This document shows positions 1 to 64,000 of a stretch of DNA of 64,000 bases, in pieces (positions within the stretch are counted from its first letter, which is position 1; each line of letters starts with the position of its first letter). Both the position numbers and the translations under genes were made by a program. Below the pieces are notes generated by a model. It had not been told where the DNA came from, ran no database searches, and saw only the letters and a program-made list of their open reading frames with translations. The stretch lies in NCBI GenBank assembly GCA_012837425.1, contig DURE01000027.1, forward strand, positions 1 to 64,000. The letters are read 5' to 3'. The stretch comes from Clostridiales bacterium. Its GTDB lineage: Bacteria > Bacillota > Clostridia > Oscillospirales > CAG-272.

Positions 1-2
1 AT

Positions 3-1514
3 GATCAAGTCTGTATAATGGTGTAAAATAAAAATGAGCCAAAAGCTCAAACTTCTGTTAGAATGTTAGTGATAAAACAAAACAACTAATAGGAGATGAA
101 CTCATGGCACACATTAACATTACACTAAACACAGAAATTTTGCAAGGGTTATTTTCAAAAAGTGGAAGAGATGATGCATTTGCGAAGCTTTTGGAGGAAA
201 TCCTCAATCAAGTTCTACAAGCACAGGCGACAGAACAGCTTCAAGCAGAACCATACGAGCGAAACGGGGAGCGACAAGGCTACCGTAACGGATTCAGGGA
301 GCGTGAGATAACAACCCGTGTTGGCTCGCTTACGCTTGCTGTGCCTCGTCTTAGAAATGGGAGCTTCAGCACAGAACTTTTTGAGCGGTATCAGCGTAGC
401 GAACAGGCATTGGTTCTTGCTATGATGGAGATGGTTGTACAAGGCGTTTCAACCCGTAAGGTTTCTGCAATAACAGAGGAGCTGTGCGGTAAAAGCTTCT
501 CGAAATCAACAGTTTCAGCACTGTGTGAAGCGTTAGATCCAGTTGTAGAAGCTTTTAGGAACCGCCCTTTACACAAACATTATCCCTTTGTTATCGTTGA
601 TGCCCTCTACTCAAAGATACGCGAAGACGGACGAGTTCGATCCAAAGGTGTGCTCATAGCAACAGGTGTTAACGAAGATGGATATAGAGAGGTTTTAGGC
701 TTTAATATTGACGACAGCGAATCGGAACAAAGCTGGGGAGATTTCTTTACAAGCCTAAAAGAGCGTGGTCTTGAGGATGTTGATCTTGTGGTGTCCGACA
801 ACCACAAAGGCTTAGTAAAAGCAATACACAAGCAATTTATCAATGCTTCTTGGCAGCGTTGTCAAACGCATTTTTCGAGGAATGTATCTGACAAAACACC
901 GAACAAGCTCAAAGCAGAGATAAATGAGCGCTTGCAGAGGCTGTATAATGCCGATGATAAAGCTCACGCAAAGCAGCTTTTAGAGCAACTTGTTGAAGAT
1001 TATGCAGAAAAAGCTCCACAAGCAGTTAATAGCATCGAAGAAGCTTTTGAAGACATCACGGCTGTGATTGCATTGCCTGCCAAATACCGCAAAAGGTTGA
1101 GGACAACCAACAGCATAGAGCGGATGAATGAAGAAATTCGCAGGCGTGAGAGAGTAATTCGCATATTTCCAAACGTGGATTCCGCTGTTCGCCTTATCGG
1201 TGCAATGCTGATAGAACAGCACGAAAAGTGGACGAGTTCGCACAAATACTTTGAGATGGATGAATATTACCAGTTTGCGAAAGAGGAAAAAAGCAGCAAT
1301 CAAAGCAGCTCCCAACAGAGCCAGCCATCAAAACATAGCATTGAATCAGTGGCTTAAAGACTATAAAGACACGGATGTTCGCAGATAACAGGACGATTGT
1401 GGAAATGTGGAAAACCGCAAAGAACACGGTTTACCACATTACGCACAATGCGACTACGACGAACCTTAATGCAATTCTAACAGACTAATTTACACACAAA
1501 TTTGGACTTGACTC
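3..1514 (+). mobile_element. IS256-family insertion sequence, apparently complete
   Basis: One transposase gene (104-1357) is flanked by imperfect terminal inverted repeats. The left end, from about position 3 (GATCAAGTC), matches the reverse complement of the right end at about 1514 (GAGTCAAGTC), and similarity continues through GTGTAAA in both. A TATAAT-like box lies at 13-18 inside the left end. The element touches the window start, so the left flank and any 8-9 bp target duplication cannot be seen. The right end lies directly against a broken surface-protein gene. The exact outer bases are uncertain by a few positions. Confidence 0.85.
104..1357 (+). CDS. IS256-family (mutator type) transposase
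   Basis: DDE transposase that cuts and joins the ends of its own insertion sequence. The 417 residues fit the family length of about 390-420. The catalytic triad is visible: Asp166 in VIVDALY, Asp232 in VVSDNHKGL, and Glu339 in TTNSIERMNEE. The family C-x2-H signature is present as WQRCQTHFSRN around 253-256. The start follows a good ribosome site (AGGAGATGAACTC). The serine/glutamine-rich tail after residue 400 is longer than strictly needed but common in the family. No frameshift is seen, so it is probably active. Codon use looks more AT-rich than in the neighbouring genes, consistent with a mobile element. Confidence 0.95.
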   Translation: MAHINITLNTEILQGLFSKSGRDDAFAKLLEEILNQVLQAQATEQLQAEPYERNGERQGYRNGFREREITTRVGSLTLAVPRLRNGSFSTELFERYQRSEQALVLAMMEMVVQGVSTRKVSAITEELCGKSFSKSTVSALCEALDPVVEAFRNRPLHKHYPFVIVDALYSKIREDGRVRSKGVLIATGVNEDGYREVLGFNIDDSESEQSWGDFFTSLKERGLEDVDLVVSDNHKGLVKAIHKQFINASWQRCQTHFSRNVSDKTPNKLKAEINERLQRLYNADDKAHAKQLLEQLVEDYAEKAPQAVNSIEEAFEDITAVIALPAKYRKRLRTTNSIERMNEEIRRRERVIRIFPNVDSAVRLIGAMLIEQHEKWTSSHKYFEMDEYYQFAKEEKSSNQSSSQQSQPSKHSIESVA

Positions 1515-1515
1515 A

Positions 1516-1834
1516 AACCTGATGACCAGCGGTACCCCGGGGGCGAGCAGCTCACCCAAAATGGGAGTTAACGGGGTGGCTGTTTGCCGCCGCGCTTGAA
1601 GCCGCCGGCGCCACTACTGCCGACGAACCGGCTGTGACAACAACATCTTCTGATACAGACGCACCTGCGACAAAACCATCCGGAGAGAACACCACCGCCC
1701 CCGCAGGTCCGGATGTTACAACCAAAGCTTCAGAACCCGAGAAAAAGGGCGGCTGCAGCTCGTCGGTCGCTGCAGGTCTCATTATCCCCGTCATACTCAT
1801 GCCGGCCATAATGGTCAGAAAAAAGAAAGACTGA
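1516..1834 (+). pseudogene. C-terminal remnant of a cell-surface protein with a membrane-anchor tail
   Basis: The readable frame opens only just inside the IS boundary (after the TGA at 1523) and runs to a stop at 1834. It encodes a Thr/Pro/Ala-rich linker (TTTSSDTDAPATK...), then KKGGCSSS, about 16 hydrophobic residues, and a basic KKKD tail. This glycine-cysteine, hydrophobic segment and positive tail order is the C-terminal sorting/anchor layout common on secreted proteins of gut Clostridia. The first part also shows a possible frame change near 1575, where SSPKMGVNG in one frame joins WLFAAALEAAG in another. No start codon or upstream domain is visible. I infer that the IS, or a rearrangement around it, removed the rest of the gene. 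Confidence 0.6.
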
Positions 1835-1864
1835 ATCTAAAGACACCTCGGCCTTGTAAAAAAT

Positions 1865-1902
1865 ACCTCCTATGATAGAGCAAAACTACTATCATGGGAG
1901 GT
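1865..1902. terminator. Bidirectional intrinsic terminator
   Basis: ACCTCCTATGATAG (1865-1878) pairs with CTATCATGGGAGGT (1889-1902) across a 10-nt loop. The right arm is followed by TTTT on the plus strand, and the minus strand also has a T-rich side. It lies between the convergent surface-protein remnant and radA and can serve both. Confidence 0.8.
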
Positions 1903-1909
1903 TTTATGT

Positions 1910-3289
1910 TTATTTCCTTTGCATATCTGCTAGCACCTTCAGGGCGTCATATATTGTCTTTACCGGTACTACCTCAAGCTCAAAATCACCCCTGCGCCCG
2001 CCGAAATTGCGGTGCGGGATAAGCGCTTTGGTAAAGCCGAGCCGGGCGGCCTCGCGTAGGCGGGCGTCAAGGTTGCTTGTTGCGCGGCACTCGCCCGAGA
2101 GCCCGAGCTCGCCTATAGCTATTATGTCGTCGGGTATGATTTTGTCGGTGAGCGAGGATATCAAAGCCAGCGCGGTGGGCAGGTCGGCCGCCGGCTCCTC
2201 AAGCTGCAGGCCACCGATGACGTTCAAATATACGTCGTGAGCAGAGAAGCGCAGCCCCAGTCTTTTTTCAAGTACGGCCAAAATAAGGTACATGCGACCA
2301 TAGTCCACCCCGTTGGCCGTGCGGCGCGGGGAGGGGAAGGCTGTCGGGGTGACAAGCGCCTGGACTTCGGCAATTATCGGCCGGGTCCCCTCAAGCGTGC
2401 AGACCGCGCAGTTGCCGGGTGTATCACCAGGGCGGTCGGCGAGCAGCATCTCGGAGGGGTTAGGCACCTCAACCAACCCCGAGTCGGTCATCTCAAAGAC
2501 GCCTATCTCGTTTGTCGAGCCAAAGCGGTTTTTGACCGCGCGGATTATGCGGTAGCTCTGATTGCGGTCGCCCTCAAAGCAGAGCACCGCATCGACCATG
2601 TGCTCAAGCACCTTCGGGCCGGCAATTCCGCCTTCCTTGTTGACATGCCCGACAAGTATCGTTGACATTCCGCTGCTCTTTGAGCGGGTTATAAACGAGA
2701 CGGCGCTCTCGCGCACCTGCGTGACGCTGCCCGGCGAGGAGGCGCTGCTGTCAATGAACATGGTCTGGATTGAGTCCACAATGAGTATGTCGGGCTTTAT
2801 CCTGTCGGCCTCGGACAGGATACTGTCGACATTGGTCTCTGTGAGCAGGTATATCCCGTCGCCCGGAATGCCGAGCCGCCCGGCGCGCAGTTTAAGCTGG
2901 CCGCCCGATTCCTCCCCCGAGACGTAAAGCACCTTTTTCCCGCGGCTGAGCGAGGCCGAAATCTGCAGGAGCAGCGTGGATTTTCCGATACCCGGCTCGC
3001 CCGAGAGCAGCACGACCGAGCCGTCCACCAGCCCCCCGCCGAGTACCCGGTCGAATTCGCCCATGCCGGTTGACGAGCGAAAGTGGTCGGGGATTGAATA
3101 GGAGTCAAGCAAAACAGCCTGGCTCAAGGCGGCCGGACTTCGGCGCGGCGCACTTTTCGGCGTGGCAACCTCGGTGTGCTCCTCAAATGAATTCCATCTG
3201 CCGCAGGCGCTGCATTTGCCCATCCATTTGGGGCTTGTGTATCCGCATTCCGAGCAGACAAACAGGGTTTTAGGCGGCTTTTGAGGCAT
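1910..3289 (-). CDS. radA: DNA repair protein RadA (Sms)
   Basis: RecA-like ATPase that promotes branch migration of recombination intermediates. From the chosen start it has 459 residues, the normal RadA length. Domains in order: a four-cysteine zinc finger (C12-x2-C15 and C26-x2-C29), the ATPase core with Walker A GEPGIGKST at about 97-105, the RadA signature KNRFG at about 253-257, and a C-terminal Lon-protease-like domain. The frame stays open upstream to 3388, but that extension is translated intergenic repeat. The ATG at 3289 has an AAAGGA ribosome site and begins the zinc finger region directly. It is transcribed from a promoter at 3435-3463, just past the stop of the CwlD-like gene. 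Confidence 0.97.
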   Translation of the reverse strand: MPQKPPKTLFVCSECGYTSPKWMGKCSACGRWNSFEEHTEVATPKSAPRRSPAALSQAVLLDSYSIPDHFRSSTGMGEFDRVLGGGLVDGSVVLLSGEPGIGKSTLLLQISASLSRGKKVLYVSGEESGGQLKLRAGRLGIPGDGIYLLTETNVDSILSEADRIKPDILIVDSIQTMFIDSSASSPGSVTQVRESAVSFITRSKSSGMSTILVGHVNKEGGIAGPKVLEHMVDAVLCFEGDRNQSYRIIRAVKNRFGSTNEIGVFEMTDSGLVEVPNPSEMLLADRPGDTPGNCAVCTLEGTRPIIAEVQALVTPTAFPSPRRTANGVDYGRMYLILAVLEKRLGLRFSAHDVYLNVIGGLQLEEPAADLPTALALISSLTDKIIPDDIIAIGELGLSGECRATSNLDARLREAARLGFTKALIPHRNFGGRRGDFELEVVPVKTIYDALKVLADMQRK

Positions 3290-3299
3290 TTTTCTATCC

Positions 3300-3390
3300 T
3301 TTCTGTCCTTAATTTTTAACACGGGGGAAGGATTGGGGGCGCTGCCCTCGCACCCCCGCTTAAGGGACTTTTTGAACAGAATTGTCAAGT
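3300..3390 (-). repeat. Module B copy of the dispersed intergenic repeat
   Basis: Read on the minus strand it gives TTCAAAAAGTCCCTTAAGCGGGGG...GGGCAGCGCCCCC. This is the same order (T/A-rich TTCAAAAAGT, then AAGCGGGGG, then a GGGGGC/GCCCCC inverted repeat) seen at 10981-11058, 17990-18140 and 51950-52128. It forms the untranslated leader of radA. Confidence 0.7.
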
Positions 3391-3434
3391 CAAGTGCAAG
3401 GATTTATGCTGAGAATCCAAAAACTTTACTTACA

Positions 3435-3463
3435 ATTATACCTTTATCGGGACGAAAAATCAA
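3435..3463 (-). promoter_or_regulatory. SigA-type promoter for radA
   Basis: On the minus strand TTGATT (3458-3463) and TATAAT (3435-3440) are separated by 17 bp. It starts only a few bases after the stop codon of the upstream amidase gene and reads towards radA. Confidence 0.75.
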
Positions 3464-3466
3464 GAA

Positions 3467-4264
3467 TTATCCATTTTTCATCGAAATATATTCCATAATC
3501 GAGCAGAAAAGAGCAAGCGAGAGCTGCTGGCGGTAGGCAGGCTCAGAGAGCCTTTGACACTCGGCGTCATTTGACAGAAAGCCACACTCAACCATTACCG
3601 CCGTGTTTTTATTATAATGCAAAAGATATATGTTGCTCCCGGCGGTCTTGGGCTGGCGCAAATTATCGGGCTGCAGCAGCGCCTTTACGGTATTTTGAAT
3701 TATATCGGCGAGTGCCTTTGACTCCTCAGAGCCCTGAGGGTAGTATACCTGAAACCCGCTGTATTGTTTTTGCGGAAAGGCGTTCATATGTATGCTGACG
3801 AATACCGCGCCGGGGTTGTCATCGGATATTTGCAGGCGGGCCTTGAGGTCAAGCTGCTTTTTGCGCCCGTGGTAGTCGATGCTCCGGTCATAGAGCAGAA
3901 CGTCCTCGGTCCGCGTCATGATGACCGACACCCCGTTTGAGGTCAGCATATCGCGCAGAATGAAGGCCATCTCAAGGTTGAGGTCCTTTTCGAGCGTCCC
4001 GTTTGAGCCCGACGCGCCCCCGTCTTCGCCGCCGTGTCCGGCGTCGATAATCACAACCGGATATTGGGGGGCGGCCGAGGCTGCTTTTGTGTCGGAGAAC
4101 CGGTTGCCGGCTGCGTATCCGAGCAAAAGCGCGAGAGCCGCCAGGACTGAAAGGCAGAGGACGCAGCGCAGCGCATAGGCCGCGGGTCTTGTATTTGTTG
4201 ACTGGGAAATGCTAACCACCTCGCTTTTGATACATTTTATTTCAGTGCCCGCCGAATAATTCAC
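3467..4264 (-). CDS. cwlD: N-acetylmuramoyl-L-alanine amidase, CwlD-like
   Basis: Zinc amidase that removes the peptide from N-acetylmuramic acid in peptidoglycan. CwlD of this family acts in making muramic lactam in spore cortex. The Amidase_3 motifs are complete: His77 in IDAGHGG, Glu92, His159 in VSIHMNAF and catalytic Glu226 in VECGF. A single membrane segment at about 31-52 is probably a signal-anchor that places the catalytic domain outside the membrane. At 265 residues it is close to CwlD (about 240). The start shown is a GTG; no ATG lies nearby, and a start a few codons later at an alternative codon is possible. The family is certain; the cortex role is inferred from similarity and from other sporulation genes here. 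Confidence 0.85.
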   Translation of the reverse strand: MNYSAGTEIKCIKSEVVSISQSTNTRPAAYALRCVLCLSVLAALALLLGYAAGNRFSDTKAASAAPQYPVVIIDAGHGGEDGGASGSNGTLEKDLNLEMAFILRDMLTSNGVSVIMTRTEDVLLYDRSIDYHGRKKQLDLKARLQISDDNPGAVFVSIHMNAFPQKQYSGFQVYYPQGSEESKALADIIQNTVKALLQPDNLRQPKTAGSNIYLLHYNKNTAVMVECGFLSNDAECQRLSEPAYRQQLSLALFCSIMEYISMKNG

Positions 4265-4326
4265 CGTGCGAAAGATAAGTGTGGCAAAGGCCGTACAACT
4301 CGGTGGGGTTTTGCGGGGCGGTTTTA

Positions 4327-4355
4327 TAAAAAAACGGAAGGCTCACGCGCCTTCC
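4327..4355 (-). terminator. Intrinsic terminator of acpP
   Basis: GGAAGGC (4336-4342) pairs with GCCTTCC (4349-4355) around a 6-nt loop, and a run of A on the plus strand (4328-4334) gives the T tract on the minus strand. It lies 24 bases past the acpP stop. Confidence 0.85.
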
Positions 4356-4378
4356 TTTGGATACATTCGGATTTATTT

Positions 4379-4600
4379 TTAAAGCCCTTTGAGGTATTTT
4401 ACCACGTCGCCGACGGTTACGAATTTGTGTATATCCTCATCCCGTATTTCAATTCCGAATTTATCCTCGCAGAGCATAATTAAATCGGCAAGCTCAATTG
4501 AGTTTATGCCGAGGTCTGAAGACAGCTTTGATTCAGGCGTTATGTCGTCGGCGTCAATCTGGAGTTCATCGACAAGCAGGGCCTTAATTTTTTCGTACAT
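4379..4600 (-). CDS. acpP: Acyl carrier protein
   Basis: Small acidic four-helix protein that carries growing acyl chains on a phosphopantetheine arm. The 73 residues fit the family. Ser34 in LGINSIEL is the attachment site; the usual DSL is NSI here, a conservative variation. The gene is a single transcription unit with a consensus promoter (4648-4676) and its own terminator (4327-4355). No other fatty-acid synthesis gene is beside it, so it may be the main housekeeping ACP or a dedicated one; the sequence does not decide. Confidence 0.93.
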   Translation of the reverse strand: MYEKIKALLVDELQIDADDITPESKLSSDLGINSIELADLIMLCEDKFGIEIRDEDIHKFVTVGDVVKYLKGL

Positions 4601-4647
4601 TATCAGATCCCCCGTGTGATAATAGTTTCAAAGAATTGTTGGAAACA

Positions 4648-4676
4648 ATTATATATCATCTCCGCGGGTTTGTCAA
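4648..4676 (-). promoter_or_regulatory. Perfect-consensus SigA promoter for acpP
   Basis: On the minus strand TTGACA (4671-4676), 17 bp, TATAAT (4648-4653). It lies back to back with the equally perfect promoter at 4714-4742, with only 37 bp between the two -35 boxes. Confidence 0.9.
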
Positions 4677-4713
4677 TATTTATTTTAGGTATCTCCGACC
4701 GGCCGGCAGGCTG

Positions 4714-4742
4714 TTGACATAAATAGACAATTGAAGTATAAT
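4714..4742 (+). promoter_or_regulatory. Perfect-consensus SigA promoter for the GDPD gene
   Basis: TTGACA (4714-4719), 17 bp, TATAAT (4737-4742), followed by a short leader and an AGGGAGCGGGGA ribosome site before the ATG at 4771. Confidence 0.9.
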
Positions 4743-4770
4743 CTATATAAAAACAAAAAGGGAGCGGGGA

Positions 4771-5622
4771 ATGAGCTGTTTTGACGAAATAAGACAGGCC
4801 GGGGACAAGCGAATACTTCTGGCCGCGCACCGCGGCATATCGGGGGGGAATATACCCTGCAACACGCTTGCCGCGTTTGAGATTGCGCTGCGGCAGGGCG
4901 CCGACATAATTGAGCTTGACGTGCAGCGCTCGGCCGACGGGCAGCTTTATGTTTTCCACGAGGGAAAAGAAGGGCCGCACCTGCTGACGGCAAAGCATTT
5001 TATCAGAGACAACACGTCAGAGGCCATAAGAGATTTACGCTATGTCAACCAGGACAATGAAATTACCCAGTTCGGGGTCAACACACTCGACGAGGCGCTG
5101 GAGTTTCTCAGGGACAAATGCTATATCAACCTTGACCACTGCTGGCACTTCTTTCCCGAGGCGGTGGCCTGCGTGCGCCGACAAGGGATAGAGGAGCAGA
5201 TAATCCTCAAAAGCGGGCCGAAGCAGAAGTTTTTTGACATTATCGCCGAGTGCGCCCCCGATATTTTATATATGCCGATAGTAAACACAAAAGACGATTG
5301 CTTTGACATCCTTTGCTCAATGGATATAAATTTTGCCGGGGTCGAGGTGGTCTTCAGCTCGGCCGACAGCGAGCTGGCAAGCAAGGCCTATATCGACAAG
5401 CTGCACAGGGCAGGCAAGCTTATTTGGGCCAACGCGATTATCTACAGGCATACGGTTCAGCTATCGGCCGGAATGAGCGATGACACATCGCTGACAGGAG
5501 ATCCCGCCGACGGCTGGGGCCGGCTGGCCGACATGGGGTACGATATCATTCAGACCGACTGGGTGGGTATGTGCCGGGAGTACCTTACCCAAACCGGTAA
5601 AATTTATAAGAAACACGTTTAG
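4771..5622 (+). CDS. Glycerophosphodiester phosphodiesterase family protein
   Basis: GDPD-type TIM barrel expected to split glycerophosphodiesters into glycerol 3-phosphate and an alcohol. Family metal and catalytic residues are visible: His20-Arg21 (AHRG), Glu48 and Asp50 (IELDVQ), and His63 (FHEG). Length is 283 residues with no signal peptide, so it is probably cytoplasmic. The barrel's later region is less typical: LDHCWHFF and the DTSLTGDPADGWG insert near residue 240 do not match the textbook phospholipid-recycling enzymes, so the true substrate is open. It has its own promoter and stands alone. Confidence 0.85.
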   Translation: MSCFDEIRQAGDKRILLAAHRGISGGNIPCNTLAAFEIALRQGADIIELDVQRSADGQLYVFHEGKEGPHLLTAKHFIRDNTSEAIRDLRYVNQDNEITQFGVNTLDEALEFLRDKCYINLDHCWHFFPEAVACVRRQGIEEQIILKSGPKQKFFDIIAECAPDILYMPIVNTKDDCFDILCSMDINFAGVEVVFSSADSELASKAYIDKLHRAGKLIWANAIIYRHTVQLSAGMSDDTSLTGDPADGWGRLADMGYDIIQTDWVGMCREYLTQTGKIYKKHV

Positions 5623-5679
5623 TACGCTGCTAGAGATACAGGCAACCTCCCCCTTGCTGTTCCCCGTGTCAGCCGCTCT

Positions 5680-5800
5680 GCTGCCGGTAGAACGCCGGGA
5701 TATGGGGCCCGGCGCACTTAATTAGCTAAGAGAAATATTTCAGGAAAGTTTTTGAAGGGGGTCTGGGGGAAACTTTTTTCAATAAGTTTCCCTCAGAAGA
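5680..5800 (+). repeat. Composite intergenic repeat, modules A and B
   Basis: Module A (CTGCTGCCGGTAGAACGCCGGG, then ATATGGGGCCCGGCGC) is followed by the module B stretch AAGTTTTTGAAGGGGGTCTGGGGG. It ends in an inverted repeat GGAAACTT...AAGTTTCC (about 5769-5794). The layout matches 41045-41180 and 51950-52128. The downstream comEC frame runs into this element, so a TTG start at 5752 would be repeat-derived. Confidence 0.75.
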
Positions 5801-5805
5801 AAAAC

Positions 5806-8130
5806 ATGCAGCTATTCTACCGCAGGCCGCTGGCGCTTGTCTCGGCGGCCTTCATCGCAGCGTCTCTGCTCGGATTTTTCACACAGGCGAGAATTAAATA
5901 TGCGGTGTCGGTGATAATAGTTGCCGCAGCGCTCTTTTGCGCCGTGTTTTTTTCGCTCGGGCGGCTGGGGAGAAAGAAGCTCGCCGTGACTTTGGCCGCG
6001 GCCGCGGCCGCGCTGCTCGGCCTTTTGGCTTCGTTTCTTTATTTTGACGTCTACTACATGTCGGCGCAGGAGTTGTGCGGTCTGGAGTGTGAAATTGAGG
6101 GGGTTGTGCTTGAGCGCAGGTACACAAGCCCCTATTCAAGCGGTTATGGCGTCAGAGTTGAGAGGATTGACGGCAAGAGGACAAACTATAAAGCCATACT
6201 TGACTGCGAATTTGTCAGCGACCTGCAGCCGGGCTATGAGTTCTCGGCGCGCGCCCTGCCCGAGGCGCTCGGGTATTTGAGCTACAGCACCTCAGACAAG
6301 CGGGCTCAGATTTCAGACGGCTTTGTCATCCGGTGTATTGTCCCGGCCGACACCGACCTTGAGATTGTCGACGAGGACAGGTTTGTTCTGCGGGTGTGGC
6401 TGGGGCGGCTCAACCGGCGGGTGACATCGCTGATAACCTCGGCGGTCGGTGGTGAGGAGGGAAGGCTTGCGGCGGCAATGTCGCTTGGGCGGCGGGATTT
6501 GCTGTCCGAGCGCACCCTGCGCGACTTTCGCCGCACCGGAAGCTCGCATATGCTCGCCCTGAGCGGAATGCATATGACAATAATCATTGGCGCCGCCGGG
6601 CTTGCACTCGGCTGGCTCGGGTTTAGCAGGGGTGCGCGCTGCATACTTCTGATAGGATTGACGCTGTTTTATCTCGCACTGACCGGATTTTACCTCTCGG
6701 CGGCAAGGGCGGCTATCATGCTGATACTGGTGTATGTCGCGCATATTATGTCGGCGCAGGCAGACCCTGTGACCTCGCTGTTTTTAGCCTGTGCGCTGAT
6801 TATTGCCGTGTCCCCGGGCTCGGTGGCCGATGCCGGGCTGCTTATGTCATTTTTTGCAACGCTCGGGCTGATAATAGGAATAACAGCCTTTCGCGAGCCG
6901 CTTGGCCGTTTAGTCGGGAAGCGAGAGACCGGGGTGGTGTGGAAATTCACAGCTAAAATAATAAAATATATTGCAACTCTAATAGTCACAACCCTGTCGG
7001 CAAGCTTTGCGGTCGCGGTTTTTTCCTGGCTGTTTTTCGGCGAATTCTCGGTGGTCACCCTGCTTGCCAACATTGTGCTGGCGCCGGCGGCGACTCTGCT
7101 GCTTGCCGGCGTGCTGCTCTTTCTTGTCTGCTCGGGAATACCGTCCGCCGATCTCACCGCCCGGCTTATTCGGCTGCTCTCGCGGGGGATGCTTGGTTTC
7201 ACCTCATATTTTTCGCAAAAGGAATATGCGGTGGTCTCGCTGAGATATGCCTTTTCCGTAACTATCATTCTTGCAATGACCGCGGCGCTTGCCGCTTTAT
7301 GCGTCATTAAGCTGAAAAGAAAGTGGCTCATGCTATTGCCGCCGGCCGCGGCGGTCGCCGCATTTGCAATATGCCTCTCTGTCTACGGCGCCATGAACGC
7401 CGTTAGCCTCAAACTCACGTATCTTTCCGACCACAAAAATGAGATGCTGCTTGTCACCTCCGGGGGCGGCGCTGTGATTTGCGACATATCCGACGGGAGC
7501 AAGTCAAACCTTGGCAGAGTGCTGGCCGCCGCCGACAGGGAGGGGATAAGCGAGATAAAGGTGTATATGCTGACGCATTATCACCAAAAACACATTGCAA
7601 GCACCGAATGGCTGCTTATGTCCGAAATTGTGAGGCAGCTATGGCTGCCCGAGCCGCGCGACGAGCGGGAATACGGCGTTATGCTTAGCCTGGTTTACCT
7701 TGCGCAAAAGCAGGGCTGCGACACGGTCATATACAAACCCGGCAGTGAACTCAGGGTATTCGGTTCGGGTGTGCTTGTGGCCGACACCGCGTATATCAAG
7801 CGGTCAACCCACCCGGTAATAATGCTAACGCTCAAGTCCGGGTCAGAGAGATTTACTTATGTCGGGGCCTCGGTGCAGGAGAGCCCGCTCTACCCCGCGG
7901 TATCAAGCTATGTCGCACTGAGTCGGGATATAGTCTTCGGCATACACGGCCCGGTGACCAAAACTGCCTTTTCGTATGATGTGCTTTCCTGGGATGCCGG
8001 GAGTGTTGTTTTTGCCGGCGACGAGATTGTTGCGGCATTCGAGTACACTCCGGAGCAGGAAAGGCTGCTGGCCGGCGCCCTGCTGATAAGGTCGCCGCAG
8101 ATAAGGGAGTTTACATACGCAAAGCAATGA
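5806..8130 (+). CDS. comEC: ComEC/Rec2-type DNA uptake channel
   Basis: Polytopic membrane protein that moves single-stranded DNA into the cell during natural transformation. Order: a DUF4131 N-terminal region with several membrane helices, the Competence domain with the typical HMLALSGMHMT at about 248-258 and many further helices to about 525, then a metallo-beta-lactamase-like domain. The metal motif normally HxHxDH reads H591-Y-H-Q-K-H596, so the aspartate is lysine and this domain may not bind metal normally. The start is the ATG at 5806; an in-frame TTG at 5752 falls in a repeat. No comEA, comG or other competence gene is nearby. A terminator follows at 8144. Confidence 0.92.
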   Translation: MQLFYRRPLALVSAAFIAASLLGFFTQARIKYAVSVIIVAAALFCAVFFSLGRLGRKKLAVTLAAAAAALLGLLASFLYFDVYYMSAQELCGLECEIEGVVLERRYTSPYSSGYGVRVERIDGKRTNYKAILDCEFVSDLQPGYEFSARALPEALGYLSYSTSDKRAQISDGFVIRCIVPADTDLEIVDEDRFVLRVWLGRLNRRVTSLITSAVGGEEGRLAAAMSLGRRDLLSERTLRDFRRTGSSHMLALSGMHMTIIIGAAGLALGWLGFSRGARCILLIGLTLFYLALTGFYLSAARAAIMLILVYVAHIMSAQADPVTSLFLACALIIAVSPGSVADAGLLMSFFATLGLIIGITAFREPLGRLVGKRETGVVWKFTAKIIKYIATLIVTTLSASFAVAVFSWLFFGEFSVVTLLANIVLAPAATLLLAGVLLFLVCSGIPSADLTARLIRLLSRGMLGFTSYFSQKEYAVVSLRYAFSVTIILAMTAALAALCVIKLKRKWLMLLPPAAAVAAFAICLSVYGAMNAVSLKLTYLSDHKNEMLLVTSGGGAVICDISDGSKSNLGRVLAAADREGISEIKVYMLTHYHQKHIASTEWLLMSEIVRQLWLPEPRDEREYGVMLSLVYLAQKQGCDTVIYKPGSELRVFGSGVLVADTAYIKRSTHPVIMLTLKSGSERFTYVGASVQESPLYPAVSSYVALSRDIVFGIHGPVTKTAFSYDVLSWDAGSVVFAGDEIVAAFEYTPEQERLLAGALLIRSPQIREFTYAKQ

Positions 8131-8143
8131 ATACTACATGAAA

Positions 8144-8185
8144 GGTGCTGCCGCAAATCAGATGGAATTGCGGCAGCACCGCCTT
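8144..8185 (+). terminator. Intrinsic terminator of comEC
   Basis: A perfect 13-bp stem, GGTGCTGCCGCAA (8144-8156) with TTGCGGCAGCACC (8168-8180), with an 11-nt loop and followed by GCCTTTTAT. Confidence 0.9.
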
Positions 8186-8215
8186 TTATGTCTTGGTTTT
8201 ACTCAATATCCTGTT

Positions 8216-8283
8216 GGGTAGGGCGCGCCGCAGCGGCGCACCTTTTATATTTTTGTAGGGCGCGACGACCCCGGCGCGCCCCA
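8216..8283. repeat. GTAGGGCGCG-type GC-rich intergenic repeat (two partial copies)
   Basis: GTAGGGCGCGCCGCAGCGGCGCACC (about 8218-8242) and TGTAGGGCGCGACGACCCCGGCGCGCCC (about 8254-8281) stand head to tail. Both contain inverted GGCGCGCC-like arms. A related TGTAGGGTGCGACGA... stretch is at 51843. It separates the convergent comEC and dapF genes. Confidence 0.6.
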
Positions 8284-8296
8284 GCTCTATTAGTTT

Positions 8297-9145
8297 CTAG
8301 TTATATTCGTATACTCCTTCATACACGGTCACGGCGGGACCTTCTATTGTTATGTGATAATCGCTGTCACAGACAATTAATAGCTCGCCTCCCGGCAGCT
8401 TAACGATGACGGGTGTGTCAAAGCTGCACAGCCCAAGCCGCGCTGCCGCCGCCACCGCGGCGCCCGCGCCGGTACCGCAGGCCAGAGTCTCGCCGCTTCC
8501 ACGCTCCCAGACGCGCATTTGTATGGTGTTGCGGTTGAGAACCCGGATGAAATCAACGTTTGCTCTGTCAGGGAAAAGCTCATGCCGCTCAATGGCCGGG
8601 CCGATCCGCTCAAGGTCGAGCAAGTCAAGGTCCTCCGACATTATTATCACCGCATGCGGGTTGCCCATGGAAAGACAGGTGGCCGGGTAGGTTTTACCGA
8701 GGATAGAGAGCGGCCGGTTGATTACCGGCTCAGCTGAGAGCACCGGGACGCTTACCGGCAAAAAATCTGCCCGGCCCATGTCAACCTTAACCGATGAAAC
8801 GCAGCCATCATCCCCGACGGTCAGCTCAAGGTGCTTTATGCCTGAGGGCGTCTCGACAGACAGGCGTCTTGCCCTTTTGATGCCCCGGTCATGGACATAT
8901 TTCCCGACGCAGCGGATACCGTTTCCGCACATACCGGCCTCACTGCCGTCGGCGTTGAATATCCTCATTTTCAGGTCGGCCACCTCCGAGCGGCATATCA
9001 GCACAATGCCGTCGGCGCCGACAGAAAAGCGCCGGCGAGACATCTCCCTGGCAAGCCGGGCTGGGTCGGGTAGGTTGTACTTTTGGCAATCAATATATAT
9101 ATAATCGTTGCCTGTGCCCTGCATTTTGGTGAATTCGATTTTCAT
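8297..9145 (-). CDS. dapF: Diaminopimelate epimerase
   Basis: Converts LL- to meso-diaminopimelate, the penultimate step to lysine and the cross-linking diamino acid of peptidoglycan; it acts in the cytoplasm without cofactor. The two catalytic cysteines are in place: Cys73 in GMCGNGIRC and Cys223 in LACGTGAGAA. Length from the chosen start is 282 residues, normal for DapF. The frame is open to 9304 but the ATG at 9145 (MKIEFTKMQGTGND) has a GGAAAGGAG site upstream and matches the family N terminus. It is divergent from dpaA, which makes spore dipicolinate from the same lysine pathway. Confidence 0.97.
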   Translation of the reverse strand: MKIEFTKMQGTGNDYIYIDCQKYNLPDPARLAREMSRRRFSVGADGIVLICRSEVADLKMRIFNADGSEAGMCGNGIRCVGKYVHDRGIKRARRLSVETPSGIKHLELTVGDDGCVSSVKVDMGRADFLPVSVPVLSAEPVINRPLSILGKTYPATCLSMGNPHAVIIMSEDLDLLDLERIGPAIERHELFPDRANVDFIRVLNRNTIQMRVWERGSGETLACGTGAGAAVAAAARLGLCSFDTPVIVKLPGGELLIVCDSDYHITIEGPAVTVYEGVYEYN

Positions 9146-9453
9146 ACGGCTGACGGCTCCTTTCCTTGCTATGGTGGCTATATCACTCGCCGGCGCTGTC
9201 TGCTGCCGGAAAACTTCATATATTGATATATTAACACAATAAAGCTGGCGGCGCAATAGAGAAAAAGGTCGATTTACAAGTGGCGCGGGGCGGGATGACA
9301 CCATAAAATATAGTATGGTAGCGTGGCCCGAAAAGCCGGACAGCCTGCTTTTGCGGGAGAGGGTTCAGTCCGGTCAGGCCGAAATGATTGCCTGGCCGGG
9401 CTTCGGGCCTGTTTCAGATTTTCACAGCCGTCTGTTACGGCATGGAGGTAAAT
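9146..9453. promoter_or_regulatory. dapF-dpaA divergent intergenic region
   Basis: About 308 bases without a convincing gene. It has an AT-rich patch (CATATATTGATATATTAAC, near 9210-9230) and CATAAAATA at 9302-9310, which fits the SigK/SigE -10 form CATA-N3-TA reading towards dpaA. I cannot identify a matching -35 at the expected distance, so the sporulation promoter is tentative. The stretch from 9330 to 9440 is GC-rich leader with several short inverted repeats. Confidence 0.35.
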
Positions 9454-10377
9454 ATGTACGACAATATAAAACTAGCTTTGCTGGGAGGCGACCTGAGGCA
9501 GCTGTCGATAGCCAGACGGCTGTCGGGCCTGGGGTTTGAGGCCGCGGTGTGGGGGCTCGGAACCTGCGAGACCGAAATAGGAGATGCGGTGCGCTGCGCC
9601 GAATGGCAGGACGCCATAAAGGGAAGCCGGGCGGTGATACTGCCGCTGCCCGCCTCGGCCGACGGCATAAATGTCAACTGCCCGCTGAATACCGACGCGG
9701 GGAGCCAACAGCTGAGAATGATGCAGCTGCTTGAGGAGATAGAACGAGCCGAGGGAGATGTGCTTTTAATAGGCGGGAAATTTACGCCCTCGCACAAATC
9801 GGCGGCCGAAAAGCGCGGGATAAGGACTGTTGATTATTTTGATTCTGAGGAACTTCAGATAAAGAACGCCGTGCCTACCGCCGAGGGCGCTATTGCTATT
9901 GCCATGAATGAGCTGCCGGTAACCATACAGGGCTCAAAATCGGCGGTCATCGGCTATGGCAGGGTAGGCAGGGTGCTGGCCGACAAGCTTGCCGCGCTTG
10001 GCTCCCGGGTGACTGTCGCCGCCCGGAAGCCTGCAGACCTTGCGTGGGCATACAACCGGATGTTTGATACGCTGCGCATTGAGCTGAGAAACGGGAAGAG
10101 CAGCCTTGCGGCTCTGGGCCGGGGATATGACGTTATATTCAATACCGTCCCTTATTGGCTCTTTGACAGCGGCGTGCTCGCGCAGCTCTGCGAAAAAACC
10201 CTGATAATCGACATCGCGTCGGCCCCCGGCGGCGTCGATTCGAAGGCCGCCGGCGAGTGCGGCATAAAAGTAATCTGGGCGCTGTCGCTGCCCGGCAAGA
10301 ACTCGCCCTTTACCGCGGGCGAAATAATCTGCGATTCGATAATCGACATTCTGGCACAGGAAGGAGTAATACAGTGA
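9454..10377 (+). CDS. dpaA: Dipicolinate synthase subunit A
   Basis: With DpaB it oxidises 4-hydroxy-tetrahydrodipicolinate to dipicolinic acid, the calcium-binding spore-core solute; in Bacillus (spoVFA) this happens in the mother cell. The protein has a Rossmann NAD(P) site in AVIGYGRVGRVLADKL near residues 158-175 and a D-2-hydroxyacid-dehydrogenase-like fold. Length is 307, as expected. The ATG at 9454 is chosen because GGAGGT lies just before it; upstream in-frame ATGs overlap that ribosome site. Its stop overlaps the dpaB start. It shows that the organism forms endospores. Confidence 0.95.
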   Translation: MYDNIKLALLGGDLRQLSIARRLSGLGFEAAVWGLGTCETEIGDAVRCAEWQDAIKGSRAVILPLPASADGINVNCPLNTDAGSQQLRMMQLLEEIERAEGDVLLIGGKFTPSHKSAAEKRGIRTVDYFDSEELQIKNAVPTAEGAIAIAMNELPVTIQGSKSAVIGYGRVGRVLADKLAALGSRVTVAARKPADLAWAYNRMFDTLRIELRNGKSSLAALGRGYDVIFNTVPYWLFDSGVLAQLCEKTLIIDIASAPGGVDSKAAGECGIKVIWALSLPGKNSPFTAGEIICDSIIDILAQEGVIQ

Positions 10378-10934
10378 TAGGATATGCAATGTGCGGGTCG
10401 TTTTGTACCATGGAATCCTCGCTGCAGCAGCTTGCCCTGCTCAGGGAACGGGGATATGACATAATTCCGATTATGAGCGGCAACCTGTACAACACCGATA
10501 CGCGATTCGGCCCTGCCTCGTATTTCCGCGAACGGGCAGAGCAAATCTGCGGCAGAGAAATACTACATACCATAGTAGATACCGAGCCGCTAGGACCGCG
10601 AATATCGCTCGATGCGCTGGTTATCTGCCCCTGCACCGGGAACAGTCTTGCCAAAATAGCGCTTGGAATCACCGACACCTCGGTGACAATGGCGGCAAAG
10701 GCGCATCTTAGGTGCAACAGGCCGCTGGTAATTGCCCTGGCCTCAAACGACGCGCTGTCGGCGAACCTGAAGAATATCGCCACGCTGCTGGCGCGCAAAC
10801 ATGTGTATTTTGTCCCGATGGCCCAGGATGACCCGGAGGTAAAACCAAACTCGCTGGTGGCCGATTACAGCCTGGTACCCCAAACGCTGGAGTGCGCACT
10901 TTCCGGGCTGCAGTATCAGAAGGTGTTTGTATAA
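10374..10934 (+). CDS. dpaB: Dipicolinate synthase subunit B (flavoprotein)
   Basis: Second subunit of dipicolinate synthase (spoVFB), a flavoprotein-fold partner of DpaA. The 186 residues carry the family features: GYAMCGSFCTM at the start, then VICPCTGNSLAKIALGITD around 85-103 and VTMAAKAHLR after it. Translation starts at a GTG (10374) that overlaps the dpaA stop (GTGATAG), a coupling overlap. A strong terminator follows at 10940, so dpaA-dpaB is a two-gene operon; dapG or asd genes found next to it in Bacillus are absent. Confidence 0.95.
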   Translation: MIGYAMCGSFCTMESSLQQLALLRERGYDIIPIMSGNLYNTDTRFGPASYFRERAEQICGREILHTIVDTEPLGPRISLDALVICPCTGNSLAKIALGITDTSVTMAAKAHLRCNRPLVIALASNDALSANLKNIATLLARKHVYFVPMAQDDPEVKPNSLVADYSLVPQTLECALSGLQYQKVFV

Positions 10935-10939
10935 AGGTA

Positions 10940-10978
10940 GCGGCGGCATGACCACATGCCGCCGCGATAATCTTTTTA
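10940..10978 (+). terminator. Intrinsic terminator of dpaAB
   Basis: GCGGCGGCATG (10940-10950) pairs perfectly with CATGCCGCCGC (10955-10965) across a 4-nt loop, followed by GATAATCTTTTT. Confidence 0.9.
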
Positions 10979-10980
10979 CA

Positions 10981-11058
10981 GATTTTCAAAAAGGGTCTTG
11001 AGCGGGGGACCGGGGGTGGAACCCCCGAAGTAAACGGGGTTCGGGGCAGCGCCCCGCC
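10981..11058 (+). repeat. Module B copy of the dispersed intergenic repeat
   Basis: TTTTCAAAAAGGGTCTTGAGCGGGGG followed by CCGGGGGTGGAACCCCCG and GGGGTTCGGGGCAGCGCCCC. It lacks module A and fills the whole gap between the dpaAB terminator and the convergent membrane-protein gene. Confidence 0.7.
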
Positions 11059-11763
11059 TTACTTCCGGTTGCGGATAATTTTTCTTACCAGCACCCCGAC
11101 AAAATACAGCAGCGCGAGCACCGAGATGATGATCAGAGCCATCAGGACATTGCGGTCTACAACATTCTGCGCAATCATTATGGTCAGCAAAACCGCCGGC
11201 GCCCGGGCAACGCCCGAGATAAGCAGGAAATAGGCAAGCTTTATTTTTGTCGTGCCGAAGCAGTAGTTCATCATATCTTTGGGTGTGCCGGGGACAAGAT
11301 AGAGCAGAAAGGTGAGAATATACAGATTTCGCCCCTTGATTTTCGAGAAAAACCGCTCGTATCTTTCTTCGGAATAAAAGAGACCGACAACTACCCGACC
11401 GAAGCGCCGGGCGAGCAGGAAGGATATAACCGAGCCTAGTTCAAAGCCCAAGAGAAACAACAGGGTTCCGCCGACAGGACCGAAGGCAAATCCTCCGGCA
11501 ATCTGCATCGGGCCGTCATGGATGACCGCAAGCATCACCTGAAGCGCGCAGAGCAGCACATAAACCAGCTTGGCGAAATAGCCGTAGGAATCTATCCATT
11601 CTCGGAAGCGGTCGGGATCGGCGGCAAGCTCGGCCAGCTTGTTCTGATATATTACGGCAAGCAAGCCGATTAGTATTATATAGCCCACAGTAATAGATAC
11701 GACAATTATTATCCGCCGTTTTTTTGCCTGGTTGTGCTTCCCGTTGTCGGGCAATGACGCCAT
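11059..11763 (-). CDS. TVP38/TMEM64 family (SNARE-associated/DedA-like) membrane protein
   Basis: Integral membrane protein of 234 residues. A basic N terminus is followed by a helix at about 17-40, then the conserved core with FAFGPVGGTLLFLLGFELGS near 92-112 and FLLARRFGR after it, and LVPGTPKDMMNY near 158, both typical of TVP38-type proteins. Two or three further helices finish the protein. Relatives have been linked to lipid transport or membrane homeostasis, but the substrate here is unknown. A GGGAGG site precedes the ATG. It is probably its own unit or the tail of the downstream-reading minus-strand genes. Confidence 0.85.
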   Translation of the reverse strand: MASLPDNGKHNQAKKRRIIIVVSITVGYIILIGLLAVIYQNKLAELAADPDRFREWIDSYGYFAKLVYVLLCALQVMLAVIHDGPMQIAGGFAFGPVGGTLLFLLGFELGSVISFLLARRFGRVVVGLFYSEERYERFFSKIKGRNLYILTFLLYLVPGTPKDMMNYCFGTTKIKLAYFLLISGVARAPAVLLTIMIAQNVVDRNVLMALIIISVLALLYFVGVLVRKIIRNRK

Positions 11764-11839
11764 AAATTTCCTCCCGATTTATCACTGGCAGAGCACGCAA
11801 GTCGCGTCATGTGCCGATAATTAATACTGCTGTATTGCG

Positions 11840-14800
11840 TTAATTGTTCGGATATGTGATTTCATATATGCGTGGTGAGACGGTAATACCTTCACGCTTC
11901 AAGCGGTACTCATAGCACCAGCGGTCCCCCAAGGTGCGCCATGCACCGGGGCCGGGATAGCTCAGCAAATCGTCGGCGCAGTGGAGTGGGCCGCAGGTGT
12001 TGGTCCGCGGGACATAGAGGTTGACATCAAGCTTATGCCGGCCGGCCGGAAGCACACCGAAATTGGCCTTATAGGGCGAGAAGGCGATTACCACCGGTTC
12101 ACCCTCATCGACCGAGGCGGTGAGGACCGCGCCGCGGTACTGCGGTATGGTTATCTCAAGCTCGCCTCCGCGGGTTTCGGGTTCGAAATGATAGGTAAGT
12201 ACGCCGCTGTAGAAGGGTAGGGTCTGATTTGTGATACTTTCATAGGCCAGTGTTTTGGCAGGTTCTACAATTTTTGCAATCCGCCCACGGACCTCGACTC
12301 CGAAATTCCCGAGGAGATAGCAGGGCTCGGTTGCAGTGCGCTTGCCGAAGGGATATTCAATCTCAAGGGTATTATTCCCCTGCCTGATAGGCGGTAATCT
12401 TAAGGTCTTTATCGACTTGTCGATATACCAGCCCGAGGGCGTGTTGTCAGTAGGCTGCCCGTTGAATATGATTTTTGCAACCTCGGGGGTCTCAAGCGCA
12501 AGGAGGGGGGCGGGATAATCAATATCACTCAATATGCTGAACCTCAGCCTTATTTTGTGCTCGGGCGGGTCGGCAGGCAGATACCAGGGTTGGTCGGCGC
12601 CCCCGCTCCAGGGCGTCCAGCCGAGTCGGCGGCGGCAGGCCGTGTCTGCACGCAGGATTTCCTCGGGCAGGGCCGAATACTCCTCGTCGTCAAGGGCGTA
12701 ATGAGCCATGTCAAGCAGCAGCACGTTGGGTTCGCCTGTTGTGTAGGGAACGGCCGGCGGGACGTCGAGGGCCCGCACTTCGGGCTTGGCCTTTGGCGGC
12801 TCGGGCCGGGCGGCGGCTGCGGCAGCTGGCATGAGCCTGAGCAGCAGGCTGTCATGCTGATACAGTCCGGCGCTTATAACCGTATTTCCGGCGGCGTGCG
12901 AGCAGGCCTGCGGGCGGATTTCGCCGGTCAGCGTGTCGTAGAGCGTCGGTGTCCAGAGCCCCTTTATTGTGATTTTTACATCCTGGCGGCGGGAAATGTC
13001 GGGGTTCGCTGAGTCCTTGCCGGGGCAGACGAAAAGCCACATGCCGTCCCCGTCATACCGCAGCTGGTGGACGAGGTTGTCGGTAAGGCTGCCGCTGGTG
13101 TTGCGGATGTCAATAATCCTGTAAGGCTCAAGGGCGGCGAGCAGCGCGCTGCGCGAGTAAGAAATGCGCTCGGCTTTTGAGTCGTTGTAGAGCGCTATTG
13201 CCGGCCCGGCGGCTTCGTCCGAGGCGTCGACATACTTCGGGGCGTCGCCCATGAATATCAGCCTGCCGCCCGCGGCTGCAAATGCCGCGAGCCGCTCAAG
13301 TGTGGTTGAGCGCAGGGTCCGACAGCCGGGCACAATAACAACATCATATTTCATATAGCCGACCTCAAGCGGGCAGCCGCCCTTCTTGCATAGGTCGGGG
13401 AGCAGCGACTCTGCGATATAGTCGAAATCAATTGAGCCGAAAAGCAGCCATTCGGTGAGGGACTGGAATTCGGTATCAAGCTGGTCGCGGACAAGCGCGG
13501 TCTGCTCGGCCGGACCCCAGTGCAGCCAGTAGCTCTCGATGGGATGAATCACGCCAACCCTGACGCAGGGCTTGCCGCGGGTCAGTGCGGTATTCAGGCG
13601 TGAGAAGTGATTTTCAATATATGAGTAAAGCGAATACCAGGGCGACTGATAGCTGATGGAGGCGGGGTAGTCGCGTTTGGCCTCGCCCTCCATCGAAACC
13701 CATGAGAGGTGCGGGACTCTTACGGTTACACCCAGCGCGGCCTGCCAGTCGCCCTGCAGCTTGTGCCCGCGGAAGTCGTAGTCCCAGCTGGTCACGCCAT
13801 AGAGTTCGCTCATAACCCCCTCGCGGCCGAACTGCCGGGCCGCCGACTGCGCCTGCTTAGCGGTAGTGTACTCATGCCGGTTTGCCAGCATGTCTATCCC
13901 CGGGATGTGGAATGAGCGATAGGCACGCATGGCCTCGCTGACAGCCGAGGTCTGAGAGAAGAGCGTCGGTTCCTTCATCATGTGCCCGGTGAGCAGGATA
14001 TTGTTTTTTTCGCACCATCCCCCTATGTTGTCGGCAAAGGCCTCGGTAAAGCGCTCGCAGACATGGTCGTGATAGCGGTATCTGGTCTTTGAGACCCGCC
14101 CGTCGGGGAGTTCCCAGATAAGCTCGGGGATATTTGCCACAAGTTCCTCGCCGTAGACCGCAGCGTATGTGTCGGGCAGGTTGTCGGTCCAGGGCAGCGC
14201 GACATCCTGGAGCGAGTCGGCGAAGCGTAGGGTCTGCTTGTGGGTGAACTGGGGTTCGTCGGTGAAAATCGCCGGGACGGTTGAGCCGAACTCGCTGCCC
14301 ACCTTTTGTCTATAGGCCTCGTGGGTCAGCTCGATGAAGCGGTCGATAGCCGCTTTTTTCAGGGTGTCGGCATAGGTATAGCCGTTATACCGGGGCGAGC
14401 AGTGCGGAGTTTCGATGTAGGCATACCAGAGTCGGCCTTCGGCCGCCTCGCCTTCTTTTATCCTGCGGTAAGACTTGAGACAGCCCTCCTCGTCGAGCAC
14501 AATGTCAAATACGGCAACAAGCCGCCCCTGCCCGCTGCGGACCGCCGTGGCCTGCTCGTTGCCCTGCCTCTCTCTGCCGCCCTCGACCTCATAAGGCGTC
14601 GGTGTGAAGAGCAGATACTTTATGCGGTACTCGGGGTCTTTAGTGACAAACCCGCCGGCGTATCCAGAGGGCCACCTGTCCTCATCGTAGAGCCAGGCCA
14701 GCATTTCCTCTTTTTTTGCTTTTTTGACGCAGGCGGCGACAAGGTCCATGAATTCCTCGCCGAGATACGGGGTAGCCATGCCCTGTCGGACATGCATGTG

Positions 14801-14965
14801 AAAGCCCCCGAAGCCCATTTTTTTGAGTACCTCAATTTGCCAGAGTAGCTCGTCCTTGTCAAGCCTGCAGTTCCATGACCAGAAGGGGGTTCCACGGTAC
14901 TCAGATGTAGGGTTTCTGAACAGCTCCTCGCTGAGTTCCTTTGCCGTATTCTTTTTGTAAAGCAT
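11840..14965 (-). CDS. Large glycoside hydrolase-like protein, alpha-L-rhamnosidase (GH106-type) candidate
   Basis: A 1041-residue protein without a signal peptide, so probably cytoplasmic. The N-terminal part (about 20-115) has FWSWNCRLDKDEL, GFGGFHMHVRQG and WLYDEDRWPSGYAGG. These resemble a TIM-barrel family annotated in gut bacteria as GH106-like glycosidases. The centre (about 540-640) has an amidotransferase-like beta/alpha region, and the C-terminal third contains beta-sandwich stretches typical of ancillary sugar-binding domains. Its stop-to-start neighbour upstream in the operon is rhaA (21 bases away), which supports release of L-rhamnose from a glycoside. The catalytic glutamates cannot be assigned with certainty, and another glycosidase specificity remains possible. 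Confidence 0.65.
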   Translation of the reverse strand: MLYKKNTAKELSEELFRNPTSEYRGTPFWSWNCRLDKDELLWQIEVLKKMGFGGFHMHVRQGMATPYLGEEFMDLVAACVKKAKKEEMLAWLYDEDRWPSGYAGGFVTKDPEYRIKYLLFTPTPYEVEGGRERQGNEQATAVRSGQGRLVAVFDIVLDEEGCLKSYRRIKEGEAAEGRLWYAYIETPHCSPRYNGYTYADTLKKAAIDRFIELTHEAYRQKVGSEFGSTVPAIFTDEPQFTHKQTLRFADSLQDVALPWTDNLPDTYAAVYGEELVANIPELIWELPDGRVSKTRYRYHDHVCERFTEAFADNIGGWCEKNNILLTGHMMKEPTLFSQTSAVSEAMRAYRSFHIPGIDMLANRHEYTTAKQAQSAARQFGREGVMSELYGVTSWDYDFRGHKLQGDWQAALGVTVRVPHLSWVSMEGEAKRDYPASISYQSPWYSLYSYIENHFSRLNTALTRGKPCVRVGVIHPIESYWLHWGPAEQTALVRDQLDTEFQSLTEWLLFGSIDFDYIAESLLPDLCKKGGCPLEVGYMKYDVVIVPGCRTLRSTTLERLAAFAAAGGRLIFMGDAPKYVDASDEAAGPAIALYNDSKAERISYSRSALLAALEPYRIIDIRNTSGSLTDNLVHQLRYDGDGMWLFVCPGKDSANPDISRRQDVKITIKGLWTPTLYDTLTGEIRPQACSHAAGNTVISAGLYQHDSLLLRLMPAAAAAARPEPPKAKPEVRALDVPPAVPYTTGEPNVLLLDMAHYALDDEEYSALPEEILRADTACRRRLGWTPWSGGADQPWYLPADPPEHKIRLRFSILSDIDYPAPLLALETPEVAKIIFNGQPTDNTPSGWYIDKSIKTLRLPPIRQGNNTLEIEYPFGKRTATEPCYLLGNFGVEVRGRIAKIVEPAKTLAYESITNQTLPFYSGVLTYHFEPETRGGELEITIPQYRGAVLTASVDEGEPVVIAFSPYKANFGVLPAGRHKLDVNLYVPRTNTCGPLHCADDLLSYPGPGAWRTLGDRWCYEYRLKREGITVSPRIYEITYPNN

Positions 14966-14986
14966 GAGATTCTCCTCGCAAAAGTA

Positions 14987-16240
14987 TTATTTTCTGTATT
15001 TCAACACTTCGTTTTCATATTCTTTTACATCATCGAGCCAATTCTCGCCGGGCTCAACCTTCGCGCGACGGCAAAACTCGGCCCACACCTCGCCATATGG
15101 CAGGGTTTTCAGCTCTTCCTGCAGTACCAATAGCTCGGTGAAGTTGCCTGAGTGCTGCAGCTCTGCCAGCTTCTCATGCGGGGTGAGTAGGGCACAGAGC
15201 AGCGCCTTCTGGAAATTACGCATGCCGAGTATCCAGGCGGCGACGCGGTTTATGCTGGCGTCAAAAAAGTCAAGGCCGACAAGGACGCGGCCAAGAGCGC
15301 CGCACCTGACAATTTCGTATGCAATCTCGCGTACCTCGTCGTCAAACCTCACGACATGGTCGCTGTCCCAACGCACCGCGCGGGTGACGTGCAGCGCGAC
15401 TTTATCCGAAAATAAGAGCATTGAGGGTATTTTGTCGGCTACCTGCTCGGTGGGGTGGTAGTGCCCGTTGTCCATGAGCGGCACTATCCCGCGGGTGAGC
15501 GCATAGTTTGTGCAGAATTCGGCCGAGCCGACGGTGTATGATTCAAGCCCGATGCCGAAGACCTTTGACTCAAGCGAGACATAAACCAGACTTCTGTCAT
15601 ATCCGGCGGTGAGTATCGCGTCAAGCGACTCTGCAAGGCGGGCTCGGGGCGAAAGGCGGTCGGCCGGGATGTCTTTGAGGCCGTCGGGAATCCAGATGTT
15701 CATAAGGCAGGGCGTGCCAAGCTCGCGCGCAAAGTATTCAGAGATGCGCAGGCAGGCCACACAGTGGCGAATCCAAAACTCGCGCACTTCCTTGTCGGGG
15801 CTTGAGAGAGTCAGTCCGCGGGCCATGGGGTGCGCAAAACAGGTGGGGTTGAAATCAATCCCCAGCCCGCGCTGCCTGGCAAACTCCACCCACCTCCTAA
15901 AATGCCGTGGCTCGAGCCTGTCGCGGTCGACTTTCTCGCCGTCCTCAAGGATAGCATATGAGGCATGGAGATTGAGCCTGTGCCGGCCGGGGATGCGGGC
16001 GAGCGCAAAGTCAATATCGGCCATCAGTTCATCCGGATTGCGGGCGACTCCGGGGTAGTTGCCGGTTGCCTGAATGCCCCCGCCGGGCGACAAGGCGCCC
16101 TCAAATCCGCGGACATCGTCGCCCTGCCAGCAGTGCAGCGAGACCGGGACACCGAAAAGCCTCTTAATAGCGCCTTCGGTATCAACGCCTATTTGTGCGT
16201 ATCTCTCGCGCGAGGCGGCGTAAGCGGAATTAACTGCCAT
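14987..16240 (-). CDS. rhaA: L-rhamnose isomerase
   Basis: Interconverts L-rhamnose and L-rhamnulose in the cytoplasm using a divalent metal. The 417 residues match the RhaA family along the whole length: LHCWQGDDVRGFE near 35-47, metal-ligand regions VSLESK (Glu224) and MDNGHYHPTE (Asp257, His260), and WDSDHVV near 300. The ATG at 16240 follows GGAACGGAAGG. It is the first gene of an operon with the large glycosidase-like gene. No rhamnulokinase or rhamnulose-1-phosphate aldolase is adjacent, so the pathway must be completed elsewhere in the genome. Confidence 0.95.
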   Translation of the reverse strand: MAVNSAYAASRERYAQIGVDTEGAIKRLFGVPVSLHCWQGDDVRGFEGALSPGGGIQATGNYPGVARNPDELMADIDFALARIPGRHRLNLHASYAILEDGEKVDRDRLEPRHFRRWVEFARQRGLGIDFNPTCFAHPMARGLTLSSPDKEVREFWIRHCVACLRISEYFARELGTPCLMNIWIPDGLKDIPADRLSPRARLAESLDAILTAGYDRSLVYVSLESKVFGIGLESYTVGSAEFCTNYALTRGIVPLMDNGHYHPTEQVADKIPSMLLFSDKVALHVTRAVRWDSDHVVRFDDEVREIAYEIVRCGALGRVLVGLDFFDASINRVAAWILGMRNFQKALLCALLTPHEKLAELQHSGNFTELLVLQEELKTLPYGEVWAEFCRRAKVEPGENWLDDVKEYENEVLKYRK

Positions 16241-16269
16241 AATACCTTCCGTTCCTTTCTGTAGGCGTT

Positions 16270-16304
16270 AAGTGTTTGCCGTACAAGGCCGGCGGCAAAC
16301 ACTT
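16270..16304 (-). promoter_or_regulatory. Long hairpin in the rhaA leader
   Basis: A perfect 12-bp inverted repeat, AAGTGTTTGCCG (16270-16281) and CGGCAAACACTT (16293-16304), with an 11-nt spacer, about 30 bases upstream of the rhaA start and downstream of its promoter. No T tract follows on either strand, so it is not a standard terminator. It may be an operator for a repressor or an mRNA structure. Confidence 0.5.
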
Positions 16305-16394
16305 CAGTAACAATTATAATAATAAAAAAACAGGCGGGCAAGGCCGGGGTTTGCGTCTTTTCCAACCGATTTTAATATCATTTGCCACACAGTT

Positions 16395-16423
16395 ATTCTA
16401 TCATAACCTGTATAAACTTTCAA
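16395..16423 (-). promoter_or_regulatory. SigA-type promoter for rhaA
   Basis: On the minus strand TTGAAA (16418-16423), 17 bp, TAGAAT (16395-16400), giving a leader of about 150 bases before rhaA. GATTTTAATATC occurs just downstream (16368-16379) and again in the divergent pncB promoter (16452-16463). Confidence 0.6.
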
Positions 16424-16449
16424 TTGCAATTTTTTCGGTTGGCAGATAA

Positions 16450-16478
16450 TTGATTTTAATATCCAAACGTGGTATACT
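16450..16478 (+). promoter_or_regulatory. SigA-type promoter for pncB
   Basis: TTGATT (16450-16455), 17 bp, TATACT (16473-16478). The leader to the ATG at 16526 is about 40 bases. Confidence 0.65.
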
Positions 16479-16525
16479 GTTACCTGAAACAAATAACGAC
16501 TGACCGCCGAAAGGATAACCCGAAA

Positions 16526-17986
16526 ATGAATTACCTGACCGAAAATCTATCCATGCTCTGCGATTTCTACGAGCTTACCATGGCCAACGGTTACCTTGGC
16601 TGTGGCATGGGCGACAAAATAGTCTACTTTGATGCCTTTTACCGCTCAAACCCCGACGGCGGGGGATATGCCATCGCCGCCGGCCTTGAGCAGATTGTCG
16701 ACTATATAAACAATCTGAAATTTAGTGATGAGGACATCGGATATCTCCGCTCAAAGAAATGCTTTTCGGAGGAGTTTCTTTTATATCTGAAGAATTTCAG
16801 ATTCACCGGCGATGTCTGGGCGGTACCCGAGGGCACGGTGGTCTTTCCGGGCGATCCGCTGCTCATAGTTCGCGCCCCCGTGATGCAGGCGCAGTTTATC
16901 GAGACATATATACTCATGGCGCTCAACCACCAGTCGCTGATAGCCACCAAGGCCTCGCGGATGGTCAGAGCAGCAGCCGGCAGGCCTATAAGCGAGTTCG
17001 GCGCCCGGCGCGCTCACGGCTCGGCAGCGGCTATGCTCGGGGCGCGGGCGGCCTATATCGGGGGCTGTGCCGCAACTTCCTGCACAATCGCCGACCTGCG
17101 ATACGGTGTGCCGGCTACCGGCACCATGGCTCATTCATGGGTTCAGATGTTCGACGACGAGTACACGGCATTTAAGACCTACTGCGAAATCTACCCGCAG
17201 GATGCGGTTCTGCTTATCGACACCTATAACGTGCTCGAATCGGGGCTGCCGAATGCAATCCGGGCTTTTCGCGAGGTGCTCCTGCCGCGCGGAATAACCA
17301 AATGCGGGGTGAGACTCGATTCGGGCGACATAGCCTATCTCTCGCGTCGGGTCCGCGAGCGGCTTGACGAGGCCGGTTTTCCGCAATGCAGAATAATCGC
17401 CTCAAATTCGCTTGACGAATATATAATCAGCGATCTGTTAAGGCAGGGCGCCAAGGTAGACGCCTTCGGTATCGGCGAGAGGCTCATAACCTCAAAAAGC
17501 GACCCGGTGTTCGGTGCAGTGTATAAGCTGGCGGCCGTCGAGGACGAGGCGGGGAGGATTATACCCAAAATAAAAATCAGCGAGAACGTGGGGAAAATCA
17601 CAACCCCGCACTTCAAAAAAGTATACAGGCTGCGCGACCGGGAGAGCGGCAAGGCCGAAGCAGACCTTATATGCATCTGGGACGAGCGGATAGACGACAC
17701 CCGTCCGCTTGAGATTTTCGACCCCGAATACACCTGGAAGCGCAAGACCCTGACCGACTTTACCGCCCATGAGCTGCTTGTGCCGGTGTTTCGCGGAGGT
17801 AAGCAGGTATATAAGCTGCCGGCACTCGACGAAATTCGCGCGCATTGCACCGCCGAGCTTGACGGGGTTTGGGACGAGGTAAGAAGATTTACCAACCCGC
17901 ATAACTATTATGTAGACCTCTCGGAGCGGCTCTGGCACTGCCGGCATGACATGATAAAGGCCGCAAGGGCAAAGAAATCAAAATGA
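16526..17986 (+). CDS. pncB: Nicotinate phosphoribosyltransferase
   Basis: Makes nicotinate mononucleotide from nicotinate and phosphoribosyl pyrophosphate, the entry step of NAD salvage. The 486 residues carry the family signatures: MLCDFYELTMANGY near the start, SEFGARRAHG around 155-165, the VPATGTMAHS catalytic-histidine region near 195-205, and GVRLDSGDIAYL near 270. The ATG at 16526 is preferred over one at 16469 because GAAAGGAT lies at the right distance and the family N terminus begins there. It is a single gene, divergent from rhaA, and followed by a composite repeat whose hairpin may end transcription. Confidence 0.95.
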   Translation: MNYLTENLSMLCDFYELTMANGYLGCGMGDKIVYFDAFYRSNPDGGGYAIAAGLEQIVDYINNLKFSDEDIGYLRSKKCFSEEFLLYLKNFRFTGDVWAVPEGTVVFPGDPLLIVRAPVMQAQFIETYILMALNHQSLIATKASRMVRAAAGRPISEFGARRAHGSAAAMLGARAAYIGGCAATSCTIADLRYGVPATGTMAHSWVQMFDDEYTAFKTYCEIYPQDAVLLIDTYNVLESGLPNAIRAFREVLLPRGITKCGVRLDSGDIAYLSRRVRERLDEAGFPQCRIIASNSLDEYIISDLLRQGAKVDAFGIGERLITSKSDPVFGAVYKLAAVEDEAGRIIPKIKISENVGKITTPHFKKVYRLRDRESGKAEADLICIWDERIDDTRPLEIFDPEYTWKRKTLTDFTAHELLVPVFRGGKQVYKLPALDEIRAHCTAELDGVWDEVRRFTNPHNYYVDLSERLWHCRHDMIKAARAKKSK

Positions 17987-17987
17987 T

Positions 17988-18140
17988 AAGCGGGGGCGCT
18001 GCCAACACCCCCGCTTTACTTCGCGGGACCCAGCCCCGCACCCCGCTTAAGGAGCTGCCCTTAAGAATCCCCAAAAACCTCCTACTAAAATCGCAAATTC
18101 TGTAGCGCGTGAGCCCATATCCCGCGCTCTGCTGCCATTA
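17988..18140 (-). repeat. Composite intergenic repeat, modules A and B, reversed
   Basis: Read on the minus strand it starts CTAATGGCAGCAGAGCGCGGG and ATATGGGCTCACGCGCTAC (module A). It continues TTTGCGATTTTAGTAGGAGG and then CCTTAAGCGGGGTGCGGGG...GGCAGCGCCCCCGCTT (module B). The order is the same as at 51950-52128. The AGCGGGGG/CCCCCGCT inverted repeat next to the pncB stop could act as its terminator. Confidence 0.75.
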
Positions 18141-18848
18141 GTTTTTCGGCTGCCCGTAATAAGCGCCCGGCCCGTGCTTGCGGCTGTTATGTTTGGCGAG
18201 CAGGTCCTGCTGCATCGGAATCCCGCCGCCCTTGCCGACCGCCACAAAAAGCAGTTCGGTGTTGAAGGCCATGTGGGCGACTTTCTCAAGCACTATCGAC
18301 TTCTCAACCGAATCAAGGGCGTCAACCCCCCAGGTGAAAGGGCCGTGCGAGTGGACTAGTACGCCGCATATCGCTTCGTAATTTAAGTCCCCGAAGGTCT
18401 CGACGATAAGGCGTCCGGTTTCCTTTTCATATTCCCCCGAAATTTCATGCAGTGTCATTTTGCGGGTGCAGGGAATTGTGCCCCCGAAATAATCGGCGTG
18501 AGTGGTCCCGAAGGGCTTTATTGCGCGCCCGGCCTGTGCGTATGAGGTGGCGTAGGTCGAATGAGTGTGGGCTATCCCGCCGACTTTCGGGAAGGCCTTG
18601 TATATTTCAATATGCGTTCGGGTGTCGGAGGAGGGTCTGCAGATGCCCTCTACAATATTGCCGTCAAGGTCGACCACCGTTAAATCGAGCGGCGAGAGTT
18701 TGTCGTATTCAATCCCCGAGGGCTTGATGACCACAAGCCCCCGCTCGCGGTCTATACCGCTGACATTGCCCCAGGTAAAGATAACAAGCCCGGACCTTGC
18801 CAGCAGCATGTTGGCCTCATACACCTGCTTCTTAAGTTGCTCAAGCAT
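18138..18848 (-). CDS. araD: L-ribulose-5-phosphate 4-epimerase
   Basis: Class II aldolase-fold zinc enzyme that converts L-ribulose 5-phosphate to D-xylulose 5-phosphate, linking L-arabinose (and other pentoses) to the pentose phosphate pathway. At 236 residues it aligns in register with the Escherichia coli enzyme as I remember it: LTWGNVS-like TWGNVSG near 25-31, KPSGIEY, SSDT (Asp75), zinc-binding HTH (94-96), TTHADYFGGTIPCTRKM, and VHSHGPF (His166, His168). These fit AraD better than fuculose or rhamnulose aldolases. It follows the alcohol dehydrogenase gene by 33 bases. No isomerase or kinase is adjacent; candidates lie about 40 kb away. Confidence 0.93.
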   Translation of the reverse strand: MLEQLKKQVYEANMLLARSGLVIFTWGNVSGIDRERGLVVIKPSGIEYDKLSPLDLTVVDLDGNIVEGICRPSSDTRTHIEIYKAFPKVGGIAHTHSTYATSYAQAGRAIKPFGTTHADYFGGTIPCTRKMTLHEISGEYEKETGRLIVETFGDLNYEAICGVLVHSHGPFTWGVDALDSVEKSIVLEKVAHMAFNTELLFVAVGKGGGIPMQQDLLAKHNSRKHGPGAYYGQPKN

Positions 18849-18881
18849 AGCTTAATCCTTCTTTCAGGCTTTCTTTATACA

Positions 18882-19991
18882 TCACTTGTTAGAAAAATGT
18901 CGGTAGTATATCTCATACATTTCATCTTTGTTGATGACATACGGGCTGTTTGAATAATTCTTTGCGTTGCAGACCAGCTCAATGCGCTCCTCAATCTGCC
19001 CGGGTGAAAATTCAAGCCTCACCTCCGACAGCTCAGGGAGCAGCCCGGCCATGGTCTCGGGGGTAGTGCCAAGATAGGCGGCTATCTCGTTGATTTTGCG
19101 GGCGCCGACCTCGGTCCTTTGGTTATACCTGATAAAATCGCCCTCAAAAACCGCACAGGCAGCGCCGTGGGGAATGCCATCAAGCAGGGTTATCGGATAA
19201 CCGAGCGGATGAGGGAAGCCCGAGCCGGTCACGCTGATGGCAATTCCGGCGGCGCAGGAGGCATAAAGCAAATCTTCCCGCATCTCATATGTGAAGCTCT
19301 CGGGCCGGCGCGAGAGGACGTTCCAAATCAGCCCCATCGCGTAAATCGCCAGCGCCGAGGAAAGCCCGGTGGCCCGGGGCGAGAGATAGGACTCAATGCC
19401 GTGTGCAAAGGCATCGAGCGCGCAGCTTATTGTATATGCCCGGGGCAGTGATATTGTATAGCCGGGGTCAAGGAAGGCATAGCGCGCCCAAGAATAGGCG
19501 CTTGTAAAGGTTTTCTTGCGCTTCCCGTCGGGCAGGGTGAGGACCGAATAGGGGTTGGCCTCACTGCCGGTTCCGGAGGTCGTGGGTATCAGGACCAGCG
19601 GCAGTGAAGGGGTGGTCAGCTTTTCCGGGTCATATATGTCAAGCGGCTCTATACCGGGGTTTGAGGCGAATGCGGCGACAGCCTTTGCCGCGTCGAGCGC
19701 CGAGCCCCCGCCGATACCGATAACAAAATCGGCACCAAAGGCTAAGGCCGCTCTGCCGCCCTCGTAGCACACCGCGAGCGGCGGGTTTTCGGCGGCCTTG
19801 TCGAATATCAAATACTGTGCACCGGTAGCCTCGAGCAGCAAGGTGACATCATCAAGGGCGCCGCTGGTCCGAGCGCCCCTGCGCCCGCAGACAATAGCCG
19901 CGCGCCTGCCGAGCGTGAGCCGGCCGGCGTTCCGGGCAACGCACCCGCGCCCCGAGAATATCCGTACCGGAATGTCAACGTCGAATTTCAT
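18882..19991 (-). CDS. Iron-containing alcohol dehydrogenase family protein
   Basis: NAD(P)-dependent group III alcohol dehydrogenase that reduces aldehydes or oxidises alcohols with Fe2+. The 369 residues contain the nucleotide region GIGGGSALDAAKAVA near 91-105, PTTSGTGSEAN near 137-147, and metal ligands in CALDAFAHGIES and GFPHPLGYPI...GIPHGAACA. The upstream frame lacks other candidates and AAATTGAGG precedes the ATG. Being first in an operon with araD suggests a role in pentose or polyol use, or in disposal of reducing power. The actual substrate cannot be read from sequence. Confidence 0.9.
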   Translation of the reverse strand: MKFDVDIPVRIFSGRGCVARNAGRLTLGRRAAIVCGRRGARTSGALDDVTLLLEATGAQYLIFDKAAENPPLAVCYEGGRAALAFGADFVIGIGGGSALDAAKAVAAFASNPGIEPLDIYDPEKLTTPSLPLVLIPTTSGTGSEANPYSVLTLPDGKRKKTFTSAYSWARYAFLDPGYTISLPRAYTISCALDAFAHGIESYLSPRATGLSSALAIYAMGLIWNVLSRRPESFTYEMREDLLYASCAAGIAISVTGSGFPHPLGYPITLLDGIPHGAACAVFEGDFIRYNQRTEVGARKINEIAAYLGTTPETMAGLLPELSEVRLEFSPGQIEERIELVCNAKNYSNSPYVINKDEMYEIYYRHFSNK

Positions 19992-20040
19992 AACAGAACC
20001 TCAATTTAAAGTTTATATAATCTTACCATATAGAGATAAA

Positions 20041-20095
20041 AAAAGCAAGCAAAAAAAGAAGGGGGCCGTTGCAAGTCGGTTGATTTGCAACGGCC
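20041..20095 (-). terminator. Intrinsic terminator of the 2-oxoacid oxidoreductase operon
   Basis: GGCCGTTGCAA (20064-20074) pairs with TTGCAACGGCC (20085-20095). On the minus strand the hairpin is followed by CCC and a long T-rich tract (20041-20060). It lies about 135 bases past the gamma-subunit stop. Confidence 0.85.
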
Positions 20096-20157
20096 TCGTT
20101 TCTCAGTATCCTTTTTTGCTTCTTATGGTTTTCGCTGATGGCGGTTTTCTGCCGGAG

Positions 20158-20230
20158 GGTAACCTGTAGTCGCCGGCGCGTCCTCTCTGTAACCTGTAGA
20201 CGCGACCACCCGGCGTGTCGCCGGGTTTTT
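20158..20230. repeat. Short GTAACCTGTAG direct repeat with GC-rich hairpin
   Basis: GTAACCTGTAGTCGCCGGCGCG (from 20159) and GTAACCTGTAGACGCGACC (from 20189) form a 30-bp-spaced direct repeat. ACCCGGCG (20208-20215) and CGCCGGGT (20219-20226) then make a tight hairpin followed by TTTT on the plus strand. It occupies the last part of the gap before the gamma subunit. Confidence 0.55.
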
Positions 20231-20766
20231 CAGCCCCTGTATTCATATCCCAGCAAGAGGGCTTTTTTGTTGCCCTCAATAAGTGCAGACTTTGAGGCCG
20301 GAATGGATGAGAGGATATTTCCGATTAATTCGTCATAATCAAAAAGCCGCGTGACATAAAGCAAATATCCGAGCATTATGACATTGGCGCCGCCGGCAAG
20401 GCCATTTTTTGCAGCCAGCTCGGTGGCGGGGATATAATGGGCCTTTATGTCACCTCGCTTACTTTTTTCAGGAATCAGCGAGCTGTTTGCAAACAAAAGT
20501 CCGCCCTCTGACACCGCCGGCTCAAATTTTGAAAAAGAGGGGAGACTTAAAGCAACCAATATGTCGGGCTGGCTGATAATCGGGGAGCCTATTTCCTTGT
20601 CGGATATTATAACCGAGCAGTTTGCCGCACCGCCCCTCATCTCGGGGCCGTAGGAGGGCAGCCAGGACACATGCCTGCCCTTGTGCATAGCGGTTTTGGC
20701 AAGCTGCTTGCCGGCAAAAAGAATCCCCTGTCCGCCAAAGCCGGCAAGAATTATGCGCGAGGTCAT
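20230..20766 (-). CDS. 2-oxoacid:ferredoxin oxidoreductase, gamma subunit
   Basis: Small subunit of a CoA-dependent 2-oxoacid oxidoreductase. The 178 residues begin [17 protein letters not shown], the family signature, followed by the usual YGPEMRGG and VALSLPS segments. The ATG overlaps the last four bases of the beta-subunit gene (ATGA), so the two are translationally coupled. It is the last gene of a five-gene minus-strand operon that ends at the terminator near 20041. Confidence 0.93.
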
Positions 20767-21518
20767 TTGTTCATCCCCCCTTTGGCTCCTGTGTCCTTAA
20801 ATACATCAAGCGGATAACAGGGAATCATAGCCTCCTCTACCCAGCGCAGCGCCTCGACGGGGGTCATCCCCCAGTTGGTCGGGCAGGAGGACAGCACCTC
20901 GACTATTGAAAGCCCCCTGCCCTCGGTCTGGTAGCGGAAGGCTTTCTCAATTGCTGCTTTGGCCCGCAGCACGTTTTTAGGATTGCTGACCGCTACCCGC
21001 TCGGCATAGGCGACACCGTCAAGCGTCGAAAGCAGCTCACAAATCCGTATAGGATAGCCCTGAGTTTTCACATTTCTCCCGTATGGTGATGTGGTGGTAA
21101 TCTGTCCCGGCAGGGTGGTGGGCGCCATCTGGCCGCCGGTCATTCCGTAGACGGCGTTGTTAATAAAGATTATTGTGATATTCTCGCCGCGCGCCCCGGC
21201 GTGCACAATCTCTGCGGTGCCTATGGCGGCAAGGTCGCCATCTCCCTGATAGGTAAAGACAATACAGTCGGGGCGGGTTCTCTTGACGCCGGTTGCCACC
21301 GCCGGCGCGCGCCCGTGCGGAGCCTCAACCATATCGCACTCAAAATAGTCATACGCCAAAACCGCGCATCCGACCGGGGCAATACCGACAGTCCGCCTCT
21401 CAATTTCCAGCGCGTCAATAGCTTCGGCGACCAGCCGGTGGACAGTGCCGTGCGTGCAGCCCGGGCAGTAGTGGAAGGGCAGCGGCGAGAGAGACCTCGG
21501 TCTTTCAAACACAACCAT
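20763..21518 (-). CDS. 2-oxoacid:ferredoxin oxidoreductase, beta subunit (thiamine diphosphate binding)
   Basis: Thiamine-diphosphate subunit of the complex, 251 residues. Visible features are [10 protein letters not shown] near the N terminus, the [14 protein letters not shown] segment, the diphosphate-binding [15 protein letters not shown], and [18 protein letters not shown]. The last is typical of 2-oxoisovalerate and 2-oxoglutarate oxidoreductases rather than pyruvate enzymes. The ATG at 21518 lies two bases after the alpha stop with GAGGAGGGGG upstream; an upstream in-frame ATG (21548) would overlap the alpha gene. Confidence 0.93.
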
Positions 21519-21519
21519 T

Positions 21520-22602
21520 TTATGCCCCCTCCTCACGGATACTTTCATGGATTTTTACAATCTCGGCCAGCACGTCCTCGGGGGTGGGCAGCATACCGCC
21601 GCAGCGCCCGAAGAAGGAGACCGGCCGGTGGCACTGGGTTGCAACCCTCACATCGTCGACCATCTGCCCTATGTTGAGCTCGACCACAAGAAAGTGTTTG
21701 GCATGCCCGGCTGCCCTTAAGAGCGCCGCGCGGGGATATGGCCAGAGGGTTATCGGGCGTAAAAGTCCGGCTCTGATTCCCATTGCGCGCGCTGCTTCAA
21801 GGGCCGACCTGCAGATGCGGGCGCTTATCCCGTAGGCGACAAGGATTATTTCGGCGTCGGCGGTGTCTGTCTCCTCACAGAGGACCTCGGTTCGCTCGAT
21901 TTCCCGGTAGCGCTCCTGCCTTGAGAGCACCGACCTCTCAAGCGCCTCGGGGCTGAGGTACAGCGAGTTGACAATATTCTTTTTGCGTTTTCCCCCGTGT
22001 CCTGTGGTAGCCCAGCTCTTTTCAGGCAGGTCGCGCCGGACGCTGAGTGCCGCGTCAAAGTCTACCGGCTCCATCATTTGTCCCAGCGCGCCGTCGGCCA
22101 GCAGCAGCGCCGGGGTGCGGTAGGTGTCGGCGACGTCAAAAGCGCGCGCGACCAGCCCGGCCATCTCCTGCACCGAGGCCGGGGCTACGACATAAAGATG
22201 CATATCGCCATGTCCCGGCGCCTTTGTCGCCTGGAGGTAGTCCTGCTGGGTCGGCTGTATTCCACCCAGCCCCGGGCCGCCGCGCTGGATGTTGCATATA
22301 AGACAGGGGAGGTCGCTGCCCACCAGATAACTTATCCCCTCGCTCATGAGCGAAATGCCAGGTGAGGAGGACGAGGTCATAGCCCGCACCCCCGCGGCGG
22401 CGGCCCCGAGCACCATGTTTATCGCGGCAACCTCGCTCTCGGCCTGCAGGCAGAGCCCGCCTGCCTGCGGCAGGCGCTTTGCCATGTATTCCGAAACCTC
22501 GGATTGCGGGGTTATCGGGTAGCCGAAAAAATAAAGACAGCCGCAGCGCAAAGCGGCCTCGGCAAGCGCCTCGTTGCCCTTCATGAGTACCTTTTGGGAC
22601 AC
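21520..22602 (-). CDS. 2-oxoacid:ferredoxin oxidoreductase, alpha subunit (VorB-like)
   Basis: Large subunit, 360 residues, with the pyrimidine-binding and transketolase C-terminal-like domains. Early motifs are [16 protein letters not shown] and [15 protein letters not shown], then [18 protein letters not shown] and [17 protein letters not shown]. These closely resemble VorB/KorA. Length without the pyruvate-type extra domains points to a four-gene enzyme acting on branched-chain 2-oxoacids or 2-oxoglutarate; the exact substrate is not resolved. Translation starts at a GTG (22602) 11 bases after the ferredoxin stop, with GGAGG in between. Confidence 0.93.
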
Positions 22603-22613
22603 TTTTTGCCTCC

Positions 22614-22826
22614 TTACGCGTCACGCTCGACGCAGATTGCCGCATCCGGACACACAAGAGCACAAAGCGCGCAGCCTGTGCAGCTCCCGGGGGCTATTAC
22701 CGACGCGGGGTGATAGCCCTTATTATTTATTGCCTTTGAGTCAAGCACGATTATTTTCCGGGGGCAGGCGGCGGCGCAAAGCCCGCAACCTTTGCAGTAA
22801 TCGGCCGAAATTGTGACTCTGTTCAT
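22614..22826 (-). CDS. 2-oxoacid:ferredoxin oxidoreductase, delta (ferredoxin-type) subunit
   Basis: Small protein of 70 residues with two CxxCxxCxxxCP motifs (CKGCGLCAAACP and CTGCALCALVCP), each expected to hold a 4Fe-4S cluster. It carries electrons between the alpha/beta core and free ferredoxin. The ATG at 22826 is chosen for its AAGGAGG site; the frame is open further upstream without a ribosome site. It precedes alpha, giving the order delta-alpha-beta-gamma. Confidence 0.93.
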   Translation of the reverse strand: MNRVTISADYCKGCGLCAAACPRKIIVLDSKAINNKGYHPASVIAPGSCTGCALCALVCPDAAICVERDA

Positions 22827-22899
22827 GGTTAAAACCTCCTTGCCGCCATGGCGGCTGTTCTGTCTATCTGCTGGGTAAAACCTGCTCACTCCCAAAATA

Positions 22900-23595
22900 T
22901 CAAAACAACCGGCGCGTCGAGTCGGGGAGGGTGCAGAAGGTCATGTCGGGATATTTGCGCGAGAGCGCGTCGCAAAAGATCCGGCTGTGCATAGTCGTGC
23001 AGAGTAGCCCCGCTCCGATAAGACGGGAGATTTCCCGGGTATACTCAAGCGATTCTTCTATGTGAGCCGACGATGTTTCCCGCCCGAGATTTGAGTTGTT
23101 GATTATATGCGTTACCCGAAGTCCTGAGAGGGCTTCTGTTTCCCGCAGGTCGGCAGCTGCGGTTTCCGGCATTGAGGTCAGCGGGCGGTACATGTTGACA
23201 ACGCAGATTACCGAGCAGCCCTGTTGCCTAAGGTAGGGCAAGTACCTGCCAAGCACTCCGGCCCCCTCGCTGCCCCCGACGTCAAAGACCGCGTAGCAGC
23301 CGGGGTCGGACTCCCCTCGGGCAAAGACCGAGAAAATTTCACCGCCCAGGGCAGGGAGGTCAAGATTTGTATTGGCATATTGCGGAACAATGCACTCGAC
23401 CCCGGCGTCTTTTAAAATAAGTGCGGCGTCTGCGGCGCGGAAATAAGGATTTACAATATCAAGGTCGACCAGCGCACAGCGGTATCCGGCGGCAGCTATT
23501 GCCAGCGACAGTCCGACCGAAACATTTGTCTTGCCGCTGCCAAAATGACCGCAGATAATAGAATTTTGCCCGAGCCTGCCAACAAGTCGCCTCAC
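22900..23595 (-). CDS. MinD/ParA-like P-loop ATPase leading the oxidoreductase operon
   Basis: A 231-residue SIMIBI-class P-loop protein with Walker A GHFGSGKTN at about 16-24, VDLDIVNPYFR near 43-53 and a Walker-B-like AVFDVGGSEGAGVLGRY near 106-122. NMYRPLT and INNSNLGRET follow. It starts at a GTG with AGGGGAGC upstream and lies 73 bases before the ferredoxin subunit on the same strand. Related ATPases sit beside 2-oxoacid oxidoreductase genes in other Clostridia, as far as I recall, and may help metal-cluster maturation or regulation; that role is inference. It is the first gene of the operon. Confidence 0.75.
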   Translation of the reverse strand: MRRLVGRLGQNSIICGHFGSGKTNVSVGLSLAIAAAGYRCALVDLDIVNPYFRAADAALILKDAGVECIVPQYANTNLDLPALGGEIFSVFARGESDPGCYAVFDVGGSEGAGVLGRYLPYLRQQGCSVICVVNMYRPLTSMPETAAADLRETEALSGLRVTHIINNSNLGRETSSAHIEESLEYTREISRLIGAGLLCTTMHSRIFCDALSRKYPDMTFCTLPDSTRRLF

Positions 23596-23918
23596 AATAG
23601 CTCCCCTGATACGCGGAACTTACTCCCGCAAAAGCGCTGCACAAAATTGTGTGTGCTGTTTATTAGTGATGTTCGGCAGATGAAAGTTACACCCCGATGG
23701 CAATTATTTCTGCAGGGCGGATAAATTAATAGCTAAAGTAATTTTTTATTTGAAATTGCAGGCGCATTATGGTATAATAGGCTCATCGGCGGATTCTGCC
23801 TGAATGTCGCAGTACAAAACCGGGTTTTGACTGCGCTAAAATAAGCTTTTCGGCGGGGTTTGAAATAACACTGCCGGTACATATTAATAGCGGTGGCATG
23901 CTAAAAGGAGAGGCTTTG
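23596..23918. other. Divergent intergenic region, oxidoreductase operon / cdaA
   Basis: About 320 bases with no convincing gene. It contains the cdaA promoter at 23750-23778 and a roughly 140-base cdaA leader with CAAAACCGGGTTTTG near 23815. I see no clear promoter for the minus-strand operon, although one is expected here. Confidence 0.6.
23750..23778 (+). promoter_or_regulatory. SigA-type promoter for cdaA-cdaR
   Basis: TTGAAA (23750-23755), 17 bp, TATAAT (23773-23778), preceded by an AT-rich stretch (TAATTTTTTATT) resembling an UP element. Confidence 0.8.
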
Positions 23919-24812
23919 ATGCTTAAGGCTGAAAACATGTTCCCCTCGCTGTGGGACAAAATCAAGCAGTATATCATTCTGCCGTTATCGGACATCAGGT
24001 TTGCCGACATTATCGATATACTGATTTTAGCGCTGCTGTTTTATGCTTTTTATCATTTCATAAAAAACCGCAGGGCCGGCAGGCTCATATCCGGTCTTAT
24101 TCTGATTATTGTCTTTCTCATACTCAGCTCGGCCTTTCAGATGCACGCCATTAAATTCATACTCCAGAACTTCTATCAGGTCGGAATGCTCGCCATAATC
24201 ATTGTTTTTCAGCCCGAGCTGCGCGCCGCGCTTGAGAAGGTCGGAAACACGCCGCTCTCGGGGCTGCGGAACATAAGCCTGAGCGATACGCGCGACATTA
24301 CAATGCTCAGCGCCGGAATTGACGCCATTTGCGAGGCGGTCTGCGACATGTCGCTCTATAAAACCGGGGCGCTGATAGTTATTGAGCGGTCGGTGAGGCT
24401 TGGCGAATACATCAAGCCTTCCAATGTAATCGAGGCAAAACTGACCTCGCGGATGCTGCAGAGCTTATTTTTCAACAAGGCCCCCTATCACGACGGAGCA
24501 GTGATAATCCGCAACATGCAGATTTTTGCGGCAGGCTGCGTACTCCCCCTGACAACAGACGAGAGCATCGACAGCAATCTGGGCACCCGGCACAGGGCAG
24601 CTGTGGGCATCACCGAGGTCAGCGACGCGGTGGCGGTGGTGGTCTCCGAGGAAACCGGAATAATATCGGTAGCCTACGAGGGGCAGCTAAAGAGAAAATA
24701 CAACTACAATTCGCTAAAGCAGGAGCTCTTCCGTCTGCTCACCCGCACTTACACTAAAAGAAAAAACAGCCATGCAAAAACAGAGGACATTGCAGACGAG
24801 GAGGGCAAGTGA
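23919..24812 (+). CDS. cdaA: Diadenylate cyclase CdaA
   Basis: Membrane enzyme that makes cyclic di-AMP from two ATP, a second messenger for potassium, osmotic and cell-wall balance. Three membrane helices in the first 100 residues are followed by the DAC domain. Both catalytic motifs are present: DGA at 192-194 (YHDGAVIIR) and RHR at 224-226 (LGTRHRAAVG). The ATG at 23919 has AAAGGAGAGG upstream; an earlier in-frame ATG at 23898 overlaps that site. Length 297 is slightly above the usual 270-280 because of a longer C-terminal tail. The next gene is its regulator CdaR. Confidence 0.96.
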   Translation: MLKAENMFPSLWDKIKQYIILPLSDIRFADIIDILILALLFYAFYHFIKNRRAGRLISGLILIIVFLILSSAFQMHAIKFILQNFYQVGMLAIIIVFQPELRAALEKVGNTPLSGLRNISLSDTRDITMLSAGIDAICEAVCDMSLYKTGALIVIERSVRLGEYIKPSNVIEAKLTSRMLQSLFFNKAPYHDGAVIIRNMQIFAAGCVLPLTTDESIDSNLGTRHRAAVGITEVSDAVAVVVSEETGIISVAYEGQLKRKYNYNSLKQELFRLLTRTYTKRKNSHAKTEDIADEEGK

Positions 24813-25942
24813 TGGAAGACAGGGATTCTCCGGTCGGGAGGAAGGATATGGATAAGGAAACCGGCGGGGCTCAGACTCCCCCGGAGAGTTCGCCGCCTGA
24901 AAAAAAGAGATCGGCCTTCACTGCAAAAATTGTGTTATTGTGGTATAAAGCAAGAGTACTGCTAAGGAACTACTGGGTGGTTGCAAAGGAGTGGCTGCTT
25001 TCCCGGAACATGGGTAAGGGCGACCGCTGGGCCTTTGTCGTCTGCCTTCTTATAGCGCTGTCGGTCTGGCTGTATGTCATGAGCACCGACGATACCAGCT
25101 ATGAACATACATTGTCTTATGTGGTGGTCGACCTTGAGGGGATGGAGATGCTCTCCCAGGCAGAAATGTCGGTTATCAGTGGCTTTGACAATGTTGTGTC
25201 GATAACTCTCAGGGGAAAGCGTGCCGATATAGGCGGGCTTACTGCCGAGGAGGTCAACGCCTATGTTGACCTGAGTGAAATTGTCGATACCGGGCGCCAT
25301 TCGCTGCCGGTTAAGGTTGATTTGCCCGGGTACTCGACGCTTGTCTCAATTGAGCCGAGCCATGTTTCGGTCAATATAGACACCAACGGTGTAAAGGATG
25401 TCGAAGTCAGAGTCAAAATGGACTATGTAACCGACGCATCCTATATTGTCGGGGATTTTGTGCCCAACCACAATACGGTTATAGTGACCGGGCCGCAGTC
25501 GGTGCTCGATAAGATCGAATACGCCGCGGTATCCTTCAGCCCCGGGGTCATAACGACCAGTCTTAACCTGTCAGGCACCCTTAAATTCTATGACGAGTAT
25601 GACAGAATAGTCGATAACCCCTATCTCAAATGCAACGTTTCAACCGTAAATGTCAGCGTAACCGTCACCATGAGAAAGAATGTGACGCTGACAGTGACAT
25701 TTGAGAGCGGCATCAGCTCAAACTACCATGTAGAAATAAAGCCGGCTGAAATCACGCTGCTCGGCGACCCCAAAATTCTCGGAGAAATTGATGAGATTTC
25801 GGTTTACACCATAAGTATAAGCGAGGGTAGCGTCGGAGTGCCGATATTAAGGCACATCAGCAGCCTTGACAATCTGCCCGAGGGGGTTGTCTGGGAGAAT
25901 GCGCATGAGGGTATAAACATCAGCATTGAAAGACTTTATTGA
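24809..25942 (+). CDS. cdaR: YbbR-domain protein CdaR, CdaA regulator
   Basis: Membrane-anchored extracytoplasmic protein that modulates CdaA. The 377 residues begin with a charged, Pro/Glu-rich cytoplasmic region of about 70 residues, longer than in typical YbbR proteins. One membrane helix (WAFVVCLLIALSVWLYVMS, about 72-90) follows, then repeated YbbR beta domains of about 80 residues. The start overlaps the cdaA stop (GTG at 24809 or ATG at 24812). glmM, the usual third gene of this operon, is absent; instead a hairpin follows at 25981. Confidence 0.9.
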   Translation: MMEDRDSPVGRKDMDKETGGAQTPPESSPPEKKRSAFTAKIVLLWYKARVLLRNYWVVAKEWLLSRNMGKGDRWAFVVCLLIALSVWLYVMSTDDTSYEHTLSYVVVDLEGMEMLSQAEMSVISGFDNVVSITLRGKRADIGGLTAEEVNAYVDLSEIVDTGRHSLPVKVDLPGYSTLVSIEPSHVSVNIDTNGVKDVEVRVKMDYVTDASYIVGDFVPNHNTVIVTGPQSVLDKIEYAAVSFSPGVITTSLNLSGTLKFYDEYDRIVDNPYLKCNVSTVNVSVTVTMRKNVTLTVTFESGISSNYHVEIKPAEITLLGDPKILGEIDEISVYTISISEGSVGVPILRHISSLDNLPEGVVWENAHEGINISIERLY

Positions 25943-25980
25943 TGCGCTTTGCCGGAGGGCGGGTGCTGACACCTGGGCTT

Positions 25981-26032
25981 AAAATGAAGCGTGCGGATAA
26001 TTGTCCTGCACTGCTTCATTTTCGCCTATAAA
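25981..26032 (+). terminator. Probable terminator of cdaA-cdaR
   Basis: AAAATGAAGC (25981-25990) pairs with GCTTCATTTT (26023-26032). The stem continues through GTGCGG/CCTGCAC with one or two bulges. The T-rich end of the right arm gives a terminator-like structure. Confidence 0.65.
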
Positions 26033-26102
26033 ATAAGCCGGCATTTTGCTCGAATGAAAGAGCAAAGCTCTGAGTCTACCGGATGCCGTGAGAGGAAACC
26101 CG

Positions 26103-26552
26103 ATGATAACCCAGGGAAGAGTTGTTGCTGTCAGTGGCGAATATGCCACGGTTGAGGTTGACAGAAAGTCGGCCTGCGAGGGCTGCCATAAAAACACCGG
26201 GGCGGATGGATGTGTGGTCTGCGCCATCGGTGGGAACCAGAAAATCACACTCAGGGCGCGCAACATTGCTGACGCCGCGACCGGGGATATTGTAACTCTC
26301 AGCACCAAAACCCGACGCGTGCTGGGATATGCGCTGCTGGTATTTATTATGCCGCTGCTGATAGCCGCTGTCGGATATTGGCTTGGCACCGCGTTTTTTT
26401 CCGGCAAGCATACCGGCCTGGCACTGGGCGCCCTCGGAGTAGTGCTCAGCTTTGGCGGCCTTTGGCTTTATTCAAAGCGGGTGGAGGCGCGCTGTGACGC
26501 CGAGATTATTGCGGTTGTCAGAAGGGGTGAGCCAGGCGGCAGTAAAAACTGA
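26103..26552 (+). CDS. RseC/SoxR-reducing-system family protein
   Basis: Small membrane protein (149 residues) of the RseC/MucC type. The N-terminal part has a cysteine cluster (CEGCHKN near 24-30 and CVVC near 38-41) that may bind a metal or be redox active. Two membrane helices lie near 80-120 (YALLVFIMPLLIAAVGYWLG and the following segment). Relatives are linked to SoxR reduction or to the Rnf electron-transfer complex. No rnf genes are visible here, so the function is open. The ATG at 26103 has GAGAGGAAA upstream. Confidence 0.8.
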   Translation: MITQGRVVAVSGEYATVEVDRKSACEGCHKNTGADGCVVCAIGGNQKITLRARNIADAATGDIVTLSTKTRRVLGYALLVFIMPLLIAAVGYWLGTAFFSGKHTGLALGALGVVLSFGGLWLYSKRVEARCDAEIIAVVRRGEPGGSKN

Positions 26553-26614
26553 ACTTAAATTAGGGACGTGATATGTGCGGGTGACATTCGCGTGCCATAT
26601 GAACGGAGAATGTC

Positions 26615-28813
26615 ATGGTTGGAAGAAAAGGAAGAGAGAAGGTCTGGAATATCCGGTATATCCCGGGCGACGGGGAGCGGGACCGGGAGATTGACGAAAT
26701 TTCCGGCAGTATAGGGGTATCGCGAACGCTGGCCGCGCTGCTGCACAACCGCGGATACACAACCCCGGAGGCGGCCGAGCGCTTTTTGAAAAACGAGGAG
26801 AGCATTCTGCACGACCCGTTTCTGCTCCGGGATATGGACAGGGCGGTCAGGCGCATATGGCAGGCAATACAAGGCCGGGAGAGGATTGTTATTTACGGTG
26901 ATTATGATGTTGACGGGGTTACTTCGGTTGCGCTTTTATGGCTGCACCTGAAATCCAAGGGAGCCGATGTCGGATATTACATACCGAGCCGGAGCGGTGA
27001 GGGCTACGGGCTGTCCTGCAATGCGATTGACAGCCTGAAAAAAGAAGGCACAGACCTGATAATAACAGTGGACACCGGCATCACGGCCGGCTATGAGGCC
27101 GAATATGCCTCCGCGCTTGGAATAGATATTGTGATTACCGACCACCACGAGTGCCGGGAAGAGCTGCCGGCCGCCGCTGCGGTAGTCAACCCGCACCGCC
27201 CCGACTGCTCCTATCCCTTTCCCGACCTTGCCGGGGCCGGCGTTGTATTCAAACTCCTCTGCGCCTGCGAGATAGCCGAGGCACGGGAGCGGGGCGAGGC
27301 CGTGATTGCGGCGGTGCGCCGGGTTTGCCTTGAGTATGCCGATTTGGTTGCAATAGGCACGGTGGCCGACGTGATGCCGCTCAAAGACGAAAACCGGCTG
27401 CTTGTGCTCATGGGAATAAGGCTGATTTCCGAGACCAAACGCCCCGGGCTGGCCGCGCTGATCGAGGCTTCCTCGGGCGCAAGAGGCGGCAGCGGGCAGG
27501 CAAGGAAAAGGAAAATCACCTCAAATTATATAGGATACGGAATAGCGCCGCGGCTTAACGCGGCCGGACGTATAAGCGACGCTACCACCGCGGTGAGGCT
27601 GCTGCTGTCCGACAAGGACGACGAGGCCGCAACACTTGCACGCGAGCTCTGTGAAATCAACACCCAGCGCCAGATAGAGGAGAACCGGATTGCAGAGCAG
27701 GCATACAGGAAAATCGAGCGCGAGTTTGATTTTTCAAGGGATAAGGTCATAGTGCTCGAGGACGACGGCTGGCAGCAGGGGATTATCGGGATTGTCTCCT
27801 CGCGCATAACCGAGAGGTACGGGCTCCCGTCGGTGCTCATATCCTTTGACGGGAGCACCCGGGGATATTCGAGCGGCGACGACGCCGGCAAGGGCTCGGG
27901 GCGGAGCGTCAAGGGAATGAATCTGGTTGAGGCGCTGAAATACTGCGAAGACCTTCTGATAAAGTACGGAGGTCACGAACTTGCCGCCGGGCTCACAATT
28001 GAGCGGGCAAAGGTCCCCGGATTCCGGAGAAGGATTAACGAATATGCGGCTGAGAACCTGAGCGAGGAAGACCTGGCGGTAAGACTTGAGGCCGACTGCG
28101 TGCTCAGCCTCCCGGACCTGACTCTCGGGCTCGCCTCCGAGCTCTACCACCTTGAACCCTACGGGGTGGGGAACCCGGTGCCGACCTTTATAGTCTATGA
28201 CGTGCAGATTGCCAGAATAATGCATATAAGCTCCGGCAGGCATACAAAGCTCCTTGTTTCGGACGGTGACACCTCGCTCTACGGGATTTACTTCAACATG
28301 CCGGTCTCAAGATTTCCGCTCCATGAGGGCGAGCGTGCCGACATTCTTTTTACGCTTGACATAAACGAGTTTCAGAACCTAAAGAGCGTGCAGATGATAA
28401 TTCAGGACGTCAGGATGTCCAAAAAGAGCAGCGAGAGCCGGCGCTTGCAGAGACAAAGGTATGAGGAGATTCTTTCGGGCGGGGAATTCGACCTTGAGGA
28501 AGACTTTATCCCCGACCGGGAGGATTGTGCCGCGGTTTACAGGGTGCTGCGGCGCCAGCTGCGGCTCGGACATGACACCCTCTCCGAGAGAATGCTCCTG
28601 TCACTCCTTTGGTCCTGCGAGCCGGAGCGACAGATAAATTATGTAAAGCTGATGTACATACTCAGAATATTCCGGGAACTGAAGATCTGCTCGATAGAAA
28701 AGATAAGCGAGGGTCTCTTCAGCTTTGACATGTCATATAAAACCTCAAGAACCAGCATAGATAAATCGACCATATTAAGAAAGCTTAGGATTCAGTGCCG
28801 GAACCGAGGATAG
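26615..28813 (+). CDS. recJ: Single-stranded-DNA exonuclease RecJ
   Basis: 5'-3' single-strand exonuclease in recombination and base-excision repair. The DHH-family catalytic motifs are visible: GDYDVDG (Asp96, 98, 100), TVDTG near 151-155, TDHHE (176-179), and further GGHELAAGL for the DHHA1 domain near 450. An OB-like region follows, and a firmicute-type C-terminal extension of about 130 residues ends the protein (732 in total). The ATG at 26615 follows AACGGAGAATGTC. It heads a run with relA, dtd and hemZ; apt, which often separates recJ and relA in relatives, is missing. Confidence 0.96.
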   Translation: MVGRKGREKVWNIRYIPGDGERDREIDEISGSIGVSRTLAALLHNRGYTTPEAAERFLKNEESILHDPFLLRDMDRAVRRIWQAIQGRERIVIYGDYDVDGVTSVALLWLHLKSKGADVGYYIPSRSGEGYGLSCNAIDSLKKEGTDLIITVDTGITAGYEAEYASALGIDIVITDHHECREELPAAAAVVNPHRPDCSYPFPDLAGAGVVFKLLCACEIAEARERGEAVIAAVRRVCLEYADLVAIGTVADVMPLKDENRLLVLMGIRLISETKRPGLAALIEASSGARGGSGQARKRKITSNYIGYGIAPRLNAAGRISDATTAVRLLLSDKDDEAATLARELCEINTQRQIEENRIAEQAYRKIEREFDFSRDKVIVLEDDGWQQGIIGIVSSRITERYGLPSVLISFDGSTRGYSSGDDAGKGSGRSVKGMNLVEALKYCEDLLIKYGGHELAAGLTIERAKVPGFRRRINEYAAENLSEEDLAVRLEADCVLSLPDLTLGLASELYHLEPYGVGNPVPTFIVYDVQIARIMHISSGRHTKLLVSDGDTSLYGIYFNMPVSRFPLHEGERADILFTLDINEFQNLKSVQMIIQDVRMSKKSSESRRLQRQRYEEILSGGEFDLEEDFIPDREDCAAVYRVLRRQLRLGHDTLSERMLLSLLWSCEPERQINYVKLMYILRIFRELKICSIEKISEGLFSFDMSYKTSRTSIDKSTILRKLRIQCRNRG

Positions 28814-28889
28814 ACAAGACCGGGGCGGCTCTGTAGGCATGCGGCCGCCGTATAAATTTCCGAGTCTCCCGGATTTGCATGAGGGAAAT

Positions 28890-31100
28890 ATGGAAAAGAA
28901 GTCATCCCAACCGAATATTGGCAGGCTGCTTTTGCACCTTGAGAAGACGGGGAAGAAATATGGCACCGCCAAAATCACGCGCGCCTTTGAGTATGCCCGT
29001 GCCCTGCACGAGGGGCAGTTCCGCAACAGCGGCGAGGCCTATATCTCCCACCCTATAGCGGTAGCCGAGATAGCCGCCGAGATGGAGCTTGACACCGACT
29101 CTATCTGCGCCGCGCTGCTCCACGACATAGTTGAGGACTGCCCGGACAAGACAAGCCTTCGTGACATCGAGAAAAAGTTCGGGCGGGATGTTGCGACTAT
29201 TGTAGACGGCCTGACAAAGCTTGTGCAGCTTCAAATCGAGGACAAAGAAGAGGCGCACATAGAAAACATCCGCAAGATGCTTTTTGCCATGGCCAAGGAT
29301 ATCCGGGTCATTCTGATTAAGCTCTGCGACCGGATGCACAACATGAGAACGCTTGACGCCAAACCCGAGGACAAGCGCCGCCTGGTCGCGCTTGAGACCA
29401 TGCAGGTTTATGCGCCGCTGGCCCACCGGCTGGGCATGCAGAAGGTCAAGCAGGAGCTTGAGGACAGGGGGCTTTATTATCTTGACCCTTACGGATATGC
29501 CGAGGTAAAAAAGGATATTGAAAAGAAATTCGGTCAGAACCGCAACCTTCTGGGCACGCTGCGCAGGCACATTGCCGCAAAGCTGAGCGAAAACTCAATC
29601 AGCTTCACGCTTGAGGGACGCGTGAAGTCGGTTTACAGCATTTACAAAAAGATGTACAACCAGAACAAGAGCTTCGACGAAATTTATGATTTTTATGCCA
29701 TCCGCATAATCGTAGAAAACGAGCTCGAGTGCTACACTGCGCTGGGAATAATTCACGAGATGTTCAGCTCGGTTCCCGGACGCTTCAAGGACTACATCTC
29801 AACGCCCAAGCCCAATATGTACCGCTCGCTTCACACCACGGTCATAGGCCGCGAGGGGATACCCTTTGAGGTGCAGATACGCACCCACGAGATGCACCAG
29901 ATTGCCGAGTATGGCATTGCAGCGCACTGGAAATACAAAACCGGAGAGCAGTCAAAAGAAGAAATTGACAAGCGGCTCGAGTGGATTGCCCGCCTTATCG
30001 AGACCGAGGATGTGGCAAGCGACCCCGAGGAATTCTTGCAGGCTATAAAAACCGATATATTCCAGGAGGAAACCTATGTCTTCACCCCGAAGGGCGACCT
30101 TATAGCGCTGCCCTCGGGCTCTACCGTCATTGATTTTGCCTACGCCATACATTCCGAGGTGGGCAACAAGATGGTGGGTGCCAAAATAAACGGGATGATA
30201 GTCCCTATTGACCGTGCAGTCCAAAACGGCGAAATAGTCGAGATCCTGACCTCATCCTCTTCAAAGGGGCCGAGCCGCGACTGGCTTAAAATCGTCAAAA
30301 CCAGCGAGGCGCGCTCGAAAATCCGCCAGTGGTTCAAAAAGGAGAGGCGGGCCGAGAATATAGTTGTGGGAAAGGCCGCGGTTGAGGCCGAGCTGAAAAA
30401 ATTAAACCGGCCGTACACCGAGGCACAGAAGAACGAAATTGTCCAAAACGTGGCCCAGAGGGTCGGCTTCAACACAGCAGACGACATGTACAACGCGCTG
30501 GGCTATGGCGGGATGGCTATAACCAAAATCGCCGGCAAGCTGCGCGACGAGTTCGACCGCATTGTCGAACCCGAGCCCGTGCGTCCGGAAATCGAGCAAA
30601 TTCAGTTATCAGAAAAGCCCAAAAACATGAAGGCGAACACCGGAATAATAGTTGACGGTCAGAGAGGCTGCCTTGTCAAGTTCGCCAAGTGCTGCAACCC
30701 GCTGCCCGGAGATGAGGTTGTAGGCTTTATAACCAAGGGCTTCGGAATTTCGATACACAAGTCAAACTGCCCGAATGTCATTGAGGGTAAAAAACGAACG
30801 GCCGATGCCAGCCGATGGGTCAGCGCCCGCTGGGACAGCGATGCCGAAAATGCGCAGGACGTGTACGAGGCTATAATGCAGCTCTACATTGTTGACAGAC
30901 TCGGAATGATTGCCGACATCACCGGGGTGCTGGCCGAGATGAAGGTGCCGATACTCTCGCTAAATACGCAGAAGCGCGGCAGCAGAAGGGCGATTATCAA
31001 CATGAAGATAAGCTGCAAAAATATCGCCCACTACGATATGATTGTGGACAGGCTGAAAAGGATTCACGACGTCGAGGACGTTATCAGGGGATTTATATAA
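28890..31100 (+). CDS. relA: Bifunctional (p)ppGpp synthetase/hydrolase, Rel/SpoT family
   Basis: Controls the stringent response by making and destroying (p)ppGpp. Domains in order: the HD hydrolase with SHP (His54) and LLHDIVED (78-83), both intact; the synthetase near 220-350 with RFKDYISTPKPNMYRSLHT; TGS near 390-450 (VFTPKGDLIALPSGST); a conserved-cysteine region (VKFAKCCNPLPGDEV); and an ACT domain at the C terminus. Both activities look intact. The ATG at 28890 (736 residues) has GAGGGA upstream; an in-frame ATG at 28839 would add 17 residues lying over GC-rich leader. Confidence 0.97.
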   Translation: MEKKSSQPNIGRLLLHLEKTGKKYGTAKITRAFEYARALHEGQFRNSGEAYISHPIAVAEIAAEMELDTDSICAALLHDIVEDCPDKTSLRDIEKKFGRDVATIVDGLTKLVQLQIEDKEEAHIENIRKMLFAMAKDIRVILIKLCDRMHNMRTLDAKPEDKRRLVALETMQVYAPLAHRLGMQKVKQELEDRGLYYLDPYGYAEVKKDIEKKFGQNRNLLGTLRRHIAAKLSENSISFTLEGRVKSVYSIYKKMYNQNKSFDEIYDFYAIRIIVENELECYTALGIIHEMFSSVPGRFKDYISTPKPNMYRSLHTTVIGREGIPFEVQIRTHEMHQIAEYGIAAHWKYKTGEQSKEEIDKRLEWIARLIETEDVASDPEEFLQAIKTDIFQEETYVFTPKGDLIALPSGSTVIDFAYAIHSEVGNKMVGAKINGMIVPIDRAVQNGEIVEILTSSSSKGPSRDWLKIVKTSEARSKIRQWFKKERRAENIVVGKAAVEAELKKLNRPYTEAQKNEIVQNVAQRVGFNTADDMYNALGYGGMAITKIAGKLRDEFDRIVEPEPVRPEIEQIQLSEKPKNMKANTGIIVDGQRGCLVKFAKCCNPLPGDEVVGFITKGFGISIHKSNCPNVIEGKKRTADASRWVSARWDSDAENAQDVYEAIMQLYIVDRLGMIADITGVLAEMKVPILSLNTQKRGSRRAIINMKISCKNIAHYDMIVDRLKRIHDVEDVIRGFI

Positions 31101-31149
31101 CAGGCTTTCGGAGTCGGAATACTAAGCAGAGCAAAGAAGGGGTTTTAAA

Positions 31150-31623
31150 ATGACGGCGGTAGTGCAGAGAATCAGGTGCGGGCGCGTCAGTGTCGGGGGC
31201 GAGGAGGTCGGCCGCGCCGGGCAGGGGCTTTTTGTCCTGCTCGGTGTGGCGGCAGACGACGAACGGCGGGATGCCGAACTGCTGGCAGCCAAGATTTTAA
31301 AGCTTAGGGTCTTTAGTGACGATGCCGGCAAAATGAACCTTTCGGTGACCGATGTCGGCGGAGAGATACTGCTTGTGCCGAATTTTACGCTGCTTGCCGA
31401 TTACCGGCGCGGAAACCGGCCGGATTTTCTGCGCTCGGCGCCCCCAGAGAGGGCAAACGGGCTATTCGAATATTTTGCCGGGCTGCTTTCTTCGGGTGTC
31501 GGGCATGTCGGCACCGGGAGATTCGGAGCCCACATGGAGATAGATGTCACCTGCGACGGGCCGGTGAGCATAGTAATGGAAAGCGAAGTGCTCCGGGGTA
31601 GCAGAAGGAGGGGGACAGTTTAA
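31150..31623 (+). CDS. dtd: D-aminoacyl-tRNA deacylase
   Basis: Removes D-amino acids (and glycine mischarged on tRNA-Ala) from tRNA. The 157-residue length and order match DTD: AVVQRIRCGRVSV, GLFVLLGVAADD, LRVFSDDAGKMNLSV, DYRRGNRPDF and FGAHMEID. Two active-site motifs differ from the textbook form: SQFTL reads PNFTL, and the NxGPxT motif reads CDGPVS. The Gly-Pro pair is kept. It follows relA by 50 bases, a common order in firmicutes, and precedes hemZ. Confidence 0.9.
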   Translation: MTAVVQRIRCGRVSVGGEEVGRAGQGLFVLLGVAADDERRDAELLAAKILKLRVFSDDAGKMNLSVTDVGGEILLVPNFTLLADYRRGNRPDFLRSAPPERANGLFEYFAGLLSSGVGHVGTGRFGAHMEIDVTCDGPVSIVMESEVLRGSRRRGTV

Positions 31624-31628
31624 GTCGA

Positions 31629-33113
31629 ATGAAACTGATAATCAGCGGAGATATTAACAAGTACTATGTGCAAACCCTCTGCATGCTATTTTTTCCGGGG
31701 GCAAAGTTCGGCGAAGGCGAGGTTGAGAGTTATGACAACCCGACCCTTGAGCTCAGGATTACCGAGGGTCAGGACGGGGTTTACGCATATGCCGAGCTGC
31801 GCTACATGGGAAAAATCTGCTCGTCAAAAAAGTTCGAGAAGTACACCGACGGGGTCAGCGCCGAAAAGAAAACCCGGATAGCTGCGGGCGCCGCGGTGCT
31901 GGCCGCTGCCGGGGAGCTCACCGGCTACCGTCCCTCCTGGGGGATGCTGACCGGTGTGCGGCCGGCAAAGGTTGCCTTTGAGCTGCTTCGGCAGGGCATG
32001 AGCAAGACAAGGGTAAAAAAAACCATGACCTCCGAGTATTTTGTGATACCCAAAAAGGCGGCGCTGGCCACCGAGGTGGCGCTGGCCGAGCGGAAAATCA
32101 TCGGAATACCCGATAAAAAGGACTGCTCGGTCTATATTTCAATACCCTTTTGCCCGACGCGATGTGCATACTGCTCCTTTGTCTCCTACACCTCAAGAAG
32201 GCTGCTGTCACTGATACCCGAATATTTGGACAGGCTCTGCCGGGAAATTTGCGAGATGTTTACTCAGATAAACGAGCTGGGGCTCAGTGTCAAAACAGTT
32301 TATATAGGCGGCGGGACGCCTACCATACTTGAGACCGGCCAGCTTGAGCGCCTGCTCGGGGTTGTGGCCGGGTGCACCGATATAAGCCGGCTTGAGGAGT
32401 ATACGCTTGAAGCAGGCCGGCCCGACACCATTACTTCTGAGAAGCTCAGGATTGCGGTTGACGCGGGGATCACCCGAATCTGCGTGAACCCGCAGACACT
32501 TGCCGACGACGTGCTCTCGGGAATCGGCCGGGCGCACGCGGCCGGGGATTTCTTCCGCGCCTATGAAATAGCCCGCGGGTCGGGGTTCAGGTGTATCAAC
32601 ACCGACCTTATCGCCGGACTGCCGGGAGACCGCTTCGCCACCTTCTCGGACAGCTTTGACCGGATACTCCAGCTTGGGCCCGAGAATATCACAATTCACA
32701 CCTTTTGCGTAAAAAAAGCCTCTGAAATACTCAGACAGGGGAGCCATGTCTATTCAAGGCAGGGGGGCGACGCCGGCAAGTGTGTCGATTACTCGCAGAT
32801 AAAATCGATGCAGGCCGGCTATAAGCCCTACTACATGTACCGTCAGAAAAACACGGTTGGCAATTTTGAGAATGTCGGGTTTTCGCTTGAAGGGCATGAG
32901 GGGCGATACAACGTCTATATGATGGAAGAGGTCCACTCGATTTTTGCGGCCGGTGCCGGGGCGGTCACAAAGCTTGTAAGATACGACCCCGAGGGGTCCG
33001 GGACCCACATCACCCGGCTGTTCAACCCCAAATACCCTTATGAATACTTAGCGGGGGACAGGCGGGCGAAGATTAAAGGGAAAATTGCCGAATTTTATGC
33101 CGATATTTCATAA
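31629..33113 (+). CDS. hemZ: HemZ-type coproporphyrinogen dehydrogenase (radical SAM)
   Basis: Radical-SAM protein of the anaerobic coproporphyrinogen oxidase family. The 4Fe-4S site is Cys175-x3-Cys179-x2-Cys182 (FCPTRCAYCSF), followed by VYIGGGTPT near 228. The roughly 165-residue N-terminal extension before the radical-SAM core, and the SIPFCPTRC wording, fit HemZ rather than HemN or HemW. Length is 494. Whether it truly makes protoporphyrinogen is uncertain, since no other haem gene is nearby and several HemN-like proteins have other roles. Confidence 0.88.
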   Translation: MKLIISGDINKYYVQTLCMLFFPGAKFGEGEVESYDNPTLELRITEGQDGVYAYAELRYMGKICSSKKFEKYTDGVSAEKKTRIAAGAAVLAAAGELTGYRPSWGMLTGVRPAKVAFELLRQGMSKTRVKKTMTSEYFVIPKKAALATEVALAERKIIGIPDKKDCSVYISIPFCPTRCAYCSFVSYTSRRLLSLIPEYLDRLCREICEMFTQINELGLSVKTVYIGGGTPTILETGQLERLLGVVAGCTDISRLEEYTLEAGRPDTITSEKLRIAVDAGITRICVNPQTLADDVLSGIGRAHAAGDFFRAYEIARGSGFRCINTDLIAGLPGDRFATFSDSFDRILQLGPENITIHTFCVKKASEILRQGSHVYSRQGGDAGKCVDYSQIKSMQAGYKPYYMYRQKNTVGNFENVGFSLEGHEGRYNVYMMEEVHSIFAAGAGAVTKLVRYDPEGSGTHITRLFNPKYPYEYLAGDRRAKIKGKIAEFYADIS

Positions 33114-33204
33114 CCGGGCAAACCGGAGCAGAATAATATAGATGATATGGCGCACAGCGCAATAACACAAGAAGAAAAGGCCGCCCTGTTGCGGCACGGA
33201 GATA

Positions 33205-34128
33205 ATGAAGATGAAATCAAAAAGACAATTTGAAAGCGCACAAGAGGTACGGAGCTTTGTTCAGAGCTGCGAGGCCGATTTTGAAGCAAGGCTGAGTGCC
33301 GTGGTCGAGAAGGTCTGCGGTATTGAGGGGCTGAAGCTTATCGGGCTGTCGGGGCCAACCTGTTCCGGGAAGACCACGGCGGCCAGAAAGCTTGACGAGG
33401 CCATGACCGAGCTCGGAAAGAATGTTCATGTAGTTTCAATAGACGATTTTTATCTTAACCGGGAGATGCTCGAGCAAAGAGCCCGGGACAACGGCGGCGG
33501 GATAGATTACGACTCGGAGGATACAATAGACTTTGATGCGCTTGCCGAGTGTGTCGATGAGATTTTTTCGGACGGGCCGACGCTTATCCCCAAGTTCGAC
33601 TTTGTAAAGGGTGTGAGAGTTGGGTATACCGAGATAGAGGCCGATGACAACGACCTGTTTATTTTCGAGGGTATTCAGGCGGTATATCCCAAGGTGTCCG
33701 AGCTCTTTCACCGCTATACCTACAAAAGCATTTATATCTCGGTCGAGAGCTCGATTGAAATCGAAAACGAGGTTTTCGAGCCCAACGAAATAAGGCTGAT
33801 GCGCCGGCTGGTCCGCGACTTCAAATTCCGCGGGGCAAAGCCAGAATTCACCATGTATTTGTGGGAGAGCGTCCGCTCAAACGAGGAGCTGAACATCTTC
33901 CCCTATGCCCTAGGCTGCGATTATTTTATCAACTCAACGCTGGCCTTTGAAATAAATCTATTGCGCCCCTACCTTGAGCAGATACTGGCAGAGGTGCCGG
34001 CTGATAACAAATACCGCGAGCGGGCCGACCGGATACTTGCAAAGGTGAAGGGGCTTGAGGCTATCCCCGAGACATATCTCTCCCCGAACTCGCTCTACAA
34101 CGAGTTTATCAGAAGAAGCGGAAAATGA
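33205..34128 (+). CDS. Uridine kinase/phosphoribulokinase family P-loop kinase
   Basis: A 307-residue kinase with Walker A GPTCSGKTT (50-58), SIDDFY near 80-85 as the acceptor-site motif, and LFIFEGIQAVYP near 148-160. The core resembles uridine-cytidine kinase, but this protein has N- and C-terminal extensions compared with Udk (about 210 residues). Some firmicute relatives are annotated only as nucleoside kinase; the true substrate is unproven. It ends by overlapping the next gene's ATG by four bases, so the two are co-translated. That next gene is a deaminase of nucleoside-type compounds, in keeping with a salvage role. Confidence 0.8.
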   Translation: MKMKSKRQFESAQEVRSFVQSCEADFEARLSAVVEKVCGIEGLKLIGLSGPTCSGKTTAARKLDEAMTELGKNVHVVSIDDFYLNREMLEQRARDNGGGIDYDSEDTIDFDALAECVDEIFSDGPTLIPKFDFVKGVRVGYTEIEADDNDLFIFEGIQAVYPKVSELFHRYTYKSIYISVESSIEIENEVFEPNEIRLMRRLVRDFKFRGAKPEFTMYLWESVRSNEELNIFPYALGCDYFINSTLAFEINLLRPYLEQILAEVPADNKYRERADRILAKVKGLEAIPETYLSPNSLYNEFIRRSGK

Positions 34129-35435
34129 AAATACTTTTCAGGAATGCAGTCCTTCTGCCGCAGTGCAATTCAGGGCCGGGGGCCGGTAGTGCCGCGGGAG
34201 CGCGGTTTTATGTGGTGGTTGACGGCCGGTTTTTTACCCATGTCGGCCAAGAGCCGTCTGGCGGGACCTATGACCGCATTGTCGACTGCCGGGGCAGGCT
34301 GCTTATGCCGGCCTTTTACAATACCCACTGCCACGCCGCGATGACGCTGTTCCGCGGCTATGCCGACGACCTGCCGCTCTCCCGCTGGCTCGGTGAAAAG
34401 ATATTGCCGGCCGAGGAGCGGCTGGACCACGAATGCGTATACTGGGCGTCGCTGCTTGCCGCCGCCGAAATGATAAGGGGCGGCATTGTTTCGTTTTCGG
34501 ATATGTACATGTATGAGGAGGCGACGGCGCGGGCGGTGCTTGAGAGCGGTATGAAGGCAAATCTCTCGCGCGGTCTTGCTTCCTTTGACGAGAACACCGA
34601 CCCCCGGGCCGACCGGCGCTTTTGCGAGGCAGTGGCGCTCTACCGGGAGTATAACGGCGCCGGCGGGAGCAGGGTCTTGGTCGACATGGCGCTGCACGCC
34701 GAATACACGAACACTCAAAGATACTGCCGGCATGTGGCCGAATACTGCCGTGAGAGGGGTATTCGGATGCAAATACATCTGTCCGAAACCAGGGAAGAAC
34801 ACGAGCGCTGCGTCGGGAAATACGGCGTGACGCCGGCCGGCTTTTTTGAGAGCGCCGGCGTCTTTGACCTGCCGGTCACGGCCGCGCACTGCGTCTGGCT
34901 TACAGACAAGGATATTGAGCTGCTTGCAGAGCGGCGGGTTTTTGTCTCGCACAACCCGACCAGCAACCTAAAGCTCGGCTCCGGAATTATGCCCTACGAA
35001 AAGCTCAAGGCGCGCGGGATTAAAATATCACTCGGCACAGACGGCGCGGCATCTAACAATAATCTCAGTATTCTGAACGAAATGCGGCTTGCCGCCCTTC
35101 TGCACAAAGGGGTCTTGTGCGACGCTGCAGCCGCGCCGTCGCACGAGATGATAGAGTGCGCGACTATTAACGGCGCCGTGGCACAGGGGAGGGAGGACTG
35201 CGGCAGGATTGCACCCGGATACCGGGCCGACGCGGTGCTCCTTGACCTTGAGGACGTAAACATCCTGCCGGCGGCCGACCCGGCCTCGGCTCTGGTTTAC
35301 TCTGCCGACCGGGCTAATGTTGTTCTTACCATGTGCGACGGAGGAATATTATTTGAGGCGGGCGAGTATAAATCTATTGACGTCGAGCGCGTAAAATACA
35401 ATGTCAGACGGGCGGCGTCGGCTATATTCGGCTGA
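34125..35435 (+). CDS. mtaD: 5-methylthioadenosine/S-adenosylhomocysteine deaminase-like amidohydrolase
   Basis: Metal-dependent hydrolase of the cytosine-deaminase-like group that converts adenosyl compounds to inosyl forms. Metal ligands fit the family: His68-x-His70 (NTHCHAAM), a histidine in IQIHLSE, AAHCVWL, and the aspartate in GTDGAASNNN. The SHNPTSNLKLGSGI segment is typical of MtaD-type enzymes. Length is 436. The ATG overlaps the kinase stop (ATGA). Guanine deaminase or another purine/pterin deaminase cannot be excluded. Confidence 0.85.
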   Translation: MKILFRNAVLLPQCNSGPGAGSAAGARFYVVVDGRFFTHVGQEPSGGTYDRIVDCRGRLLMPAFYNTHCHAAMTLFRGYADDLPLSRWLGEKILPAEERLDHECVYWASLLAAAEMIRGGIVSFSDMYMYEEATARAVLESGMKANLSRGLASFDENTDPRADRRFCEAVALYREYNGAGGSRVLVDMALHAEYTNTQRYCRHVAEYCRERGIRMQIHLSETREEHERCVGKYGVTPAGFFESAGVFDLPVTAAHCVWLTDKDIELLAERRVFVSHNPTSNLKLGSGIMPYEKLKARGIKISLGTDGAASNNNLSILNEMRLAALLHKGVLCDAAAAPSHEMIECATINGAVAQGREDCGRIAPGYRADAVLLDLEDVNILPAADPASALVYSADRANVVLTMCDGGILFEAGEYKSIDVERVKYNVRRAASAIFG

Positions 35436-35458
35436 TTTTTTGCTCAGGAGTATTCGGT

Positions 35459-37102
35459 ATGGGAAACAGCCCCGCCCGGGCATCGGTAAACAGGCTGGTC
35501 TCAGGTTCGGCGGCGCTGGCCGCCGCCACTGTGATAACCAAAGTTGTAGGTCTGTTCTATAGAATCCCGCTGGTAAAATACGTCGGCATTGAGGGCATGG
35601 CCTATTTTCTGGCCGCAAACCATATATATGTCTTCCTTTTTGTGGTTTCCACCTCGGGCCTGCCGGTTGCGCTTTCGATTATGGTTTCCCGGGCAACGGC
35701 AGGGCGGAGCGGCGACGCCGAGGCCGGCGTGGTTTTCAGAACTGCGATGGGGATGTTTGTCATAGTCGGCGCTGTCGGGACGCTCTTTATGATGGCGGCT
35801 GCTGAGGGAATATCCTCGCTGATAAATATCCGCGGGGCGGCGCGCTGTATATGCGTCATAGCCCCGGCTATTATCATGGCCTGCATCTCGGGCGGATACC
35901 GGGGCTACTTTCAGGGTCGCCGGATAATGGGCCACACGGCGCTCTCGCAGGTGATAGAAGCCCTCGGGAAACTGCTGCTCGGCCTTGCCGGGGCGCTTTT
36001 CGCTACCCGGCAGGGTTACGATAAAGAAACGGTCGCCGCCTTCGCCATAGCCGGCATTACCGCCGGAGTTGGCCTCTCAATGCTTTATCTGGCGGCGGCA
36101 AAAATCATTTTCGACAGAAAGCATAAAATAAAGGCAGTAAAAACCAAAGCGCGGGTGAGGGGAATTGCATGGCGGCTGCTCAAAATCTCGCTGCCGATAA
36201 CCCTGAGCTCGGCGGTTATTAGCCTCACCGGCCTCATTGACACCTCGCTTATTGTCAATTGCCTTTTGTCGGCAGGCTTTTCGGAAGCTGTAGGCAACAC
36301 ACTCTACAGCTGCTATGGCAATATTGCAGTCCCGCTTTTTTGCCTGGCGCCGGCGCTGGTAACCCCCATATCTATGGCGGCTGTCCCACTGATTTCGGCG
36401 GCACTGAAGTCAGAGGATATTCCGGAGGTAAAAAAGCTGACCCGGGCGGCCTATAAGCTGACGCTGCTGGCGGCGCTGCCGGCCTCGGTCGGGCTGTCGG
36501 TCTTCAGCCGTCCGATAATAGGGCTGATTTTTCCGGGTGAGCCCGAGGCCGCTGACATAGCCGCGCCCCTGCTCTCGCTGCTCGCGCTCTCGGTGGTGTC
36601 TGCCTGCCTTATCACCATCACCAACGCCCTGCTTCAGGCAAGCGGGGGAGCGCCGGTGACCATCATCTCGATGCTCTGTGGCGCGGGGGTGAAAATTGCC
36701 TCCGAGTATTTTCTCATCAGAAACCCGGCAATAAATATAGCCGGCGCGCCGATAAGTACATTCCTCTGTAACCTCACGGTGGTCGGTATCAATATGTATT
36801 TTATAGCCAGATTTGTAAAAGGCGCGCCGCCCCTGAGCACTTTTTTGCCGGCCTCACTGTCGGCGCTGATTGCGGTCGGAGCTGCTGTTCCGGTCTATGG
36901 GATTGCCGGGCATCTGGGGCGGGGAACACCCGCAATTCTTGCCGCGCTATTTGCGGCGGCGGTGATATATGCCGTGGCGGCGGTTCTCACCGGGGCGGCC
37001 GACCGCGATTTTCTGGCGGCGCTACCCGGCCTGCGGCGTTTTTTGGGGCCAAAGCAGCTCAAGAACAAAAAAAAAGACCGGCTGGGAGTCAAGAATATAT
37101 AA
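35459..37102 (+). CDS. SpoVB/YabM-like lipid flippase of the MOP superfamily
   Basis: Polytopic membrane protein of 547 residues with about 14 hydrophobic segments. It belongs to the MATE/MurJ/Wzx group: early motif ATVITKVVGLFYRIPLVKYVG, then SGLPVALSIMVSRATA and GYRGYFQGRRIMGHTALSQVIEA, all characteristic of firmicute SpoVB/YabM proteins. Members move lipid-linked sugars across the membrane, here plausibly for cortex or cell-wall synthesis. Position directly before mazG, rqcP, yabP, yabQ and divIC matches Bacillus yabM. Which of SpoVB, YabM or MurJ it replaces is not settled. Confidence 0.87.
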   Translation: MGNSPARASVNRLVSGSAALAAATVITKVVGLFYRIPLVKYVGIEGMAYFLAANHIYVFLFVVSTSGLPVALSIMVSRATAGRSGDAEAGVVFRTAMGMFVIVGAVGTLFMMAAAEGISSLINIRGAARCICVIAPAIIMACISGGYRGYFQGRRIMGHTALSQVIEALGKLLLGLAGALFATRQGYDKETVAAFAIAGITAGVGLSMLYLAAAKIIFDRKHKIKAVKTKARVRGIAWRLLKISLPITLSSAVISLTGLIDTSLIVNCLLSAGFSEAVGNTLYSCYGNIAVPLFCLAPALVTPISMAAVPLISAALKSEDIPEVKKLTRAAYKLTLLAALPASVGLSVFSRPIIGLIFPGEPEAADIAAPLLSLLALSVVSACLITITNALLQASGGAPVTIISMLCGAGVKIASEYFLIRNPAINIAGAPISTFLCNLTVVGINMYFIARFVKGAPPLSTFLPASLSALIAVGAAVPVYGIAGHLGRGTPAILAALFAAAVIYAVAAVLTGAADRDFLAALPGLRRFLGPKQLKNKKKDRLGVKNI

Positions 37103-37143
37103 ATATGTGAAGCTAAGGACACAGGAAAGGTACTGTCGTACAA

Positions 37144-37944
37144 ATGAACAGGGATGAAAAAATCAGGTATCTACTCGGCGCCGAGCACTACGGCACCGAG
37201 GACTTAAGGCTTTTGGTCGAGCTTTTACGAAGCGAGGGCGGCTGTCCCTGGGACCGGGAGCAGACCCACCAGAGTATCAGGGCCGGGCTTATTGAGGAGA
37301 CATATGAGGTTGTCGAGGCGATAGACAAGGATGACCCGAGCCTTATGTGCGAGGAGCTCGGCGACCTGTTGCTGCAGGTCATATTTCACACACAAATTGA
37401 AACCGAGGGAGGAAATTTCACGCTGGGTGACGTGACAGACAATGTCTGCCGCAAGCTTATACACCGGCACCCGCATGTTTTCGGCGATCTTAGGGTAGGC
37501 TCAACCGACGAGGTACTGGCAAACTGGGACAGAATAAAGAGTGAGGAAAAGTGCCGCCTGACTATAACAGACAAGCTCCGGGCGGTGCCGGCCGCGCTGC
37601 CGGCGCTCATGCGGGCGGTAAAGGTGGGAAAACGTGCCTCATGCCTTGACTTTCCGGACGCCGGAGCGGTTATGGATAAAATCCACGAGGAAACCGATGA
37701 GCTGAGCGCTGCCATTGCCAGCGGGGATACCGAGTGGATTGACGAGGAGCTCGGTGACCTTTTGTTGACTGTCAGCAGCTTGGCGCGCAAAATTGACATA
37801 GACCCGGAAGCCGCACTGAACAGGGCAACCGACAAGTTTATCGACCGCTTTGAGAGGGTCGAGAACAAGGCGCGTCAGGCCGGACTTGATATAAACAAAA
37901 CGAAGATGACCGAATTGGATAAAATTTGGAACAAAATTAAATAA
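37144..37944 (+). CDS. mazG: Nucleoside triphosphate pyrophosphohydrolase MazG
   Basis: House-cleaning enzyme that hydrolyses nucleoside triphosphates to monophosphates. The 266 residues hold two MazG units: LIEETYEVVEAID...CEELGDLLLQV (about 49-80) and HEETDELSAAIA...DEELGDLLLTV (about 180-210), each with the EExxE/ExxD metal ligands. CPWDREQTHQS near 35 is typical. There is no SAM-methyltransferase domain at the N terminus, unlike Bacillus YabN. It lies between the flippase and hup, as in the yab cluster. Confidence 0.95.
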   Translation: MNRDEKIRYLLGAEHYGTEDLRLLVELLRSEGGCPWDREQTHQSIRAGLIEETYEVVEAIDKDDPSLMCEELGDLLLQVIFHTQIETEGGNFTLGDVTDNVCRKLIHRHPHVFGDLRVGSTDEVLANWDRIKSEEKCRLTITDKLRAVPAALPALMRAVKVGKRASCLDFPDAGAVMDKIHEETDELSAAIASGDTEWIDEELGDLLLTVSSLARKIDIDPEAALNRATDKFIDRFERVENKARQAGLDINKTKMTELDKIWNKIK

Positions 37945-37971
37945 AAATTATGAAAATTGTTAAAGAAACTA

Positions 37972-38000
37972 TTGAATATAATGCCTGACGATGGTATAAT
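37972..38000 (+). promoter_or_regulatory. SigA-type promoter for hup
   Basis: TTGAAT (37972-37977), 17 bp, TATAAT (37995-38000), about 95 bases before the hup ATG and directly after the mazG stop. Confidence 0.8.
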
Positions 38001-38093
38001 AAAGCTGTCAGACGGGTTTATTTATATGTTGTTTTGGTTTTTTCGGCTCAAGTGATACGGACTTTAATTATTAAAAACGAAAGAGGTGCAAAA

Positions 38094-38372
38094 ATGAACA
38101 AGGCTCAACTCATCAACGAAGTAGCTGCAGCGGGCGGGCTCAAGAAGAAGGACGCGGCCGCGGCGGTCGATGCCACCATCAACTCTATAGTAAACTCAAT
38201 AAGAAAAGGGGAAAAAGTACAGCTTTCGGGATTCGGCACGTTTGAAACCAAGGTAAGAGGAGCCAGAACCGGACGCAACCCCAAGACCGGCGAGACGGTT
38301 ATGATTCCCGAGTGCAAATATCCGGTATTCACTGCCAGCAAGGCGCTGAAAAAATCCTTCAAGAATAACTGA
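38094..38372 (+). CDS. hup: Histone-like DNA-binding protein HU
   Basis: Small basic dimer that bends and compacts DNA. The 92 residues start MNKAQLINEVAA and contain the HU signature GFGTFETKVRGARTGRNPKTGE (around 46-67), the beta arm that enters the minor groove. The ATG at 38094 has AAAGAGGTGC upstream; the longer frame from 38034 has no support. It has its own strong promoter inside the yab cluster, so it is likely to be expressed at a high level independent of its neighbours. Confidence 0.97.
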   Translation: MNKAQLINEVAAAGGLKKKDAAAAVDATINSIVNSIRKGEKVQLSGFGTFETKVRGARTGRNPKTGETVMIPECKYPVFTASKALKKSFKNN

Positions 38373-38455
38373 AATTATCCAAACAGGCCGGCTTGATTCC
38401 GACCGGGGCGTTGTGTGCGGCGGGCGTACTATCAAAAAAAGGAAAATCCCGACTT

Positions 38456-38698
38456 ATGCGTCTTGATAAATTTCTCAAGGTTTCAAGAATAATCAAGCGG
38501 CGTACCGTAGCCAACGACGCCTGCGATGCCGAGCACGTCATGGTGAACGGCAGACGCGCAAAAGCTTCGTATGAGGTCAAAAAAAACGATATAATTGAGA
38601 TTACATTCGGGCAGAGAAGGCTCAAAATAAGAGTGCTTGACGTCAGGGAGCACGCCGCAAAATCCGACGCGGCCGGACTCTACGAGGTGCTGGAATAA
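38456..38698 (+). CDS. rqcP: RqcP (YabO/HslR-like) S4-domain ribosome quality-control protein
   Basis: S4 RNA-binding protein of 80 residues that works with RqcH in C-terminal tailing of stalled nascent chains on the 50S subunit. It begins MRLDKFLKVSRIIKRRTVA and continues with VMVNGRRAKASYEVKKND, the S4 fold. The ATG at 38456 gives the family N terminus; the frame upstream to 38393 is leader. It stands in the same place as Bacillus yabO, before yabP. Confidence 0.93.
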   Translation: MRLDKFLKVSRIIKRRTVANDACDAEHVMVNGRRAKASYEVKKNDIIEITFGQRRLKIRVLDVREHAAKSDAAGLYEVLE

Positions 38699-38770
38699 AC
38701 ATACGGGCCCCCGCATATAGTTTATTGTCATTTGGCTATTGACTAACGAGAACTTATGCGGAGGTTCGTT

Positions 38771-39061
38771 ATGAATGCTGAGAGGTCAAGGCCCGAGGCT
38801 CGCAAGACGCATGAATGTGCAATCCGGCACCGGGAGCATATCGATATTACCGGAGTGAGGGAGGTTACAAGCTTTGACGACGGGGCGGTTCTCTTGGTAA
38901 CCGACTGCGGGGATCTGACGCTCGAGGGGGACGGCCTGCGCGTCGGCACGCTTGACACCGACAAGGGCATAATATCGGTGGACGGGAAAATAAATGCCCT
39001 GTATTACACAGACAGCATAAAAAAAGGCCGCCGCGGATTCTTTTCAAGGGATAAAGACTGA
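38771..39061 (+). CDS. yabP: Sporulation protein YabP
   Basis: Small conserved sporulation protein of 96 residues (YabP/YqfC family). The core is ITGVREVTSFDDGAVLLVTDCGDLTLEGDGL, followed by LDTDKGIISVDGKINALYY, both typical. The ATG at 38771 is chosen because GCGGAGG lies before it; an ATG at 38756 is in frame but overlaps that site. The stop shares one base with the yabQ start. In Bacillus this gene is transcribed in the mother cell. Confidence 0.92.
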   Translation: MNAERSRPEARKTHECAIRHREHIDITGVREVTSFDDGAVLLVTDCGDLTLEGDGLRVGTLDTDKGIISVDGKINALYYTDSIKKGRRGFFSRDKD

Positions 39062-39582
39062 TGACGGTTGAGCCGCTGGCGCTTCTGAGGATGTTTATAG
39101 TGTCGCTTCTTAGTGGCATTGCGCTTGAGGTGCTCTGGGAGTGTCTCGGATTTGTCGGTTTTGCGTTGCGATACCGGCGGCAGGGCGGTGCGGTGACATT
39201 TGGCGACACTCCGATAAGCCTTATTGTAATTTTTGTCAAGGACGTCCTTTTTTTCACGGTTGCCGGCGCGGTGGTAGCCGTGCTGATATACTGGGCAAAT
39301 GACGGGCAGTTCCGCATGCTCTCGCCGGTCGGGGCGCTTCTGGGATTTTACATCTGCCGCTCGACGTTGGGTAGGCTTCTGCGCCGGCTCAACGAAGAAC
39401 TGGTAAAACTGCTCTTTGCCGCCCTCCGTATACTGTTTTGGCCGGCAAAGAAACTGGGTTTGCTTGTTATGTCGCTGATATGCAGGGGGGCTGTACTCCT
39501 GCGCCGGCAGCGGATGAAAAGATACACACAGCGGCGCATTCGGGCGACAAACATAATTAAAATACATGGAATGCCCGAGTAG
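39061..39582 (+). CDS. yabQ: Spore cortex protein YabQ
   Basis: Membrane protein of 173 residues required for cortex formation in Bacillus. It has four hydrophobic segments in the first 110 residues, with LLSGIALEVLWECL near 16-30, and a strongly basic C-terminal tail. It starts one base before the end of yabP (TGATG) and is followed by divIC after a 114-base gap without an evident promoter. Confidence 0.9.
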   Translation: MTVEPLALLRMFIVSLLSGIALEVLWECLGFVGFALRYRRQGGAVTFGDTPISLIVIFVKDVLFFTVAGAVVAVLIYWANDGQFRMLSPVGALLGFYICRSTLGRLLRRLNEELVKLLFAALRILFWPAKKLGLLVMSLICRGAVLLRRQRMKRYTQRRIRATNIIKIHGMPE

Positions 39583-39696
39583 TTACAAGCTTTATAGATA
39601 TTTGACATTGGTGGAAACGGGGCGCGGGACACAAAAGCAAGAACGCAAAAACAGGGGCGCGAGGGGATTTTACAAAATTGGCGGCAGGGCCGGGGG

Positions 39697-40002
39697 ATGA
39701 TGAAGATGAACGAAGCAAAAACGGCAAAAATAAAGCCCAATATGCTCATTACGGTTGTGCTGGGTCTTATTATGGCGGTGGCGCTCGGGACCTTTATCAG
39801 CCGGATAATGGAATATAATGACCTTAAAAAGGAAAAGGAAATACTGCAAAGAGAAATAGAGGCCTGCGAGAAGGAGATTGACGCGCTTGAATACGAGTAT
39901 GCCGCGCCGTTGGATGACAAGTACATAGAAAGCGTGGCAAAGGCCGCGCTGGGGCTGGTAAATCCTGATGAGATGATAATTATAAATGAGGTTGATAAGT
40001 AA
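39697..40002 (+). CDS. divIC: Septum formation initiator DivIC/FtsB family
   Basis: Bitopic division protein of 101 residues that links FtsL and DivIB at the division site. A short cytoplasmic N terminus is followed by a membrane helix at about 17-37, a charged coiled coil at about 40-70 (YNDLKKEKEILQREIEACE), and the extracellular end IESVAKAALGLVNPDE, which matches the family. GGGGGATG precedes the start. A terminator follows at once, closing the cluster. Confidence 0.93.
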   Translation: MMKMNEAKTAKIKPNMLITVVLGLIMAVALGTFISRIMEYNDLKKEKEILQREIEACEKEIDALEYEYAAPLDDKYIESVAKAALGLVNPDEMIIINEVDK

Positions 40003-40024
40003 GGCGCCTGACAGGGCGCCTTTT
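40001..40024 (+). terminator. Intrinsic terminator of the yab/divIC cluster
   Basis: AAGGCGCC, a 6-nt loop, then GGCGCCTTTT, starting at the divIC stop codon. Confidence 0.9.
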
Positions 40025-40330
40025 CTTAATTACTATGTTCATTTCTTTGTGCGCACAAAGAAACGAACCAAAGAAGAGCGTAGAGGGGGAAACCTATGGT
40101 TTCCGCCCTGAGAACCCCACACCTCTTGCCGCGACGCAGCGGATTATAAATGATACAGCTCAGCGTGTATATCATAGAATACATTTGCCCGAGTTAAGCT
40201 AACATCGCGGCGGGGTACGGATTATGAAAGGCTCGCCATACAGACACAGTTTGACCTAGTTATACAGTATCGAAGTAGTATCTTGCTAACATCAACGGGA
40301 GGCCTGCTACATCTGCAGAGAAATCTGGTT
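40025..40330. other. Non-coding region with a 22-bp palindrome
   Basis: About 300 bases without a credible gene. It holds the perfect palindrome TTTCTTTGTGCGCACAAAGAAA (about 40032-40053). Next comes CGAACCAAAGAAGAGCG and the inverted repeat GGGGGAAACC...GGTTTCCGCC (about 40085-40107). The remainder, to 40330, shows no promoter or terminator that I can identify. It marks the edge between the conserved yab cluster and the accessory AT-rich stretch. Confidence 0.6.
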
Positions 40331-40892
40331 TTATATAAAAGAAGAACTTAATATCTTGATATCCTTATCTGTATCCCTAATATATTTAACAAGTCTTATT
40401 TGAAATATATTTAGTCCGTCGTGAAATGAGTTTATTTCACTAACGCATTTATCAATGTCTTCAGGCAGTAATGACCTTGCATTCATTAATTTCCTAATTT
40501 TCTCTTCTGCATTATATTCGCATACTTCGATAAATTCTTGTTGATCAAGTTTATCGCCGCTCATAATAGTAAAACAAAAATCAATTCCTGACTCAATAAC
40601 TTCACTTAATTTATTTTCTTCTATTAAATTTACATCTTTGAGTTTTTTAACAGAGTTATAATTTTTACAGTATAAACTAAAATTCTTTGCGATATTTTGT
40701 AAATATATTACTTGCAATATATAAAACTAGTCCTGTCAAAAGACCTGTAAAAATATTAGACGAAATTGAAAACATGAAATCACAATTAAATACTTTCTTA
40801 AATAGAATCGTAAATATAAATACAATACAAGTGCTTATAATTATTCCAATAATTAATTTACGGCTGGAATATTTTGTTTCAAATATTTTCAT
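40331..40892 (-). pseudogene. AT-rich two-helix membrane protein, apparently frameshifted
   Basis: Two overlapping frames read as one protein with a +1 break. The first (40677-40892, 71 residues) has a good promoter and AAAGAGGT site and encodes two membrane helices (LIIGIIISTCIVFIFTILF and ISSNIFTGLLTGLVLYIAS). It ends ...KYRKEF at a TAG. The other frame continues directly with SLYCKNYNSVKKLKD and runs to 40331, giving an acidic, helical cytoplasmic region (about 115 residues). The break is in GAATTTTAG near 40675-40685. Joined, the product would be about 185 residues. I recognise no family. Base composition is strikingly AT-rich against GC-rich neighbours, pointing to recent acquisition. 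A sequencing error or programmed shift is possible instead of mutation. Confidence 0.6.
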
Positions 40893-40922
40893 TGTTTACC
40901 TCTTTGATATTTTTATAATTCA

Positions 40923-40951
40923 ATAATACCACCATCCCCCATAATTGTCAA
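40923..40951 (-). promoter_or_regulatory. SigA-type promoter for the AT-rich membrane-protein gene
   Basis: On the minus strand TTGACA (40946-40951), 17 bp, TATTAT (40923-40928), about 30 bases before the ATG at 40892. Confidence 0.75.
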
Positions 40952-41044
40952 TAATTCAACCTATTCCAATAAAAAAAGACCTAAACTTTGTAGATATAAA
41001 ATCCCATAATCAGGGTTGGAAAGAGCGCCCCCTGCTTTCTTCCC

Positions 41045-41180
41045 CAAGTAAGCTGGTAAACTAATGGCAGCAAAAGCGCGGGATGTGGGGCCCGCGCTGC
41101 TTTATTTGCGAAGTAAAAAATGTTTGAAAGGTTCTTGAAGTGGGTTTGGGAGAAACTTCTTTAAAGAAGTTTCTCCCAAG
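41045..41180 (+). repeat. Composite intergenic repeat, modules A and B
   Basis: CTAATGGCAGCAAAAGCGCGGG and TGTGGGGCCCGCGCTGC (module A), then TTATTTGCGAAGT and GGTTCTTGAAGTGGGTTTGGGAG (module B). It ends in a perfect 34-bp palindrome at 41146-41179 (TTGGGAGAAACTTCTTT and its complement). The palindrome lies 10 bases past the helicase stop and could terminate the three-gene unit. Confidence 0.75.
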
Positions 41181-41188
41181 CTCGTTTA

Positions 41189-43468
41189 TTATTCATATTC
41201 TCCCGCGATTTCCTGTAGCCTCCGTTCTACCTCGTCAGCGCGGAGTTTGTCGGCGGCGTAGGCTTTACGGAGCAGCTCGCCGGGGATGTAGTCGTCATAT
41301 TTGTCGAAAACCGGCAGCTCGGTTGCGGAGACCAGCGAGGCGCAGTCGATACCCTTGTGCGCGGCAATTCCGGCCAGATGCCTTATCAGCTCGCGGTCGT
41401 CCCCGCGCTCCATGCGGAAGGTCATATAATAGCAGCCCTCGAAATCAAGATTTGAGACCTTGAAACCCCTTGAGTTCTGCAAAAGAAACTTGCGCAGGGT
41501 GCGGAAGGAACGGGTCCCGAGCCAGGGGAAAAGGCACCAGGTATACCCTCCGAGGCAGACCAGCGAGCGCTCGAGCATTCCGGTGTTGCGCGCCAGATGA
41601 CGCGCCACCTCAAGCCGCTCGGCGGCGTTGGGCTTGAGGTAGGGATATACTTTGTCCTCGGCGAGCACCTGCTTCATCCGTTCAATAATCCGCGTGTGTA
41701 TCTCGCCGAAGTCGCCCGGCCAGGAAATCTCCATCTTGCCCTCGACACCCCGCACATAAATCAACCGGCGCCGAAGGTCAAGTTCCTCGACCTCCCAGAC
41801 TCGTCCGGCCAGCGCGAACCTGTCTCCCACCGGGGGCGGCGAGGTGATGACGCCTATCTCGTCCGACCCGCAGCGCACGGTGTAGTCCTCGGTATCCTTG
41901 AACACCGCGTAGAATTTAAAGCTGCCGAGCAGCCGCTCGCCCTCGGTCCCGACGATAAGCCCCTTTTCCTCGGTCAGCTCAAGGAATTCGTTCTCAAGCA
42001 TTGAAATTATCAGTGTTCTGTAATCCTCCCGGCTGACCGCGGCAAATGGGGGCAGCGAGAGGACCCGGTCGGCAAGGCGTTTTGGTGTAAGCTCGCCCGA
42101 GGCGCCGAGGATGCTCAGCGTCTGCTGGAAGAGCAGTGAGAAAGGAAGCTGCCGGACCCGGGGCGGCTCGATGAAGCGCTCCTCGATATACAGTTGAATA
42201 ATGGCAATCGCCCGAAGCAGTCCCCAGGGGATAAGTTGGGGCAGCGGGGTGTTTGGCAGCGGGTTTTCCTCGCGGAAGACCATCATCATCTCCGGCGGCT
42301 GCCCCCGCCGGCCCGAACGCCCCAGCCGCTGCAGAAAGCTCGACACCGAGGCCGGCGCGTCGTTGTGCAGTATCCGCTCAAGCCGCCCTATATCCACGCC
42401 GAGCTCAAGCGTGACGGTCGCGCAGGTGACGGCGTGGGTCTCCTCGTCCTTCATTTTCAGTTCAGCCTCTTCGCGGATTGACGCCGAGAGAAATCCGTGG
42501 TGGATGAGGAATATGTCCGGCTCCCCCCTGCGCCGGGCAATCTGCCGCAGAGTGGCGCAGGTGTATTCGGTCTCCTCGCGCGAGTTGGAAAAGACCAGCG
42601 ATTTGCGGTCCTTGACGCAGTCGTATATAAACTCATAGCCCGCGTCAAGCCCGGCGATATGCTCTCCCGCCGGCTCATCCTGCGCTTCTGTATCGTCTCC
42701 GGGCCCGCGGCTGCCGGGCGCCGGCTTCGTGTCTGCGGTCCGGTCTTCTTTCGGGTTCTGAATGTAAAAATGTTCAATTCCCAGCCGCCAGTGCAGTCTT
42801 TCGGGCTTGAATACAGGCAGGTCGGTCTCAACCCCGGTCCCGGCACTCAGCCAGGCCGCGGCCAGCGCCGGGTCGCCGACAGTCGCCGAGAGGCCGATGC
42901 GCCGGGGCGTTCGCCCTATAATCCGGTCGAGCCGGCAGAGCTGGCAGATAATCTGGTTGCCCCGGTCCGAGCCGGTCAGCGTGTGGATTTCATCAATTAT
43001 AACATAGCGCAAATCCCAGAAAAGCCGGAGGATGTCGTTTGAGCGGTTGAGCAGCATAGACTCGAGCGACTCGGGCGTAATTTGCAGGATTCCGGTCGGA
43101 TTTTCAAGCAATTTTCGTTTATGTGACGCCGCAACGTCGCCGTGCCAGTGAGTCACCTTGATGCCGGTATTGGTTAGCAACTCATCAATTCGCGCGAACT
43201 GATCGTTGATAAGGCTTCTCAGCGGTGCGATATAGAGCACACCGACAGAGCCGGGAGGTCTCTCCCAGATGTCGGTGATAATCGGGAAGAAGGCCGCCTC
43301 GGTTTTCCCGCTGGCCGTAGACGAGGTGAGCAGCAGGTTGTGGTCGGTTGTAAAGAGCGTGCGCGCCGCGGCTATCTGCACCGGGCGCAGGCTCTTCCAC
43401 GAGTGCGAGTAGATGAACTCCCGGATAAAATCGGGAAAGCGCTCGAATATTCTATCGGCTTCGTACAT
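41189..43468 (-). CDS. Lhr/BrxHI-like superfamily 2 DNA helicase
   Basis: ATP-driven helicase of 759 residues. The SF2 motifs are complete: Walker A SSTASGKTE (49-57), DEIH (159-162), SATVG (194-198), a strand-swapping LVFSNSREETE near 291-301, and LELGVDIGRLE with FLQRLGRSGRRG (about 378-389) for motifs V-VI. The arrangement IIDEIHTLTGSDRGNQ fits the Lhr family, as does BrxHI of BREX systems. An acidic, proline-rich insert lies at about 240-272. The C-terminal 370 residues include a winged-helix-like part. It is the last gene of the TerB-N/ATPase/helicase unit, 139 bases after the ATPase gene, with GGAG before the ATG. Confidence 0.88.
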   Translation of the reverse strand: MYEADRIFERFPDFIREFIYSHSWKSLRPVQIAAARTLFTTDHNLLLTSSTASGKTEAAFFPIITDIWERPPGSVGVLYIAPLRSLINDQFARIDELLTNTGIKVTHWHGDVAASHKRKLLENPTGILQITPESLESMLLNRSNDILRLFWDLRYVIIDEIHTLTGSDRGNQIICQLCRLDRIIGRTPRRIGLSATVGDPALAAAWLSAGTGVETDLPVFKPERLHWRLGIEHFYIQNPKEDRTADTKPAPGSRGPGDDTEAQDEPAGEHIAGLDAGYEFIYDCVKDRKSLVFSNSREETEYTCATLRQIARRRGEPDIFLIHHGFLSASIREEAELKMKDEETHAVTCATVTLELGVDIGRLERILHNDAPASVSSFLQRLGRSGRRGQPPEMMMVFREENPLPNTPLPQLIPWGLLRAIAIIQLYIEERFIEPPRVRQLPFSLLFQQTLSILGASGELTPKRLADRVLSLPPFAAVSREDYRTLIISMLENEFLELTEEKGLIVGTEGERLLGSFKFYAVFKDTEDYTVRCGSDEIGVITSPPPVGDRFALAGRVWEVEELDLRRRLIYVRGVEGKMEISWPGDFGEIHTRIIERMKQVLAEDKVYPYLKPNAAERLEVARHLARNTGMLERSLVCLGGYTWCLFPWLGTRSFRTLRKFLLQNSRGFKVSNLDFEGCYYMTFRMERGDDRELIRHLAGIAAHKGIDCASLVSATELPVFDKYDDYIPGELLRKAYAADKLRADEVERRLQEIAGEYE

Positions 43469-43607
43469 ATTGATTTGCTCCGCTAATAGTTTTTGTTATT
43501 AGAGGACACCGGCTGACATGGGCGGGAAAGCCAATCAGTCGTCAGATAAGACCTCAGCAGGCGGGGGGGCGTGCAGGTCGGCGGGCAGGGAAACCCGGGC
43601 AGGACTG

Positions 43608-44984
43608 TCAGAATACTATGTCGTTCGGGTCAAAGTCGGGTTTTTTGGCCGGGCTGTCGGGTGGTCCGGGCGTGAAATTATCGTCGTCATCGTCGTTTAT
43701 GGTTTTGAGAGTGACCGCCTTGCCGACAATGTCGGAGAAGGACGCCTCGGGGTTCTGCATTATGATATTCAGGACTGTAAGATAGTCGCGCAGCATCTCG
43801 CGCGGGGTAATCATCGAGTTTGCGCCGGCGCGCTCAAGGCAGATTGAGAGGAACTTCACCCTTTCCTCGTCGCTTATCCGGGGCGTCCAGTTGTAATGAA
43901 GCGCGTGCAGCCGGGTTACCCGGTTGATTAGCGCCAAGAGCTCGTCGTCGGACAGTCGGCGCAGGCGTATGACCGGGCCGAGCAGGTTTTTGTAGCCGTC
44001 GAGCGCAAAGCGGCTGTCACAAAGGCGGCTACGCAGCGCCTCGTAGCCGAAAAGCCCCCGCCGCGTGTCCTCAAGGAACTGCGGCGTGCCCCCGAGGATT
44101 ATCCCGAGCCCGGGCGCCCGCCCCTGCAGGGTGTCATTGAACATAGAGAGGATTTTTTCGTAATTATTCTCGCGGCTTATCCTGTGGGTGATTTTGTACA
44201 GGTTGACGCACTCGTCGATAAAAACCACCAGCCCGCGGTAGCCCATCCGCCGTACCAGCGCCGCCCAGAGCTTGATAAAATCGTACCAGTTGTCGTCGTC
44301 GATTATGACCGAGACCCCGAACCCGAGCGCCGACTTTGCCTCGGTTTTGTTTGAGTACTCGCCCCGTAGCCAGCGTATGCAGGCGCTCTTTATATCCTCG
44401 TCTCCGGAAATGTAGGCGCGGTAGTATTCGGAGATTACCTTGGCGAAATCAAAACCGCCTACGAGGAACTCGACCTCGCGCAGCTCTTCCATCACGCGCA
44501 GGCCGAGCTTTTTTGAAAACTTGGCCGAGTCGGGCTCAACCCCCGCCGCGACGAGGTCGGACTGCAGCCCGGCTATCCAGCGGGCTATAATTTTGGGCAG
44601 CGCGCCCCCGTCGGGCGAGGATTTTGAGGCGAGATTTTTCATCAGCTCGCGGTAGGTGGCCACCCCGCTGCCGCCGCTGCCGTGAAGCCGGCGTTCGGGC
44701 GAGAGGTCGGCGTCGGCGGTGATAAAGTCGCGTTCGAGCGAATAGCCGCGCATAAGCTGCATAAGAAAGCTCTTGCCGCTGCCGTATCTTCCGATAAGAA
44801 ATCGCATTGTGCCGCCGCCCTCGTTTACAAGCTCGAGGTCGGAGAGCAGGGCGGCAATTTCATCTTTTCGTCCGATAGCAACATAGGGCGCCCCGGCGCG
44901 GGGGACCACGCCAGCCGAGAGCGACGCGAGCAGCGAGGTTAAAATTCGCTTTGGTATGGCAGGAGTGACATTCGTCTCAGTCAT
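43608..44984 (-). CDS. BrxD-like (DUF2791) P-loop ATPase
   Basis: ATPase of 458 residues resembling BrxD of BREX type 2 systems. Walker A is GRYGSGKS (65-72) and Walker B is LVVFIDECVNLY (Asp257, Glu258). An ILGGTPQFLEDTRRG sensor-like segment (about 290-305) and the DUF2791-type C-terminal region with MITPREMLRDYL follow. The ATG at 44984 has AAAGGAG upstream and lies inside the last codons of the TerB-N gene (8-base overlap), so the two are translated together. An upstream in-frame start (45032) is rejected because it lies further inside that gene. The role is inferred to be loading or control of the helicase. Confidence 0.82.
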   Translation of the reverse strand: MTETNVTPAIPKRILTSLLASLSAGVVPRAGAPYVAIGRKDEIAALLSDLELVNEGGGTMRFLIGRYGSGKSFLMQLMRGYSLERDFITADADLSPERRLHGSGGSGVATYRELMKNLASKSSPDGGALPKIIARWIAGLQSDLVAAGVEPDSAKFSKKLGLRVMEELREVEFLVGGFDFAKVISEYYRAYISGDEDIKSACIRWLRGEYSNKTEAKSALGFGVSVIIDDDNWYDFIKLWAALVRRMGYRGLVVFIDECVNLYKITHRISRENNYEKILSMFNDTLQGRAPGLGIILGGTPQFLEDTRRGLFGYEALRSRLCDSRFALDGYKNLLGPVIRLRRLSDDELLALINRVTRLHALHYNWTPRISDEERVKFLSICLERAGANSMITPREMLRDYLTVLNIIMQNPEASFSDIVGKAVTLKTINDDDDDNFTPGPPDSPAKKPDFDPNDIVF

Positions 44985-46794
44985 CAAAAATCTCCTTTCT
45001 GTATTCCCCAACAAGAGAATACCCCGCATCATCCCCGGTGAGTATTATGTCGCCTAATATTTCGGCGGAAATCTCGTTTATCCGGTCGGCCACAAGGTCG
45101 GGGAGCATGCCCCGCTCGGCGGCAAATCGCCGCTGCCCGGCAAAGTCGCACAAATCGGCCAGGCGCACGAACTCAAGAAGCTCGCCGAGCGAACCGGCCA
45201 GCGGGGTTTTTGCGGCTCCGGTTGTAGTAACAGGTGTTTTTGCGGCTTCGGTAGTATTTTCGGAATCCGATGTTACGGATTTTTCGGTGTAGTCTACAAT
45301 ATCAGTGGCGCCTCTCGTGTCACAGAGCAGCTCGTCGACCGGAGTTTTCGGGCTGCCGGGTTGTCGGTTGGCTTCGGCATGAGCGTCCTCGAAGGCTCGG
45401 GTTAAGCGCTCGGTGGTCTCCCAGGAGGCCTGCTCAATCTGCGCGGCGCGGGCAGGCGAGAGCGGGGCAGGGGGAGCATCATACAGCTTGTCATATTCAT
45501 TGGGGGGCTGCCCGGTAACTCTCGGCTTTCTTGGCAGTAGCTCGGCGAAGTATCCGTCTATACATTCGCGTATGGGAACCGGGAGCGCGTATATGCTCAG
45601 CCTTGACTTTATTCCCAGGTGCGCGCGGAGCTTGTTTTCCGAGTATTTTACTATATCGGTGACAAGAAACCTCAGCTCATGCGAGCGCGAGAAGGAGCAG
45701 TACTCCACCTCAACTCTTTTTTTCATCCTGTATGAGCAGAGGGCACCCGCAAATGCATCGCGTATCATGCGGCTACTCTCAAGCTCAAGGCCAGAGAGCA
45801 GCCCGCCGTTGCCTGAAAAGCGGTTTATCGTGCGGGCCAGCGCGCCGCGTATATGCTGATCATACAGCCGTAGCACATCACCTTTTGCAAATTTGCTGTT
45901 TATATAGTTGTAATTTGTGCAGTATGTGAGCAGTATATTGCAATAGGCGTCGGCCGACCTGCCGACCGCGGCGATATAAAACTCTTTAAGTGTGCAGGAC
46001 TGCAGCGCCTCGGCCGGGAGCCTCTCGGGTATGTTGGGGGGCGGCGGCAGGTGGTGTATGAGAGAAAAATCACATATCCACTCGCCGAGCAGTTTGTCAA
46101 GGCGCGGGAACCCTTTGCGGTATGCGCTCCAGAGGCCGAGCAATTGCTTTTGCCCCCACGCGGGATTGTCGTGCCCGCCGGTGTTTATAATTTCGTATAT
46201 AAACAACAGTATATAGCTGTAGTCGGTTTTCAGGTATCTGCCCGATACTGCCTGCTCGCGCCACCACAAATACCAGTTAAGCTGCGCCCGCGAGAGCTGG
46301 GAGTACTGCGGCACATAGGAAAAGAAGGGAACCTGCCTGCATTCCTGCCCTTTGATATATCTTATTTTGCGGGCATGAGTTAAGAATTGCTCGTAATAAT
46401 TATAGCTGGTTTTCCAGTTGAAAATCCTTACTCTGCGGATAAGTCCGTGCTCGGGCGTGTATTCGTCGTCGGGCTTGGGCGGGCTTTCAAACTCTTCGGC
46501 GGTGTGCGGCGGTATGAACCTTCTTACAAGCACCTCGCCATCCGAAGGCTGCGGCTTTTGCGAGTATGTTTTGCTCGCCATAACCCGGATTATCGGGACT
46601 TCGGGAACGGTCGGGGTGATTGCGCCGTCTGATTTGGTGTCGGGAGGGTCGAAGGTTATGTCGACGGTATAGGTGGACCTTTTTTTTCGGGGCGGGCTTT
46701 TTGCTTGCCCGCGGCGGGACAGGAGCGACGGAATGTCCCAAAACCCGTCAGACTCGTCCCGGTCGGGGTTATTATTCTTTTTCTTCTCGTCCAT
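44977..46794 (-). CDS. TerB-N/TerB-C domain protein of a predicted DNA-processing or defence unit
   Basis: A 605-residue protein. The first 130 residues are charged, disordered and lysine/proline-rich. The TerB-N domain follows (about 130-320), with PFFSYVPQYSQLSRAQLNWYLWWR-like wording and YSYILLFIYEIIN as its core. The centre (about 320-440) is helical and unassigned. A low-complexity repeat (AAKTPVTTTGAAKTP, near 520-535) precedes a TerB-C-like end with ERGMLPDLVADRINEIS and GDIILTGDDAGYSLV. Related domains accompany tellurite-resistance (Ter) and phage-defence loci. It is the first gene of the unit and has a consensus promoter at 46838-46866. I see no classic metal-binding TerB core. Confidence 0.78.
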   Translation of the reverse strand: MDEKKKNNNPDRDESDGFWDIPSLLSRRGQAKSPPRKKRSTYTVDITFDPPDTKSDGAITPTVPEVPIIRVMASKTYSQKPQPSDGEVLVRRFIPPHTAEEFESPPKPDDEYTPEHGLIRRVRIFNWKTSYNYYEQFLTHARKIRYIKGQECRQVPFFSYVPQYSQLSRAQLNWYLWWREQAVSGRYLKTDYSYILLFIYEIINTGGHDNPAWGQKQLLGLWSAYRKGFPRLDKLLGEWICDFSLIHHLPPPPNIPERLPAEALQSCTLKEFYIAAVGRSADAYCNILLTYCTNYNYINSKFAKGDVLRLYDQHIRGALARTINRFSGNGGLLSGLELESSRMIRDAFAGALCSYRMKKRVEVEYCSFSRSHELRFLVTDIVKYSENKLRAHLGIKSRLSIYALPVPIRECIDGYFAELLPRKPRVTGQPPNEYDKLYDAPPAPLSPARAAQIEQASWETTERLTRAFEDAHAEANRQPGSPKTPVDELLCDTRGATDIVDYTEKSVTSDSENTTEAAKTPVTTTGAAKTPLAGSLGELLEFVRLADLCDFAGQRRFAAERGMLPDLVADRINEISAEILGDIILTGDDAGYSLVGEYRKEIFDD

Positions 46795-46837
46795 CTGCTG
46801 CCTCCCCGCCAGATAATCCGGTTTTTCTTAAATTATT

Positions 46838-46866
46838 ATTATAGCATGGAATGTAGCCGATGTCAA
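46838..46866 (-). promoter_or_regulatory. Perfect-consensus SigA promoter for the TerB-N/ATPase/helicase unit
   Basis: On the minus strand TTGACA (46861-46866), 17 bp, TATAAT (46838-46843), about 44 bases upstream of the TerB-N start. Confidence 0.88.
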
Positions 46867-46918
46867 TTACCCGCCGGCTCCCTTGAGGCGGTTGCGCCCA
46901 AGGATTTTAGGATGTGGA

Positions 46919-46947
46919 TTGACAGGCACCATGTGATTTGGTATAAT
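46919..46947 (+). promoter_or_regulatory. Perfect-consensus SigA promoter for holB-ricT
   Basis: TTGACA (46919-46924), 17 bp, TATAAT (46942-46947), divergent from the promoter at 46838-46866 with 52 bp between the two -35 boxes. Confidence 0.9.
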
Positions 46948-46989
46948 TAAATTGGCCGGATTCATAGAGCTTGAGCAGGAGGGCGAGCG

Positions 46990-48024
46990 ATGTCTGAATT
47001 TTTTGGTAATATCGCCGGCAACGCCACGCTCCGCGTTCGCCTTGCGGCCGAGATAAAATCGGGAACCTTCCCGCACGCATACATTATCGAGGGGCAGGAG
47101 GGCAGCGGCCGCAGGACGCTTGCCCGCTCAATAGCCGCAGCGCTGTCCTGCTCAAACCCTGACAGGCTGCCCTGCGGCGTCTGTCCGGCCTGCCGGAAGA
47201 TTTTCGGAAATAAAACCCCTGACGTAATATCTGTTATTCCCGAACAGGGCAGGTCATCTATCGGGGTTGAGGTTGCCCGTCAGATCCGGCGGGATGTTAT
47301 TGTCCTGCCGATTGATTTTGCGTATAAGGTCTATATAATTGAGGAAGCCGACAAAATGACGCCCGAGGCTCAGAACGCCCTGCTCCTGACCCTTGAGGAG
47401 CCGCCGGGCTTTGCGGTTTTCCTGCTTATATGCCGCTCGGCCTCGGACCTGCTTTTAACCGTGCGCAGCCGCGCTCCTACTGTCCGCACCGAGCCGATAG
47501 CCTCCGAGGTTATAGCCGACTACCTTATATCACACGACAATAGGGCCGCAAAACTAAAGGCAGAGTATCCCGGAGAGTTTGCCGAGCTGATAAGCGCCGC
47601 CGGCGGGTGCATCGGACAGGCTCTCTCTTTGCTTGACCCTGATAAACGCCGACCGATAATGGAGCGGAGGCGGCTGGCGCGCAGCTTTGTCGGGATACTC
47701 GCAGCGCCGGACAGGTCTTTTGCCGAGAGGCTTGACATTATCTCAATGTTTTCCTCAAGGCGCGAAGAAATCACCGAGGAACTAAGGCTTATTGCCGACG
47801 CGCTGCGCGACCTTATCCTACTCAAAAAAACCGGGCAGGCACAGCTTGTGTTCTGGTCGGACCGCGCCGCGGCCCTTGAGGTGGCGGGCAGGTTTTCGCT
47901 TGAGGAACTGCTTTTGCTTTTTGAACAGGTTGACACCGCCGCCGGGTTTATCGGAAGGAACGCCAACATAAGGCTCACTTTGACCAATTTGGTTTTTGCC
48001 AGAACAGCCGTCATACGGCAATAG
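46990..48024 (+). CDS. holB: DNA polymerase III delta-prime subunit
   Basis: Clamp-loader subunit, 344 residues, AAA+ fold. A P-loop-like GQEGSGRRT (about 35-43) has arginine where ATP-binding loaders have lysine, in keeping with a non-hydrolysing delta-prime. Zinc-module cysteines (CSNPDRLPCGVCPAC, about 54-68) and EEADKMTPEAQNALLLTLEEPP (about 116-137) are typical. GCAGGAGGGCGAGCG precedes the ATG. The next gene is ricT, then a YabB-like methyltransferase, as in Bacillus. Confidence 0.95.
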   Translation: MSEFFGNIAGNATLRVRLAAEIKSGTFPHAYIIEGQEGSGRRTLARSIAAALSCSNPDRLPCGVCPACRKIFGNKTPDVISVIPEQGRSSIGVEVARQIRRDVIVLPIDFAYKVYIIEEADKMTPEAQNALLLTLEEPPGFAVFLLICRSASDLLLTVRSRAPTVRTEPIASEVIADYLISHDNRAAKLKAEYPGEFAELISAAGGCIGQALSLLDPDKRRPIMERRRLARSFVGILAAPDRSFAERLDIISMFSSRREEITEELRLIADALRDLILLKKTGQAQLVFWSDRAAALEVAGRFSLEELLLLFEQVDTAAGFIGRNANIRLTLTNLVFARTAVIRQ

Positions 48025-48036
48025 AAAGGAAATATA

Positions 48037-49284
48037 ATGAACGACAGAAATAAAAAGAAGAAAAAGAAAAACAAGCCCGGCTCCCCGGGCGGGTTAAAAA
48101 AAAGCAGGCATAACCGCTATTACCGCAAGAGGCAAAATATAACTCAGCCCGAGCATAAGACCGAACCCTGCGCGCCCGAAGCGCTGGTCAGCACCCAAGA
48201 CGTTTTTTCTGCGGCTGATGCTGTGTCTGACAATATAGCCAGACAGAATTGCTCCTGCGACTGCGGCAGCATAACCGGCGACCGCCCGCAGGAAGTAAAA
48301 GCCCTGCAAAAATTTATTCTGCCCGACCTCTCTGTATTTGATTTTTCGGACGAGCAGCCCGCCCTCAAAGTGATTGATGACGCCGATGCGGTCGAGGTTG
48401 TCGGGGTCCGCTTTAAGCGCCGTGGCAAGGCATATTATTTCGCGCCGGGCGAGATACGCGCCGAGTGCGGCGACCATGTAATTGTTGAGACCGCGCGCGG
48501 CCTGGAGTACGGCGAGGTCTGCATGGCCAACAGAAAAGTTCCTGCAAAAGACATCGTGCTTCCGCTCCGCCCGGTAATCCGGCTGGCAACGCTCGAGGAC
48601 ACCGAGCACCACGAACAGAACAAGGCAAAAGAAAAAGAGGCGTTTGGAATCTGCCTTGAAAAAATCGCAAAACACGGCCTTAATATGAAGCTGGTCGACG
48701 CACAGTACACCTTCGACAACACCAAGCTGCTCTTTTATTTTACTGCGCCCGGGAGAGTGGATTTCAGAGAGCTGGTAAAGGACCTGGCTTCGGTCTTCCG
48801 CACGCGGATTGAGCTCAGGCAAATCGGAATCCGCGACGAGGCCAAGTTGATTGGAGGCATAGGAGCCTGCGGCAGAAAGCTCTGCTGCTCGAGCTTTTTG
48901 TCTGATTTCGTTCAGGTTTCGATAAGGATGGCTAAGGAGCAGAACCTCTCGCTCAACTCGGGAAAAATTTCGGGTGCCTGCGGGCGGCTGATGTGCTGCC
49001 TCAGATACGAATACGACACCTATGTGGACGAAATAAAGAAGACCCCACCGGTCGATTCGGTGGTGAGGACCGAAGACGGGGAAGGATTTGTTACCGAGAT
49101 AAACCCGCTGGCCGCCACTCTAAAGGTGAAGCTCACCGAAAAACCCGACCTGCCGCCCAAAACATACGGGCGGGATGACATAACGGTGATAAGCCGCGCG
49201 CCCGAGAAATATAACAACAATGGCGATATCAGCAACGGCAACAGCCTTGAGACAAACAGTGCTGCCGGTGAGTCGGCCGAATAA
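48037..49284 (+). CDS. ricT: RicT (YaaT) PSP1-domain protein
   Basis: PSP1 protein of 415 residues. In Bacillus RicT forms a complex with RicA and RicF that supports sporulation, competence and RNase Y processing of mRNA. The N-terminal 100 residues are low-complexity (KKKKKKNKPG...) and likely disordered. The PSP1 core (about 115-330) includes YGEVCMANR and the cysteine motifs CGRKLCCSSF and CGRLMCCLRYE that hold iron-sulfur clusters in the complex. It lies 12 bases after holB. A 30-nt palindromic terminator follows. Confidence 0.94.
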   Translation: MNDRNKKKKKKNKPGSPGGLKKSRHNRYYRKRQNITQPEHKTEPCAPEALVSTQDVFSAADAVSDNIARQNCSCDCGSITGDRPQEVKALQKFILPDLSVFDFSDEQPALKVIDDADAVEVVGVRFKRRGKAYYFAPGEIRAECGDHVIVETARGLEYGEVCMANRKVPAKDIVLPLRPVIRLATLEDTEHHEQNKAKEKEAFGICLEKIAKHGLNMKLVDAQYTFDNTKLLFYFTAPGRVDFRELVKDLASVFRTRIELRQIGIRDEAKLIGGIGACGRKLCCSSFLSDFVQVSIRMAKEQNLSLNSGKISGACGRLMCCLRYEYDTYVDEIKKTPPVDSVVRTEDGEGFVTEINPLAATLKVKLTEKPDLPPKTYGRDDITVISRAPEKYNNNGDISNGNSLETNSAAGESAE

Positions 49285-49302
49285 TCCGCGGCCGCTGAGC
49301 TA

Positions 49303-49332
49303 TCAAAAACGCCCGCGCGCGGGCGTTTTTGA
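49303..49332. terminator. Perfect 30-nt palindromic terminator after ricT
   Basis: TCAAAAACGCCCGCG joins its exact complement CGCGGGCGTTTTTGA with no spacer. T tracts on both sides make it work in either direction. Confidence 0.9.
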
Positions 49333-49338
49333 TTTGCC

Positions 49339-49412
49339 CCTTCTGCCCCGCGCCGCCCGGCGCGGGGCAGAAGGACCCCGGCGAATGAAATTCGCCGGCT
49401 CAGCGGCCGGCA
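49339..49412. repeat. Tandem hairpins between ricT and the ferredoxin gene
   Basis: CCTTCTGCCCCGCGCCG (49339-49355) pairs perfectly over 17 bp with 49358-49374. Next, CCGGCGAAT (49378-49386) pairs with ATTCGCCGG (49390-49398) around a 3-nt loop. A third GCCGGCTCAGCGGCCGGC stem overlaps it. Together with the terminator at 49303 this makes a stack of very stable stem-loops in about 110 bases. Confidence 0.7.
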
Positions 49413-49461
49413 GCCCCGGCAGCATGTGCGAATTATTTTGTTTCGGAAATAATTTTTCCGA

Positions 49462-49490
49462 TTGCAAAATCCGGCACTTTATGCTACAAT
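49462..49490 (+). promoter_or_regulatory. SigA-type promoter for the small ferredoxin gene
   Basis: TTGCAA (49462-49467), 17 bp, TACAAT (49485-49490), 30 bases before the ATG at 49520. Confidence 0.7.
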
Positions 49491-49519
49491 ATAGCCATAA
49501 CAACATCCGGAGGTATCAA

Positions 49520-49690
49520 ATGGCTTACAAAATTAATGACGACTGCACCGCATGCGGTGCCTGCGCCGATGAATGCGCTGTCGAGGCGATAAGCGAAAAA
49601 GACGGCAAGTATTTTATCGACCCCGAAAAATGCATCGATTGCGGGCTCTGCGCCGGTGTTTGTCCGGTAGAAGCGCCGCAGTCCGAATAA
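49520..49690 (+). CDS. 2[4Fe-4S] ferredoxin
   Basis: Clostridial-type electron carrier of 56 residues with two cluster motifs, CTACGACADECAVEA and CIDCGLCAGVCPVEA. The first CxxCxxC carries ECA instead of the usual CP, a common variant. GGAGGT sits before the ATG. It has its own promoter and a very strong palindromic terminator, so it is monocistronic and probably abundant. It is a likely partner for the 2-oxoacid oxidoreductase. Confidence 0.95.
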   Translation: MAYKINDDCTACGACADECAVEAISEKDGKYFIDPEKCIDCGLCAGVCPVEAPQSE

Positions 49691-49708
49691 CCTACATATC
49701 CGCATGAC

Positions 49709-49750
49709 CGGAAAACAAACGGAGCAGCCGGCTGCTCCGTTTGTTTTCCG
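49709..49750. terminator. Perfect 42-bp palindrome, ferredoxin terminator
   Basis: CGGAAAACAAACGGAGCAGCC and its exact complement meet with no spacer, so the whole 42 bases are self-complementary. The right arm ends GTTTGTTTTCC and is followed directly by the AAAGGAG ribosome site of the next gene. Confidence 0.85.
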
Positions 49751-49762
49751 AAAGGAGCGCAA

Positions 49763-50524
49763 ATGTATAGCCTGCCGGTATATGATGATGAGCGCATTGA
49801 AAAGGTCAATGACAGAATAAGGCTGATTCAGAAGGTCGGCGGCCTCGCTTACGGCACCGACGCCTATATGCTGGCAGCCTTTGTCCGCCCGCAGCCGCGG
49901 GCGCGCGCGGCAGAGCTTGGCAGCGGGACCGGAATAGTCTCGCTGTTCTGCGCCGAGCGGGAAAAGCTCGGCCACATCTGGGCTATCGAAATTCACCCGG
50001 GGCTCGCCGGCGTCGGCCGGCGCAATATTCTGCTAAACGGCTTTGAGGACAGAATCACACAGCTCTGCGCTGACATTAGGGATATAAAACCCGGCGTGCT
50101 CGGTGGCAGTCTTGACGTGGTTTTCTCAAACCCTCCATACATGCCCACCGGTCAGGGCAAGCGCTGTGCGCGCGACATAAAAAACATCGCCCGGCATGAG
50201 GTCTCGGGCAGAATTGCCGATTTCTGCGAAGCCGCCGCACGCCTGCTGCGGCAGGGCGGTATATTCTATGTCGTATGGCGGCCAGATAGGCTTGTCGACC
50301 TTATAACCTCGCTGCGGCAAAACAGGCTTGAACCCAAGCGCATGACCTTCATATACCCGGATGTTACCTCACCGCCCTCTGTCGTGCTGACCGAGGCCAG
50401 GCTTGGCGCCGCGCCCTCGCTCAGACTCACGCCGCCGCTTGTCCTTTATCGCGACGGCCCTGCCGTCCGGCCCCGGGTAATGACCGGGCGCGCCGCTGAG
50501 GTATATGATACCTGCCTGCTCTAA
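49763..50524 (+). CDS. YabB/TrmN6-like tRNA methyltransferase
   Basis: SAM-dependent methyltransferase, 253 residues. Features are DRIRLIQKVGGLAYGTDAYMLA near the start, motif I AELGSGTGIVSLFCA near 48-62, and VVFSNPPYMPTG near 114-125. The NPPY motif marks N6-adenine or related base methylation; the YabB group methylates A37 of tRNA1(Val). Relatives follow ricT in firmicutes. The ribosome site is part of the end of the upstream terminator region. Confidence 0.88.
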   Translation: MYSLPVYDDERIEKVNDRIRLIQKVGGLAYGTDAYMLAAFVRPQPRARAAELGSGTGIVSLFCAEREKLGHIWAIEIHPGLAGVGRRNILLNGFEDRITQLCADIRDIKPGVLGGSLDVVFSNPPYMPTGQGKRCARDIKNIARHEVSGRIADFCEAAARLLRQGGIFYVVWRPDRLVDLITSLRQNRLEPKRMTFIYPDVTSPPSVVLTEARLGAAPSLRLTPPLVLYRDGPAVRPRVMTGRAAEVYDTCLL

Positions 50525-50538
50525 AAAGGGTTAGTTTT

Positions 50539-51306
50539 ATGGAAAATATAAAAAGAGTGCTGAGCTATGTCCGCCGCGCCGTCGACGACTACAAAATGAT
50601 AGCCGACGGCGACAATTTAGCAGTCGGTGTCTCGGGCGGGAAGGATTCGCTGACCCTTCTTATCGCCCTTGCCGAGCTGCGGCGGTTTTATCCTAATAAA
50701 TTCAGTCTATGTGCGATAACCATCGATATGGGCTTTGAGAGGACCGATTTCTCGGCTGTCGCCGGGCTATGCGGGCGTCTCGGGGTACCCTATCATATTC
50801 TGCCGACCGAGATAGCCAAGGTCATATTCGATATTCGCCGGGAGCCGAACCCCTGCTCGCTCTGCGCCAGAATGCGCCGCGGCGCCCTTCACGCTTCCGC
50901 AAAGGGGGCAGGCTGCAACAAGGTGGCGCTCGGTCATCATTTTGACGATGTGGTTGAGACCTTCATGCTCAATCTGTTTTTCGAGGGACGCATTGGCTGC
51001 TTTCAGCCGGTGACATACCTGTCTCGGCGCGACATAACGCTAATCAGACCGATGATATACATGCCCGAGAAGGATGTACGTTATTTCGCCTCAAAGGCAA
51101 AGCTTCCTGTGGTCGAGTCGACCTGTCCCGCCAACAGGCATACCGAGCGCGAGGAGATGAAAAAGCTGCTCGCCACGCTTGAGCGGCAGCACAAAGGGCT
51201 GCGGCAACGGATTTTCGGCGCCATTTTGCGCGGCGGGGTAGGTGGCTTTTGCAACTTCGGACGGCTTGAGGGCATAAAACAGTATGAAGAGGAACAAACA
51301 AAATAA
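50539..51306 (+). CDS. TtcA-like tRNA 2-thiolation family protein
   Basis: PP-loop ATPase of 255 residues. It shows SGGKDSLT (PP-loop, about 33-40), PCSLCARMRRG (CxxC, about 111-117), ALGHHFDDVVETFMLNLF near 133-150, and ESTCPANRH near 192. This is the TtcA arrangement, in which an iron-sulfur cluster supports 2-thiocytidine formation in tRNA. It is 14 bases from the methyltransferase gene and may form a tRNA-modification pair with it. A terminator follows at 51313. Confidence 0.88.
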   Translation: MENIKRVLSYVRRAVDDYKMIADGDNLAVGVSGGKDSLTLLIALAELRRFYPNKFSLCAITIDMGFERTDFSAVAGLCGRLGVPYHILPTEIAKVIFDIRREPNPCSLCARMRRGALHASAKGAGCNKVALGHHFDDVVETFMLNLFFEGRIGCFQPVTYLSRRDITLIRPMIYMPEKDVRYFASKAKLPVVESTCPANRHTEREEMKKLLATLERQHKGLRQRIFGAILRGGVGGFCNFGRLEGIKQYEEEQTK

Positions 51307-51312
51307 TTAAAG

Positions 51313-51336
51313 GGCCTCCCGAAACGGCGGGAGGCC
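51313..51336. terminator. Hairpin between convergent TtcA-like and DUF1893 genes
   Basis: GGCCTCCCG (51313-51321) pairs perfectly with CGGGAGGCC (51328-51336) around a 6-nt loop. T tracts are weak on both sides, so efficiency is uncertain. Confidence 0.6.
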
Positions 51337-51348
51337 TGAATTCTTACA

Positions 51349-51774
51349 TCAGCTCCCTGAGAGCTCATGTATCTTTGCCAAAAGCAGCCTGTGGGCGGCC
51401 GCGGGGTCGTCTATATCCATGACCGCCGCCTCCATCGGGCATACCCCGGTCCCGGCACGGTTGGCTATATACTCAACCCGCCGGTCGTAATAATACGGAA
51501 TCCCGTGCGCCTGAAGCACCGCCGCCGCGCCGGCGCTCATTACCCCGGCGTAGACCTCGCGTATCCCGGCAAGGACAAAAAGCAGCGCCGCGGCCCTGCC
51601 GACAATCCGGTCGGCGACAGAATAACCGTCCAGGTCAAGGCCTGAGTTGATAAAGCTCATCATCGGTGAGATGCCCGGGAGGTTTGAGGTGAGGATGTCC
51701 TCCCCCCGGCAGAGAACGCAGGTGCAGGAGCTCTGCTCAAGCAGGGTTTTGGCTTTTTGCGTGTCGTTGTTCAT
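51349..51774 (-). CDS. DUF1893 family protein
   Basis: Small soluble protein of 141 residues of unknown function. The core DRIVGRAAALLFVLAG near 56-71, VYAGVMSAGAAAVLQAHGIPYYYDRR near 74-99, and the end TGVCPMEAAVMDIDDP near 108-123 match the DUF1893 pattern. The conserved cysteine and acidic residues suggest an enzyme or redox role but none is established. It stands alone, convergent with the TtcA-like gene. Confidence 0.8.
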   Translation of the reverse strand: MNNDTQKAKTLLEQSSCTCVLCRGEDILTSNLPGISPMMSFINSGLDLDGYSVADRIVGRAAALLFVLAGIREVYAGVMSAGAAAVLQAHGIPYYYDRRVEYIANRAGTGVCPMEAAVMDIDDPAAAHRLLLAKIHELSGS

Positions 51775-52128
51775 GGTTTTCCTTTATGTTTTCATTGAAT
51801 CTATGTGCAGGGACGCCCCCGGCAGCCAGACGCGTTTTTTTTTGTAGGGTGCGACGATAAAGCGATACAAAACTACAACGCGCCGCCACGCCATTATTAT
51901 GTAGGGGAGGATAATATCCTTCCGCCGTTCCCTCAAAACAACCGGTGAATTAATGGCAGCAGAGCGCGGGAATGGGGCCCGCGCTACTTGACTTGCGATT
52001 CAGTTTAGGAACTTTTTTCAAAAAAGTTCCTTGAGCGGGGGTTCGGGGGCAGAGCCCCCATGAAGAAAGCAGGGGTTCGGGGGCAGAGCCCCCATGAAGA
52101 AAGCAGGGGTTCGGGGGCAGAGCCCCTG
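51775..52128. other. Repeat-filled gap between the DUF1893 and aldo-keto reductase genes
   Basis: About 350 bases without a gene. It starts with a TGTAGGGTGCGACGA element (from 51843; arms ending ACGCGCCGCC) related to 8216-8283. From about 51950 to the stop of the aldo-keto reductase it is composite repeat. No promoter was recognised. Confidence 0.7.
51950..52128 (+). repeat. Composite intergenic repeat, modules A and B, with three B tandem units
   Basis: TTAATGGCAGCAGAGCGCGGG, ATGGGGCCCGCGCTAC (module A), then TTGCGATTCAGTTTAGGAAC, an 11-bp AGGAACTTTTT/AAAAAGTTCCT stem (52007-52030), and the module B sequence. Module B is repeated as a 34-bp unit at 52033-52066, 52067-52100 and 52101-52127 (partial). 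The last unit abuts the aldo-keto reductase stop. Confidence 0.85.
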
Positions 52129-53244
52129 TTAATGTTCAAACACCTCGGCCGCGCGTTTGAGTTCGTCGATAATGCCGATGTGCTGCGGGCAGACGCTTTC
52201 GCACCCGCCGCATTCGATACATTTTGAGGCAGCGCCGCCGGCTTTGGTGGCGCGGTTGTACTTGCTCTTGGCGACCGACAGGTTTTCGTATACTATGTAG
52301 CGGTTGAGCGCCTCAAATATTCCGGGAATCGGGATGCCCTCGGGGCAGTCCTTGGTGCAATAGCGGCAGTCGGTGCAGGGAATGGTTTTTGCCGTGTCGA
52401 ATATCTCCTGCGCCGCCTTTATTGCTTCCATCTCCCCGGCGTCAAGCGGCCTGAAGTTTTTGAATATTCCGATATTTTCTTCAAGCTGCTCCATGTTGGA
52501 CATCCCGCTGAGCACGGTAATAATATCATAGTCGAGCGAGGCGGCAAAGCGCAGCGCCCAGGACGCGGGGGAGGCGGTAGGATTTACCGCACGGAAGCGC
52601 TCGGCAATCGCCTTCGGGAGGCTGGCCAGCAGACCGCCCCGAACCGGCTCCATTATTATTATCGGCTTGTTGTGTTTTTTTGCGACCTCGCAACAGAGCC
52701 TCGACTGCACCTCCTTATGGTTCCAATCGGAATAGTTTACCTGAAGCTGAACGAACTCGGCCTCGGGGTGGTCACTCAGAATGCGGTCAAGCACCTCGGC
52801 CGTGTCGTGCATTGAAAACCCGATATGCCGCACAAGCCCTTTTGCTTTAAGCTCCGAAACAAAGTCCCAGAGCCGGTAGTCGTCGTAGAGCCTTGTGCGG
52901 TTGCCGCCGAGGTTGTGGAGCAGGTAAAAGTCAAAATAACCTGCGCCGGTGCGCTCGAGCGAGGTGTAGAAAATCTGCCTTGCCTCCTCGGCGCTTTTGG
53001 CCGGCCATGCGGCCAGCTTTGTGGCGAGCTGGAAACTCGCACGCGGGTGCCTGTCAACCAGGGCCTTTTTTATCGCCTCCTCGGAGCCTGCATACACATA
53101 TGCGGTGTCAAAATAGGTAAAACCGGCCTGAAGGAACTGGTCTACCATCCTTGAGACCAAGTCGACATTAATAACGCCGGATTTCTTCGGCAGACGCATA
53201 AGCCCGAAGCCGAGCTTGGGTATGTTTTTCCCGAGATAATCCAT
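52129..53244 (-). CDS. Aldo-keto reductase with C-terminal 2[4Fe-4S] domain
   Basis: A 371-residue fusion. The N-terminal TIM-barrel aldo-keto reductase part shows GFGLMRLPKK near the start, FDTAYVYAGSE (Asp and Tyr, about 40-50), ATKLAAW (Lys, about 72) and FYLLHNL (His). The C-terminal ferredoxin part holds CTDCRYCTKDCPEGI (about 290) and CIECGGCESVCPQHIGI (about 345). The barrel reduces a carbonyl and electrons may come from ferredoxin rather than NADPH. Substrate unknown. No start-site doubt: the ATG at 53244 precedes the core MDYLGKNIPKLGFG. Confidence 0.93.
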   Translation of the reverse strand: MDYLGKNIPKLGFGLMRLPKKSGVINVDLVSRMVDQFLQAGFTYFDTAYVYAGSEEAIKKALVDRHPRASFQLATKLAAWPAKSAEEARQIFYTSLERTGAGYFDFYLLHNLGGNRTRLYDDYRLWDFVSELKAKGLVRHIGFSMHDTAEVLDRILSDHPEAEFVQLQVNYSDWNHKEVQSRLCCEVAKKHNKPIIIMEPVRGGLLASLPKAIAERFRAVNPTASPASWALRFAASLDYDIITVLSGMSNMEQLEENIGIFKNFRPLDAGEMEAIKAAQEIFDTAKTIPCTDCRYCTKDCPEGIPIPGIFEALNRYIVYENLSVAKSKYNRATKAGGAASKCIECGGCESVCPQHIGIIDELKRAAEVFEH

Positions 53245-53281
53245 AAAGTATCCCTTCCTTTTGTCCGCGGCAGCCGCGGTG

Positions 53282-53917
53282 TTATATTGTCGTGCCGGCT
53301 GCTGCTGAGATGATGAGCAATATAAAGATCAATATCCCGATGCCGCAGAGCAGAGCGAACATTTTTCCGTGCGGCTTTTTGATTTTGAATTTCGAGACGA
53401 ACAAAACCCCCAGAAGGAGTATGAGCGCGGCAAATATGTAGGCGAAATACACTCCCGCGGGTCGCGAGACACACCAGATAAGCGGAAAGGTGTATGATGC
53501 GGTAGTGACCGGCAGGCCGGTGTAGTGGGTTCGCTCACCCTCGGTCTGGTCCTGTCTTGTTTCCTCGGTGACATTAAAATAGGCGAGCCGGATTAAGGCT
53601 GCGAGCATATAGAGCACCGCCAGAGCCGCATAAGCCGGCGAGCTCTCCCAAATAGAGAAGCCAATAACCGCCGGGAGGGTGCCGAAGGCCAGGAAATCGG
53701 CCAGTGAGTCTATCTGAATACCGTAGCGCCTGGCTTCGGGGGAGCGGGTTTTGTGTGTGCGGGCAATTCTGCCGTCAAACATGTCAAAAAGCCCGCAGAA
53801 AAGCAGGCAGAATACCGCCGCTGTAGGCTGCCCTTCAAAGGCCAGCCAAAGCCCTACCATTGCTAAGGCGGCAGACATATAAGTCGCTATGATAGTATAA
53901 TTGAAAAAGCCTAACAT
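53282..53917 (-). CDS. pssA: CDP-diacylglycerol-serine O-phosphatidyltransferase
   Basis: Membrane enzyme that makes phosphatidylserine from CDP-diacylglycerol and serine. The CDP-alcohol phosphotransferase motif DG-x2-AR-x8-G-x3-D-x3-D is complete in MFDGRIARTHKTRSPEARRYGIQID and SLADF (about 46-75). There are six hydrophobic segments in 211 residues. The ATG at 53917 is chosen because GGAG lies six bases upstream; the frame remains open far upstream through its long leader. The promoter is at 54036-54064. Psd, which would turn the product into phosphatidylethanolamine, is not in the window. Confidence 0.92.
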   Translation of the reverse strand: MLGFFNYTIIATYMSAALAMVGLWLAFEGQPTAAVFCLLFCGLFDMFDGRIARTHKTRSPEARRYGIQIDSLADFLAFGTLPAVIGFSIWESSPAYAALAVLYMLAALIRLAYFNVTEETRQDQTEGERTHYTGLPVTTASYTFPLIWCVSRPAGVYFAYIFAALILLLGVLFVSKFKIKKPHGKMFALLCGIGILIFILLIISAAAGTTI

Positions 53918-54035
53918 GGTTACTCCATAAAAATTCATGCCACAAAGCGGGTCGGAATAAGTCGTCGGGCCGGCAGCATTTTGATATTGATTGACGCAAA
54001 TCCAGGTATTGACAAGTGGCTTTTGTTTACTTATA

Positions 54036-54064
54036 ATTATACTATGTCCTGTCGAAAAAATCAA
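54036..54064 (-). promoter_or_regulatory. SigA-type promoter for pssA
   Basis: On the minus strand TTGATT (54059-54064), 17 bp, TATAAT (54036-54041), giving a leader of about 115 bases before pssA. Confidence 0.75.
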
Positions 54065-54156
54065 TGCCGGGTCATATAAAAAATGAACCCGCCTGCATGA
54101 GTATGACAAAAAAGACATATCTTAAAGCGACACAGAGCTGTTGGTAACTAAATTCT

Positions 54157-55551
54157 ATGAAAGGCTGCGGGACATTTATGAGGATACTCTGTCGGGTGTT
54201 CGGGCTTGCCGCGCTGACGGCTGCCGTTATGTTATCTTTGGGCTGCACGTTTTTTTTGACACAGGGAAAAGAGACCGAAAACACGGAGGCGGAAATGACA
54301 AGCGAGAAGATTACACTGCACACAACGCCGGCTGACAATGAACGGCCGGCGGACAGCGACCGACCGGCGGCTTACACCCCGGTCAATTACGGAGACTTCA
54401 AGGCCATGTGGCTCTCGCAGTTTGACATGCAGAATATCTATGTCAGCGGGGGAGTGCAGCGAGGTGAGGCGAGCTTCAGAACCTACGCCAAGCAAATTGT
54501 CCGGAACATCAAAACCATCGGATTCAACACTATCATAGTGCAAGTGCGGCCCTACGCCGACAGCATGTACCCCTCGGAATACTATCCTATGAGCAGCATG
54601 GTGGTCGGCAGCTACGGCCGGGAGGCCGAATACGACCCCTTTGAGATAATCCTTAAGGCGGCGCATGACGAAGGGCTGTCGGTCCAGGCCTGGATTAACC
54701 CGATGCGGGCCATGCTCGACAGCCAGATTGGCTCGGTTGACAGCAAGTACCTGATAAAACAGTGGTATGACGACAAAAACTATAGGGGAAAGTATATTGT
54801 CAACTTCAAGGAGCGCTGGTATCTGAATCCGGCATATGAGGAAGTCCGGCAGCTCATTATCGACGGCGCGCGGGAGATACTCGAAAAATACGAGGTCGAC
54901 GGGCTGCACATGGACGATTACTTTTATCCGGAGGGCATCGACGCCTCCTTCGACTCGGCGGCATATGCCGCTTATGTAAAATCGGGGGGGCGGGCGGCGC
55001 TGGCCGACTGGCGGCGCGAACAGCTGAGTATTTTGGTCTCGGGGCTCTGGTCGGCGGTCAAGGAGCATAATGAGGCTTTGCTGTTCGGTATAAGCCCAGC
55101 TGGGAATTTCAATACAGTTTATGATAAATTGTTTGCCGATATATACGAATGGTGCAGGAGTCCGGGGTATATCGACTACATCTGCCCGCAGGCCTATTTC
55201 GGGTTTGAGCACGCCACCTGCGATTATGTCAAGGTGGTGACCACCTACCAGAGCATGATAAAGACCGAGACGGTAAAGCTCATTATCGGCATGTCGTTTG
55301 GCAAGGCGAAAAGCGGCTATGACGGCGGCGAGGACCAGTGGGCGGGGGGTGGCCGGCGGGAATGGATAGAGAACCGCGACATACTCGTGCGCGAGCTTGA
55401 GTACACGAAAAGGCTTGAAAAATGCACCGGGATTGCGGTGTTCTGCTATCAATATTTTCACGACCCTGTAAGCGGGGCCGAAGTGCGGGAGACCGCCGAC
55501 GAGCGCGCGCTTTTTGTGCCGCTGCTCAAAACAACAACATGGAAGGACTGA
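54157..55551 (+). CDS. GHL10 (DUF187) family lipoprotein, glycoside-hydrolase-like
   Basis: Secreted lipoprotein of 464 residues. A signal peptide ends with the lipobox LSLGC (Cys30), then a Thr/Glu/Asp linker of about 45 residues precedes the catalytic-type barrel. Motifs include KAMWLSQFDMQNIY, NTIIVQVRPYADSMYPS, LSVQAWINPMRAML, GLHMDDYFYPEG and ICPQAYFGFEH, all typical of the GHL10/YngK family. The family is thought to act on cell-wall or other polysaccharides, but activity is largely unproven. The start could also be the ATG at residue 8. It is followed 11 bases later by another lipoprotein gene. Confidence 0.88.
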   Translation: MKGCGTFMRILCRVFGLAALTAAVMLSLGCTFFLTQGKETENTEAEMTSEKITLHTTPADNERPADSDRPAAYTPVNYGDFKAMWLSQFDMQNIYVSGGVQRGEASFRTYAKQIVRNIKTIGFNTIIVQVRPYADSMYPSEYYPMSSMVVGSYGREAEYDPFEIILKAAHDEGLSVQAWINPMRAMLDSQIGSVDSKYLIKQWYDDKNYRGKYIVNFKERWYLNPAYEEVRQLIIDGAREILEKYEVDGLHMDDYFYPEGIDASFDSAAYAAYVKSGGRAALADWRREQLSILVSGLWSAVKEHNEALLFGISPAGNFNTVYDKLFADIYEWCRSPGYIDYICPQAYFGFEHATCDYVKVVTTYQSMIKTETVKLIIGMSFGKAKSGYDGGEDQWAGGGRREWIENRDILVRELEYTKRLEKCTGIAVFCYQYFHDPVSGAEVRETADERALFVPLLKTTTWKD

Positions 55552-55562
55552 TGGAAGTATAA

Positions 55563-56951
55563 ATGAGAAAACAATTAAGAATAATAGCTCTGTTATTTGC
55601 CCTTGTGATGCTGCTTTGCGCCTGTGAGCTCGAGGGTGGTAATGACAAAGAGAGCACGCCGGAGCTTATCGGAGATGACACAACACTTGAGTTGGACGGC
55701 GGTTCGGGTGTCACCACAGCCGACACTACAATTGAAGCAGAGACAGGGGAGCAAACCGAGACATCGGCCGCGCCCGACGACGAACACATACAGATTATTG
55801 AGAACGGCAAACCCAACTATGACATAATTATTCCCGAAAACCCGCCTCAGGCGCTCTCCGAGCAGGCCGTGCTGCTCAACAAGGAGATAAAAAACGCAAC
55901 CGGCGTGTCGCTGACGATAAAGACCGACAAATATAAGCCGGGCGAGAAGCCCGACTCTGCCGTCCGCGAAATCCTCATTGGCCTGACAAACCGGCCGGCA
56001 AGCCAAAGGGCGCAGTCACAGAAGGCGACATACGGAAAAAAGCAGTACGCCCTTGTGACCCTGGACGGCGCGAAGCTGGTCATCTACGGCAGCGACAGCC
56101 AGATGCTCGGGGCGGCGGTTATCTGGTTTGCCGACAACTGTGTCGGGAATACGGCCAACACCGGCATCGGCTACTTTAGACTGCAAAAGGACCTTGACCA
56201 TGCGCTGCTCGAAGACTACCTTACCCCTTCGTATTTTATCTCGGCAGATCGGCCCAGCACAGTCACGCTGACGCATGTGATGGATATTAAGTCAATAGGC
56301 AACCATATGGTACTCCAGGGAGCCTGCACCGACGGGGAATATGCCTATGTCATACTTGAAAATCAGAAGGAGACCCCGAGCGTCGGCATCATCAGGAAAA
56401 TTGAGCTTGCAACCTGGAAGGTTGTCAAGGACAGCAAGCCGCTTGCCATAGACCACGGCAACGACATCTGCTACAACTCAAAGACCGGTCAGCTTGTCGT
56501 CTCGCACAACGCACCCGACCGTACCAAGGTCTCGTTTATCAATCCCGACACGCTTGAGCTTGTCGAAACCATAAAGATAGGATATGAAATTTATTCGATA
56601 ACCTACAACCCCGAGCTTGACAGGTACGCGCTGGGGATAAGCCACGGATTTAATTTTGTCATTGTCGACAGCAATTTCAACTATGTCGGGAAAAAGTTTC
56701 ATATCGGGCAGGTAACCGGATTTACCAAGCAGGGAATGGACAGCGATGAAAAATATATTTATTTCGTGCAGAGCTGGGAGAACTGCATCGTCGTTTACGA
56801 CTGGGAGGGCAACTATATCAAGACAATAAACTTTGAAGACAAAATCAAGCACGAGAGCGAAGCGATTTTCCACATCGGCCGGTCGTTTTATATCACCTTC
56901 AATATCAATTACAATACATACGGCGCCCTGTATAGAGTGGATATAAGCTGA
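55563..56951 (+). CDS. Lipoprotein with a glucuronidase-N-like domain and a beta-propeller-like C terminus
   Basis: A 462-residue predicted lipoprotein: lipobox LLCAC (Cys21), then an acidic low-complexity linker to about 75. Residues about 85-200 (ENPPQALSEQAVLLNKEIKN and the following segment with REILIGLTNRPAS and YGSDSQMLGAAVIWF) resemble the N-terminal domain found in GH67-type glycosidases. The rest (about 240-460) is a series of beta repeats (DICYNSKTGQLVVSHN, SITYNPELDRYALG, YIYFVQSWENCIVVYD) that look like propeller blades. I do not recognise a named family. It is translated directly after the GHL10 gene, so both probably work on the same surface polymer. Confidence 0.65.
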   Translation: MRKQLRIIALLFALVMLLCACELEGGNDKESTPELIGDDTTLELDGGSGVTTADTTIEAETGEQTETSAAPDDEHIQIIENGKPNYDIIIPENPPQALSEQAVLLNKEIKNATGVSLTIKTDKYKPGEKPDSAVREILIGLTNRPASQRAQSQKATYGKKQYALVTLDGAKLVIYGSDSQMLGAAVIWFADNCVGNTANTGIGYFRLQKDLDHALLEDYLTPSYFISADRPSTVTLTHVMDIKSIGNHMVLQGACTDGEYAYVILENQKETPSVGIIRKIELATWKVVKDSKPLAIDHGNDICYNSKTGQLVVSHNAPDRTKVSFINPDTLELVETIKIGYEIYSITYNPELDRYALGISHGFNFVIVDSNFNYVGKKFHIGQVTGFTKQGMDSDEKYIYFVQSWENCIVVYDWEGNYIKTINFEDKIKHESEAIFHIGRSFYITFNINYNTYGALYRVDIS

Positions 56952-56994
56952 ATGAGCACCCCGGCGGCGGGAATGAAAATTCCGCCGCCGGAGT

Positions 56995-57066
56995 TTTAAT
57001 GAGCAGGGCTTTGCCCATAGCGCATTTTCACCCTGGGACTCTGCCCCCGAACTCCTGTTCAATATA
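56995..57066 (-). repeat. Divergent module-B-like copy of the intergenic repeat
   Basis: On the minus strand AGTTCGGGGGCAGAGTCCCAGGG followed by GGGCAAAGCCCTGC. It resembles the 34-bp units at 52033 but is more degenerate. It fills the gap between the convergent lipoprotein and isomerase genes. Confidence 0.5.
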
Positions 57067-57080
57067 AACCTGCCTGCGGC

Positions 57081-58475
57081 TCAGATAATTTCGCAGGACA
57101 GCCCGCAAAGCGAGGCGAAAAACCCAATCTGCTCGGGCCTCGCCCCGTAGACAAGCGCGCTGTGGTGTGTGGCCCCGGCCCGGCTTAAGGTCTCCAAAAA
57201 CCCGGCTATCGGCATGTGCGGCCTCATCCACCCGCGCACCCTTGACTCAAAGTTGTCCCCAGAGACATCGAGCATCTCAACCGGCGAGGCCAGCAGCCGA
57301 AAGCCTTCGGCCGTGCGGTGGAGGTTTATAAATACCGCCTCCCCGCCGCGGTAGCAGCCGTATGAGACCACAGGATTTTCGCCCTTGCCGAAAATAAAGT
57401 TCATCTCCTTCATCCCGGCCCGCTGGCAAATCAGGTTGGGGTTGTACTCGCCCATGTGGCTGAGCAGCAGCGTGTTCCCCCGCCAGTCGGGGCAGAAAAT
57501 CTCGACAAAGCTGCTCTCGGGAAAGCCCCGAAGCAGCGCGCCGAGCAGTGCGGCGGTGAGCACATCTCCCTCTCCCGCATAGCCTATGCCGCGAGCCATG
57601 GCCTTGCAGGCTTCCATGAAGGGCATGGTAGTGAGCCCGGTTTCGGTTATAGTTCTGAAATTTGCGGTGAAGGCACTAAGCCCGTGTTTTTGAGTCCATC
57701 GGCGCACAGCAAGACAGTTTTTTGCGGTCCTTATGTGGGCGGCCGGGTCGACAGGCTCTATTTCGTAGCAGTTTGTCCGGTCAAGCTCCACTTCGCGCGC
57801 CGTCTCCTCGTCGCTGATGCTACCAAGGATTGAGGCCAGCTCGCCTTCTTCGGGGTAGACCACAGTCACCCCGAAATGCGATTTCAGCTCTTCGTCGGAG
57901 ACAAGGAAATCCCCCATGCCCTCAAAGCTGCCGCCGAGGCTCCCGACCCGGCTGCCGCGCAGCGCCCGCGCGGCGACGGCGGCGCGGACAAAGCCCGCCG
58001 TCCTCTGAAACACATCCGATTCGGAATAGTGCCCCGCGGCAATGGCATATTGCTTGCCCTGACGCAAGAGCAGGCTGCACATGTCCATGACCCCGTGTAT
58101 GCCGTGGCAGTAGCTTATCTCGCCCGGGTCCTGTGTGGCGCCGAAATCGTAGGTCTCGGTGGTGTCAAGCACCACGACCGGCAGGTCGGTTCGGGTCAGC
58201 GCGCCGACACATTCAAGAGAGGGGGAGTATGCCGCGTGCCAGGTCACAATACAGTCAGCGCCCTCGCGTTCAAAGTGCCCGACCGCCGCCGAAAATTCGG
58301 GGGCAACTCTGCAAAATTCCGAGCGTACAACCTCAAATCCAAGTTCTTCGAATCCGGCCGCCAGGGTTTCATAAAAGGTCCCGAGCCTTCCGCGGGCTCT
58401 CGCTCCGGTGCCTATATCGTCATAGAGCTTGATGTAAAATGGAAGAAAACCGATTTTTATTTTCTTGCCGCCCAT
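57081..58475 (-). CDS. AraA/FucI-like sugar isomerase family protein
   Basis: A 464-residue protein with the L-arabinose isomerase fold. Fitting segments are GFLPFYIKLYD at the start, ADCIVTWHAAYSPS near 73-86, the AraA-like GEGDVLTAALLGALLRG near 300, and FCPDWRGNTLLLSHMGEYNP near 325-344. It differs from true AraA in wording around the metal ligands, so the substrate is probably not L-arabinose itself. It is the last gene in a six-gene minus-strand sugar operon with a kinase and dehydrogenases, which supports a ketose/aldose isomerase step. Confidence 0.75.
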   Translation of the reverse strand: MGGKKIKIGFLPFYIKLYDDIGTGARARGRLGTFYETLAAGFEELGFEVVRSEFCRVAPEFSAAVGHFEREGADCIVTWHAAYSPSLECVGALTRTDLPVVVLDTTETYDFGATQDPGEISYCHGIHGVMDMCSLLLRQGKQYAIAAGHYSESDVFQRTAGFVRAAVAARALRGSRVGSLGGSFEGMGDFLVSDEELKSHFGVTVVYPEEGELASILGSISDEETAREVELDRTNCYEIEPVDPAAHIRTAKNCLAVRRWTQKHGLSAFTANFRTITETGLTTMPFMEACKAMARGIGYAGEGDVLTAALLGALLRGFPESSFVEIFCPDWRGNTLLLSHMGEYNPNLICQRAGMKEMNFIFGKGENPVVSYGCYRGGEAVFINLHRTAEGFRLLASPVEMLDVSGDNFESRVRGWMRPHMPIAGFLETLSRAGATHHSALVYGARPEQIGFFASLCGLSCEII

Positions 58476-58500
58476 ATGTTTTCCTTTCTGCCGACCAGGC

Positions 58501-59517
58501 TCAAAGCTCGATCCCGAAGTATTCGGATGCGTTATTATACATAATGTCGTTTATATCGTCCTGGGTTAAGCCGAGTCTCAGGGCCGCACGCCTGAAGGCG
58601 AGCAACTCCTCGTACATAAAGAGAGTTATATCGCTCTCGTCGGTCTCGCGCATGTGGCTGTCGCCCGACACGTCGCCGTACAGCCCGCGAGGTACCACAT
58701 TTACATAATTGCCGCTCTCGCATATCCGGTACATGCGCATTTTGGTGTAGGGCATGTCGGAGCCGAACATTACCCTTTTTGTGCCCACCGCCTCAATACA
58801 CTTTTCCATCGCCAAGTCAAGCGTGTTCGCCGAAAAGTCGAACATGAGGTTTTTTGTGTTCTTCAAAATACTCATGGCCTCGCCGATGTCCTCGGGGCAA
58901 TAAGCCCGCCCCACATGGGCGACAATGACCTTTGCGCGGGGGTATTTCCGGTCTATTTCAACCAACTGAGCAAGATTTACCGGGTCGCGCAGCCGCCCGG
59001 CGCGCGGGATGTGCAGCATGACTATGCCGCCGACCTCATCCATGAATTTCAGCTGCTCATGCGTCAGGAAGTTAAAAATCTGCAGTTCGGCTGCCGGTAT
59101 GTCGGGCGGGGAATTGTTTTGGTAGGGCTTTATGCCGACAAAGCCCGCGTCGAGCGCTTTTTTTATCTCCGCGGGGGTGGTGTCCCAACTTGTGCAGTAT
59201 AGCGCGCGGACCCGTTGCTCCTGTATGATTTTCTGCACATATGAATTTACAACATCGAGCCGGCAGGAGGGCGAGCCGAAGACCACCTTGGCCACCTTCT
59301 TGCCGGGGAAGAGCTGCTGAAAGGACAGGTCCATGTCCTCGTAGGTCTGGGAGTCGGCCACAAGCGAGGGCCAGCGGGCAGCGCCCTTCTGCCCCGGCCG
59401 CTTTGTCCCCGGCTCCCAGAGGTGCACATGAACATCTATAAACTTTGGCGGGAGGAAGTCCGCAAGCTTCTCGCGGTAGACCTTTTTGTCGTATTCAGTA
59501 AGATTTACTCCGAACAT
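58501..59517 (-). CDS. Amidohydrolase_2-type TIM-barrel metal hydrolase
   Basis: A 338-residue enzyme with metal ligands His30-x-His32 (FIDVHVHLW), further histidines in VMLHIPRAGR and VIVAHVGRAYC, and an acidic residue late in the barrel (MFGSDMPYTKM). These define the amidohydrolase_2 family, which includes decarboxylases and sugar-lactonases. The ATG at 59517 is preferred for its AGGAGCC site and the family N terminus; the open frame continues to 59628 into the kinase gene. It lies 19 bases after the FGGY kinase. In this operon a lactonase role next to dehydrogenases is plausible but unproven. Confidence 0.8.
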   Translation of the reverse strand: MFGVNLTEYDKKVYREKLADFLPPKFIDVHVHLWEPGTKRPGQKGAARWPSLVADSQTYEDMDLSFQQLFPGKKVAKVVFGSPSCRLDVVNSYVQKIIQEQRVRALYCTSWDTTPAEIKKALDAGFVGIKPYQNNSPPDIPAAELQIFNFLTHEQLKFMDEVGGIVMLHIPRAGRLRDPVNLAQLVEIDRKYPRAKVIVAHVGRAYCPEDIGEAMSILKNTKNLMFDFSANTLDLAMEKCIEAVGTKRVMFGSDMPYTKMRMYRICESGNYVNVVPRGLYGDVSGDSHMRETDESDITLFMYEELLAFRRAALRLGLTQDDINDIMYNNASEYFGIEL

Positions 59518-59536
59518 ATTTTTGGCTCCTGATGAT

Positions 59537-60949
59537 TTATTCGGTAAAACGCCTTTTGTAGCGCACGAATTTTTCACGGTAAAAGCTAACAAACCCGGGT
59601 TCAGTGCCAAACGGCCTTTTTTTGACAAAGCGGGGCAGGCAGGTTTGATAATCCGGAAATGCGCCCGAGCCCACAGCGGCTATAATGGCAGCGCCGAGTG
59701 CCGGGGTGTCGGGCTCCCCGGTGAGCAGCAGGGGGCGGTCGCAGACCGCCGTGACAATTGAGCTCCAGAGCTTACTTTTTGCGGCGCCGCCCGACATGGT
59801 GAGCGCCCCGCTCGTGCCCGACGTCAGGCCCTGAGCTCTGAATTTTTCAAGTGTCAGTCGCACCTCAAAGACCGCGCCCTCCATCATTGCCAGAGCAATG
59901 TCGTATTCGTCGTAATTGTCGCTTAGCCGACTTGCTGAATCTGCCGGGTCGCGGGGACATAACAGCAGCTGTGCGGCATTCTCGCGCCGGCCCGCGGCGC
60001 CACTGTCAATATCCTGGAGTGAGAGACCATAGCGGCCGGCGTGGTTTTCAATTGCGGCCCCGACGCCGCCGAGCGAGGTCATAGCGCCGAATCTCCCCGC
60101 TGCCGGGTGTATTCCCGGCGCAATGCGTTCGTCGGCAAATTTCAGTTCTGCCGTAACCCCGAAAATCACCCATGCAGTGCCGGTTGCCAAGAGGATTTCG
60201 CCGGGGTTTATGACGCCGCTCCCAAGCGAGGCGCAGTACTGGTCGTGTGCGCCGTTCAGAACCGCAACATCCTCCCCCAGCCCCAGTACGCGCGCGGCCG
60301 ATTTTGCAAGCCTGCCGACCACACTGCCGCAGGGCAGGACTTCGGGGAGCATTTCCTCGCCTATGCCGAGGTGTCTCAGTAAATCATAATTCCAGCAAAG
60401 CCTGTTTATGTCGTAAAGCCGGGTGATGGCCGCACCGGTTGGGTCGGTCACCGCCCGGCCGGTGAGCTTATAATTGATAAACTCCTCTGTAGTCATGACT
60501 TTTGCGATTCTGCCGAAAACCTCCGGCCTCTGGCGCCTGAGCCAGAGCAGCTTTGAGGCGCAGTCTACCGGCGAGGTCTGCCAGCCGCAGCTTTTGTAAA
60601 TCTTATCGCCGAGGGCTCGTCTTATTTCCTCGGCCTCGGCAGCAGCGCGCCTGTCCATCCAGGTCATGGCCTCTGTCAAGGGGGTGAAATTACTGTCGAG
60701 CGCGAATATGCTCCCGCCCTGAGCCGAGATGCCGAGGGCGCAAACTTCGCCGGGGTTGCGCAGCTCCGCAACAACCTGCCGCAGTGCGCCAACCGATGCA
60801 GCCCACCAATCGTCGGGATTCTGGGTTGAATATATCCCCGATGTCTCGGTCGGATATGTTTGCCTGCCTCTTGAGAGAATATTCCCGCCCTCATCTGCGG
60901 CAACCGCCTTGACCGCGGTGCTGCCTATGTCAAGCCCTATAAAAATCAT
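59537..60949 (-). CDS. FGGY-family carbohydrate kinase
   Basis: Sugar kinase of 470 residues. GLDIGSTAVKAVAADEGG at the N terminus is the phosphate-1 region; AMTWMDRRA holds the catalytic-base region; VLNGAHDQYCASLGSGVI and LLATGTAW form the ATP site. The overall pattern is closest to xylulokinase-like members. Its ATG overlaps the end of the aminotransferase gene by four bases. It would phosphorylate the ketose made by the AraA-like isomerase, but no specific sugar can be named. Confidence 0.9.
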   Translation of the reverse strand: MIFIGLDIGSTAVKAVAADEGGNILSRGRQTYPTETSGIYSTQNPDDWWAASVGALRQVVAELRNPGEVCALGISAQGGSIFALDSNFTPLTEAMTWMDRRAAAEAEEIRRALGDKIYKSCGWQTSPVDCASKLLWLRRQRPEVFGRIAKVMTTEEFINYKLTGRAVTDPTGAAITRLYDINRLCWNYDLLRHLGIGEEMLPEVLPCGSVVGRLAKSAARVLGLGEDVAVLNGAHDQYCASLGSGVINPGEILLATGTAWVIFGVTAELKFADERIAPGIHPAAGRFGAMTSLGGVGAAIENHAGRYGLSLQDIDSGAAGRRENAAQLLLCPRDPADSASRLSDNYDEYDIALAMMEGAVFEVRLTLEKFRAQGLTSGTSGALTMSGGAAKSKLWSSIVTAVCDRPLLLTGEPDTPALGAAIIAAVGSGAFPDYQTCLPRFVKKRPFGTEPGFVSFYREKFVRYKRRFTE

Positions 60950-62484
60950 GTCTTCCCCAAAAGCCCGTCTATAATTTCGAGCAGCCTGTCTACAACCGCG
61001 TCGGAGGCTATTATCGGCGGCTTAAAGAGCACGGCCGGTAGACAGTCGGGCTTGTAGAGCTGTGCGCTGGCGTCGACGCAGTTTGCATTGAGCGCATTTG
61101 CAAATCCCGCCGCCTCCCCAACCGTATTGAAATGAAGCGCCGCAAGGTGTCCGAGCCCTTCGACCGCGATAACTTTGGCCGGGTATTTGTCTTTTAGGCT
61201 TAAGAGCCCGTCGAAAAATTTAGAACCCAACCGTTCAACCTCATCGCTGTTTGCGCGGGCGAAGCTCATTGTGACAAGGTATGAAAGCGAGGCCAGTTCC
61301 TCCTGCCCGTTTGTGACAAGCGCGCCGAACTGATTTAAGTTGTCGTACTCGGCGGTGGTGATAATTCTGCTGGCCGGGTACTCACCGCCCGGGAAACCCT
61401 TGCCGAGGGCGACAAAATCGGGACAAAGACCGTACTTGCGGAAGAGGAGCATACCGCCATACCACATGCAGGACTGAATCTCATCAACCAGCACCGGCGT
61501 GTCGGTCTCTTCGCATAGCCGATAGGCATCCCTCAAATATTCGGCCGTCAGGCGTATGCCCCCGTAATTCATCAGGATGATTTCATGCAGAAACCCCGCG
61601 GTCTTAAATTGCCCGCTGTTGTATTCGGCGATTTTTGCGGCAAAGTCCGAAATGTCGTTTATACTCACCGGCACTACCCTGTAAAGCCCGGTCGCCTCGG
61701 CCGCCGCATAGAACGGTCCCCAGAGTCCTCTGAAGGTCTGGGTCAGGACGGTGGTGCCGTGATAATTTCCGGTTTTCCCGCCGGAATGGTCGGCAACCAC
61801 CAGAAAGACCGGCGTTTTACCCGAGTATTTAGGCTCGGGGAACTCGGGCGAGAGTTTATAAAACCTTGCCAGCATCATTTTCACGCCGGCCTCTACCGCC
61901 AGCGAGCCGGTTTCAAGGTTTATAACCCGGTTGAGCAATTTTGGCTTGTCGGAGGCTATTATTTCGTCGGTTATTGCGTCGTCCTCCCAGTCAAGCCCGT
62001 TGACGCTCTGAACCAGCCGGCGCTCGCAGAGCCGGGTGATATACCCGCGCGTGTTGTTGTGCGTGGCGTTGGGAATGCCCAGCCGGCGGGCGTTGTCAAT
62101 TAAGCGATAGCCCCCGAAGCTGTGGCCGAGTGAGGCGTGATAGTGCTCGCTTTTACCCAAAAGATATAGCCGGCCGTCCTCGCCTATGCGAAAGCACCCG
62201 AGACCCGAGAGCGGGGCGGCGGCCTTGCTGGTCGCCCTCCTGAATGAATTTGTAGGTGCGCCGTCGTTTGAGTTGAGAAAGGGTGGCAGCAAGCGCTCCC
62301 CGATTTTATCGAGCAGGGCGTTATTTCGCATTTGCTCGGCCTCGGGGTAAAAATCCACCTTTTCCTCGGCAATTCTTAGTGCCTCCCGGTAGTCGATACC
62401 CCCGAGCGCCGCGGCGGCGGCCACCTTTTCGGTGTAATCCCTGCCGGTTATGTCGGACAGGGACATTCTTACATTTAAGAACAT
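60946..62484 (-). CDS. Class III pyridoxal-phosphate aminotransferase
   Basis: A 512-residue aminotransferase of the ornithine/4-aminobutyrate type. The PLP lysine is Lys362 in ALGKGFPGGEYPAS and the ring-nitrogen aspartate is Asp334 in VLVDEIQS. The first 200 residues are longer than in most class III members. That part (SGLGCFRIGEDGRLYLLG, LGHSFGGYRLIDNARRLG) looks like a modified substrate region. It stands between the dehydrogenases and the sugar kinase, which suggests an amino-sugar or amino-polyol substrate. Confidence 0.87.
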   Translation of the reverse strand: MFLNVRMSLSDITGRDYTEKVAAAAALGGIDYREALRIAEEKVDFYPEAEQMRNNALLDKIGERLLPPFLNSNDGAPTNSFRRATSKAAAPLSGLGCFRIGEDGRLYLLGKSEHYHASLGHSFGGYRLIDNARRLGIPNATHNNTRGYITRLCERRLVQSVNGLDWEDDAITDEIIASDKPKLLNRVINLETGSLAVEAGVKMMLARFYKLSPEFPEPKYSGKTPVFLVVADHSGGKTGNYHGTTVLTQTFRGLWGPFYAAAEATGLYRVVPVSINDISDFAAKIAEYNSGQFKTAGFLHEIILMNYGGIRLTAEYLRDAYRLCEETDTPVLVDEIQSCMWYGGMLLFRKYGLCPDFVALGKGFPGGEYPASRIITTAEYDNLNQFGALVTNGQEELASLSYLVTMSFARANSDEVERLGSKFFDGLLSLKDKYPAKVIAVEGLGHLAALHFNTVGEAAGFANALNANCVDASAQLYKPDCLPAVLFKPPIIASDAVVDRLLEIIDGLLGKT

Positions 62485-62493
62485 TTTGCTACC

Positions 62494-63633
62494 TCAATAC
62501 TCGATAGGAACAGCTCTTTTTTCCTTGTGAGACACCAGCGCGGCGCTCAGCAGCCTGTGCGAGAGCGCCGTCTCCTCGGGTCTGACACAGCCGAAAGGAA
62601 TCTCAATATCCGAGACCTCGCAGACAAAGGCCGCTATCATCTGGAGAATGGCGTCGGTAAAGCCGAACTCAAATATGCCGCCGGTTATGGTCGGTATCAT
62701 CGGCCTGTAACCGATATTCACGCGGCACCAGGCCTGCTCCCGGCCGCAGTTCTCGGTAAACCAGAAGGCATTGGGGTCATTTGTGCTGAATCTTGCGGAG
62801 GCTCCCATCCCCAGTACCGTGAGCTCCCATTCGTTTGTCGAGCCGGGGGACATGCGTTTGGTTTCAAAAATGAGAGGGAAGAGCCCGTCGTCGGCGTCGC
62901 GCGCCTCGCAAATTAGCGTCGCGTTGTCCCAGGTGAGGCAGGGGGCCATACCCCCGCGGCCGTCGGGGCGCTGGGTGACAATTTTCGACAGGCTCGCGTA
63001 GACATTCAGGGGCAGCCAACCCGCACGGAAGGGTACATGCTGGGTGTGCAGCCCGAGGTCGCCCATGCAGCCGTATTCGCCGTTGAACTCCACCCGGCGC
63101 TTCCAGTTTATCGGCTTGTTTGTGTCAAGGTCGCTCGAATGGCGGAAGGCCGCCCTGACCTCGATTATCCTGCCGAAGCGGCCCGCGTTTATCCATTTTA
63201 TCAGCTCCTGACAGCCCGGATAAAAGGGGAACTCGCTCGAGCACCTGACAGTAACCCCGGGATGCGACCGAACCGCCTCGAGTATTATATCGTTGGCGGC
63301 CTTATCAATCCCGAAGGGCTTCTCGCCAAGCAGGTGCTTTTCGGCGTGTATTATATCCACATAGAATTTCGCGTGCAGGTTGTGGGGGACGGCGCAGTAA
63401 ACCGCGTCTATGTCGGGCTTTGAGATTAGCTCCCGGTAGTTGTCGGTGCTGTGCTTAAGGGTCGGAAAATTCCGCTCAAACCACGCCCGGGCCGCCGGAT
63501 TGATGTCGCACACTCCCACAATCTCGGGCTTTGGGATGTCTGTGGCAAGGTGACACCACCGCGCGGCTGCCGAGGCAAACTCGCGCCCCATCAGCCCGCA
63601 GCCGACTATGGCAAAACGAAGCTTATCAGGCAT
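62494..63633 (-). CDS. Gfo/Idh/MocA family oxidoreductase
   Basis: NAD(P)-dependent sugar or cyclitol dehydrogenase of 379 residues. Rossmann site AIVGCGLMGREFA (about 8-20), LLGEKPFGID (about 94-103, with the catalytic-type lysine), and GCMGDLGLHTQH near 190 are family features. Ten bases separate it from the aminotransferase. Dehydrogenase-plus-transaminase order resembles pathways for amino-cyclitols, but the operon also has isomerase and kinase genes, so the pathway is not clear. Confidence 0.9.
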   Translation of the reverse strand: MPDKLRFAIVGCGLMGREFASAAARWCHLATDIPKPEIVGVCDINPAARAWFERNFPTLKHSTDNYRELISKPDIDAVYCAVPHNLHAKFYVDIIHAEKHLLGEKPFGIDKAANDIILEAVRSHPGVTVRCSSEFPFYPGCQELIKWINAGRFGRIIEVRAAFRHSSDLDTNKPINWKRRVEFNGEYGCMGDLGLHTQHVPFRAGWLPLNVYASLSKIVTQRPDGRGGMAPCLTWDNATLICEARDADDGLFPLIFETKRMSPGSTNEWELTVLGMGASARFSTNDPNAFWFTENCGREQAWCRVNIGYRPMIPTITGGIFEFGFTDAILQMIAAFVCEVSDIEIPFGCVRPEETALSHRLLSAALVSHKEKRAVPIEY

Positions 63634-63642
63634 ATCATCACC

Positions 63643-64000
63643 TTATTGCTCGCTCCCGGCTTTTTCTGCGTCGCGGCTGTTGAAGGGCAGGGTGTTGGGG
63701 GCGTCCTCCGAGGGGAAGGGCGTGAGATTGTCGTTTTCCCACTTTTCTCTTTCGCTCTCTTTTGTAAAGTCGGGTATGTCAAACCGCTTGGACTGTTGCA
63801 GCACGCTGCGCCAGCCGAGGATAGCCACCGCCGACATCGCCACGGCGTGGTACACGTCAAGCCGCTTGTTTGGCCTGCCAGATCTTATAGCATCAATAAA
63901 TTCCTTCACCACCCAGTAGTCGCCGCCGCCGTGTCCGGCCTTATCGGCCTTGTCGGCGTCGCTGGCCCACTGCGCTTCGTAAATTTTCGAGACCTCAGCG
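63643..64000 (-). CDS. Gfo/Idh/MocA family oxidoreductase, C-terminal part (cut by window edge)
   Basis: The frame is open from the window end to a stop at 63643, giving about 118 residues of C terminus. GHGGGDYWVVKEFIDAIRSG, LDVYHAVAMSAVAILG and FDIPDF are typical of this family. The N-terminal Rossmann part lies outside the window. It ends 10 bases before the next oxidoreductase start (63633), so it belongs to the same operon, whose promoter must be beyond the window. Confidence 0.85.
   Translation of the reverse strand, partial: AEVSKIYEAQWASDADKADKAGHGGGDYWVVKEFIDAIRSGRPNKRLDVYHAVAMSAVAILGWRSVLQQSKRFDIPDFTKESEREKWENDNLTPFPSEDAPNTLPFNSRDAEKAGSEQ

Follow-up and report, generated by a model that had tools for sequence, protein, structure and literature searches.

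We asked which compound is handled by a group of genes at the end of a 64,000-nt stretch (the window) of contig DURE01000027.1 from a Clostridiales bacterium. A preliminary description of this DNA had named six genes (a sugar isomerase, an amidohydrolase, an FGGY kinase, an aminotransferase and two Gfo/Idh/MocA dehydrogenases), had read their order and overlaps as one operon, and had considered a new catabolic route possible. The Pfam scan recovered all six on the minus strand and in the order given. They lie tightly spaced from 57081 to 64000 and past the window edge, are arranged in the direction of transcription as IDH1, IDH2, AT, KIN, AMH and ISO, and form a single operon. The intergenic gaps, from IDH1 to ISO, were 9, 9, -4, 19 and 25 nt; the overlaps came down to a single one, the 4 nt shared by AT and KIN.

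IDH1 is cut by the window edge, and we recovered the rest from the contig, on which the gene extends to 64881. The preliminary description had proposed an extension upstream in search of a transporter, and had held that two unrelated operons there would speak against its view. We found one solute-binding lipoprotein gene (contig positions 64970-66445, outside the window), 88 nt upstream of IDH1, which brings the operon to seven genes, and beyond it a divergent PAS-GGDEF-EAL gene, not two unrelated operons; the permease is presumably encoded elsewhere. A promoter-like TTGACA-17-TATAGT precedes the lipoprotein gene, although it is a consensus match only, in a region that holds 12 such sites where 9.3 would arise by chance. 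On the 3' side of ISO the operon converges with a plus-strand gene (55563-56951), and a 12-bp hairpin that lies between their ends (56961-56991, no strand assigned), a consensus match only from a pattern scan, is likely the terminator.

Recurrence of the gene set

The preliminary description had also proposed a comparison of gene neighbourhoods, and this showed that the core recurs in distant bacteria. We compared 81 loci (the window locus and the best 80 of 95 relatives of AT) from Clostridia, Paenibacillaceae, Spirochaetes, Chloroflexi, Bacteroidota and Victivallis. The family counts are lower bounds, with many loci ending at contig edges; genes of the relatives were called by greedy choice of open reading frames, which missed or split some (e.g. 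AT was left uncalled in L057), and the Pfam name of a neighbouring gene cluster is that of one scanned member unless stated otherwise. The KIN family was present in at least 58 of the 81 loci, the Gfo/Idh family (IDH1/IDH2) in at least 47, ISO in at least 41, AMH in at least 32 (the window's own AMH, masked by an antisense reading frame, is not counted), DeoR regulators in at least 24 and class II aldolase in at least 13. Head-to-tail pairs were AT-KIN in 34 loci, AMH-ISO in 24, KIN-AMH in 21, IDH2-AT in 18 and AT-IDH2 in 12. This recurrence exceeds by far what chance closeness gives; the operon is real and conserved, yet made of familiar enzyme types.

Within the gut family to which the window belongs, 24 of 295 sampled genomes carried AT, and a search of 398 genomes from the phylum (E 1e-100) matched the window's own genome only. 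AT is therefore rare outside the family, though its relatives reach other phyla.

Five of the proteins (ISO, AMH, KIN, AT and IDH2, with IDH1 left out) were run against NCBIfam, and none reached the cut-off of a named equivalog. The open-access literature, searched with a few terms, gave no assigned pathway or substrate for the gene set either, so that an unassigned catabolic route is plausible. That the substrate has already been assigned in some paper or database is quite unlikely: such an assignment could sit beyond the open-access papers and the few terms covered, but the lack of an equivalog argues against it, as does the finding by phmmer of no PDB relative for AMH and of distant ones only for AT.

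Enzyme families encoded by the operon

AT (60946-62484, 512 aa, of which about 70 at the N-terminus are extra) scored 63.3 bits against Pfam Aminotran_3 (cut-off 30.5). K362 and D334, which we take to be the PLP Lys and Asp, were invariant among 50 aligned AT sequences, and the AT model fitted acetylornithine aminotransferase 2e54 (Z 38.0, 2.1 A over 378 residues, AT residues 75-512). By sequence and predicted structure, AT thus falls into the class III PLP aminotransferases; NtdA belongs to a different aminotransferase class. AT shares its fold, K362 and D334 with the acetylornithine and putrescine aminotransferases, but differs from them in its low identity (16-23% among the matches listed), its N-terminal extension and the lack of a C-terminal Arg, and is an undescribed subfamily of class III. 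The Arg is missing from a C-terminal R-x-x-PP stretch in which canonical relatives have one (aligned with putrescine aminotransferase and the aminotransferase of locus L105); we assume that this Arg, just before the PP motif, binds the alpha-carboxylate in acetylornithine and putrescine aminotransferases. AT therefore lacks the mark of the amino-acid-type enzymes, and an ordinary alpha-amino-acid site is doubtful. Its conserved stretches are rich in polar residues (KSEHYH, THNNTRG).

The two dehydrogenases of the preliminary description fared differently. Canonical Gfo/Idh/MocA dehydrogenases carry the EKP Lys and a D-x-G-x-H motif. In IDH2 (62494-63633, 379 aa; Pfam GFO_IDH_MocA 57.3 bits) both are intact, E104-K105-P106 and D192-x-G194-x-H196 being invariant among the 23 sequences aligned out of 32 listed, and we predict a canonical NAD(P) dehydrogenase. 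Its top named model was levoglucosan dehydrogenase NF052479, at 76.3 bits far below the cut-off of 650. IDH1 (63643-64000 in the window, to contig position 64881; 412 aa; GFO_IDH_MocA 51.6 bits) lacked the EKP Lys in all 12 aligned sequences, with SETMA, SEVLP, SECTS and similar stretches in its place, which sets it apart from the canonical members. The pair may be one dehydrogenase and one divergent relative.

ISO (57081-58475, 464 aa), the final gene of the operon, is an aldose/ketose isomerase resembling L-arabinose isomerase, with scores above the cut-offs of Pfam AraA_central (41.3 bits) and Arabinose_Iso_C (42.5 bits). E325, E343, H437 and H438 were invariant among the 25 sequences aligned out of 30 listed and line up with AraA chains; Glu, Glu and His are presumably the metal-binding residues of AraA/FucI-type isomerases, the superfamily to which ISO is assigned by sequence. 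KIN (59537-60949, 470 aa) is an FGGY carbohydrate kinase (FGGY_N 185.7 bits, FGGY_C 45.5 bits, both above cut-off). An AraA relative and an FGGY kinase are shared with the L-arabinose operon araA-araB-araD; the scores set the two apart, ISO reaching 93.1 bits against the NCBIfam AraA equivalog (cut-off 622), which by score makes it no L-arabinose isomerase, and KIN 99.3 bits against the ribulokinase model (cut-off 428). KIN also fell outside the xylulokinases (XylB TIGR01312, 242 bits, cut-off 380.25). The preliminary suggestion of a pentose route for ISO and KIN found no support, with all three cut-offs missed. A link to sulfoquinovose was rejected: an isomerase carried by some relatives is weakly SftI-like (64.8 bits, cut-off 700) and is a non-member. 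YihV, the kinase of the sulfoglycolytic EMP pathway, belongs to another family than FGGY.

AMH (58501-59517, 338 aa) is a metal-dependent hydrolase of the Amidohydro_2 family (77.6 bits). The list of open reading frames offers a long TTG start at 59628, while the ATG at 59517 fits the MFG start of relatives; MFG stood at or just after the start in 16 of 29 aligned AMH proteins, so the ATG is probably the start. H30, H32, K130, H169, H201 and D254 were invariant in the same 29 sequences. The AF2 model (pLDDT 94.9) matched best the COG3618 protein 4dlf (Z 22.2 at 11% identity) and the PDC-lactonase-like 4i6k (Z 21.6); decarboxylases scored nearly as high, at about Z 20.

Co-occurrence and a putative catabolic route

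We examined co-occurrence in 50 genomes of the family, 24 with AT and 26 without; the latter were hand-chosen, not random, and 24 of the 26 were at least 90% complete. By Fisher tests that ignore the relatedness of the genomes, ISO (21/24 with AT and 5/26 without, p 1.2e-6), AMH (20/24 and 5/26, p 1.2e-5) and IDH2 (19/24 and 1/26, p 2.9e-8) went with AT, while the nagB control showed no association (16/24 over the cut-off, own genome included, and 13/26; p 0.26). We rejected a GlcNAc/GlcN route with AT in place of nagB, since nagB occurs independently of AT. The five genomes with ISO and no AT were the same five that had AMH, and two genomes (G185 and G106) had AT and IDH2 with neither ISO nor AMH. 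The set therefore falls into two modules, AT with a Gfo/Idh protein on one side and ISO, KIN and AMH on the other, and need not serve a single pathway. In four genomes IDH2 adjoins a second class III aminotransferase (read in L105), which ties IDH2 to transamination.

The reading that we favour, at a probability of about 0.45, is that the operon breaks down an amine-bearing sugar or cyclitol. We propose more tentatively, as possible but short of even odds, an undescribed route that starts from an amino sugar, aminoalditol or aminocyclitol; a new class III sugar aminotransferase and a Gfo/Idh ketoreductase would turn it into a neutral sugar, with OH in place of NH2, which would pass on to glycolysis. 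The steps that we infer from the enzyme families would be as follows. The binding protein would bring the compound, either free or as its glycoside or amide, to the permease; AT would transaminate the amine away to leave a ketone, which IDH2 would reduce to a hydroxyl with NAD(P)H, so that an amino sugar becomes a neutral aldose. ISO would turn the aldose into a ketose, KIN would phosphorylate it, and an aldolase, linked in relatives and unlinked in this genome, would cleave it to triose-level products. The first module would thus exchange amine for hydroxyl by way of the ketone, and ISO, KIN and aldolase would degrade the neutral sugar. AMH would act alongside ISO and KIN, not AT, as an accessory hydrolase or lactonase whose likeliest task would be to open a lactone ring or some other cyclic or ester linkage, and IDH1 would be a variable accessory.

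Two unrelated aldolase families (class II and DeoC/LacD) occur within the clusters, which points to an isomerase-kinase-aldolase logic. PMC8873060 describes such a scheme for a substituted sugar in the sulfoglycolytic EMP pathway, where YihS, YihV and YihT (isomerase, kinase and aldolase) cut a hexose that bears a substituent, yielding DHAP and a substituted aldehyde; there the substituent, a sulfonate, is retained, and no aminotransferase or Amidohydro_2 protein takes part. Against the aldolase step, our operon has no linked aldolase, and the three class II aldolases of the genome have at most 46% identity to the linked ones, with no clear orthologue. With alanine and pyruvate as carriers of the amine, alanine dehydrogenase would be expected in the clusters; it was called in five loci and lay inside the cluster in four (L054, L076, L079 and L081), the call in L086 being over-long, on the opposite strand and not counted. 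Its presence in few loci, and the finding of none in the window's genome, count against an amine-bearing substrate, as do the AT-carrying genomes without a match at the cut-off used for IDH2 (5 of 24), ISO (3) or AMH (4). A polysaccharide deacetylase adjoins AT in one locus (L072) and a choloylglycine-hydrolase-family amidase in another (L052), and both fit the release of an amine from an amide.

It is rather unlikely that the substrate is free of nitrogen (a rare sugar, a 3-keto sugar or a glycoside). In that case the Gfo/Idh proteins would handle a keto sugar and ISO, KIN and aldolase the rest; AT would come last, e.g. to aminate the aldehyde that the aldolase sets free. Beta-alanine-pyruvate aminotransferases do act on malonate semialdehyde in this manner, aldehyde to amine. 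In favour of this reading, L063, L066 and L086 have genes for GH4 and PF06439 (3-keto-disaccharide hydrolase) upstream of AT, L076 has them at a greater distance, and ISO with AMH occurs in five genomes lacking AT. The nearest named model of IDH2 points the same way: in the levoglucosan pathway (LgdA-LgdB1-LgdB2-LgdC), as PMC7676230 describes it, a sugar carbon, C3, is oxidised and later reduced. That pathway has no aminotransferase, FGGY kinase or isomerase. Against a nitrogen-free substrate, the partners of AT are IDH2 and KIN, not aldolase, the second aminotransferase beside IDH2 suggests keto-amine chemistry at one carbon, and the polar conserved stretches of AT would be unusual for a simple aldehyde.

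The amine-for-hydroxyl exchange proposed here would be, by analogy, the mirror image of kanosamine-type biosynthesis. In Bacillus (ntdCAB/kabCAB), according to PMC8788734, a sugar 3-dehydrogenase acts first and a PLP aminotransferase second, and between them one carbon moves among its hydroxyl, ketone and amine forms. The pairing of the two enzymes is alike, but the kanosamine system is biosynthetic, has a phosphatase, and is without isomerase, FGGY kinase or aldolase. It is very unlikely that AT and its Gfo/Idh partner likewise synthesise an amino sugar (like ntdC/ntdA) and that the remainder is an independent sugar-catabolic operon fused on, even though the two modules come apart in some genomes: the Pfam-scanned selection of neighbours held no NDP-sugar or glycosyltransferase genes and a PAP2 gene in L095 as its sole phosphatase, AT-KIN adjacency is frequent, and alanine dehydrogenase, DeoR and binding proteins suit catabolism.

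If the amine-bearing reading is true, some gut and soil bacteria would strip sugar amino groups by transamination, not by the GlcN6P-deaminase route, and functions would follow for the new subfamily of aminotransferases, for the group of AraA-like isomerases and for an amidohydrolase group that has no closely related solved structure; the proposed pathway supplies the enzymes in a testable order. Kanosamine, iminosugars and aminocyclitols were considered as candidate substrates, and the evidence separates none of them. Neighbouring glycosidases (GH2, GH3, GH4, GH20 and GH28) were rejected as a guide to the substrate, being too diverse to indicate a single glycan. Finally, some loci contained MATE transporters, which might suit a cationic substrate.

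Operon layout and enzyme families

We found that the six genes at the window end form a compact minus-strand run, in the order IDH1 (Gfo/Idh; 63643-64881, completed from contig C3, which extends beyond the window), IDH2 (Gfo/Idh; 62494-63633), AT (class III aminotransferase; 60946-62484), KIN (FGGY kinase; 59537-60949), AMH (Amidohydro_2; 58501-59517) and ISO (AraA-type isomerase domains; 57081-58475). All six proteins were assigned to these Pfam families, and the gaps from IDH1 to ISO were 9, 9, -4, 19 and 25 nt. A solute-binding lipoprotein gene, preceded by a promoter-like site, lies 88 nt upstream of IDH1 (contig 64970-66445, beyond the window), and a 12-bp hairpin lies 3' of ISO. This gene run, upstream context and hairpin confirm the preliminary description of a single six-gene operon, which order, strand and spacing (-4 to 25 nt) bear out. 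No permease gene was linked to it. A divergent PAS-GGDEF-EAL gene adjoins its upstream end (C3 66912-70161, L001:10913-14161, beyond the window) and runs off the contig; a c-di-GMP link is possible, but the proximity is probably incidental.

None of the five scanned proteins reached the cut-off of a named NCBIfam equivalog: ISO scored 93.1 (AraA, cut-off 622), KIN 242 (XylB, 380.25), IDH2 76.3 (levoglucosan dehydrogenase, 650) and AT at most 58.4 (378.4), while AMH gave no NCBIfam hit at E 0.001. The AT model (pLDDT 91.6) matched acetylornithine aminotransferase 2e54 over residues 75-512 (Z 38.0), and Lys362 and Asp334 were invariant; in alignments, the C-terminal-stretch Arg of putrescine aminotransferase and of a canonical aminotransferase at locus L105 had no Arg counterpart in AT. 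The Gfo/Idh catalytic pattern was kept in IDH2, not in IDH1. The AMH model (pLDDT 94.9) fits amidohydrolase-superfamily enzymes, with matches to COG3618 4dlf (Z 22.2, 253 residues, 3.0 A), PDC-lactonase-like 4i6k (Z 21.6) and decarboxylases (about Z 20); a lactonase is only weakly favoured, since fold matches at most 1 Z apart were counted as tied. The invariant H30, H32, K130, H169, H201 and D254 are presumably a complete metal-ligand set.

Relatives and gene linkage

The AT search recovered 95 relatives, and the hosts of the best 80 were mostly Clostridia, many from animal guts. Other loci belonged to Paenibacillaceae (L073, L079, L080, L081, L083), Robinsoniella (L076), Spirochaetes (L086, L099, L100), Chloroflexi (L087, L097), Bacteroidota (L088), Chlorobiota (L092), Victivallis (L091) and bacterium UASB270 (L089). 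Across 81 loci (these 80 plus the window's), where many contigs end nearby, we found the KIN family in 58, Gfo/Idh in 47, ISO in 41 and AMH in 32. Gaps were at most 60 nt in 32/34 AT-KIN, 24/24 AMH-ISO, 19/21 KIN-AMH, 18/18 IDH2-AT and 11/12 AT-IDH2 pairs.

In 15 clostridial loci (L023, L026-L030, L034-L036, L038, L040, L042-L045) AT lies directly 3' of ruvB, usually preceded by ruvA and yfhO; 14 of them carry KIN, L035 ends at AT, and AMH and ISO continue the run only in L026. A horse-gut relative (L094) has the fullest operon otherwise, apart from AMH split in two ORFs (L094:13060-14118), so this gene may be broken or misassembled.

Accessory families, with names checked on one or two members per gene cluster, included DeoR regulators (24 loci), class II fructose-bisphosphate-type aldolase (13), alanine dehydrogenase (5, inside the cluster in 4), GH4 (5), PF06439 proteins (4) and ABC permeases (several). 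A DeoC/LacD-type aldolase occurred in the cluster of Paenibacillus L081 (by Pfam) and L079 (by clustering). Single loci carried a polysaccharide deacetylase (L072), a choloylglycine-hydrolase-family amidase (L052), a phosphofructokinase (L089) and a zinc alcohol dehydrogenase (L081). MATE-family transporter genes lie 3' of the cluster at L037:16465-17865 (Pfam on this member), L094:16573-18009 and L111:8679-10097.

Two separable modules

AT had a strong match (E < 1e-170) in 24 of the 295 genomes of the gut-family sample; the remaining listed matches were weak and partial, with scores of other class III aminotransferases. When all 24 were compared with 26 hand-chosen AT-negative genomes, ISO was present in 21/24 vs 5/26, AMH in 20/24 vs 5/26, IDH2 in 19/24 vs 1/26 and the nagB control, over its cut-off, in 16/24 vs 13/26; Fisher p values for these counts ignore shared ancestry. 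Class II aldolase, present in 48/50, is therefore non-discriminating. ISO and AMH were jointly present or absent in 49/50 genomes, the exception (G202) having a partial ISO match at a contig end. The set thus splits into an AT-IDH2 module and a separable ISO-AMH module, the second often with KIN, because ISO and AMH occur without AT (AMH in 5/5 AT-negative genomes with ISO) and AT and IDH2 occur without ISO and AMH (G185, G106). That the AT/IDH pair is biosynthetic, beside an independent catabolic set, is very unlikely. One genome without AT has three tandem AMH copies 3' of ISO (L108:10019-13255).

Proposed route and its alternatives

Three observations suggest that AT and IDH2 work on one carbon, where they would convert amine to ketone to hydroxyl: the two genes are tightly linked, a second class III aminotransferase adjoins IDH2 in four other cases (genomes G008, G163, G076 and G288), and some clusters include alanine dehydrogenase. 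The kanosamine route runs in the reverse direction, with a 3-dehydrogenase and an aminotransferase (PMC8788734). ISO, KIN and an aldolase would follow in the classical sequence, similar to the isomerase-kinase-aldolase steps of sulfoglycolysis (PMC8873060); two unrelated aldolase families in the clusters support the last step. AMH probably acts in this lower module, since it travels with ISO.

GH4 genes and genes for a small PF06439 protein lie upstream of AT in three loci (shortly upstream in L063, L066 and L086) and farther away in a fourth; in the three loci, 3-keto glycoside cleavage may feed the pathway. These genes favour some 3-keto chemistry and so leave room for a rather unlikely alternative, in which the route handles a 3-keto sugar or glycoside without nitrogen and AT acts on what the aldolase releases; the levoglucosan route has comparable steps (PMC7676230). 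No described pathway with the same enzyme combination was matched in our searches of open-access literature, and a substrate assignment that our search missed is distinctly unlikely. The catabolic gene set is real and conserved, joining known enzyme kinds in a combination unmatched in those searches. Finally, at L105:6900-9495 IDH2 adjoins the canonical class III aminotransferase, which shares 27% identity with AT, and hsp33 and a xerC/D-like recombinase gene are the flanking genes.
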